A DNA stretch of 64,000 nucleotides from Pseudaquabacterium pictum. GTDB lineage: Bacteria; Pseudomonadota; Gammaproteobacteria; Burkholderiales; Burkholderiaceae_C. Every line of letters starts with the position of its first letter. The first letter of the stretch is position 1. A model generated the notes under the pieces. The model did no database searches. It was not told the origin of the DNA and saw only the letters and a program-made list of their open reading frames with translations. Below, piece by piece: positions 1 to 64,000 of the stretch. Both the position numbers and the translations under genes were made by a program. The stretch is from assembly GCF_005403045.1 (NCBI RefSeq), contig NZ_BJCL01000002.1, positions 558,001 to 622,000 on the forward strand. Direction: 5' to 3'.

Positions 1-1
1 C

Positions 2-571
2 AGCTGCGGCACCGTCGTGCTCACCGGCGGCAGCCTGACGCTGCGCAAGTACGCAAGCGACACCAAGGACTCGAACGGCTCGTACACCGACAACACCACC
101 GTGCTGGAGCAGACCTTCGACTTTTCGGAAGCTTCGCCCGACTGGATTGCGGGCTACGGCATGTCGGCACACATCGTCGGCATCTATGTCGCCTTCAATC
201 CGCTGACAGGCCGCAACGAGCTGGCGGGTGTGGACACCCCGTCGCTGTTCGGCACCTTCGGCCCGTTCGACGACAAGCACTGGGCACTGGAATGGGTCTC
301 CACCTACCTGCCGCTGGGATTCACCGGGCTGGTCGGAGAGGGGGAAGGCGTCGCCTACGACGGGCCGGATCCGGTGTTCCTGTACGAGAGCAACTGTCCA
401 GCGTTCAGCGGCGGAACGATCGGCGGGGTGGACTGCCTCCGACAGGCCCGCGCCGACGTGCCAGGCGCCGTTCCCACCTTCACCCGGGTGCCCGAACCCG
501 GCTCGCTGGCCCTGGCCGGCCTGGCGTTGGCTGCGTTGGCGGGTGTGCGGCGCCGGCGCAGCGCGCCCTGA
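2..571 (+). CDS. PEP-CTERM sorting domain protein (5' end outside window)
   Basis: The reading frame is open to the left edge, so the N-terminus and signal peptide are missing. The body is a secreted-type sequence without a recognisable catalytic domain and has a few cysteines. The last ~27 residues form a PEP-CTERM signal: VPEPGS, then a hydrophobic stretch (LALAGLALAALAGV), then the basic tail RRRRSAP. In this family that tail is recognised by an exosortase in the inner membrane and removed on export to the surface or exopolysaccharide matrix. No exosortase gene is in the window. The stop codon abuts the stop of the convergent regulator, with no base between them. Function of the mature part is unknown. 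Confidence 0.8.
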   Translation, partial: SCGTVVLTGGSLTLRKYASDTKDSNGSYTDNTTVLEQTFDFSEASPDWIAGYGMSAHIVGIYVAFNPLTGRNELAGVDTPSLFGTFGPFDDKHWALEWVSTYLPLGFTGLVGEGEGVAYDGPDPVFLYESNCPAFSGGTIGGVDCLRQARADVPGAVPTFTRVPEPGSLALAGLALAALAGVRRRRSAP

Positions 572-3370
572 TCAGCCACCGGCCATCGCCAGCGTGACGG
601 CCTCGGCGGTCTCCAGCCGCCGGCCGCGTTGCCAGGACGCGTCGTAGCGGTCATCCCCCAGCGCTCCGCGCAGCCGGTCGAGCAGGCCTTGCCAGTGGAC
701 GGCCAGCCGCAGCGGCCGCGGCAGCGCCAGCCGGTGGCGGGCTTGGGTGGCCGCCGCCGCCAGTTCCGCCGCGCGCTCGGCTGCGCCACCGGCCGCATGC
801 AGCGCGGCATGGTCTTCCAGGCTGTCGAGCAGCCCCTCGTTCATCTCGAAGTCGCGGAAGGCGCGCAGCGCCTCGGCCAGCCGCGGGCGGGCGGCATCGA
901 GCCGGCCGGCGGCCAGATCCGCCTTGCCCAGCCAGTGCAGCGCGTCGGCCTCGCCGCGCTTGTCCTCGGCGGCGCGGCAGATCGCCAGCGACGCCTCGAT
1001 CTGCTGCACCGCGCCATCCAGGTCGCCGGCCAGCCAGGCCAGCTGGCCCTGCATCAGCGCGCTCTCGCCCTCCACCTCGTGGTGGCCGATGGCATGGGCC
1101 AGCGCGCCGGCGGCGGCGAATTCAGCTGCCGCCGCGGCGTCGTCACCGGCCTGCAGCGCGATCTGCCCCAGGTGCAGCCGCGAGATCGCTTCGCCGACCT
1201 GGTCGCCATGTTCGCGGAACAGCGCCAGCGCTTCCTGCTCGCCGACCGCGGCGCCGGCGACATCGCCGGTCTGCAGCCGGGTGAGCGCCAGGGTGGACAG
1301 CGTGGCGGCGATCTGGATCGGATGGCCCAGCCGGCGGCGGATGACCAGGCACTGCTCCAGCAGGCGCAGCGCCTCGGCATGGGCGCCCTGGGCGCCGGCC
1401 AGGCCGGCGCCGGCGTACAGCACCCAGCCATGCGCCAGATCAGAGGCCTGCACGGCGGGCAGGGCCAGCGCCTCGGCCACCGCGGCACGGCCCTCGCTGG
1501 CGCGGCCGCGCAGCAGCCAGAAGCCCAGCAGGTTGACGCTGAGCTTGGCCGCCAGCACCGGATCGGCGCCGCCGGCCACGGCCAGCGCCCGGGCGGCACG
1601 CAGGTTGTCGGTCTCGGCCTCGAAGCGGCGCAGCCATTTCGCCTGGTCGGCGCCCTGCAGGCCGCGGCTGCCGTCCCGGGAGACGGCAAAGAAATGGTCG
1701 CAGTGGCGGGCGGCCACGGCCGGTGCATCGGGCGCGGCCTGAAGCTTCTCGGCCGCGTAGTCGCGCAGCGTGTCCAGCATGCGCAGGCGCTCGCCGTCGG
1801 TGGTGGTCTCGCGCATCACCAGTGACTTGTCCACCAGCGACTGCACCAGCCCCGGCACCGCGTCGTCGGCCACCGGCTCGGCAGCGCACACCGCCAGCGC
1901 CGCCTCGGCATCGAAGCCGCCGACGAACACCGCCAGCCGGTCGAACACGGTGCGCTCGGCCGCGGCCAGCATGTCGTAGGACCAGTCGACCAGGCCGCGC
2001 AGCGTCTGCTGGCGGGCCTGCAGGCGGCGGCTGCCGCCGGTCAGCAGCTCGAAGCGGCGGCGCAGGCCCTCGTTGATCTCGGCCACCTCCATGGTGCGCA
2101 TGCGGGCGGCGGCCAGCTCGATGGCCAGCGGGATGCCCTCCAGCCGCACCACCAGGTCGGCCACGTCGGCGGCGTCCTCATCGCCCAGTGCGTAGTCGGG
2201 CCGGTGGGCCAGCACCCGGTCGATGAACAGCCGCGCCGCGGTGGAGCGCTGCAGCGCCTGCACGCCATCGCCGCGGTTGGGCAGCGGCAACGGCTGGACC
2301 GGATAGCTCTGCTCGCCGGGCACGTCGAGCAGTTCGCGGCTGGAGGCCAGCACCTTCAGCTGCGGTGCCGCTTTGAGCAGTGCATAGACCAGATCGCCCG
2401 CCGGCTCGACCAGGTGCTCGCAGTTGTCGAAGACCAGCAGCGTGCGGCGCTGGCGCAGCTGGGCGCACAGGGTGTCGAGCAATGGCCGGCCGGGCTCTTC
2501 GGCGATGTCCAGCGCACGGGCGGTCTCGCTGACCACCAGGGCCGCGTCGCGCACCGCCGTCAGGTCGACGAACCAGGCGCCGTCGGGGTAGGCGAACAGC
2601 GTTTCCGACGCCACCTGCAGCGACAGCCGCGTCTTGCCCAGGCCGCCCATGCCCAGCAGCGTGACCAGGCGGGCACCGGCGGCCAGCTTGGCCTTCAGCT
2701 CGCGCAGTTCGCGCTCGCGGCCGATGAAGGCCGTGGGGTGCTGCGGCAGGTTGTTCGGGATGTCGGCCACCGGCAGCCAGCGGTCGCCGCTGCGCACCAC
2801 GCGGTGCACCTTGTCGCTGCCTTCGGGCGTGGTGAAGCGGGCGGCGTCCTCGCCGATCTCGAACAGCTCGGTCGGCGCGCTGACGCCCTTCATCACCCAG
2901 TGGCCGTGGCTCTGCAGCGGCCAGGGATGGTCCTCGCCCAGATCGGCCACTGCCTCGGGTGTCAGCAGTGTCTGGCCGCCGCCGGCGAGCGACATCACCC
3001 GCGCGGCCATGGGCTTGGCCAAGCCGTCCACCTCCAGCGGTTTGGCGCCGCGGGCGACATCGGCGGCGCTGTTCTCGCGCAGCACCACCGCACCCACATG
3101 CAGGCCGGCGCGGGCCTGCAGCGGCACCGGCAGCGTGGCCAGCGCGCGGTGGTAGGCCAGCGCATAGGCCACGGCATCGGCCGCGCGGTGGAACATCAGC
3201 AGCATGCCGTCGGTCTTGTCGATCTCGCGGCCGCCGTGCAGCGGCAGCAGGTCGCGGGCAGCGCGGTCATGGGCGGCCCAGACCGCAGCCATCGCAGCAT
3301 CGCCCAGGCGTTCGGACAGGCGGGTGCTCGCGACAACGTCGGTCAGCAGCAGTGCGCGGATCTCGGACAT
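572..3370 (-). CDS. Class III nucleotide cyclase domain / NB-ARC ATPase / TPR regulator
   Basis: A 932-residue cytoplasmic protein. The N-terminal ~170 residues are a class III cyclase homology domain with both metal aspartates (LLTDVVAST and KTDGMLLMF). A NB-ARC type P-loop ATPase follows: FIGRERE, Walker A GMGGLGKT, Walker B LLVFDN, then ASSRELL and GIPLAIELAAARM. The C-terminal half is TPR-like helical repeat. This is the layout of AfsR/MalT-like STAND signalling proteins in which the cyclase domain replaces a DNA-binding domain. The position usually holding the transition-state Asn (VNLAAR) reads AKPMAAR, so cyclase activity is doubtful. The start at MSEIRALLLTD was chosen because the cyclase domain begins there; sequence upstream in the frame is unlike a protein. 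Inducer unknown. Confidence 0.85.
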   Translation of the reverse strand: MSEIRALLLTDVVASTRLSERLGDAAMAAVWAAHDRAARDLLPLHGGREIDKTDGMLLMFHRAADAVAYALAYHRALATLPVPLQARAGLHVGAVVLRENSAADVARGAKPLEVDGLAKPMAARVMSLAGGGQTLLTPEAVADLGEDHPWPLQSHGHWVMKGVSAPTELFEIGEDAARFTTPEGSDKVHRVVRSGDRWLPVADIPNNLPQHPTAFIGRERELRELKAKLAAGARLVTLLGMGGLGKTRLSLQVASETLFAYPDGAWFVDLTAVRDAALVVSETARALDIAEEPGRPLLDTLCAQLRQRRTLLVFDNCEHLVEPAGDLVYALLKAAPQLKVLASSRELLDVPGEQSYPVQPLPLPNRGDGVQALQRSTAARLFIDRVLAHRPDYALGDEDAADVADLVVRLEGIPLAIELAAARMRTMEVAEINEGLRRRFELLTGGSRRLQARQQTLRGLVDWSYDMLAAAERTVFDRLAVFVGGFDAEAALAVCAAEPVADDAVPGLVQSLVDKSLVMRETTTDGERLRMLDTLRDYAAEKLQAAPDAPAVAARHCDHFFAVSRDGSRGLQGADQAKWLRRFEAETDNLRAARALAVAGGADPVLAAKLSVNLLGFWLLRGRASEGRAAVAEALALPAVQASDLAHGWVLYAGAGLAGAQGAHAEALRLLEQCLVIRRRLGHPIQIAATLSTLALTRLQTGDVAGAAVGEQEALALFREHGDQVGEAISRLHLGQIALQAGDDAAAAAEFAAAGALAHAIGHHEVEGESALMQGQLAWLAGDLDGAVQQIEASLAICRAAEDKRGEADALHWLGKADLAAGRLDAARPRLAEALRAFRDFEMNEGLLDSLEDHAALHAAGGAAERAAELAAAATQARHRLALPRPLRLAVHWQGLLDRLRGALGDDRYDASWQRGRRLETAEAVTLAMAGG

Positions 3371-3514
3371 CCCGCCATCATGCCGTGCGCCGCGCGGCGG
3401 CGCGACGCGCGGCCCGCAGACCCGGGTCCGGCAACCCTGGTGCAAGCCCCTAGACCGGCCTCCCTCCTGGCGACACCGGGTGGCGGCCACAATCGGTTGG
3501 CAACCTGAACTTGT

Positions 3515-4336
3515 ATGCAAGACATGGCCACCCGTCACCCCCACACCGGCGCGCCCAGCCGGCTGCACTCGCTGATCGAATGGCGGGCGCTGGCCGAGAT
3601 GGCGGTGCTGCCGTTCACCTGGCCGGCGCTGGCCCAGCTGCCGCGGGGCGACGGCCACCCGGTGCTGCTGCTGCCCGGCTTCATGGCCGACGAGGGCTCG
3701 CTGTTTGCGCTGAAGGCCTTCCTGGCCGGCCGCGGCTATGCGGTCGAGACCTGGGGCCTGGGCCGCAACATCGGCTTCCAGCGCCGCCATGCGCAGGCGC
3801 TGGAGCAGAAGATCCGCCACCTGCACCACGGCACCGGGCGGCGCGTCAGCCTGGTGGGTTGGAGCCTGGGCGGCGTGTTCGCGCTGTACGGCGCGCTGCA
3901 GGCGCCCGAGTGCGTGCGCCAGCTGGTCACGCTGGGCAGCCCGGTGAATGTGGGGCCCGAGGGCAGCCAGGCCTCGCCGCTGGTGAAGGCGCTCTACCGC
4001 ATGGTGGCCCATCCGCTGGGCGCCGAGGTGCATGTGATGCAGCCGCGCGCCAAGCAGCTGCGCGAGCACCTGCTGCCGGCCGTGCCGATGAGCTGCCTCT
4101 ACAGCATCAGCGACGGCGTGGTGCCGCCGCAGGAGGCCACGGTGGACGGCCCGCAGCAGCAGTGCGAGAACATCCGCGTCGCCGGCAGCCACACCGGCCT
4201 GGGCTTCAATGCGATGGTGATGTGCATCGTCGCCGACCGGCTGGCGCAGCCGGAGGGCGACTGGAAGCCGTTCAACCCGGCCGGCCTGCCCGGCGCGCTC
4301 TACCGGCTGATGACCCACGCGGCCGTGCCGCTGTAG
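3515..4336 (+). CDS. Alpha/beta hydrolase (lipase/esterase-like)
   Basis: A 273-residue alpha/beta hydrolase. The HPVLLLPGFMADEGS segment supplies the oxyanion-hole strand and loop. The nucleophile elbow is GWSLGG with Ser117, and a likely catalytic His lies in the VAGSHTGLGFNAMV segment. No signal peptide is obvious, so it is probably cytoplasmic. A second Met (MATRHP, at 3524) is an equally plausible start. The last 65 bases overlap the 3' end of the convergent WS/DGAT-like gene. That neighbour and the nearby phasin suggest a role in acyl ester or storage-lipid turnover, which is inference from context only. The natural substrate is unknown. Confidence 0.85.
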   Translation: MQDMATRHPHTGAPSRLHSLIEWRALAEMAVLPFTWPALAQLPRGDGHPVLLLPGFMADEGSLFALKAFLAGRGYAVETWGLGRNIGFQRRHAQALEQKIRHLHHGTGRRVSLVGWSLGGVFALYGALQAPECVRQLVTLGSPVNVGPEGSQASPLVKALYRMVAHPLGAEVHVMQPRAKQLREHLLPAVPMSCLYSISDGVVPPQEATVDGPQQQCENIRVAGSHTGLGFNAMVMCIVADRLAQPEGDWKPFNPAGLPGALYRLMTHAAVPL

Positions 4337-5846
4337 GCGCGGCCGCCGCGGCGGGCCGCATGCTGCGGGCCGCTGGCTTGGCAACTTGGGCGGGCTTCAC
4401 CGGCTTGGCCGCCGCAACGCGGCGCACCGGCCGCTGCACCGTCAACGCCAGGTACTCCTGGAAGCTGTCGCGCAGGCACTGCGCGAACACCTCGGGGTCG
4501 GGCATCAGCTCGCGGCAGCTGGTGGGCGAGATGACCAGCCGGCCGTCGTAGCGGGTGACGGCGAAGGCCAGGCCCAGACCGTCGGTGATGGGCAGGATGG
4601 CCGAGAAGTAGCTCAGCCGCGCGCCGCAGAGGTACATCGGCTGGGTGGGCGCCGGCAGGTGGGCCAGCGTGCAGTTGGCCGGCGGCGTGCTGCTGCCCAG
4701 GCGGGCGCTGGCGCGGCCCACCAGGCGGCGGCTCCAGGCCAGCAGCGCGGCGCTGGCCTGCTCGCCGGCCTCGGCCAGCGCCGGGCTGCCCAGCAGGCGG
4801 GCCACCTCGTCGGGCGCGTCCTGTGCCTGGGCAGCCAGCGTGGTCAGGCGCTGGCGGGCGTCGGCGATGTCGGTGCCCAGGCGCACATGGCGCCAGCGCA
4901 GCGCCAGCGGGTCGGTGCCGTCGGCCGCCGCCTCGGGCTGGATGGCGGCCAGGCTGTGGGTGGGCGGCAGCTCGCCGTTGGCATCGAGGTAGCGGCGCAG
5001 CGCGCCGCCGATCACCGCGGCCACCGCGTCGTCGACGCTGGCGCCCGGCACCAGCGCGCAGATGGCGGCGAACTCCGCCTCGGTGAAGCGCCGGGTCTCG
5101 AACACCCGGTGCGGCGAGACGATGGCGTTGAAGCGGGTGGCCGGCAGGTTCTGCGGCCGCAGCAGCATCTCGCTGGCCAGGGCCACGGCGGCCGGCGCCA
5201 CGCTGGTGGCGGCGCGCAGCAGCGGCCGTGCCAGCCGCAGCGGCGCAGTGGCCGAGTTGACCAGGCCCTTGCGCACCAGGCGCAGCCGGCCCGGTGCCGA
5301 TTCGGCGAACCACGGTGCCGGCGGCGGCGGCGCTGCCGGCGCGGCCTGGGTGTCGTAGAGCAGGCTGCTCAGTGCGCCCAGGCGGTGCAGGTCCACCGCG
5401 GCCAGGTGGGTCTTGAACAGCAGCGCGAAGCTGCCGGGCGGCAGGTCGAGGAAGCTGTCCAGGCCTTCGATGACGTAGGCCTCCCACAGCGGGCGGTCCA
5501 GGTCGAGCGCCCGTGCATGGATGCGCGAGACCTGGATGCAGAACTGCCGCCAGTCGCCCGGCTTGGGCAGGGCGATGTGGCGGACGTGGTATTCCAGGTC
5601 GAAGTTCGGATCGTCCACCCAGTACGGGTGGTCCAGCCCCAGCGGCACCCGCTGCAGCCGCTGGCGGAACAGCGGCGCGGCCGACAGCCGGCCCTCGATG
5701 TGGGCCAGGATCTGCTTGAAGCGCACCACGCCGCCGGGCGCCGTGCGCTGGTCATGGATGTGCAGCAGGCTGACGTTGGCGTTGGCCTGCGCGGTGTCGG
5801 TGTACAGGAAGCCGGCGTCGTGGCCGCTGAGTTGGCGCATCGGCAT
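4272..5846 (-). CDS. Wax ester synthase/diacylglycerol acyltransferase (WS/DGAT)-like protein
   Basis: A 524-residue member of the WS/DGAT acyltransferase family. These enzymes join acyl-CoA to long-chain alcohols or diacylglycerol to make neutral lipid. Family marks are the N-terminal MRQLSGHDAGFLY, the DRPLWEAYVIEGL segment, and a C-terminal NCTLAHLPAPTQPMYLCGA region like the conserved ND/NVPGP part. The usual HHxxxDG active-site motif reads H147-L-A-A-V-D152-L: the second His, considered the catalytic base, and the final Gly are absent. Substrate range or activity may therefore differ. The C-terminal ~50 residues are Ala/Pro/Arg-rich low complexity and include the stretch overlapping the convergent hydrolase gene; a shorter ancestral C-terminus is possible. 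The phasin-like gene lies 28 bases upstream on the same strand. Confidence 0.85.
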   Translation of the reverse strand: MPMRQLSGHDAGFLYTDTAQANANVSLLHIHDQRTAPGGVVRFKQILAHIEGRLSAAPLFRQRLQRVPLGLDHPYWVDDPNFDLEYHVRHIALPKPGDWRQFCIQVSRIHARALDLDRPLWEAYVIEGLDSFLDLPPGSFALLFKTHLAAVDLHRLGALSSLLYDTQAAPAAPPPPAPWFAESAPGRLRLVRKGLVNSATAPLRLARPLLRAATSVAPAAVALASEMLLRPQNLPATRFNAIVSPHRVFETRRFTEAEFAAICALVPGASVDDAVAAVIGGALRRYLDANGELPPTHSLAAIQPEAAADGTDPLALRWRHVRLGTDIADARQRLTTLAAQAQDAPDEVARLLGSPALAEAGEQASAALLAWSRRLVGRASARLGSSTPPANCTLAHLPAPTQPMYLCGARLSYFSAILPITDGLGLAFAVTRYDGRLVISPTSCRELMPDPEVFAQCLRDSFQEYLALTVQRPVRRVAAAKPVKPAQVAKPAARSMRPAAAAAPTAARPRGSSAGRARRAGRPG

Positions 5847-5874
5847 CGGCGGGCCCGGCTGCTGGTTCCGACGG

Positions 5875-6672
5875 TCAGGCGGCAGCGACGGTGGCTGCGG
5901 CGTCCTGGGCGGCCTGCACCACGGCGGCGGCCTTGGCGCGGGTGCGCTTGGCCGGCTGGGTGGCGGCGGCCACGGCCTTCTTCACCTGCGGCTTGGCGGC
6001 CACCTTCTTCGCCTGGGCCTTGACGGCCTTGACCGGCTTGGCAACCGCCTCGCTCACGGCGTCGGCAGCCTTGGTGGCCTGGGCCTTGGTGCGACGCACG
6101 GCGGTCTTGACCTCGGCCTTCACCTCGGCAGCCGCCTCGGCCACCACGTCGGTGGCGTCGGCCTTGGCACGGCGCACGCGCTTGCCGGCGGCCTTGGCGG
6201 CCTTCTTGGCCTTGGCACCGGCGGCCACGTCGGCCAGCTTGTCGGCGCCCGAGGCCACGCGCTCGGACAGCGCCAGGCCCAGCTTGGCACCCGGCAGGCT
6301 GACGCGCACGGCGGCCTGCAGGCCGGTGGCCACCACCTTGTTGTCGACGCCGCCGGCCAGGTCGGCCACGCGCTTGACCTGGCTGGTCACGCTGTCGGCG
6401 CTGACGGCGATGGCACGGCTGGTGCGCTCGCTGACCGCGTCCAGGCCCTGGTGGGCCAGCTGGCCGAGGTTGTCGCCGGCGCGGCGCACCGCGGCGGCCA
6501 GGGCGGGCACGTAGGGCTCGGCACCGCGCTGGGCGGCCTGGTCGACACCGTCACGCACCACGGCGATCAGGCGCTGGCCGCCGCTGCGGTAGGCGCGCAG
6601 GGTGCGCTCGGCGGCGTGGCGGTAGTTGGCGACGGTCTTCAGGGTGACGGTGCGCAGGCTGGTCGTGGTCAT
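5875..6672 (-). CDS. Phasin-like protein with histone H1-like Ala/Lys-rich tail (PhaF-type)
   Basis: A 265-residue protein in two parts. Residues ~1-145 are amphipathic helical sequence typical of phasin-like granule coat proteins. Residues ~146-265 are an Ala/Lys/Val-rich tail with repeated KAAK, AKPVKAVKA and KPQVKKA segments like histone H1 and the AlgP/PhaF tails. In Pseudomonas, PhaF uses such a tail to bind DNA while the phasin part coats polyhydroxyalkanoate granules. The same bridging role is inferred here. The start MTTTSLRTV is preceded by an AAGGA ribosome site six bases upstream. The gene precedes the WS/DGAT-like gene, so the granules concerned could hold wax ester or triacylglycerol as well as PHA. 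A general histone-like protein is the main alternative. Confidence 0.7.
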   Translation of the reverse strand: MTTTSLRTVTLKTVANYRHAAERTLRAYRSGGQRLIAVVRDGVDQAAQRGAEPYVPALAAAVRRAGDNLGQLAHQGLDAVSERTSRAIAVSADSVTSQVKRVADLAGGVDNKVVATGLQAAVRVSLPGAKLGLALSERVASGADKLADVAAGAKAKKAAKAAGKRVRRAKADATDVVAEAAAEVKAEVKTAVRRTKAQATKAADAVSEAVAKPVKAVKAQAKKVAAKPQVKKAVAAATQPAKRTRAKAAAVVQAAQDAAATVAAA

Positions 6673-6781
6673 GGTGATCCTTGGTGGAATGGTGGTGGTG
6701 CCGGACTCGGATGGTGCTTGCCAGCACCCATGACCACAGTGTGACCAGCCTGCCCTAGAGGGCGAAACCCAAAACCGCGGG

Positions 6782-6826
6782 TTGACCCTAGGCTGTGCAC
6801 TCCAATTCTGCGCTGCAGCGCAGAAT
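6782..6826 (+). promoter_or_regulatory. Candidate promoter with a perfect 22-base palindrome over the -10 region
   Basis: In the 159-base gap between the divergent phasin-like gene and the gene at 6832, a TTGACC hexamer (6782-6787) is followed after 16 bases by AATTCT (6804-6809), a plausible -35/-10 pair. A perfect palindrome with arm ATTCTGCGCTG spans 6805-6826 and covers the -10 and the expected transcription start. A repressor bound there would block the rightward promoter and might affect the leftward phasin promoter. It contains CTGC...GCAG. PhaR-type phasin regulators are reported to prefer TGC/GCA-rich sites, so PhaR is one possible binder; this is weak inference. Confidence 0.45.
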
Positions 6827-6831
6827 GCGCC

Positions 6832-7797
6832 ATGCCTCCGATCGATCCTGACGACGACCCGACGCACGCCCTGGATGATTTTGTCCGGCGCATGCGCCAG
6901 CCCGCCGGCGCACCACCGGCGCCGCCCGATCTGGCGGACCTGGACCTGCGCCTGCAGCCCGACACGCCCGCGGCCGCGCGCCGCGGTGGCGTGCTGCGCA
7001 GCGGCCAGCGCTGGACGGCCGACGATGTGGAAGACGTGCCGGTGGTCGACCTGCCGCGCCCGCCACCCCCGGCCACCGACATCCCGCAGGTGACGCTGCC
7101 GCCGGTCGACCTGCAGGCCGAGCAGTTGCTGGCCGCGCTGCAGCCCGAGGTCGACCTGCCCGCGGTGGACGCCCCACCGCCGCCGGATGCCGACAGCTTG
7201 GCAGACACCACGCGCAGCGCGCGCGACTTCGCCGCCTCGCAGTGGGACCTGGACGACCAGGCCGCCAGCGAACCGGTCTGGCAACCCGACCCCGCCGCGC
7301 TGCAGCTGCGCACGGCCAGCCACCCGCGGCTGCTGCCGCAGTGGCAGCCGACCGCCTGGGTGGGCGCGGTGCGCCTGGTCTTCGACAGCGCCACCGAATT
7401 CGTGCAGACCGCCAGCGGCCCAGCGGTGGAGACCTACACCGCGCACCGCCTGCTGCTGCTGTGGCCGCCGCAGGCCGGCGCGGGCCTGCCCGGCCGCTGG
7501 CCGCAGCAGGCCCAGTTGCTGGCCGTGCCGGCGCGGGAGGTGGGCGTGGCGGCGCTGGCGCTGCTGCCGGCGGACGCCACGCTGTGGTTGATGCCCGCCA
7601 GCGAGGGCGTCGACTGGGCGCTGGGCGCCGAGCTGGTGCTGCACCACCTGCCCACGCTGCGGCCCTACCAGCTGCAGCGGCTGCGCGACTTCATCGCCGC
7701 CGAGCGTGAAGCCGACTTCGCGCGGCTGAACGACCGCTACCACCAGCCGGTGCCTGGTGCCGCGGTCATGCCACGGCCGGTTGCCGGCACCCGCTGA
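6832..7797 (+). CDS. Hypothetical protein, acidic Pro-rich N-terminus
   Basis: Not recognised. It is a 321-residue cytoplasmic-type protein. The first ~160 residues are acidic and proline-rich (for example PRPPPPATDI and DAPPPPDADS), probably disordered. The last ~150 residues look like a folded alpha/beta domain starting near LRTASHPRLLPQWQPTAWVG and ending with a helical segment (LRDFIAAEREADFARLNDRY). No signal peptide, transmembrane helix or metal motif was seen. There is no clear ribosome site because the palindrome ends six bases before the ATG, so translation may start from a very short leader. It is divergent from the phasin gene and convergent with the DUF429 gene. Confidence 0.6.
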   Translation: MPPIDPDDDPTHALDDFVRRMRQPAGAPPAPPDLADLDLRLQPDTPAAARRGGVLRSGQRWTADDVEDVPVVDLPRPPPPATDIPQVTLPPVDLQAEQLLAALQPEVDLPAVDAPPPPDADSLADTTRSARDFAASQWDLDDQAASEPVWQPDPAALQLRTASHPRLLPQWQPTAWVGAVRLVFDSATEFVQTASGPAVETYTAHRLLLLWPPQAGAGLPGRWPQQAQLLAVPAREVGVAALALLPADATLWLMPASEGVDWALGAELVLHHLPTLRPYQLQRLRDFIAAEREADFARLNDRYHQPVPGAAVMPRPVAGTR

Positions 7798-7815
7798 GCC
7801 ACCGGCACGGCCGGC

Positions 7816-8634
7816 TCAGGCGCTGACGATCCAGCCCTCCAGCGGATCCACCCTGGCCGGCAGACCCCAGCCGGGCTGCTGCGCCGCCCAGGCCGCCTGC
7901 ACCAGGCACAGCACCGCATCCAGCGCATCGCCGCTGGCATCGTCGGCCAGCGCGTCGCGCTGGGCGGCGGTCAGCCGGATGCGCAGGCCCAGGCGGCTGC
8001 GGCCCTGCTCCAGCGCCTCCAGCAGGTCCTTGCGGGCGATCAGGCGCTCGGGGGTCTGCTTGGCGCGGTCGTCGCTCTTGTAGGAGCGGTTGCCGATCAA
8101 TTCGCGCGCCAGCAGGCCGGGGTAGGCCTCCAGCGCCACCCTCTGGGAGTCGCCCACGCCGGGCGCATGGGCCGGCAGGCACACACCGGCCGCACGCAGC
8201 AGCGGCACGCCGGCATGCAGCATGTAGGCCACCGGCGGGTTCACCCATTTCATCGACGGGCTGCTGCCGGCCGGGCCGTCGCAGGCGCGGTGGGCGAACT
8301 TGCCGCCCACCGGCCGCGCGGCGCAGAAGGCGGCGAAGGTGTCGCGGATGGTCGGCCGGTCCAGCGCGGCATAGTGGTCCATGCAGGCCGCCCAGTCGGT
8401 GGGCCAGCCCAGTGTCTGCACCAGCTCACGCGGCAGGCCGAAGGGCAGGTCGAAGCCGCCCACCCAGGGCTCCGGGCGGGCCAGCCAGTCGGCCAGCGCG
8501 GGCAGGTTGTCAAAGCGGTGGGCGGGGCCCAGCTGCAGCGCAGCGCCACGCAGCTGACCGGTGGCCAGGGTGACCGGCTTGCGCGGCGTGGGGCGGCTGG
8601 AGAAGTCAACGCCGATCAGCAGGGAGGCAGTCAT
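7816..8634 (-). CDS. DUF429 domain protein (predicted RNase H-fold nuclease family)
   Basis: A 272-residue protein matching DUF429, a family predicted to adopt an RNase H-like fold. The first strand carries GVDFSS, and a second strand carries GGFDLPFGL; the aspartates in these are expected metal ligands. Later conserved parts are the VNPPVAYMLHAGVP segment, LEAYPGLL, and ADDASGDALDAVLCLVQA with acidic residues near the C-terminus. The start MTASLLIGVDFSS places the first strand at the N-terminus as in other family members. Substrate and pathway are unknown. It converges with the gene at 6832 and is divergent from the AsmA-like gene. Confidence 0.75.
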   Translation of the reverse strand: MTASLLIGVDFSSRPTPRKPVTLATGQLRGAALQLGPAHRFDNLPALADWLARPEPWVGGFDLPFGLPRELVQTLGWPTDWAACMDHYAALDRPTIRDTFAAFCAARPVGGKFAHRACDGPAGSSPSMKWVNPPVAYMLHAGVPLLRAAGVCLPAHAPGVGDSQRVALEAYPGLLARELIGNRSYKSDDRAKQTPERLIARKDLLEALEQGRSRLGLRIRLTAAQRDALADDASGDALDAVLCLVQAAWAAQQPGWGLPARVDPLEGWIVSA

Positions 8635-8699
8635 CGCCGGCATTCTGTCCGTCCGCGTGCAGCTAGGATCTCGCCCCCGTCCCATGGCCCCTGTTCTCT

Positions 8700-9854
8700 G
8701 TGCCCCGCTCCGACGACGCCCCCGCCCCCATCGTCACTGCCACCTTCGCCCGCCAGCGCTGGCGCTGGACGGCCGTGCTGGCGGCCGTGCTGCTGGCCAT
8801 CGCCCTGGTCTGGCAGCTGGCGCTGTGGCAGCTGCGCGCCGCAGTGCTGCAGGCCCTGGGGCCCGGCGCCAGCGTCGGCGAGCTGCGGGTGGGCCTGGCG
8901 GCGGTGGAGATCGACCAGCTGCGCATCGCCGGCACGCCCCAGCCCGGCGGCGCGCCCTGGCCGGCCGCCGATGCGCTGCGCGCCGACCAGGTGCGCCTGG
9001 TACCCGACTGGCACAGCCTGTGGTCAGGCCCGCGCCACGGCCGGTGGCGGCTGCACAGGCTGCAGGTGCAGGGCGGCTACCTGTCGCTGCTGCGCGGCGC
9101 CGACGGCCGCATCCGGCTGCTGCCGTCCCTGCTGCCGCCGGCGCCCGCACAGGTGGCGGCCCAGGTGGCGGCACAGGGCCAACCGGCGGCGGCCCACAGC
9201 CTGGCCATCGACCAGCTGCAGCTCGACGGCACCGTGGTCGAACTGTTCGACGCCGCGGTGCGCCGGCCCGCCCACCGGCTGCGGCTGGAAGGCCTGCAGG
9301 TGCAGGCGGGCCCGCTGTCGCTGCCGCAGGCCCAGGCACCGACGAAGCTGCAGCTGCAGGCCGTGCTGAAGGGCCCGCGGCATGACGGCCGCCTGTCGCT
9401 GCAGGGCCAGGTGCACCTGGGCACGCAGGATGCCGCGCTGCAGGCCCGGCTGCAGGGCGTGGACATGCTGGCGCTGCAGCCCTACCTGTTGAAAGCCGGC
9501 GAGGGCCGCATCCGCGGCGGCCGGCTCGATCTGCAGCTGGACCCCACGGTGCAGCAGCAGCGCCTGCGCGCACCGGGCGTGTTGACACTGACCGGCCTGG
9601 ACCTGGCACCCGGCGGCGGCCTGGGCGGCCTGCTGGCCGGCGTGTCGCGCCAGGCGGTGCTGGCCGCGCTGGAGCGTGACGGCCGCATCACGCTGCGCTT
9701 CAGCCTCGACGGCCGGCTCGACGACCCGGCCTTCTCGGTCCACGAGAACCTCGCCCAGCGGGTGGGTGGTGCATTGGCCGAGGCGGTGGGCGTCAGCCTG
9801 TCGGGCGTGGTCGATGGCGTCGGCGGGTTGTTCAAGGGCCTGCTGGGGCGCTGA
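8700..9854 (+). CDS. DUF748/AsmA-like membrane-anchored protein
   Basis: A 384-residue protein with a short cytoplasmic N-terminus, one transmembrane helix at about residues 22-48 (WTAVLAAVLLAIALVWQLAL) and a periplasmic remainder. The periplasmic part has the repetitive beta pattern of AsmA/DUF748 proteins: GELRVGLAAVEIDQLRI, WRLHRLQVQGGYLSLLR, then a C-terminal segment ending in helices (LAEAVGVSLSGVVDGVGGLFKGLLGR). Such proteins are thought to help lipid traffic or outer membrane homeostasis. The family is assigned by pattern, not by a defining motif. The start is GTG. Confidence 0.65.
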   Translation: MPRSDDAPAPIVTATFARQRWRWTAVLAAVLLAIALVWQLALWQLRAAVLQALGPGASVGELRVGLAAVEIDQLRIAGTPQPGGAPWPAADALRADQVRLVPDWHSLWSGPRHGRWRLHRLQVQGGYLSLLRGADGRIRLLPSLLPPAPAQVAAQVAAQGQPAAAHSLAIDQLQLDGTVVELFDAAVRRPAHRLRLEGLQVQAGPLSLPQAQAPTKLQLQAVLKGPRHDGRLSLQGQVHLGTQDAALQARLQGVDMLALQPYLLKAGEGRIRGGRLDLQLDPTVQQQRLRAPGVLTLTGLDLAPGGGLGGLLAGVSRQAVLAALERDGRITLRFSLDGRLDDPAFSVHENLAQRVGGALAEAVGVSLSGVVDGVGGLFKGLLGR

Positions 9855-9926
9855 CCCCATGGCTGCCGGTGGAGCCCGGCGCTACAGTGGCTGCATCCCC
9901 TCCACGCCAGACTTGGCCCACTGCCC

Positions 9927-10988
9927 GTGAGCGCTTCCAACCCTGACCTGGTGCATGCCCTGCGCGGCGGCATCGTCGAGTCCTTCCACCGCGGCGCGCT
10001 GGCCATCGTCGATGCCGACGGCGCCACCGTGCTGGCCCTGGGCGATGTGCAGCGGCCGGTGTTTCCGCGCAGCGCCTGCAAGGTGATGCAGGCCCTGCCG
10101 CTGGTGGCCAGCGGCGCCGCCGATGCGCTGGGCCTGACCGATGCCGAGCTGGCGCTGGCCTGCGCCAGCCACGGCGGCGAGCCTGGCCATGCCGCCACCG
10201 CCGCCGGCATGCTGGCCAAGGCCGGCCTGGGCACCGAGGCGCTGGAGTGCGGCGCCCACTGGCCCTACAACGACAGCGCCATCAAGGCCCTGGCGGCCGC
10301 CGGCGCCCAGCCCAGCGCGCTGCACAACAACTGCTCGGGCAAGCATTCCGGGTTCGTCTGCCTGGGCTGCCTGCTGGCCCGCGAGGCCGGGCGGGATCCG
10401 GCCGAGTTCGTGCGCGGCTACATCCGGCCCGACCACCCGGTGATGCGCGAAGTCACCGCCGCGCTGGCCGCCGCCACCGGCGCCGACCTGGACCATGCGC
10501 CGGTGGGCACCGATGGCTGCTCCATCCCCACATTCGCCTTCCCGCTGCGGCAGCTGGCGCACGGCTTCGCCCGCATCGGCACCGGCGCGGGCCTCAGCGA
10601 CGGCCATGCCCGCGCCGCGCGCCGGCTGCGCCAGGCGGTGGCGGCCTCGCCGTTCCATGTGGCCGGCAGCGGCCGGCTGGACACCCGGCTGATGCAGCGC
10701 CTGGGCGAGCGGCTGTTCTGCAAGGTGGGCGCCGAGGGCGTGTACGGCGCCGCCCTGCCCGAGGCCGGGCTGGGCGTGGCCATCAAGATGGACGACGGCA
10801 ACAACGCCCGCGCCGCCGAGGTGGTGCTGGCCGCCGTGGTGCAGGCCCTGGTGCGGCTGGACGACGACGAGCAGCGCTTCGTGCAGGGCCTCAGCGACGC
10901 GGCCCTGGTCAACTGGAACGGCATCACCGTGGGCCGGCTGCAGGCCGCCAGCGGCCTGCGCGGCGCGCTGCGGGGCCTGCGCGCATGA
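9927..10988 (+). CDS. L-asparaginase, class 3 (Rhizobium etli type)
   Basis: A 353-residue enzyme of the zinc-containing class 3 asparaginase family (COG4448), which converts asparagine to aspartate and ammonia. It has the Ser-x-x-Lys pair in PRSACK (Ser49, Lys52), the HNNCSGKHSGF segment carrying the conserved metal-ligand Cys, and CASHGGEPGH and GTDGCSIPTFAFPL blocks. No signal peptide, so cytoplasmic. The start is GTG. It overlaps the downstream DUF4864 gene by an ATGA junction, suggesting translational coupling of two functionally unrelated products. Confidence 0.88.
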   Translation: MSASNPDLVHALRGGIVESFHRGALAIVDADGATVLALGDVQRPVFPRSACKVMQALPLVASGAADALGLTDAELALACASHGGEPGHAATAAGMLAKAGLGTEALECGAHWPYNDSAIKALAAAGAQPSALHNNCSGKHSGFVCLGCLLAREAGRDPAEFVRGYIRPDHPVMREVTAALAAATGADLDHAPVGTDGCSIPTFAFPLRQLAHGFARIGTGAGLSDGHARAARRLRQAVAASPFHVAGSGRLDTRLMQRLGERLFCKVGAEGVYGAALPEAGLGVAIKMDDGNNARAAEVVLAAVVQALVRLDDDEQRFVQGLSDAALVNWNGITVGRLQAASGLRGALRGLRA

Positions 10989-11422
10989 ACCGCCGCCGAG
11001 CCCTGGCCACGACCCTGGCGATGGCCATGATCGCCAGCCGTCCGGCAGCCGCCGCCCCGCTGTCCGGCCAGGAGGCCAAGGACGTGCGGGCGGTGGTCGA
11101 GGCCCAGCTGCGCGCCATGGCCGCAGGCGATGCCGAACGCGCCTTCTCCTACGCCGCGCCGGCCATCCGCGCGCAGTTCGGCGATGCGCAGCGCTTCATG
11201 GCGATGGTGGCCGGCAGCTACCCGATGGTGATCAAGCCGGCCGCCACGGTGTTCTTCCAGCCCACCCGGGATGCCGGCGGCGACGTGCTGCAGGTGGTGC
11301 AGTTGCGCGACACGGCCGGCAAGCTGTGGCGGGCGTCCTACCTGCTGGCACGGCAGCCCGACAGCCAGTGGCGCATCGCCGGCTGCGTGGTGGCGCCCGG
11401 CACGGCGACCGGCAGCACCTGA
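10985..11422 (+). CDS. Secreted DUF4864 domain protein
   Basis: A 145-residue protein beginning with a signal peptide (MNRRRALATTLAMAMIASRPAAA) that also has a weak twin-arginine flavour. The mature part resembles DUF4864: QEAKDVRAVVEAQLRAMAAGDAERAFSYAAP, then FMAMVAGSYPMVIKP and a C-terminal WRIAGCVV strand. The fold is expected to be NTF2/cystatin-like; biochemical role unknown. The ATG overlaps the stop of the asparaginase gene by ATGA. It is probably periplasmic. Confidence 0.75.
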   Translation: MNRRRALATTLAMAMIASRPAAAAPLSGQEAKDVRAVVEAQLRAMAAGDAERAFSYAAPAIRAQFGDAQRFMAMVAGSYPMVIKPAATVFFQPTRDAGGDVLQVVQLRDTAGKLWRASYLLARQPDSQWRIAGCVVAPGTATGST

Positions 11423-11429
11423 CCGGCCC

Positions 11430-13604
11430 TCAGCCGCGGCGGCGCTGCCGCGCCAGGCCGGCCAGCGCCGCCAGACCCAGGCCGAACAGCGCCCACTGCA
11501 CCGGCTCGGGCACGGCGGTGATCTGCAGCACCAGGCCCCCGTTGCCGTTGGCCGGCGTGTTGGTGACCAGCGCATACAGCTCGCCGGCGGCGTCTTCCCC
11601 GAAGCCGTGCACCGTCAAGCCGTTGGGCAGGCGACCGCCGGCCTCGCCCGGCAGCAGGAACTCGCGGATCAGGCCGGTCTCCAGGTCGGCATAGAACAGC
11701 CGGCCGTCCACCCGCGGCGGCGCATTGCGCAAGGCGAGGTCACCGAACACGTACTTGCCGACCAGCGCCGGAATCGCGCTGCCGCGGTAGACGAAGCCGC
11801 CGGTGATCGAGATGCCCTGGGTGTGGTCGTACTGCAGCGAGCCCAGCGTGCCCTGGATCGGGTCGACCAGGCCGGTGGTGCCGGGCTCGCGCGGGCCGAT
11901 GCTGCCGGCCGTCAGCGGCCCCGGGCCGTCGGGATCGGTGCGGTAGAAGACGAATTCGCCCTCCTTGACCGCCCAGCCGTGGTTGCCGCCCAGCACCACC
12001 CGGTCGATCTCCTCGATGTTGCGCTGGCCCACGTCGGCGGCGATCAGGTCGCCGGTGCCGCCCAGGTCGGTGCGGTCGAAGCTGAAGCGGTACGGGTTGC
12101 GGAAGCCGTAGGCAAAGGTCTCGGCCACCTGCCCCGGCCCCTGGAACGGGTTGTCCAGCGGGATGCGGTACTGGCCGTTGGCGCTGACCGTGTTCGCGCT
12201 GCCGGTGGTCAGCGCTGGTGCGATGGGGTCGATGCGCAGCATCTTGCCCAGTGGCGTCGACAGGTTTTGCGCATTGCCGCCCGGCTCCAGGTGGCTGGGG
12301 CCGACGTCGTTGGCATTGCCGCCGTCACCCAGGCCCAGGTACAGGTGGCCGTCACCGCCGAAGGCGATGGTGCCGCCGTTGTGGTTGCCGGCGTTCTTGC
12401 CGAAGGACATCAGCTCGCGGCGCGAGGTCGGGTCCACCTGCCAAGTGGCGGTGTCCATCTTCCATTCGGTGACCAGGTTGCGGTAGTTCTGCACCGCGCC
12501 GTTGGGTGCGGCCCAGGTGGGCTGGGTGCCGGCCGGGATCAGCTCGCTGGTGTAGGTGTACAGCGTGCGGTGGCCGGCGCTGCTGGCCGTGCTGAAGCCG
12601 GGATGGAAGGCCAGGCCGAGGAAGCCGCGCTCGTCGTTGGGATTGCCGGGGATGAGCGGCGGCGCCACCCGCGCCGACAGGTCCATCGCCGCGCCCGGCA
12701 GCAGGCTGCCGTTCTGCAGCACCCGCAAGAGACCGTTCTGCTCGACGATGAACAGCTTGTCGGCCACGCCGGGGGCGAAGGTGGCATAGGCCGGTGCGCT
12801 GAGGCCGGTGGCCACCGGGTTCAGGCGCACCGCAATGTCGCCGAACGGGATGGCCGGCAGCACCTGGGCCTGCGCCGGCAGCGTGCCGGCCAGCGCCAGG
12901 CCGGCGGCCAGGGCCAGCGGCGTGTTGCCACGCCGGCGGCGCATGGCGGCCATCAGCAGGACCAGCCCGCCACCCAGCAGCAGCGCCGCGCCGGGCTCGG
13001 GCACCGCGGTGACGTTGTCGACACCGAGCAGGGCCACCACCGGGCTGGGCGGAAACGCCGCCGCCGTCGCGTGCATCAGGGTCATCTGCGTCACCGCGGA
13101 CAGCACCTCGGCATGGCTGTGCAGCGCGCCCGGGCCCAGCGGGAACAGCACCGGCATCCAGCCGCTGCCGCTGGCCACCGGCACCGCCTGGGCCGAGATC
13201 GCCCGCGAGCCGGCGCCATCGGTGAACATCAGCCGCAGGCTCAGGTCGGTGCTGCCGAGGTTGCGCACATCCATGCGCAGCGCGGTGACGCCGGCGGCCA
13301 GGAAGTCACCCGTCCACGTGGCACCGGCGAAGGCCACCAGCCGGCCACCGGCCGAGCCGCCATTGGCCGTGAGCTGCAGGAAGGCATCGCCCGCGCCCAG
13401 CGGGCCGCCGCCGGCCACCACGGCCGGCGGGTTGGGGTTGCCGCCGCCGCTGGACCAGCCGTCCAGCGACGGACCGCTGAAGTCGTCGACCTGCCCCGGT
13501 TGCACCGCACCAGCCGGGCCGGTAGCCAGCACCAGCAGGGCGGTCACCAGGCCCGCCAACCGGGCCGACAGCCGGCCCACGCACTCCGTCCGCATCTGTG
13601 CCAT
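11430..13604 (-). CDS. Tandem PEP-CTERM fusion: jelly-roll-type PEP-CTERM protein + PQQ sugar dehydrogenase-like propeller with second PEP-CTERM
   Basis: One uninterrupted 724-residue frame that reads like two exported proteins in series. Residues 1-33 are a signal peptide. Residues ~34-200 are a carbohydrate-binding/jelly-roll-like PEP-CTERM protein ending in VPEPGAALLLGGG, a hydrophobic stretch and RRRRG. Immediately after comes a second signal-like segment (NTPLALAAGLALAGTLPAQA), then a six-bladed GSDH-like domain (FIVEQNGLLRVL, ERGFLGLAFHPGF, NHNGGTIAFGGDGHLYLG, FAYGFRNPYRFSFD, GGNHGWAVKEGEF). A second PEP-CTERM (VPEPVQWALFGLGLAALAG, then RQRRRG) closes the protein. Separate translation of the second part from the internal ATGs at 12953 or 12944 is possible, though no strong ribosome site precedes them. 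The enzyme part may oxidise sugars with PQQ; substrate unknown. Confidence 0.75.
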   Translation of the reverse strand: MAQMRTECVGRLSARLAGLVTALLVLATGPAGAVQPGQVDDFSGPSLDGWSSGGGNPNPPAVVAGGGPLGAGDAFLQLTANGGSAGGRLVAFAGATWTGDFLAAGVTALRMDVRNLGSTDLSLRLMFTDGAGSRAISAQAVPVASGSGWMPVLFPLGPGALHSHAEVLSAVTQMTLMHATAAAFPPSPVVALLGVDNVTAVPEPGAALLLGGGLVLLMAAMRRRRGNTPLALAAGLALAGTLPAQAQVLPAIPFGDIAVRLNPVATGLSAPAYATFAPGVADKLFIVEQNGLLRVLQNGSLLPGAAMDLSARVAPPLIPGNPNDERGFLGLAFHPGFSTASSAGHRTLYTYTSELIPAGTQPTWAAPNGAVQNYRNLVTEWKMDTATWQVDPTSRRELMSFGKNAGNHNGGTIAFGGDGHLYLGLGDGGNANDVGPSHLEPGGNAQNLSTPLGKMLRIDPIAPALTTGSANTVSANGQYRIPLDNPFQGPGQVAETFAYGFRNPYRFSFDRTDLGGTGDLIAADVGQRNIEEIDRVVLGGNHGWAVKEGEFVFYRTDPDGPGPLTAGSIGPREPGTTGLVDPIQGTLGSLQYDHTQGISITGGFVYRGSAIPALVGKYVFGDLALRNAPPRVDGRLFYADLETGLIREFLLPGEAGGRLPNGLTVHGFGEDAAGELYALVTNTPANGNGGLVLQITAVPEPVQWALFGLGLAALAGLARQRRRG

Positions 13605-13779
13605 GTCTCCTCCGTTGTCGTGGGCCAGCCCAGCGCGGCCCCGTCTGGGTGGACGCGCGCCGCGGCCGCGGTATTCCGGCGCGGCCGGCCCGGTGCGGCC
13701 TTGCTTCTAGGGGTGCACGGTCGGGCAGATGCCGGACTGCCGCCGGTCGCCCCCTTGTCGCTGCAGGGACAAACCAAAA

Positions 13780-13795
13780 TCGAACGGTCGTGCTA
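13780..13795. promoter_or_regulatory. Candidate TetR-type operator upstream of acyl-CoA dehydrogenase pair
   Basis: An imperfect inverted repeat, TCGAACGGTCGTGCTA, lies 50 bases before the ATG at 13846, followed by an A-rich run. Sites of the AACGnnCGTT kind are bound by TetR-family regulators of fatty-acid and acyl-CoA degradation genes in betaproteobacteria. The gene it precedes fits, but the match is imperfect and no such regulator is in the window. Confidence 0.3.
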
Positions 13796-13845
13796 AAAAA
13801 CGATGTTTGGCGCAACCCGGTGCGCCACCCCACGGAGACCCCACC

Positions 13846-15027
13846 ATGGATCTGCAATTCACCCCCGACGAACTGGCCTTCCGCGCCGAAGTCCGGCAAT
13901 GGGTGGCCGAGAACCTGCCCAAGGATCTGAGCCACAAGGTGTTCAACTCGCTGCGCCTGACGGAAGAGGATTCCCGCCGCTGGGCCCGCATCCTCGGCAA
14001 GAAGGGCTGGCTGGGCTACGGCTGGCCGACCGAGTTCGGCGGCCCGGGCTGGACCGCCGTGCAGAAGCACCTGTTCGAGGAAGAGTGCGCGCTGGCCGGT
14101 GCGCCGCGCATCATGCCCTTCGGCCCGGTGATGGTGGCGCCGGTGATCATGGCCTTCGGCACCAAGGAGCAGCAGCAGCGCTTCCTGCCCGGCATCGCCT
14201 CGGGTGAGGTGTGGTGGAGCCAGGGCTACAGCGAGCCGGGCTCGGGCTCCGACCTGGCCAGCCTCAAGACCCGCGCCGAGCGGCAAGGCGACCACTACAT
14301 CGTCAACGGCCAGAAGACCTGGACCACGATGGGCCAGTACGGCGAGTGGATCTTCTGCCTGGTGCGCACCAGCACCGAGGGCAAGCCGCAGACCGGCATC
14401 AGCTTCCTGCTGATCGACATGAAGAGCCCCGGCATCACCGTGCGGCCGATCATCACGCTCGACGGCGAGCACGAGGTCAATGAAGTCTTCTTCGACAACG
14501 TGAAGGTGCCCGCCGACAACCTGATCGGCGAAGAGAACAAGGGCTGGACCTATGCCAAGCACCTGCTGAGCCACGAGCGCACCAACATCGCCGACGTCAA
14601 CCGCGCCAAGCGCGAGCTGGAGCGTGTCAAGCGCATCGCTGCCCAGGAAGGCGTGCTCGACGACGCCCGCTTCCGCGACCAGGTGGCGCAGCTGGAGGTG
14701 GAGATCGTGGCGCTGGAGATGCTGGTGCTGCGGGTGCTGTCGGCCGAGAAGAGCGGCAAGAACAGCCTGGACATCGCCGGCCTGCTGAAGATCCGCGGCA
14801 GCGAGATCCAGCAGCGCTTCTCCGAGCTGATGATGCTGGCCGCCGGCCCGTTTGCCACGCCGTTCGAGCACGAGGCGCTGGCCGCCGCCGGCTGGCAGGG
14901 CGAGTTCGCCCACGCCGCCGTGGTGGCCCCGCTGGCCGGCACCTACTTCAACATGCGCAAGACCACCATCTACGGCGGCAGCAACGAAGTGCAGCGCAAC
15001 ATCGTCGCGCAGACGCTTCTCGCCTGA
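13846..15027 (+). CDS. Acyl-CoA dehydrogenase, pimeloyl-CoA dehydrogenase large subunit-like
   Basis: A 393-residue flavoprotein with the three-part acyl-CoA dehydrogenase fold. Family marks are GYSEPGSGSDLASLKTRA and GQKTWTTMGQYGEWIFCLVR in the central beta domain and TIYGGSNEVQRNIVAQTLLA at the C-terminus. It most resembles the PimC-type large subunit used on dicarboxylyl-CoA or branched acyl-CoA, which works with a PimD-type partner. The downstream gene looks like that partner, 14 bases away, so a heteromeric enzyme is likely. The start has a GGAGACC ribosome site. Exact acyl chain is not determined by sequence. Confidence 0.88.
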   Translation: MDLQFTPDELAFRAEVRQWVAENLPKDLSHKVFNSLRLTEEDSRRWARILGKKGWLGYGWPTEFGGPGWTAVQKHLFEEECALAGAPRIMPFGPVMVAPVIMAFGTKEQQQRFLPGIASGEVWWSQGYSEPGSGSDLASLKTRAERQGDHYIVNGQKTWTTMGQYGEWIFCLVRTSTEGKPQTGISFLLIDMKSPGITVRPIITLDGEHEVNEVFFDNVKVPADNLIGEENKGWTYAKHLLSHERTNIADVNRAKRELERVKRIAAQEGVLDDARFRDQVAQLEVEIVALEMLVLRVLSAEKSGKNSLDIAGLLKIRGSEIQQRFSELMMLAAGPFATPFEHEALAAAGWQGEFAHAAVVAPLAGTYFNMRKTTIYGGSNEVQRNIVAQTLLA

Positions 15028-15041
15028 GCCAGGAGACCACC

Positions 15042-16175
15042 ATGGATTTCGATTTCAGCGACGACCAGATCTCCCTGCGCGATGCAGTGGCCAAGTGGGT
15101 GGACAAGGGCTTCGACTTCAGCCGCCGCCATGCCATCGCCAAGGCCGGTGGCAAGACGCGTGATGTCTACAACGAGCTGGCCGAACTGGGCCTGACCGGC
15201 CTGGCCGTGCCCGAGGCCCAGGGCGGCCTGGGCTTCGGCCCGGTGGAGGCGATGGTGGTGATGGAGGAACTGGGCCGCGGCCTGGTCAACGCCCCCTACG
15301 CCGCCGGCGCCCTGGTGGCCCCGGCCCTGCTGGCGGCCGCACCGGATGCCGTGCAGTCTGCCTGGCTGCCCAAGATCGCCAGCGCCGAGGCGCTGGTGGT
15401 GCTGGCCCACCAGGAGCGCAGCGCCCGCTACCGGCTGCACCATGTCACCACCACCGCCACCCAGCAGGGCGGCGCCTGGGTGCTCAGCGGCCAGAAGAGC
15501 GTGGTGCCCGCCGCCGACGAGGCCGATGCCTTCATCGTGCCCGCACGCATCGCCGGCGCGGCCGACGCCACCACCGGCATCGGCCTGTTCCTGGTGGCCC
15601 AGGGCGCGGCTGGCGCCACCGTGTCGGCCTACCCGACGCAGGACGGCGCCCGCGCCGGCGAGCTGAAGCTGGCCGGTGCCACTGCCACGCTGATCACCGA
15701 AGACGGCTTCGCGGTGCTGGAGCAGGCGGTGGACATCGGCATCGCCGCGGCCTGTGCCGAAGGGGTGGGCGCGATGGACAAGATGACCGCCCTCACGGTC
15801 GACTACATGAACACCCGCAAGCAGTTCGGCGTGACGCTGGCCACCTTCCAGGCGCTGCGCCACAAGATCGCGGATGTGAAGATGCAGCTGGAGCTGGGCC
15901 GCTCGATGAGCTACTACGCCAGCCTGAAGCTGGGCGAGCCGGCGCCGCAGCGCCGCCGCGCCATCAGCCAGGCCAAGGTGCAGCTGGGCCAGAGCATGCG
16001 CTTCGTCGGCCAGCAGTGCACGCAGATCCACGGCGGCATCGGCGTGACGGACGAGTACATCAGCAGCCACTACTTCAAGCGCCTGACCATGCTGGAGATG
16101 GCCTACGGCGATACCCTGCACCACCTGGGCGAGGTGTCCTGCCGCATGACGGAGACGGCCGGCGTCTTCGCCTGA
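15042..16175 (+). CDS. Acyl-CoA dehydrogenase, pimeloyl-CoA dehydrogenase small subunit-like
   Basis: A 377-residue acyl-CoA dehydrogenase homologue of the PimD/small-subunit type. It has an N-terminal helical domain (FDFSDDQISLRDAVAKWVD), a divergent middle domain, and the C-terminal helices MNTRKQFGVTLATFQALRH and QCTQIHGGIGVTDEYISSHY. In such pairs one subunit often supplies the catalytic base and the other much of the FAD site, which explains low similarity within a pair. It follows the large-subunit gene with an AGGAGACC ribosome site and is likely co-transcribed. Confidence 0.87.
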   Translation: MDFDFSDDQISLRDAVAKWVDKGFDFSRRHAIAKAGGKTRDVYNELAELGLTGLAVPEAQGGLGFGPVEAMVVMEELGRGLVNAPYAAGALVAPALLAAAPDAVQSAWLPKIASAEALVVLAHQERSARYRLHHVTTTATQQGGAWVLSGQKSVVPAADEADAFIVPARIAGAADATTGIGLFLVAQGAAGATVSAYPTQDGARAGELKLAGATATLITEDGFAVLEQAVDIGIAAACAEGVGAMDKMTALTVDYMNTRKQFGVTLATFQALRHKIADVKMQLELGRSMSYYASLKLGEPAPQRRRAISQAKVQLGQSMRFVGQQCTQIHGGIGVTDEYISSHYFKRLTMLEMAYGDTLHHLGEVSCRMTETAGVFA

Positions 16176-16339
16176 CGGCACCGCGCCTCTGCCTGCACAG
16201 CGGCCGGCGACGGCCGCTTTGCGTTTGGATGTGCAGAACGCTGCGGCGGGCGGCTACAGTGCGCCACCCACGGGAGCCCTCGCAGCACGCCAAGACGGCC
16301 CAGACTGTCGCCTGCTGCTCCAGACCGAGATCCCAGCCG

Positions 16340-17407
16340 ATGCCGCTGACCGACCGCTGCGCCCGCCTGTTCCGCCACGCCCTGCCCCTGCTGGCGGCCC
16401 TGTCCGTCCTGCCCGCCGCCCAGCCGGCGCTGGCCTGGGAACCCACGGCCCCGATCGAGCTGGTGGTGCCCGCCGGCACCGGTGGCGGCGCCGACCAGAT
16501 GGCCCGCTTCATCGCCCAGCTGGCCACCGGCAAGCAGCTGCTGCGCCAGCCGATCAACGTGGTCAACCAGCCCGGCAACTCGGGCATGGACGGCTTGATG
16601 GACATCAAGGCCAGCAAGGGCAACCCGCACAAGCTGGTGATCACGCTGTCGAACCTGTTCACCGCGCCGCTGGCCACCGGCGTCGACTTCCAGTGGCGCG
16701 ACATCACGCCGGTGCAGATGCTGGCGCTCGACCAGTTCGTGCTGTGGGTCAACGCCACGGCACCGCACAAGACCGCCAAGGACCTGCTCGACGCGCTGCG
16801 TGCCGCGCCACCGGGCACCTTCAAGCTGGGCGGCACCGGCAGCAAGCAGGAAGACCAGCTGATCGGCGTGCTGCTGGAGACAGCCGCTGCCACCCGCATC
16901 ACCTACGTGCCGCTGAAGGGCGGCGGCGACGTGGCCCGCGCGCTGGCCGCCGGCGAGGTGGACATGACCGTCAACAACCCGATCGAGGCCGAGGCGCTGT
17001 GGCGCCAGGGCAAGCTGCGGCCGCTGTGCGTGTTCGACGGCCAGCGGCTCGACACTCCCGGCAAGCTGTCCGGCGGCCAGGGCTGGACCGACCTGCCCAC
17101 CTGCATGTCGGTGGGCATCCCGGCGCAGTACCTGATGCTGCGCGGCATCTTCACCACGCCCGGCGCCACGCCAGAGCAAGTGGCGTTCTACGTGCAGCTG
17201 TTCGACAAGCTGCGCGCCACGCCCGAGTGGAAGGACTTCATGGCCCGCGGCGCCTTCAAGCAGACGGCCATGAGCGGCGATGCCTTCGGTGAGTGGCTGG
17301 ACAAGGCCAGCCGCTACCACGCGGTGCTGATGCGTGAATCCAAGTTGAAGGCAGCACCCGGCGCGGCGCCCCAGCCGGCACCGGCCCCGGCACCCGCCAA
17401 GAAGTGA
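16340..17407 (+). CDS. Tripartite tricarboxylate transporter (Bug-type) substrate-binding protein
   Basis: A 355-residue periplasmic binding protein with a signal peptide ending near QPALAWE. The mature start EPTAPIELVVPAGTGGGADQ is the Bug/TctC signature in which the ligand carboxylate is held by the GTGGGAD loop. VVNQPGNSGMDG and ITYVPLKGGGDVARALAAGEVDM are further family blocks. The C-terminus has an unusual Ala/Pro tail ending APAKK. No TctA/TctB membrane genes are nearby, so it is an orphan receptor that may share a transporter or act as a sensor. It overlaps the next gene by GTGA. Confidence 0.88.
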   Translation: MPLTDRCARLFRHALPLLAALSVLPAAQPALAWEPTAPIELVVPAGTGGGADQMARFIAQLATGKQLLRQPINVVNQPGNSGMDGLMDIKASKGNPHKLVITLSNLFTAPLATGVDFQWRDITPVQMLALDQFVLWVNATAPHKTAKDLLDALRAAPPGTFKLGGTGSKQEDQLIGVLLETAAATRITYVPLKGGGDVARALAAGEVDMTVNNPIEAEALWRQGKLRPLCVFDGQRLDTPGKLSGGQGWTDLPTCMSVGIPAQYLMLRGIFTTPGATPEQVAFYVQLFDKLRATPEWKDFMARGAFKQTAMSGDAFGEWLDKASRYHAVLMRESKLKAAPGAAPQPAPAPAPAKK

Positions 17408-18396
17408 CCCTGCGCATGTTTCCTGGCGCCATCACCGACATCGCCGGCCTCGCGGTCGGGCACTTCACGGACACCCGCCGCCCCACCGGCTGCACCGTGC
17501 TGCTGTGCCCGCAGGGCGCGGTGGCCGGCGTCGATGTGCGCGGCGCCGCCCCCGGCACCCGCGAGACCGACCTGCTGCACCCGCTGGCCACGCTGGAGCA
17601 GGTGCATGCCATCCTGCTGACCGGCGGCAGTGCGTTCGGGCTGGATGCAGCCACCGGCGTGATGCGCTGGCTGGAGGAACAGGGCCATGGCGTGCAGGTC
17701 GGCCCGGCCCGGGTGCCCATCGTGCCCGCCGCCGTGCTGTTCGACCTGTGGGTGGGCGATGCCCGCATCCGCCCCGATGCCGCCAGCGGCCACGCGGCCT
17801 GTGAAGCCGCCACCACCGCCCACCCGGCCCAGGGCAGCGTGGGCGCCGGCACCGGCGCCAGCGTGGGCAAGCTGTTCGGCATCGGCCGGGCGATGAAGGG
17901 CGGCATCGGCACGGCGTCGCTCAAGGTGGGGGCCATCACGGTGGGCGCGCTGGTGGCGGTCAACGCCATCGGCGATGTGGTCGACCCCGCCAGCGGCCGG
18001 GTGCTGGCCGGTGCCCGCGCCGACGACGGCCGCACCCCGCTGGACACCCTGGCCGCCATCATCGACGGCCAGCTGCCCGCCCACCTGATGGACGGCATGG
18101 CCACCACCATCGGCATCGTCGCCACCGATGCGAAGCTCACCAAGGCCCAGGCCAACAAGCTGGCCAGCATGGCCCACGACGGCCTGTCGCGCAGCATCAA
18201 CCCGGTGCACACCGCCGGCGATGGCGACGCGCTGTTCGCCGTGGCCACCGGCGGCAGCGGCAAGCCCGGCCACATGACGGTGCTGGGCGCGCTGGCCGCC
18301 GAGGTGACCGCCCGCGCCGTGCTGAACGCCGTGCGCGCCGCCCACGGCCTGGCCGAACCCAACCTGCCCAGCGCCCGCGACCTGGGCCTGGCATGA
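17404..18396 (+). CDS. P1 family peptidase (DmpA/BapA-like self-processing aminopeptidase)
   Basis: A 330-residue member of the P1/S58 peptidase family: Ntn-fold enzymes that cleave themselves before a nucleophilic Ser or Thr and then act as aminopeptidase, amidase or beta-peptidase. Visible blocks are GLAVGHFTD and GCTVLLCPQGAVAGVDVRG at the start, LLTGGSAFGLDAATGVM, GSVGAGTGASVGK, and the GGIGTASLKVG region where the cleavage site and nucleophile are expected. A start at ATG 17416 (MFPGAITD) is also possible and fits the family length. Cytoplasmic; substrate unknown. Confidence 0.85.
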   Translation: MTLRMFPGAITDIAGLAVGHFTDTRRPTGCTVLLCPQGAVAGVDVRGAAPGTRETDLLHPLATLEQVHAILLTGGSAFGLDAATGVMRWLEEQGHGVQVGPARVPIVPAAVLFDLWVGDARIRPDAASGHAACEAATTAHPAQGSVGAGTGASVGKLFGIGRAMKGGIGTASLKVGAITVGALVAVNAIGDVVDPASGRVLAGARADDGRTPLDTLAAIIDGQLPAHLMDGMATTIGIVATDAKLTKAQANKLASMAHDGLSRSINPVHTAGDGDALFAVATGGSGKPGHMTVLGALAAEVTARAVLNAVRAAHGLAEPNLPSARDLGLA

Positions 18397-18425
18397 CCCC
18401 CACAACAACCACGGAGACCGCTCTG

Positions 18426-19820
18426 ATGCACACCCCCTTGCTGCGCCGCCGCGCCCTGCTCACCCTGGCCACGGCTGGCCTGCTGTCGGCCTGCGCCACG
18501 CCGCCCGGCGGCACCCCCAGCGCGGATGCACAACCGCCCATCGTGTTCGTGCACGGCAACGGCGACACCGCGGCGCTGTGGACCACCACGCTGTGGCGCT
18601 GGGAGAGCAACGGCTGGCCCCGCGCCAGGCTGCATGCGGTCGATTTCCCCTACCCCTCGGCCCGCGACGACAACGGCGTGGAGCAGGCCGGCCGCAGCTC
18701 GGCCGACGACCAGATGCGCCACCTGGCCGCCGAGGTCGACAAGGTGCTGGCAGCCACCGGCGCGGTGAAGGTGGTGCTGATGGGCAACAGCCGCGGCGGC
18801 AATGCCATCCGCCACTACATCGCCAACGGCGGCGGTGCGGCCAAGGTGTCGCATGCCATCCTGGGCGGCACGCCCAACCACGGCGTCTGGTCCAACCCCG
18901 GCTTCCGGCCGAACAACGAGTTCAACGGCGCCGGGCCGTTCCTGACCGCGCTGAACGCGCCCAAGGGCCCGAACGGTGACGAGGTGACGCCGGGCGTGCA
19001 GTGGATGACGATCCGCTCCGACAACAACGACAAGTTCGCCCAGCCCGACGGCGTGTGGATCGGCGCCAAGGGCACGCCGACCAACGTCACCTTCGACGGC
19101 CCGGCGCTCAAGGGCGCCAACAATGTGGTGCTGCCGGGGCGCGACCACCGCGAGGTCAGCTACCACCCCGAGGCCTTTGCGGCAGCCTTCCGCTTCGTCA
19201 CCGGCCGGGCGCCAACCACCACCAGCCCGCTGCACATCACGCCCGAGGCCGCCATCAGCCTGTCGGGCAAGGTGAGCGGCTTCACCGCCGGCGGGCCGAC
19301 CAACCTGCCGCTGCCCGGCGCGCGGCTGCAGGTGTTCGCCACCGATGCCGCCACCGGCGAGCGCCGCGGCGCCGCGCTGGTCGACCAGACCATTGGCGCC
19401 GACGGCCGCTGGGGCCCGCTGCGCACCGACAGCCGCACGCCGCTGGAATTCGTGCTCGAGGCGCCGGGCGCGGCCATCAGCCACACCTACCGGTCTCCGT
19501 TCCTGCGCTCGTCGGACATCGTGCACCTGCGCCCCGAGCGGGCAATTGCCGATGCCGACAAGGACGCCGCCGCCATCGCCACCTTCAGCCGCCCGCGCGC
19601 CTACTTCGGCCTGCCGCGCGACGTGGTGCTGCTCAACGGCGAGACGGCGCCCGGCATCCCGCCCGGCGTGGCCGGCGTGGCCACGGCCAAGCGCAAGTTC
19701 AGCGCCGCGGGCCAGCAGGTGACCGGCGAGTTCCGCTCCGGCATCGTCAGCGAGCGCATCACCGGCCGCACCTGGCCGGCGGCCGAGCGCCGGGTGACGG
19801 TGCTCGAACTGCACGAGTGA
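18426..19820 (+). CDS. Alpha/beta hydrolase lipoprotein (lipase-like)
   Basis: A 464-residue exported hydrolase. The N-terminus has RRRALLTLATAGLLSAC, a lipobox with a twin-arginine-like RRR, so the protein is probably lipid-anchored in the envelope. The catalytic domain has IVFVHGNGDTAALW as oxyanion loop, GNSRGG with nucleophile Ser122, and a His in LPGRDHREVSYHP. The C-terminal ~200 residues form beta-rich domains (LHITPEAAISLSGKVSG, LPGARLQVFATDAATGE) resembling carboxypeptidase-regulatory folds. The start was chosen at ATG 18426 behind a GGAGACC site; an upstream ATG overlaps the previous stop. Substrate may be lipid or polyester; not resolved. Confidence 0.82.
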   Translation: MHTPLLRRRALLTLATAGLLSACATPPGGTPSADAQPPIVFVHGNGDTAALWTTTLWRWESNGWPRARLHAVDFPYPSARDDNGVEQAGRSSADDQMRHLAAEVDKVLAATGAVKVVLMGNSRGGNAIRHYIANGGGAAKVSHAILGGTPNHGVWSNPGFRPNNEFNGAGPFLTALNAPKGPNGDEVTPGVQWMTIRSDNNDKFAQPDGVWIGAKGTPTNVTFDGPALKGANNVVLPGRDHREVSYHPEAFAAAFRFVTGRAPTTTSPLHITPEAAISLSGKVSGFTAGGPTNLPLPGARLQVFATDAATGERRGAALVDQTIGADGRWGPLRTDSRTPLEFVLEAPGAAISHTYRSPFLRSSDIVHLRPERAIADADKDAAAIATFSRPRAYFGLPRDVVLLNGETAPGIPPGVAGVATAKRKFSAAGQQVTGEFRSGIVSERITGRTWPAAERRVTVLELHE

Positions 19821-19827
19821 CCTGCCG

Positions 19828-20541
19828 ATGCGCATCGATGATCTGCTGTTCAGCCAGGGCTTCGGCACCCGCCGGGTCTGCGCCGGCCTGGTGGCCGCGG
19901 GCCAGGTGCGGGTGGCCGGCGCGGTGGTCACCGATCCGACGCAGGCGTTCGAGCCAGAGGGCCTGCAGTTCGCCGTCGATGGCCAGGCCTGGACCTGGTA
20001 CGCCACCGCCCTGGTGCTGCTGCACAAGCCGGCCGGCTATGAATGCAGCCAGAAGCCCAAGCACCACCCCAGCGTGATGCTGCTGCTGCCGCCGCCGCTG
20101 CGCCAGCGCGGTGTGCAGCCGGTGGGCCGGCTGGACCAGGACACCACCGGCCTCTTGCTGCTGACCGACGACGGCACGCTGATCCACCGCCTCACCTCGC
20201 CCAAGCACCATGTGCCCAAGGTCTACGAGGTGCAGACCGCCCGGCCGGTGGAGGCCGCCCAGGTGCAGCGCCTGCTGGACGGCGTGGTGCTGGACGACGA
20301 CCCCAAGCCGGTGCGCGCCGAAGGCTGCGTGGCCACCGGCGAGCACGCGCTGCGGCTGACGCTGGTGCAGGGCAAGTACCACCAGGTCAAGCGCATGGTG
20401 GCGGCGGTGGGCAACCACTGCGAGGGCCTGCACCGCAGTGCTTTTGGGGCACTCACGCTGGCCGACGGCCCGGCACCAGGCCAGTGGCGCTTCGTCACCG
20501 ACACGGAGCGCGCGGCGCTGGTGGCCAAGCGGCCTGGCTGA
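19828..20541 (+). CDS. rsuA: 16S rRNA pseudouridine(516) synthase family protein
   Basis: A 237-residue enzyme with an N-terminal S4-like RNA-binding part (MRIDDLLFSQGFGTRRVCAGLVAAGQVRVAG) and the catalytic RsuA domain. The catalytic Asp is in GRLDQDTTGLLLLTDDG, and GKYHQVKRMVAAVGNHC is the conserved C-terminal block. It isomerises a uridine in small-subunit rRNA; RsuA in E. coli acts on U516. Paralogues of the RluB/E/F type are similar, so the exact target is likely but not certain. It converges with the barrel gene of the CHAT-protease set. Confidence 0.85.
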   Translation: MRIDDLLFSQGFGTRRVCAGLVAAGQVRVAGAVVTDPTQAFEPEGLQFAVDGQAWTWYATALVLLHKPAGYECSQKPKHHPSVMLLLPPPLRQRGVQPVGRLDQDTTGLLLLTDDGTLIHRLTSPKHHVPKVYEVQTARPVEAAQVQRLLDGVVLDDDPKPVRAEGCVATGEHALRLTLVQGKYHQVKRMVAAVGNHCEGLHRSAFGALTLADGPAPGQWRFVTDTERAALVAKRPG

Positions 20542-20551
20542 GCGGTCGCGG

Positions 20552-21304
20552 TCAGAAGCGCTGGCGCCAGCTCAGGCCCAAGGCCAGGTCGGGGCTGGCG
20601 CGTTCCCAGCCGCCGGTGAGGTGCAGCTGCCAGCGCCGGACGCCATCGCGCCAGGCCAGGTGCAACGTGGCTTCGCCCAGCGGGCCCAGGCGGCCGATGG
20701 CTTCGCGCCAGTCGATGCCGGCACCCAGTTCCCAGGCGGGTGACAGCGCGCGCTGCACGCCCACACCGCCATACCAGGGGTTGCGGTAGGGATGGAAGCC
20801 CGCTGGATCGCCGGTGTGGCGCCAACCCAGGTGGGCCAGCCACTGCGCGCCGGCGGCGTTGTGGTCCAGATCGACCTGCAGCGCCACATCACGCCCGCCG
20901 GTGCCCAGGCCGCGGCCGGCGTCGCCGCTGGCCAGCTTGAACTTCAGCACCAGGTCCAGCCCCGGCCAGGCGTCGGCCTCGCGCAGCGCCAGGCGGCCGC
21001 GCCACCACACATCGCCCAGGCCCTGCACCTGGCTGCCGCCGGCGCCATTGGCCTCGGGCAGGCCGCTGCCACCGGGGTTGTGCACCCGCAGCCAGGGCAG
21101 CTGCACGTCGATCCACCAGCCCGCGCCGTGGTAGCGGGCGGCCAGCGTGGTCTGGTCAATGGTGGTGCGGCTGGCCTCGCCGTAGCGGCCCTGCGACCGC
21201 TCGTGGGCCAAGCGCAGATCGATCCGGCCCGGCGCGGGCTGGGCCGCCGCCAGGGCCGGCAGCAGGGCCGCCAGCAGCGCAGGCCAGACGCGGCGCACCG
21301 ACAT
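20552..21304 (-). CDS. Predicted outer-membrane beta-barrel protein
   Basis: A 250-residue protein with a signal peptide (VWPALLAALLPALAAAQP). The rest alternates polar and hydrophobic residues in short strands with aromatic girdles (WWIDVQLPWLRVHN, VWWRGRLALRE, LDLVLKFKLASGDAG), and it ends with a C-terminal Phe (LGLSWRQRF), a hallmark of BAM-inserted barrels. It resembles the broad transporter-like barrel group related to meta-pathway proteins; no specific substrate can be named. Its ATG follows the stop of the EK-repeat gene as TGATATG, a one-base gap, so translation is probably coupled. Confidence 0.7.
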   Translation of the reverse strand: MSVRRVWPALLAALLPALAAAQPAPGRIDLRLAHERSQGRYGEASRTTIDQTTLAARYHGAGWWIDVQLPWLRVHNPGGSGLPEANGAGGSQVQGLGDVWWRGRLALREADAWPGLDLVLKFKLASGDAGRGLGTGGRDVALQVDLDHNAAGAQWLAHLGWRHTGDPAGFHPYRNPWYGGVGVQRALSPAWELGAGIDWREAIGRLGPLGEATLHLAWRDGVRRWQLHLTGGWERASPDLALGLSWRQRF

Positions 21305-21305
21305 A

Positions 21306-21659
21306 TCAGCCGATCTTCTCGGGCTTCTCGGCCTTCTCGGGCTTCTCCGCCTTTTCCGGCTTCTCGGCCTTCTCAGGCTTCTCCACCTTTTCGGGGCGCT
21401 CGGCACGGGCCAGCAGCAGCGCCGGCGCCAGGCCCACCTTCTCGGGCTTCTCGGCCTTCTCGGGCTTTTCGGGCTTTTCCGCCTTCTCCGGCTTCTCGGC
21501 CTTCTCTGCCTTCTCGGCCTTTTCCGGGCGCTCGGCACGGGCCAGCAGCTGCGGCAGCGCGGCGTCGGTGCCCAGGGTCTGGCGGGGCGTCGGGGCGGCT
21601 TGCACGGCGGCCGACAGCAGGCCCAGCAGCAGCGCCGACATCAGGGTGGAACGGGTCAT
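21306..21659 (-). CDS. Secreted EK tripeptide-repeat protein
   Basis: Not a recognised family. It is a 117-residue protein with a clear signal peptide (MSALLLGLLSAAVQA). The mature ~96 residues include 10 units and then 9 units of (P/A/V)-E-K, each block introduced by the same segment LLARAERPEK. The two blocks are separated by VGLAPA, so an internal duplication is evident. The chain would be highly charged but nearly neutral overall and extended or helical. The P-E-K pattern recalls the Pro-rich spacer of TonB, which spans the periplasm. A GAGGA ribosome site precedes the ATG. Co-directional with and coupled to the barrel gene; a shared role at the envelope is inferred. Confidence 0.75.
   Translation of the reverse strand: MTRSTLMSALLLGLLSAAVQAAPTPRQTLGTDAALPQLLARAERPEKAEKAEKAEKPEKAEKPEKPEKAEKPEKVGLAPALLLARAERPEKVEKPEKAEKPEKAEKPEKAEKPEKIG
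21315..21395 (-). repeat. 9-base tandem repeat encoding nine EK tripeptides (block 2)
   Basis: Nine consecutive nine-base units, each coding (P/A/V)-E-K, with third-position variation (GAGAAG, GAAAAG). Proline and alanine alternate almost strictly. Copy-number change would not shift the frame. Confidence 0.9.
21438..21527 (-). repeat. 9-base tandem repeat encoding ten EK tripeptides (block 1)
   Basis: Ten consecutive nine-base units coding (P/A)-E-K. The order of Pro and Ala is less regular than in block 2. Synonymous differences between units show the repeat is not a very recent slippage product. Confidence 0.9.
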
Positions 21660-21688
21660 GGCAATCCTCTTGCATCGGTGGGAGGGAT

Positions 21689-21712
21689 GCGCCCCACCGG
21701 CTGGTGGGGCGC
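21689..21712 (-). promoter_or_regulatory. Perfect 10-bp hairpin in the leader of the EK-repeat gene
   Basis: The arms GCGCCCCACC and GGTGGGGCGC are fully complementary with a four-base loop, ending 30 bases before the ATG at 21659. It has no T-run and so is unlikely to be an intrinsic terminator for the upstream subtilase gene. A second, smaller inverted repeat (TAACA...TGTTA) lies about 30 bases further upstream. Together they suggest a structured leader or mRNA-processing site between the subtilase and EK-repeat genes. Confidence 0.5.
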
Positions 21713-21819
21713 GACATCCACCGGTCCTGGTGGCGTCGCTTAACAGAGGTGTTAGGTCGCCTGGAAATACCTGCCGATCTGCAAGCAGTTGTGACAGCGC
21801 CGTTGCCGGCGCAGCGCGC

Positions 21820-23127
21820 TCAGCGGCAGCGCTTGGGGTCGGCGGACAGCTGGGCCAGCGCGGCGGCCACATCCAGCTGCAGCTGGCGGCCACCCGACAG
21901 CTTGCTGCCGCTGGCAACCAGGCACCTGGCCAGGTCGCGCGCGGGCAGCTGCGGGAAGCGCGCGCGCACCAGCGCGGCGGCGCCGGCCACCAGCGGCGTG
22001 GCCATCGAGGTGCCGCTCCAGGTCGCATAGCCGCCGCCCGGCACGGCGCTGGTCACCCGGTCGCCCGGCGCGGCCAGGCTGATCCAGTTGCCGCTGTTGG
22101 AGAAGGACGCCAGCCGGCCCTGGGCATTGCTGGCCGCCACCGACAGCAGGCCGTAGGCGGATTCGGCCGCCGGCCAGGTGCGCAGGCTGGCGCTGCCATC
22201 GTTGCCGGCGCCGGCCACCACCACCGTGCCGCCCTGGGCGGCGCAGCGCTGGCGGTCGCCGTTGTAGCCGGCATCGCTGGTGTCCACCGCCGGATCGGGT
22301 GCATCGCCGGGGGCGATCAGGCTGCAGTTCACCAGCTGGTCGATGGTGCGCATCAGCTGGCTGGGCTGCAGGCCGGTCAGGCTCAGGTTGATGACCTGGG
22401 CGCCATCGGCGGTGGCCGGGTTGTGGTCGGGGTCGATGGCATGCAGCATGGCTTCGGCCAGCACCCAGGCATTGCCCTGGCCTTCGGCATCCAGCACCCG
22501 CAGCGGCAGGATGCGGGCGCCCGGCGCCACCCAGGCCACCAGGCCCGCCACATGGGTGCCATGGCCGTAGCCGGCCTGCGTCGGCTGGGCAGTCTCGGAC
22601 GGATCGGCATCACCATCGACGAAGTCCCAGCCCGGCAGCATGCGGCCGGCCAGCACCGGATGCGCCAGGTCGAAACCGGTGTCCAGCACCGCCACCGTGG
22701 TGCCGCTGCCGCTGGACTGGGCCTGGGCCCGTGGCAGGCCGATGGCCGCGCCGGCCCACTGCGCCGCGTAAGCCTGGGCGCTGCCGATGGTCCAGACATT
22801 GTTCTTGACCGACTCCGGGCTGGCGCGGCGCAGGTTGGGTTCGGCCACCAGGACACCGGGCTCGGTGGCCAGCGCGTCCACCACGGCGCCGACATCACCG
22901 CCGGCCGGTAACTTCAGCCGAAAGATCGGCCGTGCCCCGAAGCGGCCGACCAGGCTCAGACCATGCCTGGTCTGCAGCGGCGCCAGGTCGCCCGGGCTGC
23001 GCAGCACCAGCACCACCTCACCGGGCTCGGCGCTGACCGGGGTGCCGGCTGCCGCAGGCCCGGCCGACAGCGCGGCCAGCACCGCGGACACCGCGGCAGA
23101 CAGGGGGAGGTGGCGGGCTGTGGTCAT
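21820..23127 (-). CDS. Secreted S8 family serine peptidase (subtilase)
   Basis: A 435-residue subtilase with a signal peptide ending near AGPAAAG, an I9-like propeptide (residues ~35-105), and the S8 catalytic domain. The triad is Asp149 (VAVLDTGF), His189 (YGHGTHVAG) and Ser374 (SGTSMATP); the oxyanion Asn is in AGAGNDGS. It is therefore probably active in the periplasm or outside. The start MTTARHLPL was chosen at the signal peptide; longer frame upstream lacks one. It lies 168 bases downstream of the CHAT gene on the same strand, long enough for its own promoter. Confidence 0.9.
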   Translation of the reverse strand: MTTARHLPLSAAVSAVLAALSAGPAAAGTPVSAEPGEVVLVLRSPGDLAPLQTRHGLSLVGRFGARPIFRLKLPAGGDVGAVVDALATEPGVLVAEPNLRRASPESVKNNVWTIGSAQAYAAQWAGAAIGLPRAQAQSSGSGTTVAVLDTGFDLAHPVLAGRMLPGWDFVDGDADPSETAQPTQAGYGHGTHVAGLVAWVAPGARILPLRVLDAEGQGNAWVLAEAMLHAIDPDHNPATADGAQVINLSLTGLQPSQLMRTIDQLVNCSLIAPGDAPDPAVDTSDAGYNGDRQRCAAQGGTVVVAGAGNDGSASLRTWPAAESAYGLLSVAASNAQGRLASFSNSGNWISLAAPGDRVTSAVPGGGYATWSGTSMATPLVAGAAALVRARFPQLPARDLARCLVASGSKLSGGRQLQLDVAAALAQLSADPKRCR

Positions 23128-23295
23128 GGTGGTTCCGGAGCGGGGGATGCGGACAGAGCAGGCTGGCGGCCGCCAGATACCACGGCCCCCTTGAACGGGT
23201 GGGATCAAGCCAGTGGTGCCGCCTGAAATTGCAAAACCTGCATGTTGACGCGGGAACCGCCCCGGTTCATCCCGCACCACCTGAAACAAAGGGTG

Positions 23296-26151
23296 TCACC
23301 AGCCGCCGAACAGCACGAATCCGGACCAGAACGCCGGATGCGGGTGGCGGCACATCACCGCGGTCTGGGCATCGCCCAGGGCCTGGGCGGGCGACAGGCC
23401 ACGCTGCAGGCCGCGGTAGAAGTGGTCCATGAAGACGGCGGTGATGGCGTCGTCCACCGGCCACAGGCTGGCCAGCACCCGGGCCGCGCCGGCCACCAGG
23501 AAGGCGCGCACCAGACCCACCTGCTCGTCCCTGCCGGCATGGCCGGCCAGGCCGGTCTCGCAGGCGCTGAGCACCACCGTGCCGGCGCGCAGGCGCAGGG
23601 CCTCGGCACGCTCGGCGGTCAGCGGACCGTCGTGCAGGTGCAGGGCCGAGAACATCGGGTTGTCGCCGCGGAACTGGGCATGGCAGGCCAGGTGCAGCAC
23701 GTCGGCCTCGGCGGCATGCTGCTGCAGCACGGCCAGGCTGGCATCGGTGCCGGTGAAGGCCTGGCCCTGGGGGAACAGCGCGGCCACCTGGGCCGCCTCG
23801 GCGCCGGCATGCGGCAGGCGGCTGCTCTCGCCCAGTGCCAGCACCCGCGTCGGCGGCACCGGCGGGCGCTGCAGGCCGTGCAGCGCCACCTGCACGCTGG
23901 GCGCCTGCGCCAGCAGGTGGCGCTGGGCCAGGCAGGTCAGGCCGTCGTGCAGGGCGGCGAACGGCAGGCCGGCCAGGCCCTCGGCCGGCACCAGCAGCAC
24001 GCGGCGGGCGTCGGTCAGGGCATCGGCCAGCGGCGCCCACACCAGCGCATGCAGAGCCTGCAGCCGCTGCTGCACCCGCCGCTCCAGCAACGGCAGCTGG
24101 TCCTGCAGCGGCGCGGCGCCGTGGCGCAGTGCATCCAGCTGGAAGCGCGCCAGCCGCCAGGCGGCCTGCACCGCCTCCACCGAGGCCACCCGGCGCAGCA
24201 CCTGCACGCCGCGCCGCCGCACGATGCACACCAGCAGCTCGTCGCCCAGGCGGGCCTGCACCACCAGCGCATCGGCCGGCTGCAGCGCCGCGCGCAGCGC
24301 CGGCACGCTGAGGTGGCCCCGGCTGGCGCCCGGCACGACCGGACGGGCCAGGCGCTGGCGGCGCACCTGCTCCAGCAGATCGCGCTCGGCCCGGTGCAGG
24401 GTCTCGGCGAGGGACGCGGTGGGGCTGCCTTCGTCGGCCTGGCGCTGCAGGCGGCGGTGCAGCCACTGCAGGCGGGCGCGCAGGGCGTCGGCCTCGGCAT
24501 CGTCGCCCGGGGCGGCACCGGCGCGCAGGCGCTCGGCCAGTGCGCGGGCGCGCACCGAATCCAGCCGCTGCAGCACCCGGCTGGCCGTGGCGTTGCCGGG
24601 CTGGGCGTCGTGTGCCTGCAGTGCCAGCGCCAGCAAGCCCTGGTACGGCGCCAGGTGGTCGGCAAAGAACGCGCCGCGCAACTCATCGCCGGGCAGCGCC
24701 CGCCACTGGGATTCGAAGCGCTCCACCGCGGCCTGCAGGGCCCTTGCGGCGGCACCGTCATCGCCCTGCGCCAGTGCCGCCAGACCCACGCCGGCCTGGC
24801 CGCGGATCTGCAGGCCGCGGGCATGCAGCGCCTGGGCCTGGCGCAGGCTGCGGGCATACAGCACACGCGCCGCCCCGGCGTCGCCCTGGCGCAGCAGGGC
24901 GTCGGCCTCCACCAGGGCAGCCCGCACCGCCCCCTCGGGCTGACCGGCCTGGGTGAACAGCACGGCGGCCTGGGCAGCGTGGCCCTGCGCCTGGGCCGCC
25001 GGGGCGGCGCCGGCATCACCGGCCGGAACGGTGCCCTGTCCGACGGGCCGCGCGGGCGCCAGCGTTGCAGCGCGGTCCAGCGCCAGTTCGGCCTGGGCCA
25101 GCGCCACCGCGGCCTGGCCGGGCACCGACGCCTGCGCGGCGAACTGCGTTGCCGCCTCGGCCAGGGCCTGGGCCGCCAGCGGCGGCTGGCCCAGGCCCGA
25201 CAGCGCGCGCCCGCGCTGCAGCGCCGTCCAGGCGCGGTCGTCGGGCATGTCCAGCGCGGCCATCGCCGCCAGCGCGCGGTCGTACAGGGCCAGGGCCTCG
25301 GGCAGCAGGTGCAGCGCCAGGTAGGCATCGGCCAGCTGCTTCTCGGCAATGGCGCTGTGCTGCGGCAGCGCCAGCTGGGCATAGCTGCGGCGGGCACGCT
25401 CCAGACCGGCCAGCGCGGCGTCGTAGTGGCCGCGGGCCAGGTCCAGCAGGGCCATGGATTCATCGGCCAGCGCCTGCATCAGCGGCAGGCCGTGCTGGCC
25501 GGCGCGCATGCGGGCGCGGCTGTAGATGCGGGCGGCCTCGTCGAAGTCGGCCTGGGCGCTCAGCGCATCGCCCAGGCCGATGTCGGCCATCACCGAGTGC
25601 TCGGTGTCGCGCGCCCGGGCGAACAGCACCGCCGCCTGGCGGTAGTGGCGCGCGGCGTCGGCATGGTCGTCGCGCCGCATGTGCATGCTGCCCAGGTTCA
25701 GGCTCAGGCGGCTGGCGGCGGCCAGGTCGCCCAGGCTGACGAAGACCTGGCGGGCGGCGGCGCCGCAGGCCTCGGCCTGGTCATGCTGGCCCAGCATCGA
25801 CAGCGCCATCACCTTGGGCACCTGGGTCTGGGCGGCTTCCAGCGGCCGGCCCAGCCGCTGCCACAGCGCGGCGGCGGCATCCAGCTGCGCCACCGCCTCG
25901 GCCATGCGGCCCTGGTTCAGCCGCACCACGCCGGCCGTCCAGCGCGCCAGGGCCTGCACCTCGTCGAGCCCGGGCGAGGCATCGGCCAGCTGCTGCAGAT
26001 CGGCCGCCGCCTCGGCGGCGCGCTGGGGCGCGCTGGTCCAGGCGGCGTAGCACTGCTGCTTCAGGTCCCAGGCGCGCGCCAGGGCAGCGGCCGCGTCGGG
26101 GCCCCGTGCCTCCGGCTCCAGGGAGGGTCCGGCGTCGGCTGTCTGCACCAT
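23296..26151 (-). CDS. TPR-repeat CHAT-domain protease
   Basis: A 951-residue cytoplasmic protein. Residues ~15-600 are helical TPR-like repeats (for example AARHYRQAAVLFARARDTEHS and ARIYSRARMRAGQHGLPLMQ). The C-terminal ~300 residues are a CHAT domain, a caspase-like cysteine peptidase. The predicted dyad is His824 in LHLACHAQF and Cys864 in VVLSACETG; both are intact, although the Gly usually following the His is Ala. TPR-CHAT proteins are known as effectors in bacterial immunity and cell-death systems, for example the partner of the type III-E CRISPR effector. Here no nuclease is present. The gene follows the small unknown gene by seven bases and is likely co-transcribed with it. Confidence 0.9.
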   Translation of the reverse strand: MVQTADAGPSLEPEARGPDAAAALARAWDLKQQCYAAWTSAPQRAAEAAADLQQLADASPGLDEVQALARWTAGVVRLNQGRMAEAVAQLDAAAALWQRLGRPLEAAQTQVPKVMALSMLGQHDQAEACGAAARQVFVSLGDLAAASRLSLNLGSMHMRRDDHADAARHYRQAAVLFARARDTEHSVMADIGLGDALSAQADFDEAARIYSRARMRAGQHGLPLMQALADESMALLDLARGHYDAALAGLERARRSYAQLALPQHSAIAEKQLADAYLALHLLPEALALYDRALAAMAALDMPDDRAWTALQRGRALSGLGQPPLAAQALAEAATQFAAQASVPGQAAVALAQAELALDRAATLAPARPVGQGTVPAGDAGAAPAAQAQGHAAQAAVLFTQAGQPEGAVRAALVEADALLRQGDAGAARVLYARSLRQAQALHARGLQIRGQAGVGLAALAQGDDGAAARALQAAVERFESQWRALPGDELRGAFFADHLAPYQGLLALALQAHDAQPGNATASRVLQRLDSVRARALAERLRAGAAPGDDAEADALRARLQWLHRRLQRQADEGSPTASLAETLHRAERDLLEQVRRQRLARPVVPGASRGHLSVPALRAALQPADALVVQARLGDELLVCIVRRRGVQVLRRVASVEAVQAAWRLARFQLDALRHGAAPLQDQLPLLERRVQQRLQALHALVWAPLADALTDARRVLLVPAEGLAGLPFAALHDGLTCLAQRHLLAQAPSVQVALHGLQRPPVPPTRVLALGESSRLPHAGAEAAQVAALFPQGQAFTGTDASLAVLQQHAAEADVLHLACHAQFRGDNPMFSALHLHDGPLTAERAEALRLRAGTVVLSACETGLAGHAGRDEQVGLVRAFLVAGAARVLASLWPVDDAITAVFMDHFYRGLQRGLSPAQALGDAQTAVMCRHPHPAFWSGFVLFGGW

Positions 26152-26158
26152 GTCGACA

Positions 26159-26683
26159 TCATCCCAGGCGCGGCGCGCCCAGGTCGATGTCGGGCAGCAC
26201 CACCAGGGCGTCGGCGGTCGCCAGGCTCAGGCGCCAGGCGCCCGCGGCCACGCCGTCGAGGTGGAATTCACCCAGGCCGTCCAGGCTGGCGCGGTGGCCG
26301 TCGGCCTGGCCACCGGCGGGCTGCAGCAGGATCTGGCCGGTTTCGTCCGGGCCCAGCACCTGGCCGGCCAGCGACCAGCCGCCGCCCGGGTGGCGGGTGA
26401 TGCGCAGATCGACATCACGGCCCTCGGCGCTGAACAGCAGGTGGCGGCTGTCGTCGGCACTGCCGCGCATGCCCAGCGCCTGCGGCGGCAGGGCCCAGCT
26501 GTCGAAGCGCAGCACCGCGGCCACCCGGCGCAGCGCGGCGGCCAGCGGCGCGGTGGCCGGTTGCGCCTGCCACAGCGCGAAAGCGGCGTGCAACAGCGCC
26601 GGCGGCGCGTCGGGCAGGGCCTGGCGGGCGCGGTGGGCCAGGGTGGCCAGGGCGTCGTCGGACAGCGGGTGCTCAGGCGTCAT
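26159..26683 (-). CDS. Unknown protein between ECF sigma factor and CHAT protease
   Basis: A 174-residue soluble protein of unknown family. The first ~80 residues are helical (LSDDALATLAHRARQALP, LAAALRRVAAVLRFDSWALP). The C-terminal ~90 residues are a beta domain like a carboxypeptidase-regulatory or prealbumin-like fold: LAGQVLGPDETGQILLQP, then SLDGLGEFHLDGVAAGAWRLSL. Its place directly between the sigma factor and the protease suggests a regulator (an anti-sigma-like protein) or a protease partner. No transmembrane helix, so it would not be a classical membrane anti-sigma factor. The start is ATG 26683; an upstream in-frame Met is less likely. Confidence 0.7.
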   Translation of the reverse strand: MTPEHPLSDDALATLAHRARQALPDAPPALLHAAFALWQAQPATAPLAAALRRVAAVLRFDSWALPPQALGMRGSADDSRHLLFSAEGRDVDLRITRHPGGGWSLAGQVLGPDETGQILLQPAGGQADGHRASLDGLGEFHLDGVAAGAWRLSLATADALVVLPDIDLGAPRLG

Positions 26684-26806
26684 GGCGGTCAGGTCAGGAG
26701 GGGCGGCGGGGCGGTGCACGGTGGGGCAGGCGGTCAGGGCTTGCTCACACAGAGCCGGCCGCCGGCGCGGAAATACATGCTGTCACCAAGTTTTTCATGC
26801 CGGCCA

Positions 26807-27409
26807 TCATTCCAGCAGCGCACGCAGCTTGCCCAGGCAGCGGGCACGGGTGGGGCCGATGCTGCCCACCGGCAGGCCGAGGCGGCGGGCGACCTCCTCG
26901 TACGGCACACGTTCGTCGCTGTCGGTGAACAGCAGGCCCAGCAGGTCGCGGCAGCGGCTGTCCAGGCGGTCGAGTGCGCCGCGCACCGCATGCAGCTGCT
27001 GCAGGTCGTCGAGATGCTGCTCCGGGCCGTCGGTGTCGTCGGCGGCCTCCCAGTCGGGCACGGCCTCGCCGTCGTCGCCCTCGCGGTGCATCGACACGGT
27101 GCGCTGGGCGCGGCGGCGCTGCAGCAAGGCCTCGCGCTTGGCGGTGGTGACGATCCAGGCCTGCAGCCGGCTGGGGTCGGTCAGCCTGGGCAGGTGCTGC
27201 AGCAGGCGGGAGAACACGGTCTGGAACACATCGGCCGCGGCATGCTCGTCGTCGCCCATGCGGCGCACGATGGCGTAGACCAGCCGCTGGTAGCGCATGA
27301 CCAGTGCCTGCCAGGCGCCGGCGTCACCCTGCCGGCAGCGCGCGACCAGGGTGGCGTCGTCGTCAGGGGTGGGCGCAGGCGCGGGAACGGGCGGCATGGC
27401 AGACAGCAT
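26807..27409 (-). CDS. RNA polymerase ECF-type sigma-70 family sigma factor
   Basis: A 200-residue sigma factor. Region 2 is ARCRQGDAGAWQALVMRYQRLVYAIV with AAADVFQTVFSRLLQHLP and the LQAWIVTTAKREALLQRRR segment. Region 4 is LDRLDSRCRDLLGLLF...YEEVARRLGLPVGSIGPTRARCLGKLRALL, a helix-turn-helix for -35 recognition. A variable acidic linker (~30 residues) joins them. A start at the second Met (MPPVPAP, 27397) is also possible. It heads the co-directional CHAT set and probably controls it; no cognate promoter was recognised. Confidence 0.88.
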   Translation of the reverse strand: MLSAMPPVPAPAPTPDDDATLVARCRQGDAGAWQALVMRYQRLVYAIVRRMGDDEHAAADVFQTVFSRLLQHLPRLTDPSRLQAWIVTTAKREALLQRRRAQRTVSMHREGDDGEAVPDWEAADDTDGPEQHLDDLQQLHAVRGALDRLDSRCRDLLGLLFTDSDERVPYEEVARRLGLPVGSIGPTRARCLGKLRALLE

Positions 27410-27457
27410 CGGCAGTCGGCGGATGTTCGCACGCAGGGCCGGCGGCCCGGCACGGCG

Positions 27458-28030
27458 TCAGCCTGCCGCCTGCTGCCAGCGTGCGAACTGCACCACTTCG
27501 TCGGCCACCAGGGCGCAGGCCTGCAGCGCCGCCGGGTCGGCGTCCTGGCCAGGGCCGCCGAACGGCCTGGCCGACGCATTCAGCGTGGCGCCGAAGGGCG
27601 TGGGCCAGCCGCGCAGTGCATGCACCAGCGCGCGCACCGCCGCCAGCGTGCTGCCCATGGCCTGGGCACCGTCGGCACAGACGATGCAGCCCACCGCGCG
27701 GCCCGACAGGTAGACGCGGCTGTCGCCGCGCAGGTCCTCGGTGAAGTCCAGCGCGTTCTTCACCAGGCCGGAGATGCCGCCGTGGTAGGCCGGCGTGGCG
27801 ATCAGCAGGCCGTCGGCGCGGCGCAGCGCGTCGACCAGCGCCAGCGCGGCCGGGCTGCGCTCGCTGCGGGTGGGGTCGAAGATGTCGGCCGGCAGCTGGG
27901 CGCCGCCGAGCAGCAGGGTGTCGCAGCCCTGCTCGGCCGCCCGTGCCAGCGCCACCTGGAGCGCGCGCTCGGACGTGGAGCCGGGCCGGGTGGTGCCGCC
28001 GAGGCCGACGATGAAGGGAACAGTGCGCAT
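27458..28030 (-). CDS. NADPH-dependent FMN reductase family protein
   Basis: A 190-residue flavodoxin-like reductase. Marks are the N-terminal strand VPFIVGLGGTTRPGSTSERAL, which binds FMN phosphate, and LIATPAYHGGISGLVKNALDF, the conserved flavin-contact loop. It reduces free or bound flavin, or quinone-type substrates, with NAD(P)H. It is divergent from the LLM-class flavin monooxygenase 209 bases away, and an FMN reductase could supply reduced flavin to such an enzyme; a functional pair is inferred. Cytoplasmic. Confidence 0.85.
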   Translation of the reverse strand: MRTVPFIVGLGGTTRPGSTSERALQVALARAAEQGCDTLLLGGAQLPADIFDPTRSERSPAALALVDALRRADGLLIATPAYHGGISGLVKNALDFTEDLRGDSRVYLSGRAVGCIVCADGAQAMGSTLAAVRALVHALRGWPTPFGATLNASARPFGGPGQDADPAALQACALVADEVVQFARWQQAAG

Positions 28031-28239
28031 GGAGGCCTTGGAGACAGCAGTGGACAGGACGGCAAACCGCCGCAGTCTAGCCGCCGGGCGGGCGGCCAAT
28101 CTGCACAGGTGGGCGGCGGCAGCGCCAGGGTGACCGCGGCACGGCCCGGATGGACAGCCCCGATTCCGGGCAGTACAACAACCGGCCGGTGTCTTCAGGG
28201 GCCGGGCCCCGCCGGCAACCACCCAAGGAGACAAGTGCA

Positions 28240-29412
28240 ATGAGCCATCGGATGAAGTTCGGCGTGTTCCTGGCCCCGTTCCACAAGCCAGGCATCAACC
28301 CCACACTGGCCCTGGAGCAGGACCTGGAACTGGTGCAGTGGCTGGACCGCTGCGGCTACGACGAAGCCTGGTGCGGCGAGCACCATTCGGCCGGCACCGA
28401 GATCTCGGCCAGCCCGGAGATCTTCATGGCAGTGGCGTCGCAGCGCACCAGGCACATCAAGCTGGGCTCGGGCGTCACCAGCGTCAGTTACCACAACCCG
28501 CTGTGGGTGGCCGAGCGCATCGTGCAGCTCGACCACCTGACCCGCGGCCGGGTGATGCTGGGCCTGGGCCCGGGCTCGCTGCCGTCGGACGGCATCATGG
28601 TCGGCCTGTCGCAGACGCAGACCCGCCCGCTGCTGGAAGAAGGGCTGGACATCATCATGCGCCTGCTCACCACCGAGGAACCGGTCACCTTCAAGAACGA
28701 CCGCTGGGACCTGCGCGGCGCACAGCTGCACCTGAGGCCCTACAGCAATCCGCTGTTCGACGTGGCGATCCCGGCCGTGGCCTCGCCCACCGGGCCGAAG
28801 CTGGCGGGCAAGTACGGCTGCGGCCTGCTGTCCATCGGCGCCACCACCGCCGCGGGCTTCGACGCGCTGGCCCTGCACTGGGATGTGATGGAGGCTCAGG
28901 CCGCCCACTACAAGACCCGGGTCGACCGCAACAAGTGGCGCCTGGTCGGCATGGTGCACTGCGCCGAGACCATGGACCAGGCCTACCGCGACGTGGAATA
29001 CGGCATGGCCCACTGGTTCGACTACTTCCAGGCCGTGGCTGCCTTCCCGCAGATGGCGGTGCCGGGCAGCAACGTGAAGGAGATGATCTCCTTCGTCAAC
29101 GACTCGGGCTTCGGCGCCATCGGCACGCCCGACATGGTGAACAAGCAGATCGAGCGGCTGTGGAAGCAGAGCAACGGCGGCTTCGGCGCCTACCTGATGC
29201 TGGCCCACAACTGGGCCAACTTCGACGCCACCCGCAAGAGCTACGACCTGATCGCCCGCCATGTCTTCCCGCAGTGGCAGGGCCAGATGAGCACGCTGGC
29301 CGCGGCCGAGCGCGCCCGCGCCGCCCGGCCCGAGCTGGCGGCCATCCACAGCCAGGCGGTGGAGGCGGCCACCCAGCGCTACGCGGCCGAGGCGGCGGCG
29401 CGCACGCATTGA
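28240..29412 (+). CDS. LLM class flavin-dependent monooxygenase (luciferase-like)
   Basis: A 390-residue TIM-barrel flavin oxidoreductase of the bacterial luciferase family. Marks are MKFGVFLAPFH, DRCGYDEAWCGEHHSAG, IKLGSGVTSVSYHNPLWVAE and GRVMLGLGPGSLPSDGIMVG. Such enzymes use FMNH2 from a reductase to oxygenate a substrate. The start has a strong AAGGAGAC site. The divergent FMN reductase upstream is a likely reduction partner. Substrate cannot be named. Confidence 0.87.
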   Translation: MSHRMKFGVFLAPFHKPGINPTLALEQDLELVQWLDRCGYDEAWCGEHHSAGTEISASPEIFMAVASQRTRHIKLGSGVTSVSYHNPLWVAERIVQLDHLTRGRVMLGLGPGSLPSDGIMVGLSQTQTRPLLEEGLDIIMRLLTTEEPVTFKNDRWDLRGAQLHLRPYSNPLFDVAIPAVASPTGPKLAGKYGCGLLSIGATTAAGFDALALHWDVMEAQAAHYKTRVDRNKWRLVGMVHCAETMDQAYRDVEYGMAHWFDYFQAVAAFPQMAVPGSNVKEMISFVNDSGFGAIGTPDMVNKQIERLWKQSNGGFGAYLMLAHNWANFDATRKSYDLIARHVFPQWQGQMSTLAAAERARAARPELAAIHSQAVEAATQRYAAEAAARTH

Positions 29413-29437
29413 GCGCAGGCGCGGTTCAGGGCGCCAT

Positions 29438-29926
29438 TCAGGGCGCCTTGCTGCGCACGCCCTCGAAGACCACCTCGGTGCGGCGGTTGCGGGCACGGCC
29501 GGCCTCGCTGGCGTTGTCCGCCACCGGGTTGGCCGGGCCGCGGGCGGCGGTCTGCACCAGCTCGGCTGGCAGGCCCTGGCGCACCAGCGCGTCCTTCACC
29601 GCCGCGGCGCGGCGGGCGGCCAGCTGCTGGTTGTAGGCCGGCGTGCCGACGCTGTCGGTGTGGCCGACCGCCGTCACCGTCTGCCAGCTGACGCCCTGCA
29701 TGCGCCCCACCTCGGCCAGCAGGGCCTGGCGGTCGGCCGGCGACACCGTGTCCGCATCGAAGGCGAAGCGTGCCTCGGCACGCACCACCACCTTCTCCAG
29801 CGGCGGTTGCTGCGCCTGCGCGGTGGTGGCCAGTGCCGTCAGGCACAGCGCCAGCGTGGCCATGGCGTGTGTCGGCCGCGCCGTGGCCTGGTGCGGCATG
29901 GGGATCGGAAGCAGGGACAACATCAT
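29438..29926 (-). CDS. OmpA family protein
   Basis: A 162-residue protein with a hydrophobic export segment (MATLALCLTALATTAQAQ) and a C-terminal OmpA-like peptidoglycan-binding domain. The domain has FAFDADTVSPADRQAL, TAVGHTDSVGTPAYNQQLAARRAAAVKDAL and the terminal ARNRRTEVVF. It would tether the outer envelope or a membrane complex to the cell wall. The two Met codons overlap the stop of the upstream gene (ATGATG), so the pair is translationally coupled. Confidence 0.85.
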   Translation of the reverse strand: MMLSLLPIPMPHQATARPTHAMATLALCLTALATTAQAQQPPLEKVVVRAEARFAFDADTVSPADRQALLAEVGRMQGVSWQTVTAVGHTDSVGTPAYNQQLAARRAAAVKDALVRQGLPAELVQTAARGPANPVADNASEAGRARNRRTEVVFEGVRSKAP

Positions 29927-31722
29927 CGGGGGCCTTTCGGAGCGGAGTGGGACGGGAGATCGGGGCGGTCGGGGCCGGCGTCGGCCACCAGGGTGCCGTC
30001 TGCAGTGGGCGGCGTGGCCGGGCAGGCACGCCACGCCTCGGCGGCGCTGTCCACCAGCGGCCAGCCACTGGTGAGCACCTGGCCGGGCTGCCAGCCGCGC
30101 CAGGCCGGGTCGCCGCCCTGCTGCAACGCCGGCAGCGTGCGGCACAGCGCCTGCGCCAGCCGCTGCAGGGCGTCTTCATCGCCAGCGCCGGGCGATGCCA
30201 CCAGGAAGCTGACCAGACCCGGCGTGGGCTGGCGTCCGCCCGGGCCGTCCACCGACAGCGGCAGGTGCTGGCGCAGCGCCCGCTGGCCGGCGGGGTCGGT
30301 CGCCACCAGTGGCAGCAGGCGGTACTGGTCGGCCAGCCCCGGTGGCACGGCATCGGTCCAGGGGCGACCGGGCCGCCCGACGGTCAGCAGCACCTCGTCG
30401 TCGGCCTGCGGCAACAGCGGCGGGGCACCCTCGGCGGCATGCAGCAGGGCCGGCGCATCGGCGCCGAACATCGCCTGCAGCAGGCCGCGGGCGCTCAGCG
30501 CATCGGCGCTGCCGGCACCCGCCACACGCACCCGCTGGCCACGCACCTGGTGCAGGGACACCAGGGACGAACTGCTGCGCACGATGGCCAGCAGCGGCTC
30601 GGTGTACAGCGGCGTCAGCAGCCGCGGCGCCAGCGCCGGATCGGCCTCGCGGGCCGCCCGCAGGGCGTCGTAGCGCACCACCAGCAGGCCGGGGCCATGG
30701 CGCAGGCGCTGCAGCCCTTCGGCCCAGTCGCCGGTCATCTGCGGCGCCAGCCACACGCCGGCGGCCGGCCCCACCCGTCCCGCCAGATCGGCCACCGGCT
30801 GGGGCAGGCCGCCCGGCGACGCGGCCACCATCAGCGGCCAGGCGCTGGCGGTGGCGTTGGCCACGGGCACCGCGGTCGGGGCGGCGGGCGCCGGCGTGCC
30901 GGCCTGCGCCAACACCACAGCGGTCTTCGGCGGCGACGCTGCCGCGACCCGGCCGCCGGTGAGGTTCCAGGCCAGCAGACCGGTGGCCGCCAGACCCAGC
31001 AAGCCCAGCGCCCAGGCCGGCGCCGGCCGCATGGCCGGCCAGGGCTGCGCCGGGGCGGGGACGGTTGTCGCGGCCAGCGTGGGCGGCGCGGCAGCGGCGC
31101 CTTGCCGCGGCGCACCGGGTTGCGCCGCTGCGGCAGCCACCGTCTGTCCGTCGGGCGGCCAGTGCACCAGCAGGTCGTCCACCGGCAGGCCCTGCATGCG
31201 CACCAGCTCCAGCAGCGGCAGGCTGCCGGCATCGATGGCCAGCAACACCTGCACCGGACGCCGGTCGCGTCCGTCCAGGGCCCAGAAGCCCTGCGCCAGT
31301 GCCTGCAGCCAGGCCGCGGCGGCGGGGTCGTTGCCGGCATCCCGCAGGGCCGCGCCCAGTTGCGGCATCACCAGCAGAACCCGGTCGTCGCGGCCGGGCG
31401 GGCGCCAGTCCAGGGCGCCGCTGCGCGCCATCGGCGCCCAGCCGTCGAAGAAGGCGGCGGCTTCCGACTGGCGCTGGTGGCGCCGGTCCGGCACGGTGTG
31501 CGCCGCGGCCTGCCACACGCCATTCAGCGGGTCAATGTCGCTGTCGCGGCGGCCCAGCAGCGCCATCAGGCCTTGCCGCAGCAAGCCGGCGATGTCCAGG
31601 TCGTCGGGCACCACCAGCACGGTCAGGCGCTGGGCGCGCAAGTGGGTGGCCAGCCAGCGCATGGTGGCAACGTGGCGGCCGGGGCCGGCAGAAGCGTGGG
31701 GCGTTGAAGGGTCGGTGGCCAT
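29923..31722 (-). CDS. Membrane protein: STAND-like N-terminal domain without P-loop + TAXI-like periplasmic domain
   Basis: A 599-residue protein with three parts. Residues ~15-200 align by eye with novel-STAND ATPase domains: LLRQGLMALLG where SLLRAGLLPAL is usual, AAFFDGW, RVLLVMPQLGAAL where VLLVLDQFEE is usual, and VQVLLAIDAGSLPLL where VLLSLRED is usual. The Walker A glycines and lysine are absent (VVPDDLDIAG). A Pro/Ala linker and one transmembrane helix (~225-245, WALGLLGLAATGLLAW) follow. The C-terminal ~330 residues resemble TAXI/TRAP solute receptors (LLTPLYTEPLLAIVR, VRGQRVRVAGAGSADALSARGLL). It is translationally coupled to the OmpA gene. Function unknown; signal sensing across the membrane is inferred. 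Confidence 0.6.
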   Translation of the reverse strand: MATDPSTPHASAGPGRHVATMRWLATHLRAQRLTVLVVPDDLDIAGLLRQGLMALLGRRDSDIDPLNGVWQAAAHTVPDRRHQRQSEAAAFFDGWAPMARSGALDWRPPGRDDRVLLVMPQLGAALRDAGNDPAAAAWLQALAQGFWALDGRDRRPVQVLLAIDAGSLPLLELVRMQGLPVDDLLVHWPPDGQTVAAAAAQPGAPRQGAAAAPPTLAATTVPAPAQPWPAMRPAPAWALGLLGLAATGLLAWNLTGGRVAAASPPKTAVVLAQAGTPAPAAPTAVPVANATASAWPLMVAASPGGLPQPVADLAGRVGPAAGVWLAPQMTGDWAEGLQRLRHGPGLLVVRYDALRAAREADPALAPRLLTPLYTEPLLAIVRSSSSLVSLHQVRGQRVRVAGAGSADALSARGLLQAMFGADAPALLHAAEGAPPLLPQADDEVLLTVGRPGRPWTDAVPPGLADQYRLLPLVATDPAGQRALRQHLPLSVDGPGGRQPTPGLVSFLVASPGAGDEDALQRLAQALCRTLPALQQGGDPAWRGWQPGQVLTSGWPLVDSAAEAWRACPATPPTADGTLVADAGPDRPDLPSHSAPKGPR

Positions 31723-31828
31723 GGCGCGCAGGATCTCAACAGGTTCTGCCAACCTCATACGCAGCCCGGGCCGGGCCGGATGCACCGGAGCGCCGCCAGG
31801 CCTGCCGCGGCATCGCGATAATCGGGTG

Positions 31829-32812
31829 ATGCGGGTATTCAGAGGTCTGGAGGGGGCGGCTGCCATGCACGGCGGCAGCGCGGCGGCGGCCGGCTGTGCC
31901 GTGACCATCGGCAATTTCGACGGCGTGCACCGTGGTCACCAGGCCATGCTGGCGCTGCTCAACAGCGAGGCGCGCCACCGCGGCGTGCCCAGCTGCGTGC
32001 TGACCTTCGAGCCCCATCCGCGCGACTATTTCGCCCGCCTGGCCGGCCAGCCGGCCCAGGCACCGGCGCGCATTGCCACGCTGCGCGACAAGCTCAGCGA
32101 GCTGCAGCGCTGCGGCGTGCAGCAGGCGGTGGTGCTGCGCTTCGACGCCCGGCTGGCCGCGCTGAGCCCCGACGACTTCATTCACCAGGTGCTGCTGCGC
32201 AGCCTGCGCGCCCGCTACGTGCTCGTGGGCGACGACTTCCGCTTCGGTGCCCGCCGCGCCGGCGACTACGCCATGCTCGATGCCGCCGGCGATGCCCACG
32301 GCTTCGACGTGGCCCGCATGCTCAGCTACGAGGTGCATGGCCTGCGCGTCTCGAGCTCGGCCGTGCGCGAGGCGCTGGCCGCCGGCGACATGCCCCGCGC
32401 CGCCGCGCTGCTCGGCCGGCCCTATGCCATCAGCGGCCATGTGGTGCACGGCCGCAAGCTGGGCCGCACGCTGGGTTTCCGCACGCTGAACCTGCGCTTC
32501 GGCCATGCCAAGCCGGCGGCGATGGGCATCTTCGTGGTCGAGGTGCTGGGCCTGGGCGACCGCCCGCTGCCCGGCGTGGCCAGCCTGGGCGTGCGGCCCA
32601 CGGTGGAGGACGCCGGCCGCGTGCTGCTGGAAACCCACTGCCTGGACTGGCCCGCCGGGCTGGCACCCGAAGGCGCCTACGGCCGGCTGATCAGCGTGCG
32701 CCTGCTGCACAAGCTGCATGACGAGCGCAAGTACGCCTCGCTCGATGAACTGCAGGCCGGCATCGCCCAGGACACCGCCGACGCCCAGGCCTGGTTCGCC
32801 GCCCGGCGCTGA
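31829..32812 (+). CDS. ribF: Bifunctional riboflavin kinase / FAD synthetase
   Basis: A 327-residue RibF that phosphorylates riboflavin to FMN and adenylates FMN to FAD. The N-terminal adenylyltransferase domain has VTIGNFDGVHRGHQAML, TFEPHPRDYFAR, YVLVGDDFRFGARRAG and VSSSAVREALAAG. The C-terminal kinase domain has GHVVHGRKLGRTLGFRTLNL and GVASLGVRPTV. The start MRVFRGL is typical for the family. Cytoplasmic, essential in most bacteria. It is divergent from the STAND/TAXI gene. Confidence 0.95.
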   Translation: MRVFRGLEGAAAMHGGSAAAAGCAVTIGNFDGVHRGHQAMLALLNSEARHRGVPSCVLTFEPHPRDYFARLAGQPAQAPARIATLRDKLSELQRCGVQQAVVLRFDARLAALSPDDFIHQVLLRSLRARYVLVGDDFRFGARRAGDYAMLDAAGDAHGFDVARMLSYEVHGLRVSSSAVREALAAGDMPRAAALLGRPYAISGHVVHGRKLGRTLGFRTLNLRFGHAKPAAMGIFVVEVLGLGDRPLPGVASLGVRPTVEDAGRVLLETHCLDWPAGLAPEGAYGRLISVRLLHKLHDERKYASLDELQAGIAQDTADAQAWFAARR

Positions 32813-32836
32813 CCCCACCCTGCCCCAGGAGCTCCG

Positions 32837-34297
32837 ATGCGCGCCGACCCCACGATCACCGATCTCGACGCGCTGGCCCTGTCGCGCGCCATCCACGCCA
32901 GAGAGGTGTCCTGCCGCAGCGTGATGGCGGCCTACCTCGACCGCATCCACCGGCTGAACCCGGCGCTCAACGCGATCGTCAACCTGGCGCCCGACGACAG
33001 CCTGCTGGCCCAGGCCGACGCCTGCGATGCCGAGCTGGCCCAGGGCCGCAGCCGCGGCTGGATGCACGGCCTGCCGCAGGCCATCAAGGACACCGGCCAT
33101 GCGCTGGGTTTTCCCAGCACGCTGGGCTGCAGCCTGCTGAAGGACGTGATGCCGACGCAGGACAGCCTGATGACCGCGCGCATGAAGGCGGCCGGCTGCA
33201 TCGTCGTCGGCAAGACCAACATGCCCGAGTTCGGCCTGGGCTCGCACACCTTCAACGACCTGTTCGGCGCCACGCCCAATGCCTGGGATGCCGCGGTGAC
33301 GGCCGGCGGCAGCAGCGGCGGCGCGGCGGTGGCCTTGGCCCAGCGCCTGCTGCCGGTGGCCGACGGGTCGGACTTCATGGGCTCGCTGCGCAACCCGGCG
33401 GCCTGGGCGAACATCTTCGGTCTGCGGCCCAGCCAGGGCCGGGTGCCGTTCTGGCCGGCGGCCGACACCTGGGTGGCCCAGCTGGGCACCGAAGGCCCGA
33501 TGGCCCGCACCGTGGCCGACCTGGCGGCGCTGTTGTCCACCCAGGCCGGCGCCGACCCGCGCACGCCGCTGGCCATTGCCGAGGGGCCGCAGACCTTCAC
33601 CGTGCCGCAGGGCCAGGCCGCGCTGGAAGCCTTGAGCGGCCTGCGCGTGGGCTGGCTGGGCGATCTGCAGGGCCATCTGGCGATGGACGACGGCCTGCTG
33701 CCGGTGTGCGAAGAAGCCCTGGCCCGCATGGCTGCGCAGGGCGCCATCGTCGAGCCCACGCCGCTGGGCTTCTCGGCCGACGCACTGTGGCAGGCCTGGC
33801 TGGTCTGGCGCCGCGCCCTGGTCGGCCCCAAGGTGGCGGCACTGCTCAAGCAGCCCGGCGCCCGCGCCCACATCAAGACCGAGGCGCTGTGGGAGCACCG
33901 CCAGTCCACCACGCTGGGTTTCCTGGACTTCATGGCCGCCAGCGAGGTGCGCACCGCCTTCCACCAGCACCTGCTGGGCCTGTTCCAGCGCTTCGACGTG
34001 CTGGCCCTGCCGGCCACCCAGGTGTGGCCCTTCCCCATCGGCCAGCGCTGGCCGCGCAGCATCGCCGGCCGCACCATGGACACCTACCACCGCTGGATGG
34101 AGGTGACGCTGTACGCCACCTTCGCCGGCGCGCCGGCCATCAGCGTGCCGGCCGGATTCCATGCCAACGGCCGCTGGCCCGCCGGCCTGCAGCTGATCGG
34201 CAGGCCGCAGGGCGATGCCGCGCTGCTGCGGGTGGCCGCCGGTTGCGAGGCCGCGTCGGCCAGCCTGCTGGCGCGCCGCCCGGACGCGCCCGCCTGA
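32837..34297 (+). CDS. Amidase (amidase signature family)
   Basis: A 486-residue amidase-signature enzyme. The Ser-Ser-Lys catalytic triad is seen as Lys in GLPQAIKDT, the cis-Ser in DGSDFMGSLRNPAAW, and the nucleophilic Ser in TAGGSSGGAAVALA. It lacks the tRNA-binding domain expected for GatA and gatBC are absent, so it is a stand-alone amidase for small amides. Cytoplasmic. It follows ribF by 24 bases with an AGGAGC site and may be co-transcribed. Substrate unknown. Confidence 0.87.
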   Translation: MRADPTITDLDALALSRAIHAREVSCRSVMAAYLDRIHRLNPALNAIVNLAPDDSLLAQADACDAELAQGRSRGWMHGLPQAIKDTGHALGFPSTLGCSLLKDVMPTQDSLMTARMKAAGCIVVGKTNMPEFGLGSHTFNDLFGATPNAWDAAVTAGGSSGGAAVALAQRLLPVADGSDFMGSLRNPAAWANIFGLRPSQGRVPFWPAADTWVAQLGTEGPMARTVADLAALLSTQAGADPRTPLAIAEGPQTFTVPQGQAALEALSGLRVGWLGDLQGHLAMDDGLLPVCEEALARMAAQGAIVEPTPLGFSADALWQAWLVWRRALVGPKVAALLKQPGARAHIKTEALWEHRQSTTLGFLDFMAASEVRTAFHQHLLGLFQRFDVLALPATQVWPFPIGQRWPRSIAGRTMDTYHRWMEVTLYATFAGAPAISVPAGFHANGRWPAGLQLIGRPQGDAALLRVAAGCEAASASLLARRPDAPA

Positions 34298-34361
34298 GCA
34301 GGCGGCGGCTGCAGCACAATTCCAGGGCCTGGGCGCCGTCGGCCCGCGTGGCATCCCTGCC

Positions 34362-37300
34362 GTGACCGACCTCACCACACCCACCTCCCGCACGCCGACG
34401 CTGATGACGGCGCTGGCCTATGTGCTGGCCGGCAAGCTGGCGCTGCTGCTGGCGGTCGGGCCCAGCAGCGCCACGCCGCTGTATCCCGGCGCCGGCATCG
34501 CACTGGCGGCGGCACTGGTGTACGGCCGGCCGGCGCTGCTGGGCGTGCTGGTCGGCGCCTTCCTCGTCAACCTGCCGCTGGGCGATGCGGCCGCCTTGTC
34601 CAGCCTGCCGGCGCTGGCTGCCGCGACCGTCAGCGCCGTGGGGGCAACGCTGCAGGCCGCCGTCGGCGCAGCGCTGGTGCGCTGGCGCATGCCCGGGCCG
34701 CTGCGGCTGGCCGAGCCGCGCGATGTGGCGCAGTTCTGCCTGTTCGGCGCCTCGCTGGCCTGCCTGATCAACGCCAGCCTGTCGGTGCCGGTGCTGGTGG
34801 CCCTGGGCACGGTGCCGGTGTCGGCCCTGCCGTTCACCTGGTGGACCTGGTGGGTGGGCGACACCCTGGGCGTGCTGATCGGCGCGCCGATCACGCTCAC
34901 GCTGATCGGCCGGCCGGCGGCAGACTGGGTCGGCCGCCGGCTGACGGTGGCGCTGCCGCTGCTGGCGGCCACCGGGCTGCTGGCGGTGGCCACGGTGCTG
35001 GTGATGCGCTGGGACCAGCAGCGCAGCCAGAGCGTGTTCGAGCGGGATGCCGCCGCCGTCGCCGCCGCCATCGAGGCCCAGTTGCGCCACGCCAGCCTGG
35101 CACTGGAGGCCCTGCGCGGGCTGATGGTCGGTTCCGACGATGTCAGCCCGCAGGAACTGCGGCGGGCCGCCGAGCCCTGGCTGGCGCTGCCGATCCAGCT
35201 GCAGGCCCTGGGCATCAGCCAGCGGGTGCCGCGGCAGGACCTGGCGGCGTTTGAAGCCCAGGTGAGCCGCCAGCTGGGCCGGCCCTACCAGGTGTTCGAC
35301 CGCCTGTCGCCGGCGGCGGCGGCACCGGGCCAGGCCTCCAGCGTGGCGGCCCGCGACACCGCCGATCCGGCCGACCCGGACGTGGTGGCCATCCGCATGA
35401 TCGAGCCGCTGGCCAGCAATGCCGCGGCGCTGGGCGTCAATGCACTGTCTATCCCCGCGGCCCGCGAGGCCATCCTGCGCGCCGCGGCCAGCGATGCGCC
35501 GGCGGCCACCAGCGGCTTCCTGCTGACCCAGGAGCCCGGTCAGCAGACGGGTGTGGTGCTGTACCGGGCGCTCTACGGCACCGTCCTGCCACCGACAGCC
35601 ACCGCAGCGGAACGCCGCGCCGCACTGACGGGCGTGGCCTTCGTCACCATGCGCATGCAGCGCTCGGTCGAAGCCGGCATGCAGCAGGCCCTGCCCTACC
35701 TGCGCTGGTGCCTGTTCGACACCAACCCGGCCGCTGCGCGGCCGCATCTGGCCGGCGACACCGGCTGCGAGACCGCCGCCCCGCTGCCGCTGCAGCGCGA
35801 GACCACCATCGCGCTGGGTGGCCAGCGCTGGCTGCTGCGCATCAGCGCCGAGACCGGCACCGTCCCCGATGCCGGCCACAGCAATGCCTGGCTGTTCTCC
35901 ACCGTCGGGTTGCTGTCGATGACCATGCTGGCGGCGTTGCTGCTGACGGTCACCGGCCGCACCCGGCGCATCGAGGACGCGGTGGACGAGCGCACCGCCG
36001 ACCTGCGACGCGAGGCCGCCGAGCGGCAGCAGGCCGAGTCGGCGCTGCGCGCCAGCGAGGAGCGCTTCCGCAACATCTTCGACCATGCACCGATCGGCAT
36101 CGTCTACGCCGACCTGGAGGGCCGCCTGCGCGACGCAAACCCGCGGCTGCGCGAGATGCTGGGCTACCGCGGCCAGGCGCTGTCCGAGCGCAGCCTGGCC
36201 GAGCTGACCCACCCTGATGAGCGCGCCGAGGACGCCGACGGCCTGGCCCGGCTGCTGGCCGGCGAGCTGCAGGAGTTCGAGCGCAATTCGCGCCTGGTGC
36301 ACCGCGACGGCCAGACGCTGTCGGTGCGCATGAACTGGAGCGTGCTGCGCGGCCCCGACGGGTTGCCGCAGCGCCTGGTGGCCGTGGTCGAGGACATCAC
36401 CGAGCAGTTGCGCCGCCAGGATGCCGAGCGCGGCCGGCAGGCGGCCGAATCGGCCAACCTGGCGAAGAACGAGTTCCTCTCGCGCATGAGCCACGAGCTG
36501 CGCACGCCGCTGAACGCCATGCTGGGCTTTGCCCAGCTGCTCGATCTGGACACCCGGCCGGCGCTGGCGCCACACCAGCATGCCTGGGCCGGCCAGATCC
36601 TGCAGGCCGGCTGGCACCTGCTGGAGATGATCAACGACACGCTGGACCTGTCGCGCATCGACGCCGGCATGCTGCGCATGACGTTGGCGCCGGTGCCGCT
36701 GCGGGCGCTGGTGCAGCAGTGCGTGGGCATGATGGAGCCGGCAGCGGCGCGGCGCGACATCGGCATGCAGGTGCTGGTGCCCGACGACCGGCTGCAGGTG
36801 CTGGGCGACGAAACCCGGCTCAAGCAGGTGCTGACCAACTTGCTGTCGAACGCGGTGAAGTACAACGTGCCGGGCGGCCAGGTGGTGGTGCACAGCCAGC
36901 GCCAGGCCGACGGCACGGTGGCGCTGCGGGTGCTGGACACCGGCCTGGGACTGACCGATGCGCAGATGGCCAGCCTGTTCCAGCCGTTCAACCGGCTGGG
37001 GCGCGAGCAGGGCGACATCGAAGGCACCGGCATCGGCCTGGTGATCAGCCGCCGGCTGGCCGAGCTGATGGGCGGCAGCCTGGAGGCCGAGCGCACCGAG
37101 GGCCAGGGCGCCACCTTCGTGCTGACGCTGCCGGTGGCGCCGGCCGACGCCGGCCCCGACGCCGCGGCGCCCGCGCCCGACCTGCTGGACGTGCCCTACC
37201 GGCGACGCCGTGTGCACTACATCGAGGACAACGAGACCAATGTCGAGGTGATGCGCGGCATCCTGGCGCAGCGCCCGCAGATCGCCATGAGCGTCTCGAC

Positions 37301-37589
37301 ACTGGGGCTGGACGGCCTGACCGCGGTGCGCAGCCGCCGGCCCGACCTGGTGCTGCTGGACATGAACCTGCCCGACGTGGACGGGCTGGAACTGCTGCGC
37401 GAGCTGCAGCGCGACCCGGACTGCGCCAGCATCCCGGTGGTGGTGGTGTCGGCAGACGCCACGCCGGCGCGCATCGAGGAGGCGCTGGCCAGCGGCGCCC
37501 GCCGCTACATGACCAAGCCGCTGAACCTGGGCAGCTTCCTGGGCATGCTCGACGAGCTGCTCGAAGGCATCGACAGCCGGTATGGCTGA
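34362..37589 (+). CDS. Hybrid sensor histidine kinase (MASE1-CHASE-PAS-HisKA-HATPase-REC)
   Basis: A 1,075-residue membrane sensor. Residues ~15-220 are a MASE1-like multi-helix membrane domain. A periplasmic CHASE-like domain (~225-500) is followed by another helix, a PAS domain (ERFRNIFDHAPIGIVYADLEGRL), the dimerisation/phosphoacceptor helix with His711 (SHELRTPLNAMLGFAQ), the ATPase domain (LLSNAVKYN, DTGLGLT, GTGIGLVI) and a C-terminal receiver with Asp1000 (LVLLDMNLPDVDG). The GTG start at 34362 could be replaced by ATG 34404. No separate response regulator is adjacent, so the output is probably through a phosphorelay elsewhere. The dispersed repeat begins at its last codon. Confidence 0.87.
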   Translation: MTDLTTPTSRTPTLMTALAYVLAGKLALLLAVGPSSATPLYPGAGIALAAALVYGRPALLGVLVGAFLVNLPLGDAAALSSLPALAAATVSAVGATLQAAVGAALVRWRMPGPLRLAEPRDVAQFCLFGASLACLINASLSVPVLVALGTVPVSALPFTWWTWWVGDTLGVLIGAPITLTLIGRPAADWVGRRLTVALPLLAATGLLAVATVLVMRWDQQRSQSVFERDAAAVAAAIEAQLRHASLALEALRGLMVGSDDVSPQELRRAAEPWLALPIQLQALGISQRVPRQDLAAFEAQVSRQLGRPYQVFDRLSPAAAAPGQASSVAARDTADPADPDVVAIRMIEPLASNAAALGVNALSIPAAREAILRAAASDAPAATSGFLLTQEPGQQTGVVLYRALYGTVLPPTATAAERRAALTGVAFVTMRMQRSVEAGMQQALPYLRWCLFDTNPAAARPHLAGDTGCETAAPLPLQRETTIALGGQRWLLRISAETGTVPDAGHSNAWLFSTVGLLSMTMLAALLLTVTGRTRRIEDAVDERTADLRREAAERQQAESALRASEERFRNIFDHAPIGIVYADLEGRLRDANPRLREMLGYRGQALSERSLAELTHPDERAEDADGLARLLAGELQEFERNSRLVHRDGQTLSVRMNWSVLRGPDGLPQRLVAVVEDITEQLRRQDAERGRQAAESANLAKNEFLSRMSHELRTPLNAMLGFAQLLDLDTRPALAPHQHAWAGQILQAGWHLLEMINDTLDLSRIDAGMLRMTLAPVPLRALVQQCVGMMEPAAARRDIGMQVLVPDDRLQVLGDETRLKQVLTNLLSNAVKYNVPGGQVVVHSQRQADGTVALRVLDTGLGLTDAQMASLFQPFNRLGREQGDIEGTGIGLVISRRLAELMGGSLEAERTEGQGATFVLTLPVAPADAGPDAAAPAPDLLDVPYRRRRVHYIEDNETNVEVMRGILAQRPQIAMSVSTLGLDGLTAVRSRRPDLVLLDMNLPDVDGLELLRELQRDPDCASIPVVVVSADATPARIEEALASGARRYMTKPLNLGSFLGMLDELLEGIDSRYG

Positions 37590-37676
37590 GCCCGGACACA
37601 AAGCCTCCTGAGGAGGGTTTGTGCCTGGCGAAGCGGCCGAGCTCTGCGAGGCCGTGGGTAGGTTCAGGACTGCGCC
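37584..37676 (+). repeat. Dispersed structured repeat, copy 1
   Basis: A 93-base element that starts at the final Gly codon and stop of the histidine kinase gene and reaches the last codons of the convergent ComEA-like gene. It has a hairpin with arms ACAAAGCCTCC and GGAGGGTTTGT (one mismatch, loop TGA; 37598-37622), then a 30-base block (37623-37652) identical to copy 2, then GTGGGT and a terminal ACTGCGCC shared with copy 2. Confidence 0.8.
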
Positions 37677-38023
37677 TTGGCCGTCGGTGCATCCTTGGCC
37701 GGCTTCTTCGGCGCCGCCTCGCGCACCGGCTTGGCAGCGGCAGCCACCGGGGCGTAGGCGGCACCGGCCACCGTCAGCCCGTTCTGCGACAGCCGGGCCG
37801 CATTGCCCGGGCCCATGCCCGACACCCGCTCGACCAGGTCCTGCCAGCTCTTGAAGCTGCCCTGCTGGCGGGCGGTGAGGATCTTGCCCGACAGCGCCGG
37901 GCCGATGCCCTTGACGGCTTCCAGCTCGGCCGCGCTGGCCTGGTTGACGTCGGCCGCGGCGGCGCCCTGGCCGGCCAGCAGGGCCAGGGTGGTGACGATG
38001 GCGGTGATCAGGGAACGGATCAT
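37664..38023 (-). CDS. ComEA-like helix-hairpin-helix DNA-binding protein
   Basis: A 119-residue exported protein. A signal peptide (MIRSLITAIVTTLALLAGQGAAAA) precedes one ComEA-type helix-hairpin-helix pair: DVNQASAAELEAVKGIGPAL and FKSWQDLVERVSGMGPGNAARL. The C-terminal ~35 residues are Ala/Lys/Pro-rich (VREAAPKKPAKDAPTAKAQS). ComEA homologues bind DNA in the periplasm during natural transformation, but short proteins of this type without a membrane anchor are also common in cells not known to be competent. The last codons are inside the dispersed repeat. Confidence 0.83.
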   Translation of the reverse strand: MIRSLITAIVTTLALLAGQGAAAADVNQASAAELEAVKGIGPALSGKILTARQQGSFKSWQDLVERVSGMGPGNAARLSQNGLTVAGAAYAPVAAAAKPVREAAPKKPAKDAPTAKAQS

Positions 38024-38173
38024 GGTGGGCTCCTGGGGTGGTTGGTGGATCAACCCGGGGCCTGTTGCCTGCCGGGTTGGAAGCCATTCTGCGAACCGGC
38101 CCCGGTCCTGACACTCCCTCCGGGGTGGGTGCCGAGGTGGGCCCACCAAGGGGAGAGGCCACCTGGAACGCAT

Positions 38174-38203
38174 TTAGCACTCACCGACCAGGAGTGCTAA
38201 TAT
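38174..38203 (+). promoter_or_regulatory. CIRCE element (HrcA operator) overlapping the rpoH promoter
   Basis: A perfect CIRCE: TTAGCACTC (38174-38182), a nine-base spacer, then GAGTGCTAA (38192-38200). Within it, TTAGCA (38174-38179) and TAATAT (38198-38203) are separated by 18 bases and fit -35/-10 positions. HrcA bound here would repress rpoH transcription directly. The start codon lies 40 bases further on. CIRCE is normally found before groE or hrcA-dnaK genes, neither of which is in the window. Confidence 0.88.
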
Positions 38204-38242
38204 TCCTGCAACCAAGTCCTCCGGACCCTGTCAGAGGTACCC

Positions 38243-39169
38243 ATGAACCTGTCCTCCACCGCCAACACTGCCCTGTCTGTCCGCGATCCGTGGGCCCTGG
38301 TGCCGTCTCTCGGCAACCTGGATGCCTACATCTCGGCCGTGAACCGGCTGCCGATGCTGACGCAGGAAGAGGAAACCCGCTTCGCCCGCCGCCTGCGGGA
38401 TGACGCCGATGTCGAATCCGCCGGCCGGCTGGTGCTGTCGCACCTGCGCCTGGTGGTGTCGGTGTCGCGCCAGTACCTGGGCTACGGCCTGCCGCACGGT
38501 GACCTGATCCAGGAAGGCAACGTCGGACTGATGAAGGCCGTCAAGCGCTTCGACCCCGAGGCCGGCGTGCGTCTGGTCAGCTACGCGCTGCACTGGATCA
38601 AGGCCGAGATCCACGAGTACATCCTGAAGAACTGGCGCATGGTCAAGCTGGCCACGACCAAGGCCCAGCGCAAGCTGTTCTTCAACCTGCGCTCGATGAA
38701 GCAAGGCCTGAAGAGCGACGCCAGCGACGCCAACGCCCACCGCAACAACCTGTCGGCCGCCGAGATCGACAGCGTGGCCCGCGCGCTGAACGTCAAGCCG
38801 TCCGAGGTGATCGAGATGGAAACCCGCCTGTCGGGCGGTGATGTGGCGCTTGAGCCGCAGACCGACGACGGCGAGGAGAGCTACGCCCCGATCGCCTACC
38901 TGGCCGACGACAGCAGCGAGCCCACCCGCGTGCTGGAAGCCCGCCGGCGTGATGCCCTGTCCAGCGACGGTCTGGTGCGCGCGCTGGCGGTGCTGGACGA
39001 CCGCAGCCGCCGCATCGTCGAGGAGCGCTGGCTGAAGGTCAACGACGACAGCTCGGGCGGCATGACGCTGCACGATCTGGCAGCCGAATACGGCGTCAGC
39101 GCCGAGCGCATCCGCCAGATCGAGGTGGCGGCGATGAAGAAGATGCGCAAGGCGATGGAAGCGGCCTGA
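38243..39169 (+). CDS. rpoH: RNA polymerase heat-shock sigma factor sigma-32
   Basis: A 308-residue sigma-32. Region 1.2/2: LDAYISAVNRLPMLTQEEE, LVLSHLRLVVSVSRQY, GDLIQEGNVGLMKAVKRFDP and VSYALHWIKAEIHEYILKNW. The RpoH box QRKLFFNLR, specific to this sigma class, follows region 2. Region 4 ends EYGVSAERIRQIEVAAMKKMRKAM. It directs transcription of chaperone and protease genes. The CIRCE operator upstream puts it under HrcA as well. Its stop abuts the stop of the convergent sco gene with no spacer. Confidence 0.97.
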   Translation: MNLSSTANTALSVRDPWALVPSLGNLDAYISAVNRLPMLTQEEETRFARRLRDDADVESAGRLVLSHLRLVVSVSRQYLGYGLPHGDLIQEGNVGLMKAVKRFDPEAGVRLVSYALHWIKAEIHEYILKNWRMVKLATTKAQRKLFFNLRSMKQGLKSDASDANAHRNNLSAAEIDSVARALNVKPSEVIEMETRLSGGDVALEPQTDDGEESYAPIAYLADDSSEPTRVLEARRRDALSSDGLVRALAVLDDRSRRIVEERWLKVNDDSSGGMTLHDLAAEYGVSAERIRQIEVAAMKKMRKAMEAA

Positions 39170-39787
39170 TCAGCCTGCCTCAGCCAGCAGCAGCTTCAGG
39201 TCGTCGGCCAGCGCCTGGGCGCCACTGCCGTAGCGGGTGAACAACCGCACCCGGCCGGTGGCATCGAAGATGTACGAGCCGGCGGTGTGGTCCACGGTGT
39301 AGCTGGTGTCGGTCTTGCCCGGCACCTTGTTGTAGAACACCTTGAACTCCTTGGCCGCGGCTTGTGTCTGCTCCGGCGTGCCACGCAATCCGACGATGTC
39401 GGGGCCGAAGTTGGCGGCGTAGGCCTTCAACAGTTCGGCCGTGTCGCGCACCGGGTCGACGGTGACGAAGATGCCCTGCACCTTGGCGCCGGCCGGTCCC
39501 AGGCTGCGCTTGACCTCGGCCAGCTCGGCCATGGTGGTGGGGCAGACATCGGGGCATTGGGTGTAGCCGAAGAACACCACCACCACCTTGCCCTTGTAGT
39601 CGGACAGGCTGCGGGGCTGGCCGTCGGGATCGCTCAGCGTCAGGCTGCGGGCGTACTCGGCGCCGGTGATGTCGATGGCCTTGAAGGCAGGCTTGCTGCC
39701 GCCGGGCAGGACGCCGTCGCAACCAGCCAGCGCAGCAGCCGCGGCCAGCAACAGCGCGCGGCGCGCGGGGATCGGGGTCAGAGCCAT
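39170..39787 (-). CDS. SCO1/SenC family copper chaperone lipoprotein
   Basis: A 205-residue SCO protein involved in assembly of the CuA centre of cytochrome c oxidase. The N-terminus has a lipobox ([10 protein letters not shown]), so it is anchored on the periplasmic side. The thioredoxin-like domain has the copper-binding CxxxC in [10 protein letters not shown] and the conserved His in [10 protein letters not shown]. It overlaps the end of ctaB by ten bases and is the last gene of a minus-strand cytochrome oxidase assembly cluster. Confidence 0.93.
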
Positions 39788-40680
39788 GGCAGGGTGTAGT
39801 GGTCGATCAGCAGCGCCGCGAACAGCAGCGACAGGTGCCAGATCGAGAAGCGGAAGGTCTTGCGCGCCAGCGCGTCGCTGTAGTTGCGCCACAGCATCCA
39901 GCCGTAGACGATGAACCACACCCCCAGCACCACCGCGGCGGCCAGGTACAGCCAGCCGCTCATGCCGATGATGAAGGGCAGCAGCGTGGCGGCGAACAGC
40001 ACCAGGGTGTAGAGCAGCACGTTCAGGCGTGTGAAGTCGCTGCCATGGGTGACCGGCAGCATCGGAAGGCCGGAGCGGCGGTAGTCTTCCACCCGGTACA
40101 GCGCCAGCGCCCAGAAGTGCGGCGGCGTCCACAGGAAGATGATCAGCACCAGCGCCAGCGCCTCGGGGCCGACATCGTTGCGCATGGCGGCCCAGCCCAG
40201 CAGCGGCGGCATGGCGCCCGAAGCGCCGCCGATGACGATGTTCTGCGGCGTCATCGGCTTGAGCACCACGGTGTAGACCACCGCATAGCCGACGAAGGTG
40301 GCGAAGGTCAGCCACATCGTCAGCGGGTTCACCCACCAGTACAGCAGCGCACTGCCCAGGCTGCACAGCACGGCCGAGAACAGCAGGGCCTGGGCGGTGC
40401 TGAGCTCACCCTTGGCGGTGGGGCGCCACGCGGTGCGGGCCATCTTGCTGTCGATGGCCTGCTCGACCAGGCAGTTGAAGGCCGCCGCGGCGCTGGCCAC
40501 CAGCCAGATGCCGACGGTGGCCGGCAGCGCCAGCTGCAGGCTGGGCCAGCCGGGCTCGGCCAGCAGCATGCCGATGACCGCGCAGAAGACGATCAGTTGC
40601 ACCACCCGGGGCTTGGTCAGCGCCAGGTATTGCCGCACGCGGCTGGCCGCGGGGCTGGGAGATAGGACGGAGGCAGTCAT
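39778..40680 (-). CDS. ctaB: Protoheme IX farnesyltransferase (heme O synthase)
   Basis: A 300-residue polytopic membrane prenyltransferase that converts heme B to heme O. The UbiA-type signature is seen in [19 protein letters not shown], with Glu where the first Asp of other homologues sits, and a second acidic region in [15 protein letters not shown]. About nine membrane helices are predicted. The start [27 protein letters not shown] is typical of the family. It lies 17 bases after ctaA and feeds heme A synthesis for cytochrome oxidase. Confidence 0.95.
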
Positions 40681-40697
40681 CGGCAGAACCGCGGATT

Positions 40698-41885
40698 CTA
40701 GGAGGCCCGCGGCTGGCGGGCGCCAACCGCACCACCGCCCGCGGGCCGGCGGGCGACCGCCGGTGCCAAGGCCGTCACGCTCTGCGCCTGCCGCAGCCGC
40801 GCCCACAGCGAGGTCAGCACCGCCACCAGGCCGGCCGCGCCGACGCTGTGGGCCAGCGCCGCGGCAATCGGCCAGCCCAGCACCACGTTCGACAGCCCGC
40901 TGGCCAGCTGCCACAGCAGCAGGCCGCCCAGCGCCAGCGCATAGCGGCGGCCGACGGCATCGCCGCTGCGGCGCAACGCCACCGCCAGCGCCACGAGGGC
41001 CAGCACCAGCACCACCGCGAACAGCCGGTGCGCCATGTGGATGGCCACCAGCGCATCGAACGGCAGCGCGCCGCCCTGCCCCGTCTGGCCCAGATGGCGC
41101 AGCAGGGTGAAGCCGTGGGCGGCGTCCATCTGCGGCCACCACTGGCCGTTGCAGGTGGGGAAGCCCTGGCAGGCCAGCACCGCGTAGTTGGTGCTGACCC
41201 AGCCGCCCAGGGCGATCTGCATGACCACCAGCGCCAGAACCACCGCCACCCAGGCCGGTGCCAGCCGCTGCCGCGCCACCGCCAGCGGGCGGGCGCGGAA
41301 GGACTCATGCTGCAGCACGAGCAGGGCCAGCAGCAGCTGCGCGCCCAGCAGGTGCAGCGTGACGACCGCCGGATAGAGCTTCAGCGTGACGGTGTACTTG
41401 CCGAACGCCCCCTGCACCAGCACCCAGAACAGCGTGGCCGTGGCCCACCATGGCGAGTGCGGCAGCTGGTCGCGGGCACGCCAGGCCATGGCGGCAGCCA
41501 CCAGGATCAACGCGCCCACCGCCATCGCCAGGTAGCGGTGCAGCATCTCGATCCAGGCCTTGCCGTGGGTCACCGGCCCGGTGGGCTGGGCGGCCTGGGC
41601 GGCGCTGATCTCGGCCTTGGCGCCCCAGGGACTCAGTTCGCCGTAGCAGCCGGGCCAGTCGGGGCAGCCCAGGCCGGAGTCGGTGAGCCGGGTGAAGGCG
41701 CCGACTGCGATCAGGTCGACGGTGAGGAACAGGATCAGCGCGGTCAGCGCGGCCAGCTTGCGCGGCAGCGGCGCACCGCGCTGGCGCAGCCACCACCAGG
41801 ACAGTGGCAGCAGCGCGATCACCGCAGCCAGGCCCAGCAGGCGCAGCAGCGGGCTCCAGTCGATCAGGGCGTGGGCAGCATCCAT
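40698..41885 (-). CDS. ctaA: Heme A synthase (COX15/CtaA)
   Basis: A 395-residue eight-helix membrane protein that oxidises heme O to heme A. Conserved parts are [33 protein letters not shown] with a heme-ligand His, [36 protein letters not shown] and [18 protein letters not shown]. The C-terminal tail (~25 residues, [17 protein letters not shown]) is hydrophilic. It lies between the small unknown membrane protein and ctaB and is probably co-transcribed with both. Confidence 0.95.
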
Positions 41886-41895
41886 GGCGCGGGTC

Positions 41896-42639
41896 TCAGG
41901 GCCGGGGGGCCGATGCGGGCGCCGGCGTTGGGGTCTGCGCCGACAGCGGATCGTCGATCAGCGCCTGGCGGCCGGCCTGGTCCCAGCCGCCCGAGGCCCG
42001 CAGCAGGCGGGTGATGTCACGCTTGAGCTTGGACGGATCGGCATTCGCAGGCGCCCGCATCATCCACTCGCCCAGCGGGTCGACGATGTAGAGGTGGTCT
42101 TCCAGCGCCTGGCCCGGCGCCGGCTTCAGCCAGGCCGCCACCGTGGCGCGCGGCACGCGCAGCATGTGCATGCCCGGCGTGGCCGCCAGCGCCTGCTGCA
42201 GCGCCGGCTTCACCGGTGCGTCGTCGATGACCAGCCACAGCTTGTCGATGCGGTCGCGGTCGCGGCCGTTCATCTCGCGCAACTGCCGCTGCATGTACAG
42301 CCGCTGCTCGCAAGCCTCGGCACAGGCGCCGCTGTCGACGACCACCAGCAGCCACTGGCCGGCCAACCCGCGCAGCACCTGCGGTGCGCCGCCAGCCAGC
42401 GGCTGTGCCGGCACCGCGGGCATCGGCACGGTGGGCTGGATCAGGTCGCTGTAGGCGGTCGCACCGCCGGTGGGCCGCACGACGTAGTACAGCGTGTAGC
42501 TGGCGATCATCGGCGCGGCACAGGCCGCCACGATCAGCAGCATCTTGAGGCGGCCGCTCGTCCGTTGCCGTGTCATCGCGTCCACGGGGGTCGGCATCGA
42601 GTGCACGGTCAGGCCCAGGGGCTCGGAAGGTTCGTTCAT
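41896..42639 (-). CDS. Membrane-anchored protein of the cytochrome oxidase assembly cluster
   Basis: A 247-residue protein with one N-terminal membrane helix (MLLIVAACAAPMIASYTLYYVV) and a periplasmic domain with a thioredoxin/SCO-like look: GQWLLVVVDSGACAEACEQRL has Cys-x3-Cys where SCO proteins have CPDVC, and DHLYIVDPLGEWMMR resembles the matching C-terminal strand. Genes of this kind are regularly found between SURF1 and ctaA in Burkholderiales. A role in metal or redox handling during oxidase assembly is inferred. It overlaps the SURF1 gene by four bases. Confidence 0.75.
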   Translation of the reverse strand: MNEPSEPLGLTVHSMPTPVDAMTRQRTSGRLKMLLIVAACAAPMIASYTLYYVVRPTGGATAYSDLIQPTVPMPAVPAQPLAGGAPQVLRGLAGQWLLVVVDSGACAEACEQRLYMQRQLREMNGRDRDRIDKLWLVIDDAPVKPALQQALAATPGMHMLRVPRATVAAWLKPAPGQALEDHLYIVDPLGEWMMRAPANADPSKLKRDITRLLRASGGWDQAGRQALIDDPLSAQTPTPAPASAPRP

Positions 42640-43460
42640 GCAGCAGGCTCGGAAGGCGCGGCACCGCGGGCGCCAGCGCGCCAACGCGGTCGGAGGATCT
42701 GGAACCACAGCGTGAGGCCGACGAGCAACGCGCTGAGCGAAAACCACTGGAAGGCATAGCCGTGGTGCTTGCCGACGTCGACAGCCACCGCCGGCCAGCT
42801 GCGCAACAGGCCATCCTCGGGCCAGGTTGTGCTGGGCAGACCCTCAGCCGGGACCGGCTGCACCGGCTGCGTCTGCTGCACCGACAGCGGCCGCAGGGCC
42901 AGCCCGGTTTCCGCAGCAAATGCCGACACGTCCAGATTCTGCCGGATCGGCCCCTGCTCGGCCTCTGCCATGGCCAACAGCCTGGACGGTGGCGGGGCCA
43001 GCCGGCCGGTCACCAGCACCTCGCCCGGCTGGGCCGGCAGCGGCTGCAGGCGGCTGCGGTCGGTGAAGTCGCGCGGCATCCAGCCGCGCTGCACCAGCAC
43101 CGCATCGCCAGGCCGGCCGCCATCGGCCAGCAGCAGCGGTGTCACGACGAAGAAGCCCTGGCGGGCGTTCATCTGCCGGTTGTCCAGGTACACGGTGCGC
43201 TCATGCAGCCAGCGGCCGCGCAGCTGCACCGGGCGGTAGTGCTGGGCAGCGGCAGCGGCCTCGTTGCGCGGCAGGTCAGCCTGCGGCAGCGGCGGCAGGC
43301 TGCCGCGGGCGGTGATGCGGGCCTGCAGGTCCAGCTTCTGCTGCGCGCGGTCGAGCTGCCACCAGCCCAGGCGGGCAGTGACGGCCACCGCCAGTGCGGC
43401 GGCCACCAGCACCACCACGCGGCGGCGCCCGGACGGCGCCGAAGGCCCGCGGCTCAGCAT
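42636..43460 (-). CDS. SURF1 family cytochrome oxidase biogenesis protein
   Basis: A 274-residue SURF1 homologue with the usual two transmembrane helices, one near the N-terminus (VVVLVAAALAVAVTARLGWWQLDRA, with the conserved GWWQ) and one near the C-terminus (GYAFQWFSLSALLVGLTLW). Between them are YLDNRQMNARQGFFVVTPL and VLVQRGWMPRD. SURF1 helps deliver heme A to subunit I of the oxidase. It heads the minus-strand assembly cluster and is divergent from the twin-transmembrane gene 30 bases away. Confidence 0.93.
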   Translation of the reverse strand: MLSRGPSAPSGRRRVVVLVAAALAVAVTARLGWWQLDRAQQKLDLQARITARGSLPPLPQADLPRNEAAAAAQHYRPVQLRGRWLHERTVYLDNRQMNARQGFFVVTPLLLADGGRPGDAVLVQRGWMPRDFTDRSRLQPLPAQPGEVLVTGRLAPPPSRLLAMAEAEQGPIRQNLDVSAFAAETGLALRPLSVQQTQPVQPVPAEGLPSTTWPEDGLLRSWPAVAVDVGKHHGYAFQWFSLSALLVGLTLWFQILRPRWRAGARGAAPSEPAA

Positions 43461-43490
43461 GCCGCCGCCCTGCCGGGATAATCCGCGCCG

Positions 43491-43709
43491 ATGAAAACCG
43501 TGATCGTCATTGCCCTGGTGCTGGTGCTGGCCTCGTTGGCCGGTGCCGGATTGTTCATGCTGCGCAAGGGTGGCAGCAGCAGTTCCCGCGATGGCCGCAT
43601 GGCGCGCGCGCTGGCGGTGCGGGTGGGACTGTCGATCGCGCTGTTCCTGTTCATCCTGCTGAGCTGGGCCATGGGCTGGGTGCGGCCCACCGGCTTGCCG
43701 ATGGGCTGA
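43491..43709 (+). CDS. Twin transmembrane protein (DUF2909)
   Basis: A 72-residue protein made of two membrane helices, VIVIALVLVLASLAGAGLFML and VRVGLSIALFLFILLSWAMGW, joined by a short basic loop (RKGGSSSSRDGRMAR). It matches the small DUF2909 family found beside SURF1 in Burkholderiales oxidase loci. Function is unknown; a link to the oxidase is by position. The dispersed repeat starts at its last codon. Confidence 0.85.
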   Translation: MKTVIVIALVLVLASLAGAGLFMLRKGGSSSSRDGRMARALAVRVGLSIALFLFILLSWAMGWVRPTGLPMG

Positions 43710-43795
43710 GCCCGGACGCAGACAGTCCTGACGACTGGCTGCGCCTGGCGAAGCGGCCGAGCTCTGCGAGGCGGTGGGTGCCAGGCAACTGCGCC
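43704..43795 (+). repeat. Dispersed structured repeat, copy 2
   Basis: A 92-base relative of the element at 37584. It starts at the final Gly codon and stop of the DUF2909 gene (GGCTGAGCCCGGAC, the same 14 bases as copy 1). Its hairpin has arms GCAGACAGTC and GACTGGCTGC with one mismatch at the same arm position as copy 1, although the arm sequences differ. Then come the identical 30-base block (43743-43772), GTGGGT, and ACTGCGCC. Confidence 0.8.
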
Positions 43796-43800
43796 CCATG

Positions 43801-43831
43801 AAAAAGGCCGGCTGCAAGCCGGCCTTTGTTT
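43801..43831. terminator. Bidirectional intrinsic terminator between DUF2909 and rplI
   Basis: A perfect 8-bp stem GGCCGGCT / AGCCGGCC with a three-base loop (43806-43824) is flanked by AAAAA on the left and TTTGTTT on the right. On the minus strand it ends the rpsF-priB-rpsR-rplI transcript with a TTTTT run 25 bases past the rplI stop. In the other direction it would stop transcripts from the DUF2909 side. Confidence 0.88.
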
Positions 43832-43848
43832 GCGCAGGCGCAGCAGAC

Positions 43849-44301
43849 TCAGTCGGCCGCAGCGACCACGTGCACGGCCACTTCGACGACCACGTCGCTG
43901 TGCACCGCCACCGACACCGGGAACTCGCCCAGGGCCTTCAGCGGGCCGTTGGGCATGCGCACCTGGGCCTTGGCCACGTCGAAGCCCATCTTCTTCAGGC
44001 TGTCAGCCACGTCGGCATTGGTCACCGAGCCGAACAGGCGGCCGTCCACACCGGCCTTCTGGGCGATGGTGACGGTCTTGCCGCCCAGCTTCTCGCCGAC
44101 GGCTTGCGCGGCGGCCAGCTTCTCGGCGGCGGTCTTCTCCAGCTCCGCACGGCGGGCTTCGAATTCCGCGATGGCGGTGGTGGTGGCGCGGCGGGCTTGC
44201 TTGGTGGGGATCAGGAAGTTGCGGGCGTAGCCGTCCTTCACCTTGACCACATCACCCAGGTTGCCCAGGTTGGCCACTTTTTCGAGCAGGATCACTTGCA
44301 T
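43849..44301 (-). CDS. rplI: 50S ribosomal protein L9
   Basis: A 150-residue L9. The N-terminal domain has [32 protein letters not shown]; a long connecting helix ([20 protein letters not shown]) leads to the C-terminal domain ([28 protein letters not shown]). It binds 23S rRNA domain V. Last gene of the rpsF operon, followed by a strong terminator; dnaB, which follows in many relatives, is not next to it. Confidence 0.97.
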
Positions 44302-44314
44302 GGTGTGTGCTCCT

Positions 44315-44605
44315 TCAGACGCGGTGCTGGTCGCTGTACGGCACCAGCGCCAGGAAGCGCGCGCGCTTGATGGCGACGGTCAGCTGGCGTTGGTAGAAGG
44401 CACGCGTGCCGGTCAGGCGGGCGGGCGTGATCTTGCCGTTCTCGCCGATGAAGTCACGCAGGGTGTCCACATCCTTGTAGTCGATCTCTTCGACGTTGGC
44501 GACGGTGAAACGGCAGAAGCGCTTGCGCTTGAACAGCAGCGATTGCGTGTTGCGCTTGGGCTTGCGGTCCTTGGAGAACTTACCTTTACCACGGGGCGGG
44601 GGCAT
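44315..44605 (-). CDS. rpsR: 30S ribosomal protein S18
   Basis: A 96-residue S18 with the conserved [19 protein letters not shown] and the [30 protein letters not shown] helix region. It forms a heterodimer with S6, encoded in the same operon, on the 30S platform. It starts 12 bases after priB. Confidence 0.97.
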
Positions 44606-44617
44606 GGTGCACCTCTT

Positions 44618-44947
44618 TCAGATGGGTGCCGGGCGATCGGTGCCCGGCGTTGAATCAGGGGGATCGGGTGTCAGCTCGGTGATGTGGAACAGCATGCCGC
44701 GGCCGTTGCGTGCCATGCCCAGGAAGCCGCCGAACAGGCCGGTGGATCCGAGGGCCAGTGCACCCAGGGGCCGTGACAACGCGCCGATGGCCAGGGCCTT
44801 GATCTCCAGCGAGACCTGGCGTGGCTGCCCGTCTTCGGTGACCGTGCTGCTGTGCTGCAGCTTGCAGTCGATGGCCGGAAGACCGGCGGGCGTGTAGCGC
44901 ACGGCGCCCCGCTCGACCAGCTGTGCCGACAGAACCAGACGGTTCAT
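44618..44947 (-). CDS. priB: Primosomal replication protein N (PriB)
   Basis: A 109-residue single OB-fold protein related to SSB: NRLVLSAQLVERGAVRYTPAG, then IDCKLQHSSTVTEDGQPRQVSLEIKALAIG. PriB loads the replicative helicase with PriA and DnaT at stalled forks. Its position between rpsF and rpsR is conserved in beta- and gammaproteobacteria. The C-terminus has a short Pro/Asp-rich tail (PDPPDSTPGTDRPAPI) beyond the OB fold. Confidence 0.93.
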   Translation of the reverse strand: MNRLVLSAQLVERGAVRYTPAGLPAIDCKLQHSSTVTEDGQPRQVSLEIKALAIGALSRPLGALALGSTGLFGGFLGMARNGRGMLFHITELTPDPPDSTPGTDRPAPI

Positions 44948-44984
44948 CGGCAGTGCCGGCTGCGGTGCGGCAGGGCCGTTCCAA

Positions 44985-45350
44985 TCAGGCGCTGGCCTCC
45001 GGTGCGGGGGCCTTGCGGGCTTCTTCCTTCTCGACCGCCTTCATCATGACCGACGGGCTGGTCTCGGCCTTGGCCTTCACCACCGTCAGGTGGCGCAGCA
45101 CGGCGTCGTTGAAACGGAAGCCGGTCTCGATTTCAGCCAGGGTGTCCTTGCTGCACTCGATGTTCAGGCACACGTAGTGCGCCTTGCCAAGCTTCTGGAT
45201 CTGGTAGGCCAGCTGACGGCGGCCCCAGTCTTCGACACGGTGCACCTTGCCGGCGGCGGCGGTGACGATGCCCTTGTAACGTTCCAGCATGGCCGGAACC
45301 TGCTCGCTCTGATCCGGGTGGATCAGGAGCACGATCTCATAGTGACGCAT
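44985..45350 (-). CDS. rpsF: 30S ribosomal protein S6
   Basis: A 121-residue S6. It has [25 protein letters not shown] at the N-terminus and [28 protein letters not shown] in the middle. The C-terminal ~25 residues are an Ala/Glu/Lys tail. The start MRHYE has an AAGGAG ribosome site; in-frame sequence upstream belongs to the leader. First gene of the four-gene operon. Confidence 0.97.
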
Positions 45351-45482
45351 GGACACTCCTTGTGGTTTCCGTGCCTTGTTCAGGCCCGGAAGCTGCCCGC
45401 CCAGCGACATGCAGGCGGTGCAGCAAGCGCCGTTCCACCAGCGTCATCCGGTGGCCCAGCAGAGGGAAAGCCCGCGATTATA
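45351..45482 (-). promoter_or_regulatory. rpsF operon promoter and structured leader
   Basis: A perfect TATAAT -10 box on the minus strand (45482-45477) overlaps the TAA stop of the symporter gene; no good -35 was seen. Transcription from it would give a leader of about 120 bases. In the leader a CCACC...GGTGG stem encloses an apical region with CCG and GAUGACG. S6:S18 complexes repress their own operon in many bacteria by binding a leader hairpin with a CCG element that mimics their 16S rRNA site; this is a candidate for it, judged only by eye. Confidence 0.55.
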
Positions 45483-47598
45483 GCGCGGATGGCGGGCCGG
45501 AGCGTGGATGCTCGGCCGGCCAGGGCTCGGGCTGGCGCAGCCGCTCGGCCATCGCCTGCTCGGCCGGCCCCGGCGCGGGTGTGATCAGGCTGACCACCAG
45601 CAGCACCACGCAGCCCAGCGGCACGCCGAAGACGCCGGCGGCCACCGGGTCGATGCCGAACCAGCGCAGGTCGGCCCCGGGCTCGCCCAGCCCGAAGAAG
45701 GCCCGCGGCCCGGCCAGGTTGCGGGCCATGTACCAGAGGCACAGGCCGGCGCCAGCCAGCATGCCGGCCACCGCGCCGGCGCGGTTGGCGCGCTTCCAGA
45801 AGATGCCCATCACCAGCGCCGGGAAGAAGGTGGCCGCGGCCAGCGAGAACGCAGCCGAGACGAACGGCAGGATGGCGGTGATGCGCAGCGAGGCCACCCA
45901 GGCCGCCAGCACCGCGGTGACCAGCACCATCAGCTTGCTGAACATCACCCGCTTGATGGCCGAGGCGTTGGGCCGCACGATGCGGAAGAAGAAGTCGTGC
46001 GACAGCGCGTTGCTGATGGTCAGCAACAGGCCGTCGGCGGTGGACAGCGCCGCCGCCAATCCGCCGGCGGCCACCAGGTAGGTGACGACCAGCGGCAGGC
46101 CGCCCAGCTCGGGCGCGGCCAGCACGATCATGTCGGCGCCCAGGCGCAGCTCGGCGAACTGCAGGAAGCCGTCGCCGTTGATGTCCTGCACCGACACCAG
46201 CGACGGATCGAGCTTGCTCCAGCGGCGGATCCATTCCGGCAGGCTGCCGAAGCTGGTGCCCACCAGCTCGGTGAACACCTGGTACTTGACCAGCACCGCC
46301 AGCGCCGGCGCGCTGAGGTAGAGCAGCACGATGAAGCTCAGCGACCAGCCGACCGAGCGCCGCGTCTGCGACACCGACGGCGTGGTGTAGTAGCGCGTCA
46401 GCACGTGCGGCAGCGCCGCCGTGCCCAGCATCAGGCAGAAGACCAGCGCCAGGAAATTGGCCCGCGCCTGGGTGCCGGCCGGCCCGGCGGCCTCCACCTG
46501 GCCAGCCTGCGGTGCCAGTCCGGCCAGGGGCTGGGCCTGGGCCAGGGCCTGGTCGCGCTCGCGCTGGTAGGCGGCGCGGGCCTCGGGCTCGCTGCGCGGC
46601 ATGCGCTCCAGGCGGCGCTCGGCCTGCTGGATCTGGGCCAGCGGCGCGTTCTCGGCATGCATGCGCTCGATCTCGCGGCCCAGCAGCTCGGCATCGCTGG
46701 CCATGGCCGCGGGCACGTCGCGCAGCTTGCGCTGGGCCTCCTCGGCACGTTCGGTCAGGAGGCGGCGGACCTCGATCTCGGCCGGGTCGGCCAGCAGCTG
46801 GGCCTCGCGTTCGCTGACCACCTTCAGCTGCTGGTTGTAGGTGAACACCGGCAGCCACGAGCCGGTCTGGTTGTGGCTGAGCCACAGCACCGGCACGGTG
46901 TACGCGATGATCAGCACGATGTACTGCGCCACCTGGGTCCAGGTGACGGCGCGCATGCCGCCCAGGAAGCTGCACACCAGCACGCCGCCCAGGCCGACGA
47001 AGACGCCGATCTCGAACGAGAAGCCGGTGAGGTGCGAGGTGACCAGGCCGACGCCATAGACCTGCACCACCACGTAGACGAAGCTCACCAGCACGGTGGC
47101 CGCCACGGCGATCAACCGCACCGCCTGGCCGCCGTAGCGCGCCCCCAGGAAATCGGGGATGGTGAACTGGCCAAAGCGCCGCAGATACGGTGCCAGCAGG
47201 ATCGCCACCAGGCAGTAGCCACCGGTCCAGCCCAGGATGTAGGCCAGGCCGTCGAAGCCTTGCAGGTAGAGCACGCCGGCCGTGCCGATGAAGCTGGCGG
47301 CCGACATCCAGTCGGCCGCGGTGGCCATGCCGTTGTACATGGCCGGCACACGGCGGCCGGCCACGTAGTACTCGGCCTCGTCGGTGGTGCGGCTGGCCAG
47401 GCCGATGCCGGCGTAGACCAGCACCGTGCCGATGAGGAAGCTGCCGCCGATCCAGCCGCGTGACCAGCCATGCCGTTCCAGCACCGCCAGCAGCACCACG
47501 AACAGCACCACCGCCGCGGTGAACAGCCCGTAGCGGCGGTGCAGCTTGCCGGCGAAGCGGCGGGTGGACTCGGCGCTGCCGGGGCGCAGGCTGGACAT
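45478..47598 (-). CDS. Sodium:solute symporter, VC_2705 / acetate permease (ActP-like) family
   Basis: A 706-residue SSS-family transporter with about 13 membrane helices. Marks are VAGRRVPAMYNGMATAADWMSAASFIG, GYCLVAILLAPYLRRFGQFTIPDFLGARY and LAAALSTADGLLLTISNALSHDFFF. A hydrophilic coiled-coil insert of ~130 residues (about 265-395) and a calcium-loop-like DINGDGFLQFAEL in a later loop are typical of the VC_2705 subgroup. It probably takes up acetate or a related monocarboxylate with Na+. The neighbouring ppsA would fit growth on C2-C3 compounds. Confidence 0.88.
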   Translation of the reverse strand: MSSLRPGSAESTRRFAGKLHRRYGLFTAAVVLFVVLLAVLERHGWSRGWIGGSFLIGTVLVYAGIGLASRTTDEAEYYVAGRRVPAMYNGMATAADWMSAASFIGTAGVLYLQGFDGLAYILGWTGGYCLVAILLAPYLRRFGQFTIPDFLGARYGGQAVRLIAVAATVLVSFVYVVVQVYGVGLVTSHLTGFSFEIGVFVGLGGVLVCSFLGGMRAVTWTQVAQYIVLIIAYTVPVLWLSHNQTGSWLPVFTYNQQLKVVSEREAQLLADPAEIEVRRLLTERAEEAQRKLRDVPAAMASDAELLGREIERMHAENAPLAQIQQAERRLERMPRSEPEARAAYQRERDQALAQAQPLAGLAPQAGQVEAAGPAGTQARANFLALVFCLMLGTAALPHVLTRYYTTPSVSQTRRSVGWSLSFIVLLYLSAPALAVLVKYQVFTELVGTSFGSLPEWIRRWSKLDPSLVSVQDINGDGFLQFAELRLGADMIVLAAPELGGLPLVVTYLVAAGGLAAALSTADGLLLTISNALSHDFFFRIVRPNASAIKRVMFSKLMVLVTAVLAAWVASLRITAILPFVSAAFSLAAATFFPALVMGIFWKRANRAGAVAGMLAGAGLCLWYMARNLAGPRAFFGLGEPGADLRWFGIDPVAAGVFGVPLGCVVLLVVSLITPAPGPAEQAMAERLRQPEPWPAEHPRSGPPSAL

Positions 47599-47636
47599 GG
47601 CGGTTCAGCCTGGCCGGGGCATCGACGGAGGCGGCG

Positions 47637-50033
47637 TCAGCGCGCGGCCAGGCGGGTCCAGGTGTCGACGACCGAATCCGGGTTCAGCGAGATCGAGACG
47701 ATGCCCTCCTGCGCCAGCCAGTCGGCGAAGTCGGGGTGGTCGCTGGGGCCCTGGCCGCAGATGCCGATGTACTTGCCATGCGCACGGCAGGCGGCGATCG
47801 CCCGGCTGATCAGCGCCTTGACAGCCGGATCACGCTCGTCGAAGTCGGCCGCCAGCAGCTCCAGCCCCGAATCCCGGTCCAGGCCCAGGGTGAGCTGGGT
47901 CAGGTCGTTCGAGCCGATGCTCATGCCGTCGAAGTGGGCCAGGAACTGGTCGGCCAGGATCGCGTTGCTGGGCACCTCGCACATCATGATCACCCGCAGG
48001 CCGTTCTGTCCACGCGCCAGACCGCGGTCGGCCAGCAGGCCCACCACCTTCTCGGCCTGGCTGACGGTGCGCACGAAGGGCACCATGATCTCGACGTTGG
48101 TCAGGCCCATGTCGTTGCGCACCCGCTTGATGGCCTCGCATTCCATCGCGAAGGCATCGGCGAAGCCGCCGCTGATGTAGCGGCTGGCACCGCGGAAGCC
48201 CAGCATCGGGTTCTCTTCGTCGGGCTCGTAGCGGCTGCCGCCGATCAGCTTCTTGTACTCGTTGCTCTTGAAGTCGGACAGCCGCACGATCACCGACTTG
48301 GGCCAGAAGGCCGCGGCGATGGTGGCCACGCCCTCGACCAGCTTGTCGACGTAGAAGGCCCGCGGGCTGGCATGGCCACGCGCCACCGATTCGACCGCCT
48401 TCTTCAGATCCGGGTCGATGTTCGGATAGTCGAGGATGGCCTTCGGATGCACGCCGATGTTGTTGTTGATGATGAATTCCAGCCGCGCCAGGCCCACGCC
48501 GCTGTTGGGGATCTGGGCAAAGTCGAAGGCCAGCGTGGGGTTGCCCACGTTCATCATGATCTTCACAGGGCAGTAGGGCAGCTCGCCGCGTTTGACCTCG
48601 GTGACTTCAGTCTCCAGCAGGCCGTCGTAGATGAAGCCGGTGTCGCCCTCGCTGCAGACCACGGTGACGAGCTGGCCGTCGGTCAGGTGCTCGGTGGCGT
48701 CGCCGCAGCCCACCACCGCCGGGATGCCCAGCTCCCGGGCGATGATGGCCGCGTGGCAGGTGCGCCCGCCGCGGTTGGTGACGATGGCGCTGGCCTTCTT
48801 CATCACCGGCTCCCAGTTGGGATCGGTCATGTCGGTGACCAGCACGTCACCCGGCTGCACCTTGTCCATCTCGCTGATGTGCGAGACCAGGCGCACCGGG
48901 CCGGTGCCGATCTTCTGGCCGATGGCGCGGCCCTCGGCCAGCACCGCGCTGTGCCCCTTGAGCTTGTAGCGGTGCTCGGTCTGGCCGGCGGACTGGCTCT
49001 TCACCGTCTCGGGCCGGGCCTGCAGGATGTAGAGCTTGCCGTCCTCGCCGTCCTTGCCCCATTCGATGTCCATCGGCCGCTGGTAGTGCTGCTCGATGAT
49101 CAGCGCGTACTGGGCCAGTTCGGCCACGTCGGCATCGCTCAGTGCATAGCGGTTGCGCAGCTCGGGCGGGTTGTCCACCGTGCGCACCAGCTTGCCGGTG
49201 GCCAGGCGCTCTTCCGTCGGCGCGAACTCCATGCGGATCAGCTTGCTGCCCAGGTTGCGGCGGATGATGGCCTGCTTGCCAGCCTTGAGGCCCGGCTTGT
49301 GCACATAGAACTCGTCGGGGTTGACGGCGCCCTGCACCACCGTCTCGCCCAGGCCGTAGCTGGCGGTGATGAACACCACATCCTCGAAGCCGCTCTCGGT
49401 GTCGATGGTGAACATCACGCCGGCGGCGCCGACATCGCTGCGCACCATGCGCTGCACGCCGGCCGACAGCGCCACGTCGGCATGGGCAAAGCCCTTGTGC
49501 ACCCGGTAGCTGATGGCGCGGTCGTTGTAGAGGCTGGCGAAGACCTCCTTCATCTTGTGCAGCACGTCGTCGATGCCGTGCACGTTCAGGAAGGTCTCCT
49601 GCTGGCCGGCGAACGATGCATCAGGCAGGTCTTCGGCGGTGGCCGACGAGCGCACCGCGAAGCTGGCCGCCGGGTTGCCGGCGGTCAGCTCGCCGAACGA
49701 TGCGCGCACGGCCGCCTCGAAATCCGGCGGGAACGGCGCGTCGGTCACCCACTGGCGGATCTCGGCGCCGGCCTTGGCCAGGGCGTTGACGTCGTCGGTG
49801 TCCAGCGCGTCGAGCCGGGCGTTGATCTTCTCGGTGAGGCCGCCGAACTTCAGGAACTCGCGGAAGGCATGGGCGGTGGTGGCAAAGCCGCCGGGCACGC
49901 GCACGCCGGTGGCGGCGAGCTGGCTGATCATCTCGCCGAGGCTGGCGTTCTTGCCGCCAACCACCTCGACGTCATGCATTCTCAGGTGTTCGAACGGGAG
50001 GACCAGGGCGGTCGCCAGATGGGTGGAAGACAT
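47637..50033 (-). CDS. ppsA: Phosphoenolpyruvate synthase (pyruvate, water dikinase)
   Basis: A 798-residue enzyme converting pyruvate and ATP to phosphoenolpyruvate, AMP and phosphate for gluconeogenesis. The N-terminal ATP-grasp domain has [16 protein letters not shown] and [23 protein letters not shown]. The swivelling domain has the phosphohistidine His427 in GGRTCHAAI. The C-terminal PEP/pyruvate barrel has [19 protein letters not shown] and [19 protein letters not shown]. It is divergent from the gene for its regulatory kinase/phosphorylase, 271 bases away. Confidence 0.97.
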
Positions 50034-50304
50034 GGGAAAACTCCGGGATGGTGGGAAAAGCGGGCGGCGGTCGCGCTGTCACCATCCACCGGGCCGGCCC
50101 ACACGCCTGCGCCCGCAGCGGCACAGCGCTGGCTCTCGGGGGCGTGGCAGGCGGGGCACATGGCGGGTTGGGAGCGCGTGCGGCAGGTGTCGGGTGGCAA
50201 GGCGCCGGCAGGGCACGGCGCTTGCAAGAAGCGGTCCATTCTAAGGACGATGCCGCCTATCATGGGCCGTCGCCCCCCCCATCTCTGCACAGCATCCCAC
50301 CACC

Positions 50305-51129
50305 ATGCCCAACCGCAGCGTGTTCTTTGTCTCGGATGGCACCGGCATCACCGCCGAAACCTTCGGCAATTCCATCCTGGCGCAGTTCCCGGCTTTGCCG
50401 CGCCATGTGCGCCGGCCGTTCATCGAGACGCCCGACAAGGCCCGCGAGGTGCTGGCCGAGATCAACCAGGTGGCCGACACCGAGGGCAAGCGGCCGATCG
50501 TCTTCATCACCCTGGTCGACGACGCGGTGCGCCAGATCATCACCGGGCCCGACTGCCGGGGCATGGTGCTCGACATCCTGCAGGCCTTCGTGGTGCCGCT
50601 GGAGGCCGAGTTCGGCGTCAAGAGCAACCACCGGGTGGGCCGCTTCTCCGACGCGGCCAAGAGCAGCGAGTACAACGAGCGCATCGAGGCGATCAACTTC
50701 AGCCTGGCGCATGACGATGGCCAGTCGGCCCGCAACCTGGCCAGCGCCGACGTGATCCTGCTGGGCGTCAGCCGCAGCGGCAAGACGCCCACCAGCCTGT
50801 ACCTGGCGATGCAGCACGGCATCAAGGCCGCCAACTATCCGTTGATCCCCGAGGACTTCGAGCGCCACAAGCTGCCCACGCCGCTGGCGCCCTACCTGAG
50901 CAAGTGCTTCGGCCTGACGATCGACCCGGAACGCCTGAGCCAGATCCGCAACGAGCGCCGCCCCGGCAGCAAGTACGCCGCGCTGGAGAACTGCCGCTAC
51001 GAGGTGCGCGAGGCCGAGGCGATGATGCGGCGCAGCGGTGTCAGCTGGTTGAGCAGCACGCACAAGTCGATCGAGGAGATCGCCACCACCATCCTGCGTG
51101 ACATCCGGCCCGATCGGCTGATCTACTAG
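50305..51129 (+). CDS. ppsR: PEP synthase regulatory protein (bifunctional kinase/pyrophosphorylase)
   Basis: A 274-residue DUF299-family protein that inactivates PEP synthase by ADP-dependent phosphorylation of a Thr and reactivates it by phosphate-dependent removal. Marks are VFFVSDGTGITAETFGNSIL at the N-terminus and the P-loop-like GVSRSGKT (residues 154-161) followed by PTSLYLAMQHGIKAANYPL. The C-terminal TIDPERLSQIRNERRPGSKY block is conserved. The divergent layout with ppsA is typical. A run of eight C lies just upstream of the gene. Confidence 0.95.
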   Translation: MPNRSVFFVSDGTGITAETFGNSILAQFPALPRHVRRPFIETPDKAREVLAEINQVADTEGKRPIVFITLVDDAVRQIITGPDCRGMVLDILQAFVVPLEAEFGVKSNHRVGRFSDAAKSSEYNERIEAINFSLAHDDGQSARNLASADVILLGVSRSGKTPTSLYLAMQHGIKAANYPLIPEDFERHKLPTPLAPYLSKCFGLTIDPERLSQIRNERRPGSKYAALENCRYEVREAEAMMRRSGVSWLSSTHKSIEEIATTILRDIRPDRLIY

Positions 51130-51174
51130 CGCTGCAGCCCTTCAGCCGCCGGCGTGGCGGCCGATGTCCCCGGG

Positions 51175-52998
51175 ATGATCCGCTGGCATCCGTGGGGCCC
51201 GATCGCAGGCAGGCGTGCGCTGCTGGCGCTGCTGCTGGCTGTCCTGCTGCCATGGTGCGCGGTGCAGGCCGCGGCGCCCGACGCCCATCCGGCGCCCGCC
51301 CTGGTGCTGGGCCCGCAGACGTCGGCGGCGGAACTGTGGCAGGCGCTGCGCGTGCGCACCGGCCTGCCTGGCGGCACCCACCTCGCCAACCTGCCCGCCG
51401 GCCTGGACGGCTGGCGCGCCGCACCGCCGACCACCGGCAACCTGGGCCCGCAGCGGCAGGCCGTGGCCCTGCGGCTGGACTGGGTGGTGGCCGCCGGCAG
51501 CGGCGGCGACTGGATGCTGGAGATCGACTACCCGTCGCTCGACCACATCGAGCTGCAGTTGCTGGGCCCGGGTGGCCGCATGCAGCGCTGGACCCTGGGC
51601 GATGCCCACCCGTTCAGCCAGCGCACGGTGGCCAGCCGGGCGTTCGCCGTGCCGCTGGAGCTGCAAGCAGGCCAGACCTACCAGCTGCTGGGCGTGGTGC
51701 GCACCACCGGCAGCATGATCCTGCCGATCCGGCTGGTGCGGCCCGAGGCCTTCCGGATGGATGAATCCCGCGCCGTGCTGCTGCAGGGCTGGCTGGGTGG
51801 CTCACTGTTCTGCCTGCTGGTCTACGCCCTGTCGCTCGGTCGGGCACTGCGCGAGCCGGCACACCTGTGGTTTGCGCTGAACGTGCTGGGCACCGGCCTC
51901 TTCTTCTTCAGTTACGAAGGCCTGGGCATGCAGCATGTCTGGGGCGAGGTGGCCTGGGCGCGCGACAAGATCACGATGCTCGCCGCGCTGCTGGGCCTGG
52001 GCAGCGCCTTCCTGTACGTGGACGCGGTGCTCGACCTGGCCCGGCATTCGCCCTGGCTCAGCCGCACCATGCGCGGCCTGGCGCTGCTGCTGGCGGCGGC
52101 GCTGGTGCTGTTCGCGCTGGGTGGCATCGACTACCGCACGGCCTACCTGGCGAATGTGGTGCTGAGCCCGGCGCCGCTGATCCTGGCGCTGCCCATGGCC
52201 TGGCGCCTGGCCCAGGCCGGCGACCGGGTGGCGCGCACCCTGCTGGTGGGCTGGGCGGTGTTCGGCGCCTGCGCGCTGTGCTTCACGTTGCTGCAGCGCG
52301 GCCTGCTGCCGATGGGTTTCTGGACCGGCCATGCCTTCCAGTTCGGCACGCTGGTCGAGCTGATGACCTGGATGGCGGTGCTGGGGTCACGCACCCGCGC
52401 CAGCCACCTGGCCGGTGTGCTGGCGGTGCGCGAACGCGACCTGCTGGCCACCATCGCCCAGACCGACGCGCTGACCGGCCTGCTCAACCGCCGCGGCCTG
52501 CAGGCGGTGGCCGAGCCGCTGCTGGCCCGCTGCGACACCCGCCGTGTCCATGCGGTCTACCTGATCGACCTGGATCGCTTCAAGCCGATCAACGACCAGC
52601 ATGGCCATGACGCGGGCGACATGGTGCTGCGCAGCCTGGCCGACCGCCTGAAAGCGGCAGTGCACCCCGACGACCTGGTGGCCCGCATCGGCGGCGACGA
52701 GTTCGTGGTGATGACCGCCCGGCTGGACCGCGATGCCGACGCTGGTGCCCGGGCGCTGGGACAGCGGCTGCTGCAGACCGTGGCCCGGCCGTTCGACCTG
52801 GACGGCCATGCGCTGGACCTGGGCATGACCGTGGGCTATGCGCTGGCCCCGCACGACGGCCGGGTGCTGGGCGACCTGCTCAAGCGCGCCGATGCGGCGA
52901 TGTACGCCGGCAAGCTGGCGGGCCGCGGTGGAGTGCGGCGCGGTGCGGCCAGTGCCGGCATGGCGGTGGAACACCACGACGCCGAGCCGGCGCATTGA
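51175..52998 (+). CDS. Diguanylate cyclase with 7TMR-DISM sensor region
   Basis: A ~607-residue membrane signalling protein. A signal peptide (ALLALLLAVLLPWCAVQAA) precedes a periplasmic beta-rich DISM-extracellular domain, about seven membrane helices (for example GSLFCLLVYALSLGRAL, ALLLAAALVLFALGGI, MAVLGSRTRASHLAGVLAV), and a cytoplasmic GGDEF domain. The active motif RIGGDEF is intact, with LTGLLNRRGL upstream, so c-di-GMP synthesis is expected. The inhibitory I-site RxxD reads HPDD, so product inhibition may be absent. A GTG start 21 bases upstream (51154) is an alternative. The ligand of the sensor part is unknown. Confidence 0.85.
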   Translation: MIRWHPWGPIAGRRALLALLLAVLLPWCAVQAAAPDAHPAPALVLGPQTSAAELWQALRVRTGLPGGTHLANLPAGLDGWRAAPPTTGNLGPQRQAVALRLDWVVAAGSGGDWMLEIDYPSLDHIELQLLGPGGRMQRWTLGDAHPFSQRTVASRAFAVPLELQAGQTYQLLGVVRTTGSMILPIRLVRPEAFRMDESRAVLLQGWLGGSLFCLLVYALSLGRALREPAHLWFALNVLGTGLFFFSYEGLGMQHVWGEVAWARDKITMLAALLGLGSAFLYVDAVLDLARHSPWLSRTMRGLALLLAAALVLFALGGIDYRTAYLANVVLSPAPLILALPMAWRLAQAGDRVARTLLVGWAVFGACALCFTLLQRGLLPMGFWTGHAFQFGTLVELMTWMAVLGSRTRASHLAGVLAVRERDLLATIAQTDALTGLLNRRGLQAVAEPLLARCDTRRVHAVYLIDLDRFKPINDQHGHDAGDMVLRSLADRLKAAVHPDDLVARIGGDEFVVMTARLDRDADAGARALGQRLLQTVARPFDLDGHALDLGMTVGYALAPHDGRVLGDLLKRADAAMYAGKLAGRGGVRRGAASAGMAVEHHDAEPAH

Positions 52999-53024
52999 TG
53001 CGCAGGCCGGCACAGGTCGCCCGG

Positions 53025-53795
53025 TCAGCCGCGGCGCTGTGCCTCGTAGAAGCACACCGCCGCCGCCGCGGCCACGTTCAGTGACTCCTCGCCGCCGGGC
53101 TGGGGGATGCGCACCTGCAGCGCGCAGCGCGCCAGCAGGTCGGCCGACACGCCCTGCCCTTCATGGCCCAGCACCCAGGCGCAGGGCTGCGGCAGCGCGG
53201 CCTGGTGCAGCAGCTGGTCGGTGCCCAGGCTGGTGCCCACCAGCGGCACCTGCAGCGCTGCCAGGTCGTCGGGCAGCAGGCCTTCCACCAGGCGCAGGCC
53301 GAAGTGCGCGCCCATGCCGGCACGCAGCACCTTGGGCGACCACAGCGCCGCGGTGCCCTGCAGCGCCAGCACCTGGCCCACGCCGAAGGCCGCCGCGCTG
53401 CGCAGGATGCTGCCGACATTGCCGGCATCCTGCAGCCGGTCGAGCACCACGCTGGCGGCCCGCGGATCGATGGCCGGCGTGGCCGGCAGCGGCAGCAGGT
53501 AGCCGATGCGCGCGGGCGACGGCAGCGCGCTCAGGCCGTCGAACAGCGCATCGGGCACCCGCAGCACCCGCGGTGCCCACAGGGCCAGCGCACGCAGTGC
53601 CGGCTGCGCCCAGGCCGCCTGGCTGACCACCGCCTGCGCCGGCCGCTGGCCGCGCTGCTGCAGCGCGCTGCACAGGTGCTCGCCCTCCAGCCACAGCTCG
53701 CCGCTCTTGCGGTAGGCAGCCGGGTCGCGCGCCAGCTTGCGCAGCCGCTGCAGCAGCGGGTTGTCCTTCGAGGAGATGTCCAGCGGCTCGCTCAT
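53025..53795 (-). CDS. TrmH/SpoU family RNA 2'-O-methyltransferase
   Basis: A 256-residue SPOUT methyltransferase acting on tRNA or rRNA. The N-terminal substrate-binding part has [33 protein letters not shown]. The knotted catalytic domain has [35 protein letters not shown] and [23 protein letters not shown], the three SpoU motifs. The target nucleotide cannot be told from sequence. Its ATG overlaps the stop of rnhB (ATGA), so it is the last gene of the envelope block transcript. Confidence 0.9.
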
Positions 53796-54427
53796 CGCTG
53801 CCCGGCCTCGATGACGGCCCGCACCGGCGCGTAGCTGCGGCGGTGGGCCGGGCAGGCGCCGTGCTGCTGCAGTGCGGCCAGATGCTCGGCCGTGGGGTAG
53901 CCCTTGTGGCCGGCGAAGTTGTAGGCCGGATGGGCGGCATGCAGCAGGTCGCACAGCCGGTCGCGGTGCACCTTGGCCAGGATGGACGCGGCCGAGATCG
54001 CCGCCACCTTGCTGTCGCCCTTGACGATGGCTTCGCCCGGCATCTTCAACACCGGCAGGCGGTTGCCATCCACCAGCACCTTGTGCGGCAGCAGGCGCAG
54101 CCCCTCCACCGCCCGGCGCATGGCCAGCATGGTGGCCTGCAGGATGTTGAGGCGGTCGATCTCCTCCACGCTGGCCTCGGCGATGCAGCAGGCCAGGGCC
54201 TTGGCGCGGATCTCGTCGAACAGCGCCTCGCGCCGGCGGGCGGTCAGCTGCTTGCTGTCGGCGAGGCCGCGGATCGGCTGCAGCTCGTCCAGGATCACCG
54301 CGGCGGCCACCACCGGGCCGGCCAGCGGGCCGCGGCCCGCCTCGTCGACGCCGGCCACCAGGCCCGGCGCGTCCCAGCGCAGGCCCAGTTGCTCGGGCTC
54401 AGCCTTGGAGGACTTGCGCGATGGCAT
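53792..54427 (-). CDS. rnhB: Ribonuclease HII
   Basis: A 211-residue RNase HII that cuts RNA in RNA-DNA hybrids and single ribonucleotides in DNA. The active-site acids are in [15 protein letters not shown] (Asp, Glu), VLVDGNRLP (Asp) and [11 protein letters not shown] (Asp). It has a ~25-residue N-terminal extension ([16 protein letters not shown]) that overlaps the end of lpxB by 29 bases. Its place after lpxB is conserved in betaproteobacteria. Confidence 0.95.
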
Positions 54428-55547
54428 CGGTGGCTTTCTGCGCGGTGTTCTGGCGCAGACTGAGGTGCAGGTCGTCGAAACGCCGGACCAGCGCGGCACA
54501 GCGCGGCGCATCGTCCAGCCAGGCCAGCCCCTCCCGCGCCAGGGCGTCGGGCGTGGCGGCGTCCTGGATCAGCTCGGGCACGACGAAATCACCGCTCAGG
54601 ATGTTGGGCAGGCCGAACCAGGGCTGGTACGCCATGCGCCGCATGCGCCGCCAGTTCAGCCAGGCCAGGTGGTAGGTGATGACCATCGGCCGCTTGAACA
54701 GCGCCGCCTCCAGCGCCGCCGTGCCGCTGGCGACCAGCGTGACATCGCAGGCAGCCAGCGCGGCATGGCTCTGGCCGTCCAGCAGCTGGATGTCGGCGCC
54801 CGCGCCGTGCCGGGCCACGATCGGCGCCACCAGATCGCGCAGTCCGGGCGCCACCGGCAGCACAAAGCGCAGCCCCGGCCGGGCGCGGCGCATCAACACC
54901 GCCGCAGCCGCCAGGCGCGGCGCGATGTGGGTGATCTCGCTGCGGCGGCTGCCGGGCAGCAGGGCCACCACGGTGGCGGCCTCGGCCAGGCCCAGCGCGG
55001 TGCGTGCGGCGGCCCTGGGCACCTCCAGCTGGATGGCATCGGCCAGCGGGTGGCCGACGAAGGTGGCGGCCACGCCATGCTGCTGCAGCAGTGCCGGCTC
55101 GAACGGAAACAGGCACAGCACATGGTCGGCCGCGGCCTTCAGCTTGACAACCCGCTCGCCGCGCCAGGCCCAGATCGACGGGCAGACGAAGTGGATGGTC
55201 TTGAGCCCGCCGGCGCGCAGCCGCGTCTCCAGACCGAAGTTGAAATCGGGCGCGTCGATGCCGATGAAGGCGGCCGGCCGCTCGGCCAGCAGCCGGTCGC
55301 CCAGCTGGCGGCGGATGCGCAGCAGCTCGGGCAGGCGCTGGAGGGCATCGACATAGCCGAAGACGCTGAGCCGCTCCTGCGGCCACCAGGAGGCGCAGCC
55401 CTGGGCCTGCATGCGCGGCCCGGCAATGCCGCCGGCCTGCAGCTGTGGCCAGCGCTGCCGCAGGCCGGCCAGCAGCAGGCCGCCAAGCAGGTCGCCCGAG
55501 GCCTCGCCGGCCACCAGCGCGAGGCGGGGCCCCGTCGTCACTGCCAT
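54399..55547 (-). CDS. lpxB: Lipid-A-disaccharide synthase
   Basis: A 382-residue GT-B glycosyltransferase joining UDP-diacylglucosamine and lipid X to make the lipid A disaccharide, at the inner membrane. Marks are [43 protein letters not shown]-type (here [14 protein letters not shown]), [15 protein letters not shown] and [20 protein letters not shown]. It follows lpxA by ten bases. Confidence 0.96.
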
Positions 55548-55557
55548 CGGTCGGCGG

Positions 55558-56343
55558 TCAGCGCACCAGGCCGCGCTTGCCGCTGTGGGCCAGGAAGTCG
55601 AGCATCAGCGCGATGTCGGCATCGGCACCTTGCCCGCGCAGGGCCTGGATCTCGCTGCAGGCCTGCTCCAGCGGCAGGGACGCGCGGAAGAGCAGCTTCT
55701 GCATCTTGCGGATCACCGCGATGCGCTCGGCGCTGAAATCGCGGCGCTTCAGGCCCACCAGGTTGACGGCCCGCGTGGCCAGCGGGCTGCCGTCCACCGT
55801 CATGAACGGCGCCACGTCCTGCGACACATGGCCCTGGAAGCCGACCATCGCATGGGCGCCGACCCGCACGAACTGGTGCACGCCGGTCGCGCCGCCCAGC
55901 ACCGCCCAGTCACCGATGTGCACATGGCCGGCCAGCATCACGTTGTTGGCCAGGATGGTGTGGCTGCCCAGCCGCACATCGTGCGCCACATGCACGCAGG
56001 CCATGATCCAGTTGTCGCTGCCGATCCGGGTGACGCCGTCTTCCTTGAAGGTGCCGGTGTTGAAGGTGCAGAACTCGCGGATGGTGTTGCGGTCGCCGAT
56101 CTCCAGCGCGGTGACCTCGCCGTTGTGGCTGATGTCCTGCGGCAGGGCGCCGATCGAACTGGACGGGAAGAACTTGTTGTCGCAGCCGATGGTGGTGCGG
56201 CCGTCGATCACCACGTGGGCGCCGACCACGGTGCGCGCGCCGATGCGCACCTGCGGGCCGATGATGGCGTAGGGGCCGACTTCGACATCCTCGGCCAGCT
56301 CGGCCTGCGGATCGACAAGGGCGGTGGCGTGGATGCGCGTCAT
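55558..56343 (-). CDS. lpxA: UDP-N-acetylglucosamine acyltransferase
   Basis: A 261-residue left-handed beta-helix enzyme catalysing the first step of lipid A synthesis. Hexapeptide repeats are visible ([19 protein letters not shown]). The catalytic His is in [20 protein letters not shown]. The C-terminal helices close the trimer. It follows fabZ by 13 bases. Acyl chain preference was not judged. Confidence 0.96.
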
Positions 56344-56356
56344 GCCAGGCGCCCGC

Positions 56357-56809
56357 TCACGACACCTTGCGCATGGTGCACATCAGCTCGGCTTCCACGG
56401 CCGTCTCGCCATCGACACTGGCGCGGGTCTTGTACTTGTAGATGCCGCCGCGGGCGCGGTCGATGGTGGCTTCCAGGATCAGCTGGTCGCCCGGCTCGAC
56501 CACCCGCTTGAAGCGGGCGCCGTCGATGCCGACGAAGTACACCACCGTGTCCGCATCCGGCTCCTGGCCCATCGATTCGAACGACAGCAGCGCGGCCGTC
56601 TGCGCCAGGGCCTCCAGCATCAGCACGCCGGGCATCACCGGGCGGTGCGGGAAGTGGCCGGTGAAGAACGGCTCGTTGATGGTGACGTTCTTCAGCGCCT
56701 TGATGCGCTGGTTCTTCTCGATCTCCAGCACGCGGTCGACCAGCAGGATCGGGTAGCGGTGCGGCAGCAGCTTCAGGATGCGGTGGATGTCGAGCACGGG
56801 GGCGGTCAT
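56357..56809 (-). CDS. fabZ: 3-hydroxyacyl-[acyl-carrier-protein] dehydratase FabZ
   Basis: A 150-residue hot-dog-fold dehydratase of fatty acid elongation. The catalytic His is in [21 protein letters not shown], and the partner Glu is in the same segment. [18 protein letters not shown] is the N-terminal signature. Its ATG overlaps the lpxD stop (ATGA), so they are coupled; it competes with lipid A synthesis for 3-hydroxyacyl-ACP, which explains the shared operon. Confidence 0.96.
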
Positions 56810-57837
56810 GGTCTTGTCTTCTCCAGCGCCCGGATGCGGTCGCGCAAGGTGTGCAGCTGCCGCAGCGTGGCGGCATTCTTCTCCCATGACGCATTGTCAT
56901 CGAAGGGAAACAGGCCGCTGTACTGGCCCGGCTTCAGGATGGAACGGGTGACCACCGTGGCGGCGGTGATGTGCACATGGTCCACCAGCTCCAGGTGGCC
57001 CAGGATGATGGCGCCGCCGCCGGCGGTGCAGTGGCGGCCGATCTTCGCGCTGCCGGCGATGCCGACGCAGCCGGCCATCGCACTGTGGGCGCCGATGTGC
57101 ACGTTGTGGCCGACCTGGATCAGGTTGTCGAGCTTGACGCCGTCGTCCAGCACGGTGTCGTCGAGCGCACCGCGGTCGATGCAGGTGTTGGCGCCGATCT
57201 CGACATCGTCGCCGATGCGCACCGCACCCAGCTGCTCGATCTTGACCCAGGTGCCTTGGCTGGGCGCAAAGCCGAAGCCGTCGGCACCGACGACCACGCC
57301 GCTGTGCAGGATGCCGCGGGCGCCCAGCACGCAGGCATCGCCCACGGTGACACGTGGCGCCAGGCGCGTGCCCTCGCCGATGGCGGCGCCGGCGCCGATG
57401 TGGCCGTGCGTGCCGACCACCACCCCCGCGCCGATGCGTGCGCTGGCGCCCACATAGGCCAGCGCGCCGATGGTGGCGGTGGGGTGGATCAACGCGCCGG
57501 GCTCCACCACGGCGCTGGGGTGCACCCCCGGCACGGCAGCCGGCCGGGTGCGTGCCGCCCACCACTGGGTGAGCCGGGCAAAGTACAGGTAGGGGTCGGG
57601 CGTGACGATGGCCGCACCGCGGGCCAGTACCAGGTCCTGCTGGGCCGGCGCCACCACCACGCAGCCGGCGGCCGAGGCGGCCAGCTTGGCCGCATAGCGG
57701 GGGTTGGCCAGGAAGCTCAGGCTGCTGGCGTCGGCCGATTCCAGCGGCGCCAGCCGCGTGATCGCCAGATCACCGTCACCGTGCAGCACACCGCCCAGGG
57801 CGGCCACCACATCGGCGAGCCGCACGGGGGTGGGCAC
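56806..57837 (-). CDS. lpxD: UDP-3-O-(3-hydroxyacyl)glucosamine N-acyltransferase
   Basis: A 343-residue LpxD adding the second acyl chain in lipid A synthesis. The N-terminal uridine-binding domain ([23 protein letters not shown]) precedes the hexapeptide beta-helix ([20 protein letters not shown]...). The catalytic His is in [19 protein letters not shown]. The C-terminal helix ([21 protein letters not shown]) contacts the acyl carrier protein. It follows skp by 14 bases. Confidence 0.96.
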
Positions 57838-57851
57838 GGGATGCGGACCGC

Positions 57852-58388
57852 TTACTTGCCGCCGGCGTTCAGGGCCTTGATCACCTTCTCGGTGATGTCG
57901 ACCCGGGGCCCGGCGAAGACCACGTCCTGCAGGATCAGGTCGTACTTCTCGGTCTCGAAGATCTGCTTGATGACCTTGTTGGCCCGCTCGACGATGCCGG
58001 CGGTCTCTTCATTGCGGCGCTGGTTCAGGTCTTCCTGGAACTCGCGGCGCTTGCGCTGCAGATCGCGGTCCTGCTCGACCAGCTCGCGCTGGCGGCGGTT
58101 GCGCTCGCTCTCGGGCAGCGTGGGGGCGTCTTTCTCCAGCTTGTCGGCGGCGGCCTTGAGCTTGGCGCCCTGGTCGTTCAGGTCCTTGTCGCGCTTGCTG
58201 AAGTCGGCTTCCATGCGGGCCAGGGCGGCCTTGGCGGGAGCGGCCTCGCGCAGCACCCGCTCGCTGTTGACGTAGCCGATCTTGAGCTCTTGCGCCAACG
58301 AGGTGCCTGCCGCCAGCAAGGCCGACAGGCCGATCAGGCTGGAGGCAACCGCTGATTTGGCCAGGGACTTCAAAGACATCGTGATCAT
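57852..58388 (-). CDS. skp: OmpH/Skp family periplasmic chaperone
   Basis: A 178-residue chaperone that holds unfolded outer-membrane proteins in the periplasm. A signal peptide ([19 protein letters not shown]) precedes [20 protein letters not shown] and a long charged coiled-coil ([20 protein letters not shown] through [20 protein letters not shown]) that forms the tentacles. The start may be Met1 (overlapping the bamA stop as TGATG) or Met4. Between bamA and lpxD as in most proteobacteria. Confidence 0.94.
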
Positions 58389-60691
58389 CAGAACGCAGTC
58401 CCGATCTGGAATTGAAAACGCTGGATTCTATCCGTGGGCTGCTTCTTCAACGGCACCCCCCAGCTGAGCTTCAGCGGGCCCACCGGCGAGATCCACGACA
58501 GGCCCAGGCCGGCCGAGGCGCGGATGCTGGCACCGGTGATCTTCTCGCCCTCGCGCCAGACATTGCCGGCATCGGCAAAGGCGAAGATGCGCAGCGACTT
58601 GTCGTTGCCGGTGCCGGGCACCGGGAAGTACAGCTCGCTGTTGAGGTTGATCTTGCGCGCGCCACCGATGTAGGCGCCGGTCGGGTCGATCACACCCAGC
58701 GAGTTCTGCTCGAACACCCGCACCGAGCCCAGGCCGCCACCGTAGAAGTTCTTGAACACCGGATACGGCCGGCTGCCCTGGCCGATGCCCCAGCCGACTT
58801 CGCCGTTCAGGCCCAGGGTGAGCTTCTGCCACAGCGGGAAGAACTGCTGGTACTGGCCATTGAGGCGGACGAAGCGCACATCACCGGCGATGCTCCACTC
58901 GACGTTGACGCGCTGGTACCGGCCCGCGGTGGGGCTGATCGCGCTGTCACGCTGGTCACGCGCCCAGCCCAGGGTCAGCGGCAGCGAGGTGGAGTTGGCA
59001 CCGTACAGCCGGCGGTAGTTGAAGTACTGCGCCGGGATGCCCGAGCTGGCGCCGATGTTGGTCTGCTCGATGCCGATGCCGAAGAACACCGTGTCGTACT
59101 CGGAGAACGGCACGCCGAAGCGGATGGCACCGCCCGGGTTGGCGATCTGGTACTGGTCGCCCAGGCTGTTGAACGGCCGCGAGGTGCGGTAGTACAGGTC
59201 GATGCCGCGCGAGATGCCGTCCACCGTGAAGTACGGGTCGACGGTGGAGAACACCAGGCTGCGGCCGGTCTTGCTGGTGTTGACCTCCAGCCCCAGGTAG
59301 TTGCCCGAGCCGAACACGTTCTCCTGCTTGACCGAGGCGCTCAGCGCCAGCCGGTCGGCGCTGGAGAAGCTGACGCCCAGCTGCAGGTTGCCGGTGGGCC
59401 GCTCGGTGACGTTGACGGTGAGGTCGACCTGGTCGGCGGTGCCGGCCACTTCGTTCTCGTTGACCTCCACCTCCTTGAAGTAGCCCAGGCGGTCGACCCG
59501 CTCGCGCGACATCTTGATGCGCTCGCCGTCGTACCAGCTGGACTCGAGCTGGCGGAACTCCCGCCGCACCACCTCGTCGCGGGTGCGGGTGTTGCCGGCC
59601 ACATCGATGCGGCGCACGTACACCCGGCGCTGCGGATCGGCCGCCAGCACCACGCCCACCGTGCCGTTGGCACGGTCGATCTCGGTGCGGGCCTCGACCC
59701 GGGCAAACGCATAGCCGAAGTTGCCGAAGCGGTCGGTGAAGGCCTTGGTGGTGGCGGTGACGGCGGCGGCGCGGTATGGCTCGCCGGCGCGGATGCCGAT
59801 CAACTGCTTGAACTCCTCGTCCTTGCCCAGGTACTCGCCTTCCAGGCGCACGCCGGTCACGGTGTAGGGCTGGCCTTCCTTGACCGTGATGGTCAGGCTG
59901 ATGTCCTGCTTGTCGGGCGAGATGGTGACCTGGGCGTTCTCGACGTTGAACTCGAGGTAGCCGCGGTTCAGGTAGTAGGCGCGCAGGTTGTCCAGGTCGG
60001 CATTGAGCTTGGCGCGCGAGTAGCGGTCGTTCTTGGTGTACCAGGTCAGCCAGCCGCTGGTGGTCAGGTCCATCAGGCCGGTCAGCTCGCTTTCCTTGAA
60101 GACCTTGGCGCCGACGATGCGGATCTCCTTGATCTTGGCGGCATCGCCTTCGGTCATCGTGAAGCTGACGTTGACGCGGTTGCGCTCGGTCGGCGTGATG
60201 GTGGTGACCACCTCGGCGCCGTAGAGGCTGCGCGACAGGTACTGGCGCTTGATCTCCTGCTCGGCGCGGTCGATGAGGGCGCGGTCGAAGGGCAGGCCCT
60301 CGCCGATGCCGCTGTCCTTGAGCGACTTGACCAGCACGTCCTTGTCGAATTCCTTCAGGCCGACGAAGGTGACGGTCTCGATGACCGGGCGCTCCTCGAC
60401 GATCAGCACCGCGATGCGGCCCTCGATCTCGATGCGCACATCCTTGAACAGCCCGGTGGCGAACAGCGCGCGCAGCGCGGCGGCGCCCTTGTCGTCGCTG
60501 TAGGTGTCGCCCACGCGGAACGGCAAGGCCGCGAACACGGTGCCGGGGTCGGTGCGCTGCAGGCCTTCGACACGGATGTCCTGCAGCACGAAGGGCTCGA
60601 TCGCCTGGACTGCGGGGGCGGCCAGCGCGGCGGCGATGGCCACCACGGCCATGGCAGGGCGGAACAGGCGATGGGGGGGCAGGGGAAGCAT
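58388..60691 (-). CDS. bamA: Outer membrane protein assembly factor BamA
   Basis: A 767-residue Omp85 protein that inserts beta-barrels into the outer membrane. A signal peptide (MAVVAIAAALAAPAVQA) is followed by five POTRA domains (about 25-425; for example FVLQDIRVEGLQRTDPGTVF and FKVEVNENEV-type strands) and a 16-strand barrel ending in Phe (FQFQIGTAF). The loop-6 motif, usually VRGF or VRGY, reads V-R-V-F (residues 657-660) in GGLGSVRVFEQNSLG. Start at MLPLPPHRLF chosen because it leads into the signal peptide. Confidence 0.96.
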   Translation of the reverse strand: MLPLPPHRLFRPAMAVVAIAAALAAPAVQAIEPFVLQDIRVEGLQRTDPGTVFAALPFRVGDTYSDDKGAAALRALFATGLFKDVRIEIEGRIAVLIVEERPVIETVTFVGLKEFDKDVLVKSLKDSGIGEGLPFDRALIDRAEQEIKRQYLSRSLYGAEVVTTITPTERNRVNVSFTMTEGDAAKIKEIRIVGAKVFKESELTGLMDLTTSGWLTWYTKNDRYSRAKLNADLDNLRAYYLNRGYLEFNVENAQVTISPDKQDISLTITVKEGQPYTVTGVRLEGEYLGKDEEFKQLIGIRAGEPYRAAAVTATTKAFTDRFGNFGYAFARVEARTEIDRANGTVGVVLAADPQRRVYVRRIDVAGNTRTRDEVVRREFRQLESSWYDGERIKMSRERVDRLGYFKEVEVNENEVAGTADQVDLTVNVTERPTGNLQLGVSFSSADRLALSASVKQENVFGSGNYLGLEVNTSKTGRSLVFSTVDPYFTVDGISRGIDLYYRTSRPFNSLGDQYQIANPGGAIRFGVPFSEYDTVFFGIGIEQTNIGASSGIPAQYFNYRRLYGANSTSLPLTLGWARDQRDSAISPTAGRYQRVNVEWSIAGDVRFVRLNGQYQQFFPLWQKLTLGLNGEVGWGIGQGSRPYPVFKNFYGGGLGSVRVFEQNSLGVIDPTGAYIGGARKINLNSELYFPVPGTGNDKSLRIFAFADAGNVWREGEKITGASIRASAGLGLSWISPVGPLKLSWGVPLKKQPTDRIQRFQFQIGTAF

Positions 60692-60704
60692 CGGGAATGG
60701 GCGG

Positions 60705-62075
60705 TCAGTGCAGGCCCAGCAAGCGGGCGACATCGTTGAAGAGGGCCACCGACATCATCATCAGCAGCACGGCGACGCCGCCGCGCTGCAGGCGCGCCAG
60801 CCAGGTCTCGGACACGGGGCGCCCGGTCAGGGCCTCGAAAATGTAATACATGAGGTGGCCACCATCGAGCATGGGCAGGGGCAGCAGGTTCAGCACCCCC
60901 AGGCTGACGCTGACCAGGGCCAGGAAGCCCAGGTAGTAGGCCAGGCCCTGCTGCACCGACTGGCCGGCCACGTCGGCAATCGTCAGCGGGCCGCTCAGGT
61001 TCTTCAGCGAGGCCTCGCCGATCAGCATGCGGCCGATCATGCGCAGCGTGAGTGCCGAGACCTCCCAGGTGCGCTGGGCTCCCTGCACCAGGCCGTCGAT
61101 CGGGCCCAGCTGCACGGTGACCAGCGCGGCCGGTGCGCCGATGAAGGCATCCACCCGCCCCAGCGTGCGCTCGCCATCGCGCACCGCACGCGGCGTGATG
61201 TCCAGCGTGCTGACCTGGCCGCCGCGCTCGATCTGCCAGACCATGGGCCGGCCTTCGCTGCCCTGCACCGCGGCGCGGATGCGCTCGCGCAGCGACTGGG
61301 CGTCGGCCACTGCCGCACCGTCCACACGCAGCACCCGGTCGCCCTGGCGCAGCCCGGCGGCGGCGGCCGGGCCACCGGCCTTGACCTCGCCCATCACCGG
61401 CTCGCTGTAGGCGCCGCCCAGGCCCACCCGCTTGACCAGGTCGGCATCCATCTCCTGCGCGCCCAGTTCGTCCAGACCCAGGCGCACCTGGCGGGCGCCG
61501 CGGCCGGCGGCGTCGCTGACCTGCAGCTGCAGCGGCTGGCCGATCATCAGCGCCTGGGTGACATGCCAGCGCAGATCGTTCAGCGAGCGCACATCCTCCC
61601 ACTCGCCGTCGGCGTTCTGGCGCGCCTGCACCCAGTCGCCGGCGCGCAGGCCGGCGCGTTCGGCAATGCTGCCGGCCACCGGCGCACCGAGCACCGCCTT
61701 GGGCTCCTCGACGCCGATCCAGTGCGAGCTGGCATACAGCAGCACCGCCAGCACCAGGTTGGCCAGCGGGCCGGCCAGCACGATGGCCGCGCGCTGCTTC
61801 AGCGGCTTGCGGTTGAAGGCCATGTGCTGCTCATGCGGCGCCACCGGGCCTTCGCGTTCATCGAGCATGCGCACATAGCCGCCCAGCGGCAGCGCCGACA
61901 GCACGAACTCGGTGTGGTTGGGCGAGGTCTGCCGCCGCCACAGCACCTGGCCGAAACCGACCGAAAAGCGCAGCACCTTGACGCCGCAGGCCACGGCCAC
62001 CCGGTAGTGGCCGTACTCGTGCACGACGATCAGCACGCCCAGGGTCAGCAGGAAGGCCAGCACGGTGGTGATCAT
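60705..62075 (-). CDS. rseP: RIP metalloprotease RseP
   Basis: A 456-residue site-2 intramembrane protease that cleaves anti-sigma-E inside the membrane and also removes signal peptide remnants. The zinc motif HEYGH is at residues 19-23 in the first helix. Two PDZ-like domains lie in the periplasmic loop (residues ~110-300; [13 protein letters not shown] and [15 protein letters not shown]). The C-terminal [11 protein letters not shown] carries the third zinc ligand Asp. It overlaps dxr by four bases. Confidence 0.95.
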
Positions 62076-63256
62076 CGGGTCAGCTCCTCGGCGTGGGCCT
62101 GGGCATGGCGGCGGGCGCGCTGGTCAAGGGCCAGCAGGTCGTCCAGCGAAGCGGCATCGGCCGGCGTGGGCAGCAGGCCGGCCACGGCCTCGGCATTGAT
62201 GCGGTGGATGTCGGTGAAGCGCACCCGGCCGGCCAGAAAGGCAGCCACCGCCACTTCGTTGGCTGCATTGAGCACCGTGGTGCTGCCCTCGGGCGCGGCC
62301 AGCGCGTCGTAGGCCAGGCCCAGGCCGGGGAAGCGCCCATGGTCGGCCGGCTCGAAGGTCAGCGGCTTGCACGTCAGGAAGTCCAGCGCGTCGGCGCCCG
62401 AGGCGGCGCGGCCCGGCCATTCCAGGCCGACGCTGATCGGCACCTTCATGTCGGGCGTGCCGAGCTGGGCCAGCACGCTGTTGTCGCGGCAGACCACCAT
62501 CGAATGGATGATGCTCTGTGGGTGCAGCACCACCCGCACCTGGGCGGGCGCCAGGTCGAACAGCCAGCGCGCTTCGATCACCTCGAGCGCCTTGTTCATC
62601 ATCGTGGCCGAATCCACCGAGATCTTGCGGCCCATCACCCAGTTGGGATGGGCGCAGGCCTCATCCGGCGTGACGGTGTGCAGCGTGGCCGGGTCGCGGG
62701 TGCGGAACGGCCCGCCGGAGGCGGTGAGCACGATGTGGTCGATGCGGTCAGCCCAGGTGCCACGGTCTTCGGGCAGGCACTGGAAGATGGCGGAGTGCTC
62801 GCTGTCGATGGGCAGCAGCAGCGCCCCGCCCTGCTGCACCGCCTGCATGAACAGCCGGCCGCCGACGACCAGCGCCTCCTTGTTGGCCAGCATCAGCCGC
62901 TTGCCGGCGCGCGCTGCGGCCAGGCAGGCCGGCAGGCCGGCGGCGCCGACGATGGCCGCCATCACGCTGTCGACCTCGGGGTGGGCGGCCAGGTCGCACA
63001 GCGCCTGCGCACCGTGCAGCACCTCGGTGGCCACACCGGCGGCCTGCAACTGGGTGCGCAAGGCAGCGGCCTGGGCCGGCGTGCCCACGGCGGCAAAGCG
63101 CGGCCGCCACTGCAGGCACAGCGCGGCCAGCGCATCCACCTTCTGGAAGGCGGTGAGGGCAAACACCTCGTAGCGGCCGGGATGCAGCGCGATCACGTCC
63201 AGCGTGCTGCCGCCCACCGAACCGGTGGCGCCGAGGATGCACACGCGTTGAACCAT
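62072..63256 (-). CDS. dxr: 1-deoxy-D-xylulose-5-phosphate reductoisomerase
   Basis: A 394-residue enzyme making 2-C-methylerythritol 4-phosphate, the committed step of the MEP isoprenoid pathway. NADPH binding is shown by [18 protein letters not shown]. Metal and substrate sites are in [24 protein letters not shown] and [21 protein letters not shown]. The start MVQRVCILG is fixed by the nucleotide-binding strand. It follows cdsA by 11 bases and overlaps rseP. Confidence 0.96.
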
Positions 63257-63267
63257 CGAAGAAGCTT

Positions 63268-63999
63268 TCACCAGAGCGGTTTGAGACTGATCAGCGCCAG
63301 GGCGGCGGGCAGCACCGGCAGCAGCGCGTCGACCCGGTCGAGCACGCCGCCATGACCGGGCAGCAGCGCGCTGGAATCCTTGGCGCCGGCGGCACGCTTG
63401 ACCAGCGATTCGAACAGATCGCCGACCACGCTCAACGCCGTCAACAGTAAAGCTGCCAGCAACAAGCCGCCCCAGCCGAGGGTCTGCTGCAGCAGCTTGA
63501 AGACGCTGGCCGAGCCCAGCTCGAACTGCGATTCCAGCGCGATCCAGGCCAGCGCCAGCAGCAGCACGCCGGCCACGCCGCCGTACACGCCCTCCCAGCT
63601 CTTGCCCGGGCTGATGGTGGGCGCCAGCTTGTTGCGACCGAAGGCACGGCCGCAGAAGTAGGCGGAAATGTCGGCCGCCCACACCACGCACAGCACCGAC
63701 AGCAGGAAGTTGATGCCGATGGTGCGGGCCTGGGCCAGCGCCAGCCAGGCCAGCCACAGCAGGCCCAGGCCCAGCGCCCAGCGCAGCAGCGGCGGCCACT
63801 TGGGCCAGCCGGCCGGGCCGGCACGCAGCACCAGCGCGCCACCGACGATCCAGGCCAGCGTGCCGGCATTCCACAGCCCGCCGGCCTGGCCCATCGCCGG
63901 CAGCCGCAGCAGGCTGGCGCCGCACAGCACGGCCAGCAGCGCGCCGCTGGCCAGCGCCGGCACGGCCGTGGTGGCGCCGTTGAGCCGCGCCCATTCCCA
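63268..63999 (-). CDS. cdsA: Phosphatidate cytidylyltransferase (5' end outside window)
   Basis: The C-terminal ~243 residues of CdsA, which makes CDP-diacylglycerol for phospholipid synthesis. The visible part starts in the conserved WEWARLNG and runs through several membrane helices. The family signature is [38 protein letters not shown], with SVVGDL and GHGGVLDR as key blocks. The frame is open at the right edge, so the start lies beyond the window. First visible gene of the cdsA-dxr-rseP-bamA block. Confidence 0.93.
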
Positions 64000-64000
64000 G

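Follow-up and report, generated by a model that had tools for sequence, protein, structure and literature searches.

Results

Gene content and limits of the cluster

The window, i.e. the whole 64-kb stretch of DNA that was analysed, carries six co-directional genes on its minus strand, for an ECF sigma factor, a small protein, a TPR-CHAT protease, a subtilase, an EK-repeat protein and a predicted outer-membrane barrel (Table 1). All six are present within 20552..27409 and are separated, in gene order, by 123, 7, 168, 160 and 1 bases, in agreement with the spacings given in an earlier note on this DNA. The same note had suspected that only four genes might belong to the set, but the right-hand limit is better placed after the sixth, because the EK gene has a promoter-like element 83 bases ahead of it and, beyond the barrel gene, a convergent gene for a pseudouridine synthase ends at 20541. 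The set exceeds chance, given that its first four genes recur in order elsewhere and that three of the four GTAT-N18-CTCTGT sites of the genome fall in its gaps.

Table 1. Genes and promoter-like elements of the cluster, in gene order
Feature	Position	Strand	Description
ECF sigma factor	26807..27409	-	200 aa, ends GSIGPTRARCLGKLRALLE; Pfam sigma-70 r2/r4, TIGR02937
Promoter-like element P1, GTATTTCCGCGCCGGCGGCCGGCTCTGT	26749..26776	-	65 bases upstream of small gene
Small soluble-looking protein	26159..26683	-	174 aa; candidate anti-sigma factor and putative CHAT substrate
TPR-CHAT cysteine protease	23296..26151	-	951 aa, H824/C864; Pfam, alignment
Promoter-like element P2, GTATCTGGCGGCCGCCAGCCTGCTCTGT	23153..23180	-	25 bases upstream of S8 gene
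Exported S8 subtilase with prodomain	21820..23127	-	435 aa; Pfam, catalytic motifs
Promoter-like element P3, GTATTTCCAGGCGACCTAACACCTCTGT	21743..21770	-	83 bases upstream of EK gene
Exported (P/A)EK-repeat protein	21306..21659	-	117 aa; sequence, repeat detector
Outer-membrane barrel, 12-stranded, FapF/COG4313-like fold	20552..21304	-	250 aa; AlphaFold2 model

The sigma protein, which was aligned with 19 homologues, matches Pfam sigma-70 region 2 (2.5e-15) and region 4 (1.2e-5) and NCBIfam TIGR02937 (6.2e-25). The CHAT protein matches Pfam CHAT (6.3e-57) and TPR_12 (2.9e-16), and both residues of the His824/Cys864 pair are present, in columns that do not vary across 10 aligned sequences (that of the window among them). 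The subtilase matches Pfam Peptidase_S8 (2.8e-41) with a Fervidolysin_NPro-like prodomain (4.1e-6) and contains the catalytic motifs VLDTG, HGTH and GTSMA; thus, both proteases are as intact as the earlier note had claimed. The signal peptides of the subtilase and the EK protein were judged by eye from sequence.

The small protein belongs to no Pfam (up to E 0.1), NCBIfam or PADLOC family, and is modelled as two N-terminal helices followed by a beta-sandwich (pLDDT 84.7). When its alignment was compared with PDB profiles, the C-terminal part matched NOMO2 (2.5e-7, summed over repeated weak domains) and the small subunit of pyrogallol transhydroxylase (1.9e-4); Csx30 was absent among the six profile matches, and neither Csx30 nor any known anti-sigma factor was matched in the Pfam, NCBIfam, PADLOC and PDB profile searches.

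A conserved core of four genes

The cluster is composed, as judged from gene neighbourhoods, of two parts: genes 1-4 form a conserved core and genes 5-6 (EK, barrel) a separate cassette. The core keeps its order, sigma-small-CHAT-S8, in Burkholderiales and Acidobacteria as well as in a Chloroflexota MAG. In a set of 15 further loci whose CHAT homologues are close (44-62% identity across the part of the CHAT domain that matched), sigma is present in 12, the small gene in 13 and S8 in 14, and every missing core gene falls at a contig end, whereas all three are absent from each of the 12 loci fetched from among the weaker CHAT matches. The wider inspection covered 23 of 80 named loci, and genes were called in scripts with a simple, author-made codon-usage caller. 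At one locus (L088) no sigma gene adjoins the small gene, CHAT and S8, which are present together with both sites, another (L095) has the small gene and CHAT with neither sigma nor S8 adjoining, and in an actinomycete locus (L158) the genes run sigma, small ORF (alike by eye), CHAT, S8. The linkage of six genes proposed in the earlier note, which had called for such a survey of CHAT neighbourhoods, therefore held for the four core genes and failed for the EK and barrel genes, which were found in none of the 28 other core loci, five of which hold less than 1 kb beyond S8.

In their predicted products, genes 1-4 match the published genetic context of ECF group 54 (Casas-Pastor et al. 2021, as reviewed in PMC8999054), in which CHAT, subtilase and carboxypeptidase-domain proteins are listed; hence this four-gene context is already in print. 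The CHAT protein and the subtilase are both present here, and beside the carboxypeptidase(-regulatory-like) protein of that context can be set the NOMO2 and transhydroxylase beta-sandwich profile matches of the small protein, which has no Pfam match to such a domain. Unlike the cluster described here, ECF54 is given no promoter, regulon or EK/barrel cargo in the passages of the review devoted to it (PMC8999054).

A promoter-like element at the core genes

The main new result is the promoter-like element GTAT-N18-CTCTGT, predicted from sequence and recurring at core genes in relatives. Exact matches number four in the 6.14-Mb genome, three of them inside the cluster, where they precede the small, S8 and EK genes, and the reversed motif, used as a control, has no exact match in the same 6.14 Mb. 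P1 and P3 have GTATTTCC in common. No such site lies upstream of the sigma gene, and for this gene and 17 other sigma genes the best site within 250 bases has at least three mismatches (18/18).

Upstream regions of the small gene contain an exact site at 14 of 23 loci and one with at most one mismatch at 17 of 23, a count that leaves out locus L267, which had been fetched for its site. In the 175 bases past the CHAT stop, where S8 begins, an exact site is found at 10 of 29 loci, two further loci have a spacer of 19, and 20 of 29 have a site with at most one mismatch. A paralogous locus in the same genome (L025) has a one-mismatch site at its small gene and a two-mismatch site at S8. No site was found upstream of S8 in L069 and L089 or upstream of the small gene in L091 and L095, and a planctomycete (L132) and the actinomycete locus have no recognisable site. 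In acidobacterial loci the motif is shifted, to GTCTTTTT or GTATTTTT followed by CACTGT at a spacer of 18, each weak alone against shuffles. The motif was first spotted by eye in these same gaps, so the counts within modules are partly circular and only sites outside the modules give independent support.

Across 299 genomes of the family, 12 of the 14 that bear the module had at least two GTATY-N17-CTCTGT sites, as did 11 of the 285 others (Fisher 1.3e-13), where module-bearing genomes were called from CHAT identity alone and the CHAT and site draws were taken as the same genomes. The two module genomes below this number have no site (G171) and one site (G249); at least one site occurs in 56 of the 285 genomes outside the module set. 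Outside the fetched module loci there are 23 sites, every one of them intergenic according to the author-made caller, which called 88% of that DNA coding, and 18 of them have a same-strand start within 150 bases. For module-free genomes, 4 of the 11 sites examined lie inside genes (11 of 19, those with locus sequence). Predicted targets include S8, exported and surface proteins, DUF4956/VTC, a PEP-CTERM protein, glycerate kinase and similar; exported-looking proteins are modestly enriched (26/51 vs 130/342). The idea in the earlier note that the sigma factor may drive the secreted half is thus supported by sites that stand, in this cluster, before small, S8 and EK and, in many relatives, before small and S8. 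The shared DNA signal suggests that one sigma factor would switch on a protease, an exported subtilase and a repeat protein together with its pore.

The EK-repeat protein and the barrel

Neither the EK protein nor the barrel has a Pfam family up to E 0.1, and the EK gene is the sole ORF flagged by the repeat detector in the window. In the barrel model (mean pLDDT 86.1) the first strand begins at residue 27, directly past the signal region. FapF is its top PDB match, and COG4313 channels are nearly as similar. Related pairs of repeat protein and barrel form a separate cassette elsewhere, so that the two genes were rejected as part of the conserved unit. In barrel neighbourhoods of other families, taken order-wide from 20 of 34 other barrel genomes (mostly the better-scoring), a same-strand ORF with E/K/R-rich repeats lies directly upstream in 11 of 20; the repeat proteins adjoining these barrel relatives are exported and of [ER]PEKV type. 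No such ORF turned up in other CHAT-selected loci (1.36 Mb) or in core loci (0.45 Mb), the background being 82 CHAT-selected loci of mixed taxa and not a matched set.

The pair resembles the Pseudomonas Fap system, in which FapF is a 12-stranded barrel (PMC6173800), in that a barrel is encoded beside an exported repeat protein. It differs in that the N-terminal coiled coil and helical plug of FapF are missing from the barrel model, that no counterpart of the C39 peptidase FapD, encoded beside FapF, was found by Pfam among nine proteins, cluster and neighbours together, and that the repeats here are dominated by E and K. For the COG4313/Phenol_MetA_deg channels (4rl8), uptake of hydrophobic molecules is the described role, and the account of them drawn on in PMC6173800 mentions no dedicated adjoining repeat protein, which is present here.

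Discussion

The cluster is probably an ECF54-type (by gene context) proteolytic signalling module with locally recruited surface cargo. The ECF sigma factor is predicted to recognise GTAT(C/T)-N17-CTCTGT and to switch on three units, namely the small gene with CHAT, the exported subtilase, and the EK gene with the barrel. The small protein would keep the sigma factor inactive until the TPR part senses a cytoplasmic signal and activates CHAT, which may then cleave the small protein and free the sigma factor; because the small gene would also be driven by sigma, the circuit would reset itself. The EK polypeptide might pass the outer membrane through the FapF-like barrel, and the subtilase may act on cell-surface or exported proteins.

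FecR-type circuits follow a sigma/anti-sigma logic and have in common with RseA/DegS that an ECF sigma factor is set free when its inhibitor undergoes regulated proteolysis, whereas no transmembrane anti-sigma factor was seen here and the protease would be a cytoplasmic TPR-CHAT protein. RseA/DegS is mentioned as such a circuit in PMC10028731, where Csx29 is described as cleaving Csx30, the inhibitor of CASP-sigma, in type III-E CRISPR. As in that system (CASP/Craspase), a TPR-CHAT protease is encoded here beside an ECF sigma factor and is accompanied by a third protein, possibly a cleaved inhibitor, and cleavage of the small protein by CHAT would, by analogy with Csx29 and Csx30, be the best mechanism. 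Against type III-E can be set the exported subtilase found here, the score of the Csx29 model (37.2 bits against a cut-off of 300, over the CHAT part only), the size of Csx30 (565 aa against 174 aa, with no match between them) and the absence of Cas proteins among the nine cluster and neighbour proteins scanned with Pfam. A bolder version, possible yet doubtful, is that the core is a widespread CRISPR-free form of the Csx29/Csx30/CASP-sigma switch, in which a caspase-like protease cuts a beta-sandwich anti-sigma factor and the freed ECF sigma commands a GTAT-N18-CTCTGT regulon, and that it has here captured a dedicated two-component secretion cassette, with a FapF-like pore exporting a charged (P/A)EK polymer.

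A scheme in which sigma itself is what CHAT (or S8) degrades, so that its level stays low, with the small protein as an adaptor, is unlikely. The four core genes remaining together would suit such a scheme, and for ECF54, said to be without an anti-sigma factor, proteolytic control of sigma has been proposed (PMC8999054). However, S8 has an exported-type N-terminus (by eye) and so should not meet a cytoplasmic sigma factor, a sigma-type promoter stands directly before the small gene in most loci, as negative feedback by an anti-sigma factor predicts, and in the studied parallel it is the inhibitor Csx30 that Csx29 cuts (PMC10028731). Another regulator or sigma factor might read GTAT-N18-CTCTGT while the cluster sigma has different targets, since motif and sigma are linked by sequence association and L088 retains sites with no adjoining sigma, but this seems improbable given that the sites follow the module across the 299 genomes and that acidobacterial loci carry the shifted, individually weak form. 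The TCTGT box, moreover, resembles ECF -10 elements.

A role in anti-phage defence, which the earlier note had raised as a possibility, or in programmed death, with CHAT as the killer, is very improbable, even though the TPR-CHAT protease Csx29 works in type III-E CRISPR (PMC10028731) and PADLOC models match S8 (subtilase 8.5e-22, IetS 4.5e-6) and the CHAT part (BovA 1.2e-4). These are single-model matches, generic for the subtilase and weak and partial for BovA and IetS; PADLOC leaves four of the six proteins without any match, the Csx29 model stays below its cut-off, and the predicted targets include exported, surface and metabolic genes. There is likewise rather little chance that the EK gene and barrel are an unrelated neighbour, with the barrel a small-molecule uptake channel of COG4313 type and not a polypeptide exporter: the near-equal similarity to those channels would allow it, but the third site in the cluster lies before the EK gene and has GTATTTCC in common with P1, and the repeat protein adjoining the barrel in 11 of 20 neighbourhoods of other families suits a pore with a dedicated polypeptide.

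Modules of ECF54 type have so far been listed by gene context, their proteolytic mechanism being undefined. The promoter element, the short target list and the small protein between sigma and CHAT make that mechanism directly testable in a few assays. Furthermore, charged hexapeptide-repeat proteins are repeatedly paired with FapF-like barrels, which suggests that the order possesses a unit for exporting surface proteins; no description of it was found in the literature searched. If CHAT does cut the small protein of this ECF54-type module, the RNA-activated Craspase would resemble a copy of an ordinary bacterial circuit that CRISPR had captured.

Conservation of the four-gene core

The six genes described in the earlier note are all real and lie co-directionally on the minus strand, with the spacings it gave (123, 7, 168, 160 and 1 bases) and its H824/C864 pair in the CHAT protein, which does not vary across 10 aligned sequences. 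Pfam recognises sigma-70 regions 2 and 4, TPR and CHAT, and S8 with its prodomain, but no family in the small protein, the EK protein or the barrel.

A search of 299 genomes of the family with the C-terminal part of CHAT gave 16 loci at ≥44% identity, in 14 genomes. All 15 loci besides the window were fetched, together with 12 carrying weaker CHAT matches. The linkage to CHAT proposed earlier was borne out by tblastn: sigma is present in 12/15 loci, the small gene in 13/15 and S8 in 14/15, with order kept, and every missing core gene falls at a contig end; none of the 12 loci with weaker matches has sigma, small gene or S8. A second, diverged sigma-small-CHAT-S8 copy lies on contig C11 of the same genome (L025). 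Within the genus, the five genomes searched gave no barrel match, and the CHAT matches in four of them are all weak. Outside the Burkholderiales, the core is present in Acidobacteria (L091, L097, L099) and a Chloroflexota MAG (L092), and a Planctomycete (L132) and an actinomycete (L158) have sigma, CHAT, S8 and a small ORF that is similar by eye. Exceptions are L088, with no sigma adjacent to the core, and L095, with neither sigma nor S8 adjacent. The proposed six-gene grouping holds through promoter elements common to its parts, not through conservation of EK and barrel with the rest.

A promoter-like element and its predicted targets

Side-by-side comparison of upstream regions revealed GTAT and CTCTGT, separated by 18 bases, in front of many S8 genes and of EK, and an identical pair precedes the small gene. 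The window holds exactly three matches, all exact, even when one mismatch is allowed (shuffled mean 0.48; three reached in 1/100 shuffles). The 6.14 Mb genome has four exact sites (reversed control 0), and random placement would put three of four in the three gaps with a probability of ~2e-13, a figure to be read knowing that the gaps themselves partly guided the choice of motif. The fourth site is on contig C3 (L222), 30 bases upstream of the gene for an exported protein that carries a PEP-CTERM motif and has a relative likewise downstream of a site in L068. Across 23 loci, the base after GTAT, unused in finding the sites, is C or T in all 47 exact sites; one more, G101:C308 from a module genome, has G.

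Exact sites precede the small gene in 14/23 loci, and allowing one mismatch raises this to 17/23 (L267 excluded); past the CHAT stop, 10/29 loci have an exact site, two more have one with spacer 19, and 20/29 have one when a mismatch is allowed. No sigma gene has the site upstream (0/18 tested). L025 has near-matches only, L092 an exact site farther upstream, 48 bases ahead of a start that would lengthen the small gene, and some Acidobacterial loci an individually weak, shifted form ending CACTGT at unchanged spacing.

Sites total 49 in the 13 other module genomes vs 4 for the reversed control, and 19 vs 15 in 27 module-free genomes. At least two GTATY-N17-CTCTGT sites occur in 12/14 module genomes vs 11/285 others (Fisher 1.3e-13), with module status set by CHAT identity alone and the two draws of 299 genomes taken as identical since handles are shared; 56/285 non-module genomes have at least one (~0.26 per genome). 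Outside the fetched module loci, 23/23 sites are intergenic in 88% coding DNA, as called by our own gene caller, and 18/23 have a start within 150 bases, including that of L267, which precedes the small gene of a module truncated where its contig stops. Sites fall inside genes in 4/11 cases in module-free genomes, and 24 module-free barrel neighbourhoods (348 kb) contain none.

Recurring among the 51 predicted targets are the small gene and relatives (14), S8 (6), exported, beta-helix-looking proteins (4), an NTPase-like family (3) and, twice each, DUF4956, glycerate kinase, an exported 130-aa family, the L222/L068 family and a Porin_O_P-type pair. Exported-looking products are only modestly enriched by a crude hydrophobicity rule (26/51 vs 130/342).

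Coordinates of features at loci in the window and elsewhere
Locus	Coordinates	Strand	Feature
Window	20552-27409	-	Six-gene cluster
L222	312-1508		PEP-CTERM-motif protein
L031 (G098)	9979-11046		CHAT gene start interrupted by transposase-like gene (by eye)
L029	12524-13075		Beta-helix-like by eye, exported; downstream of exact element
L158	12366-12908		Beta-helix-like by eye, exported
L270	666-1217		Beta-helix-like by eye, exported; downstream of exact element; no Pfam family
L260	2359-3567		Beta-helix-like by eye, exported; downstream of exact element
L032	8541-10020		FapF-like barrel adjoining [ER]PEKV-repeat protein

The beta-helix-like proteins have a common CTG.IGA...DN-like start. DUF4956-like genes were seen near the module in L030 (Pfam, with VTC), L071 (BLAST) and, by eye, L031, L093 and L096; exact elements stand before those of L030, L071, L093 and L096.

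FapF-like barrels also adjoin exported [ER]PEKV hexapeptide-repeat proteins in L198, L200, L202-L208, L210 and L212, a recurrent pair of which literature searches found no description. Some of these repeats are tails of DUF5666-like proteins and lie near DUF6502, and in L033 and L035 DUF6502-like genes adjoin proteins with GGIGGTG repeats and DUF5666-like parts, next to another barrel branch.

Discussion

The data give good support to the prediction that a single sigma factor drives small-CHAT, S8 and EK-barrel. The small protein may be an anti-sigma factor that CHAT would cleave, because it is placed between sigma and CHAT, because sigma would control its gene, as is usual in anti-sigma feedback, because the core members are kept together, and because experiments have demonstrated a parallel in the type III-E CRISPR protease, inhibitor and sigma (Csx29, Csx30, CASP-sigma; PMC10028731). 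This is analogy, not membership, and the CHAT protein here falls far below the cut-off of the Csx29 model. The main rival is that sigma itself is degraded directly.

An AlphaFold2 model of the putative anti-sigma factor (alignment of 21 members; mean pLDDT 84.7) has two helices followed by a beta-sandwich, for which structure comparison returned generic beta-sandwich matches only. Its profile matches, in the C-terminal part, NOMO2 (2.5e-7 as the sum of several weak repeated domains, the best with an i-Evalue of 0.25) and, at 1.9e-4, a transhydroxylase beta-sandwich domain. These matches fit, short of proving, the carboxypeptidase-type label in the context of ECF54, a published sigma group for which a review lists carboxypeptidase, subtilase and CHAT proteins as gene neighbours and proposes proteolytic control (PMC8999054). 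The four-gene core is of a known kind, conserved and not new in outline; as far as literature searches can tell, the promoter and its regulon, the EK/FapF-like cargo and the wider cassette family are new.
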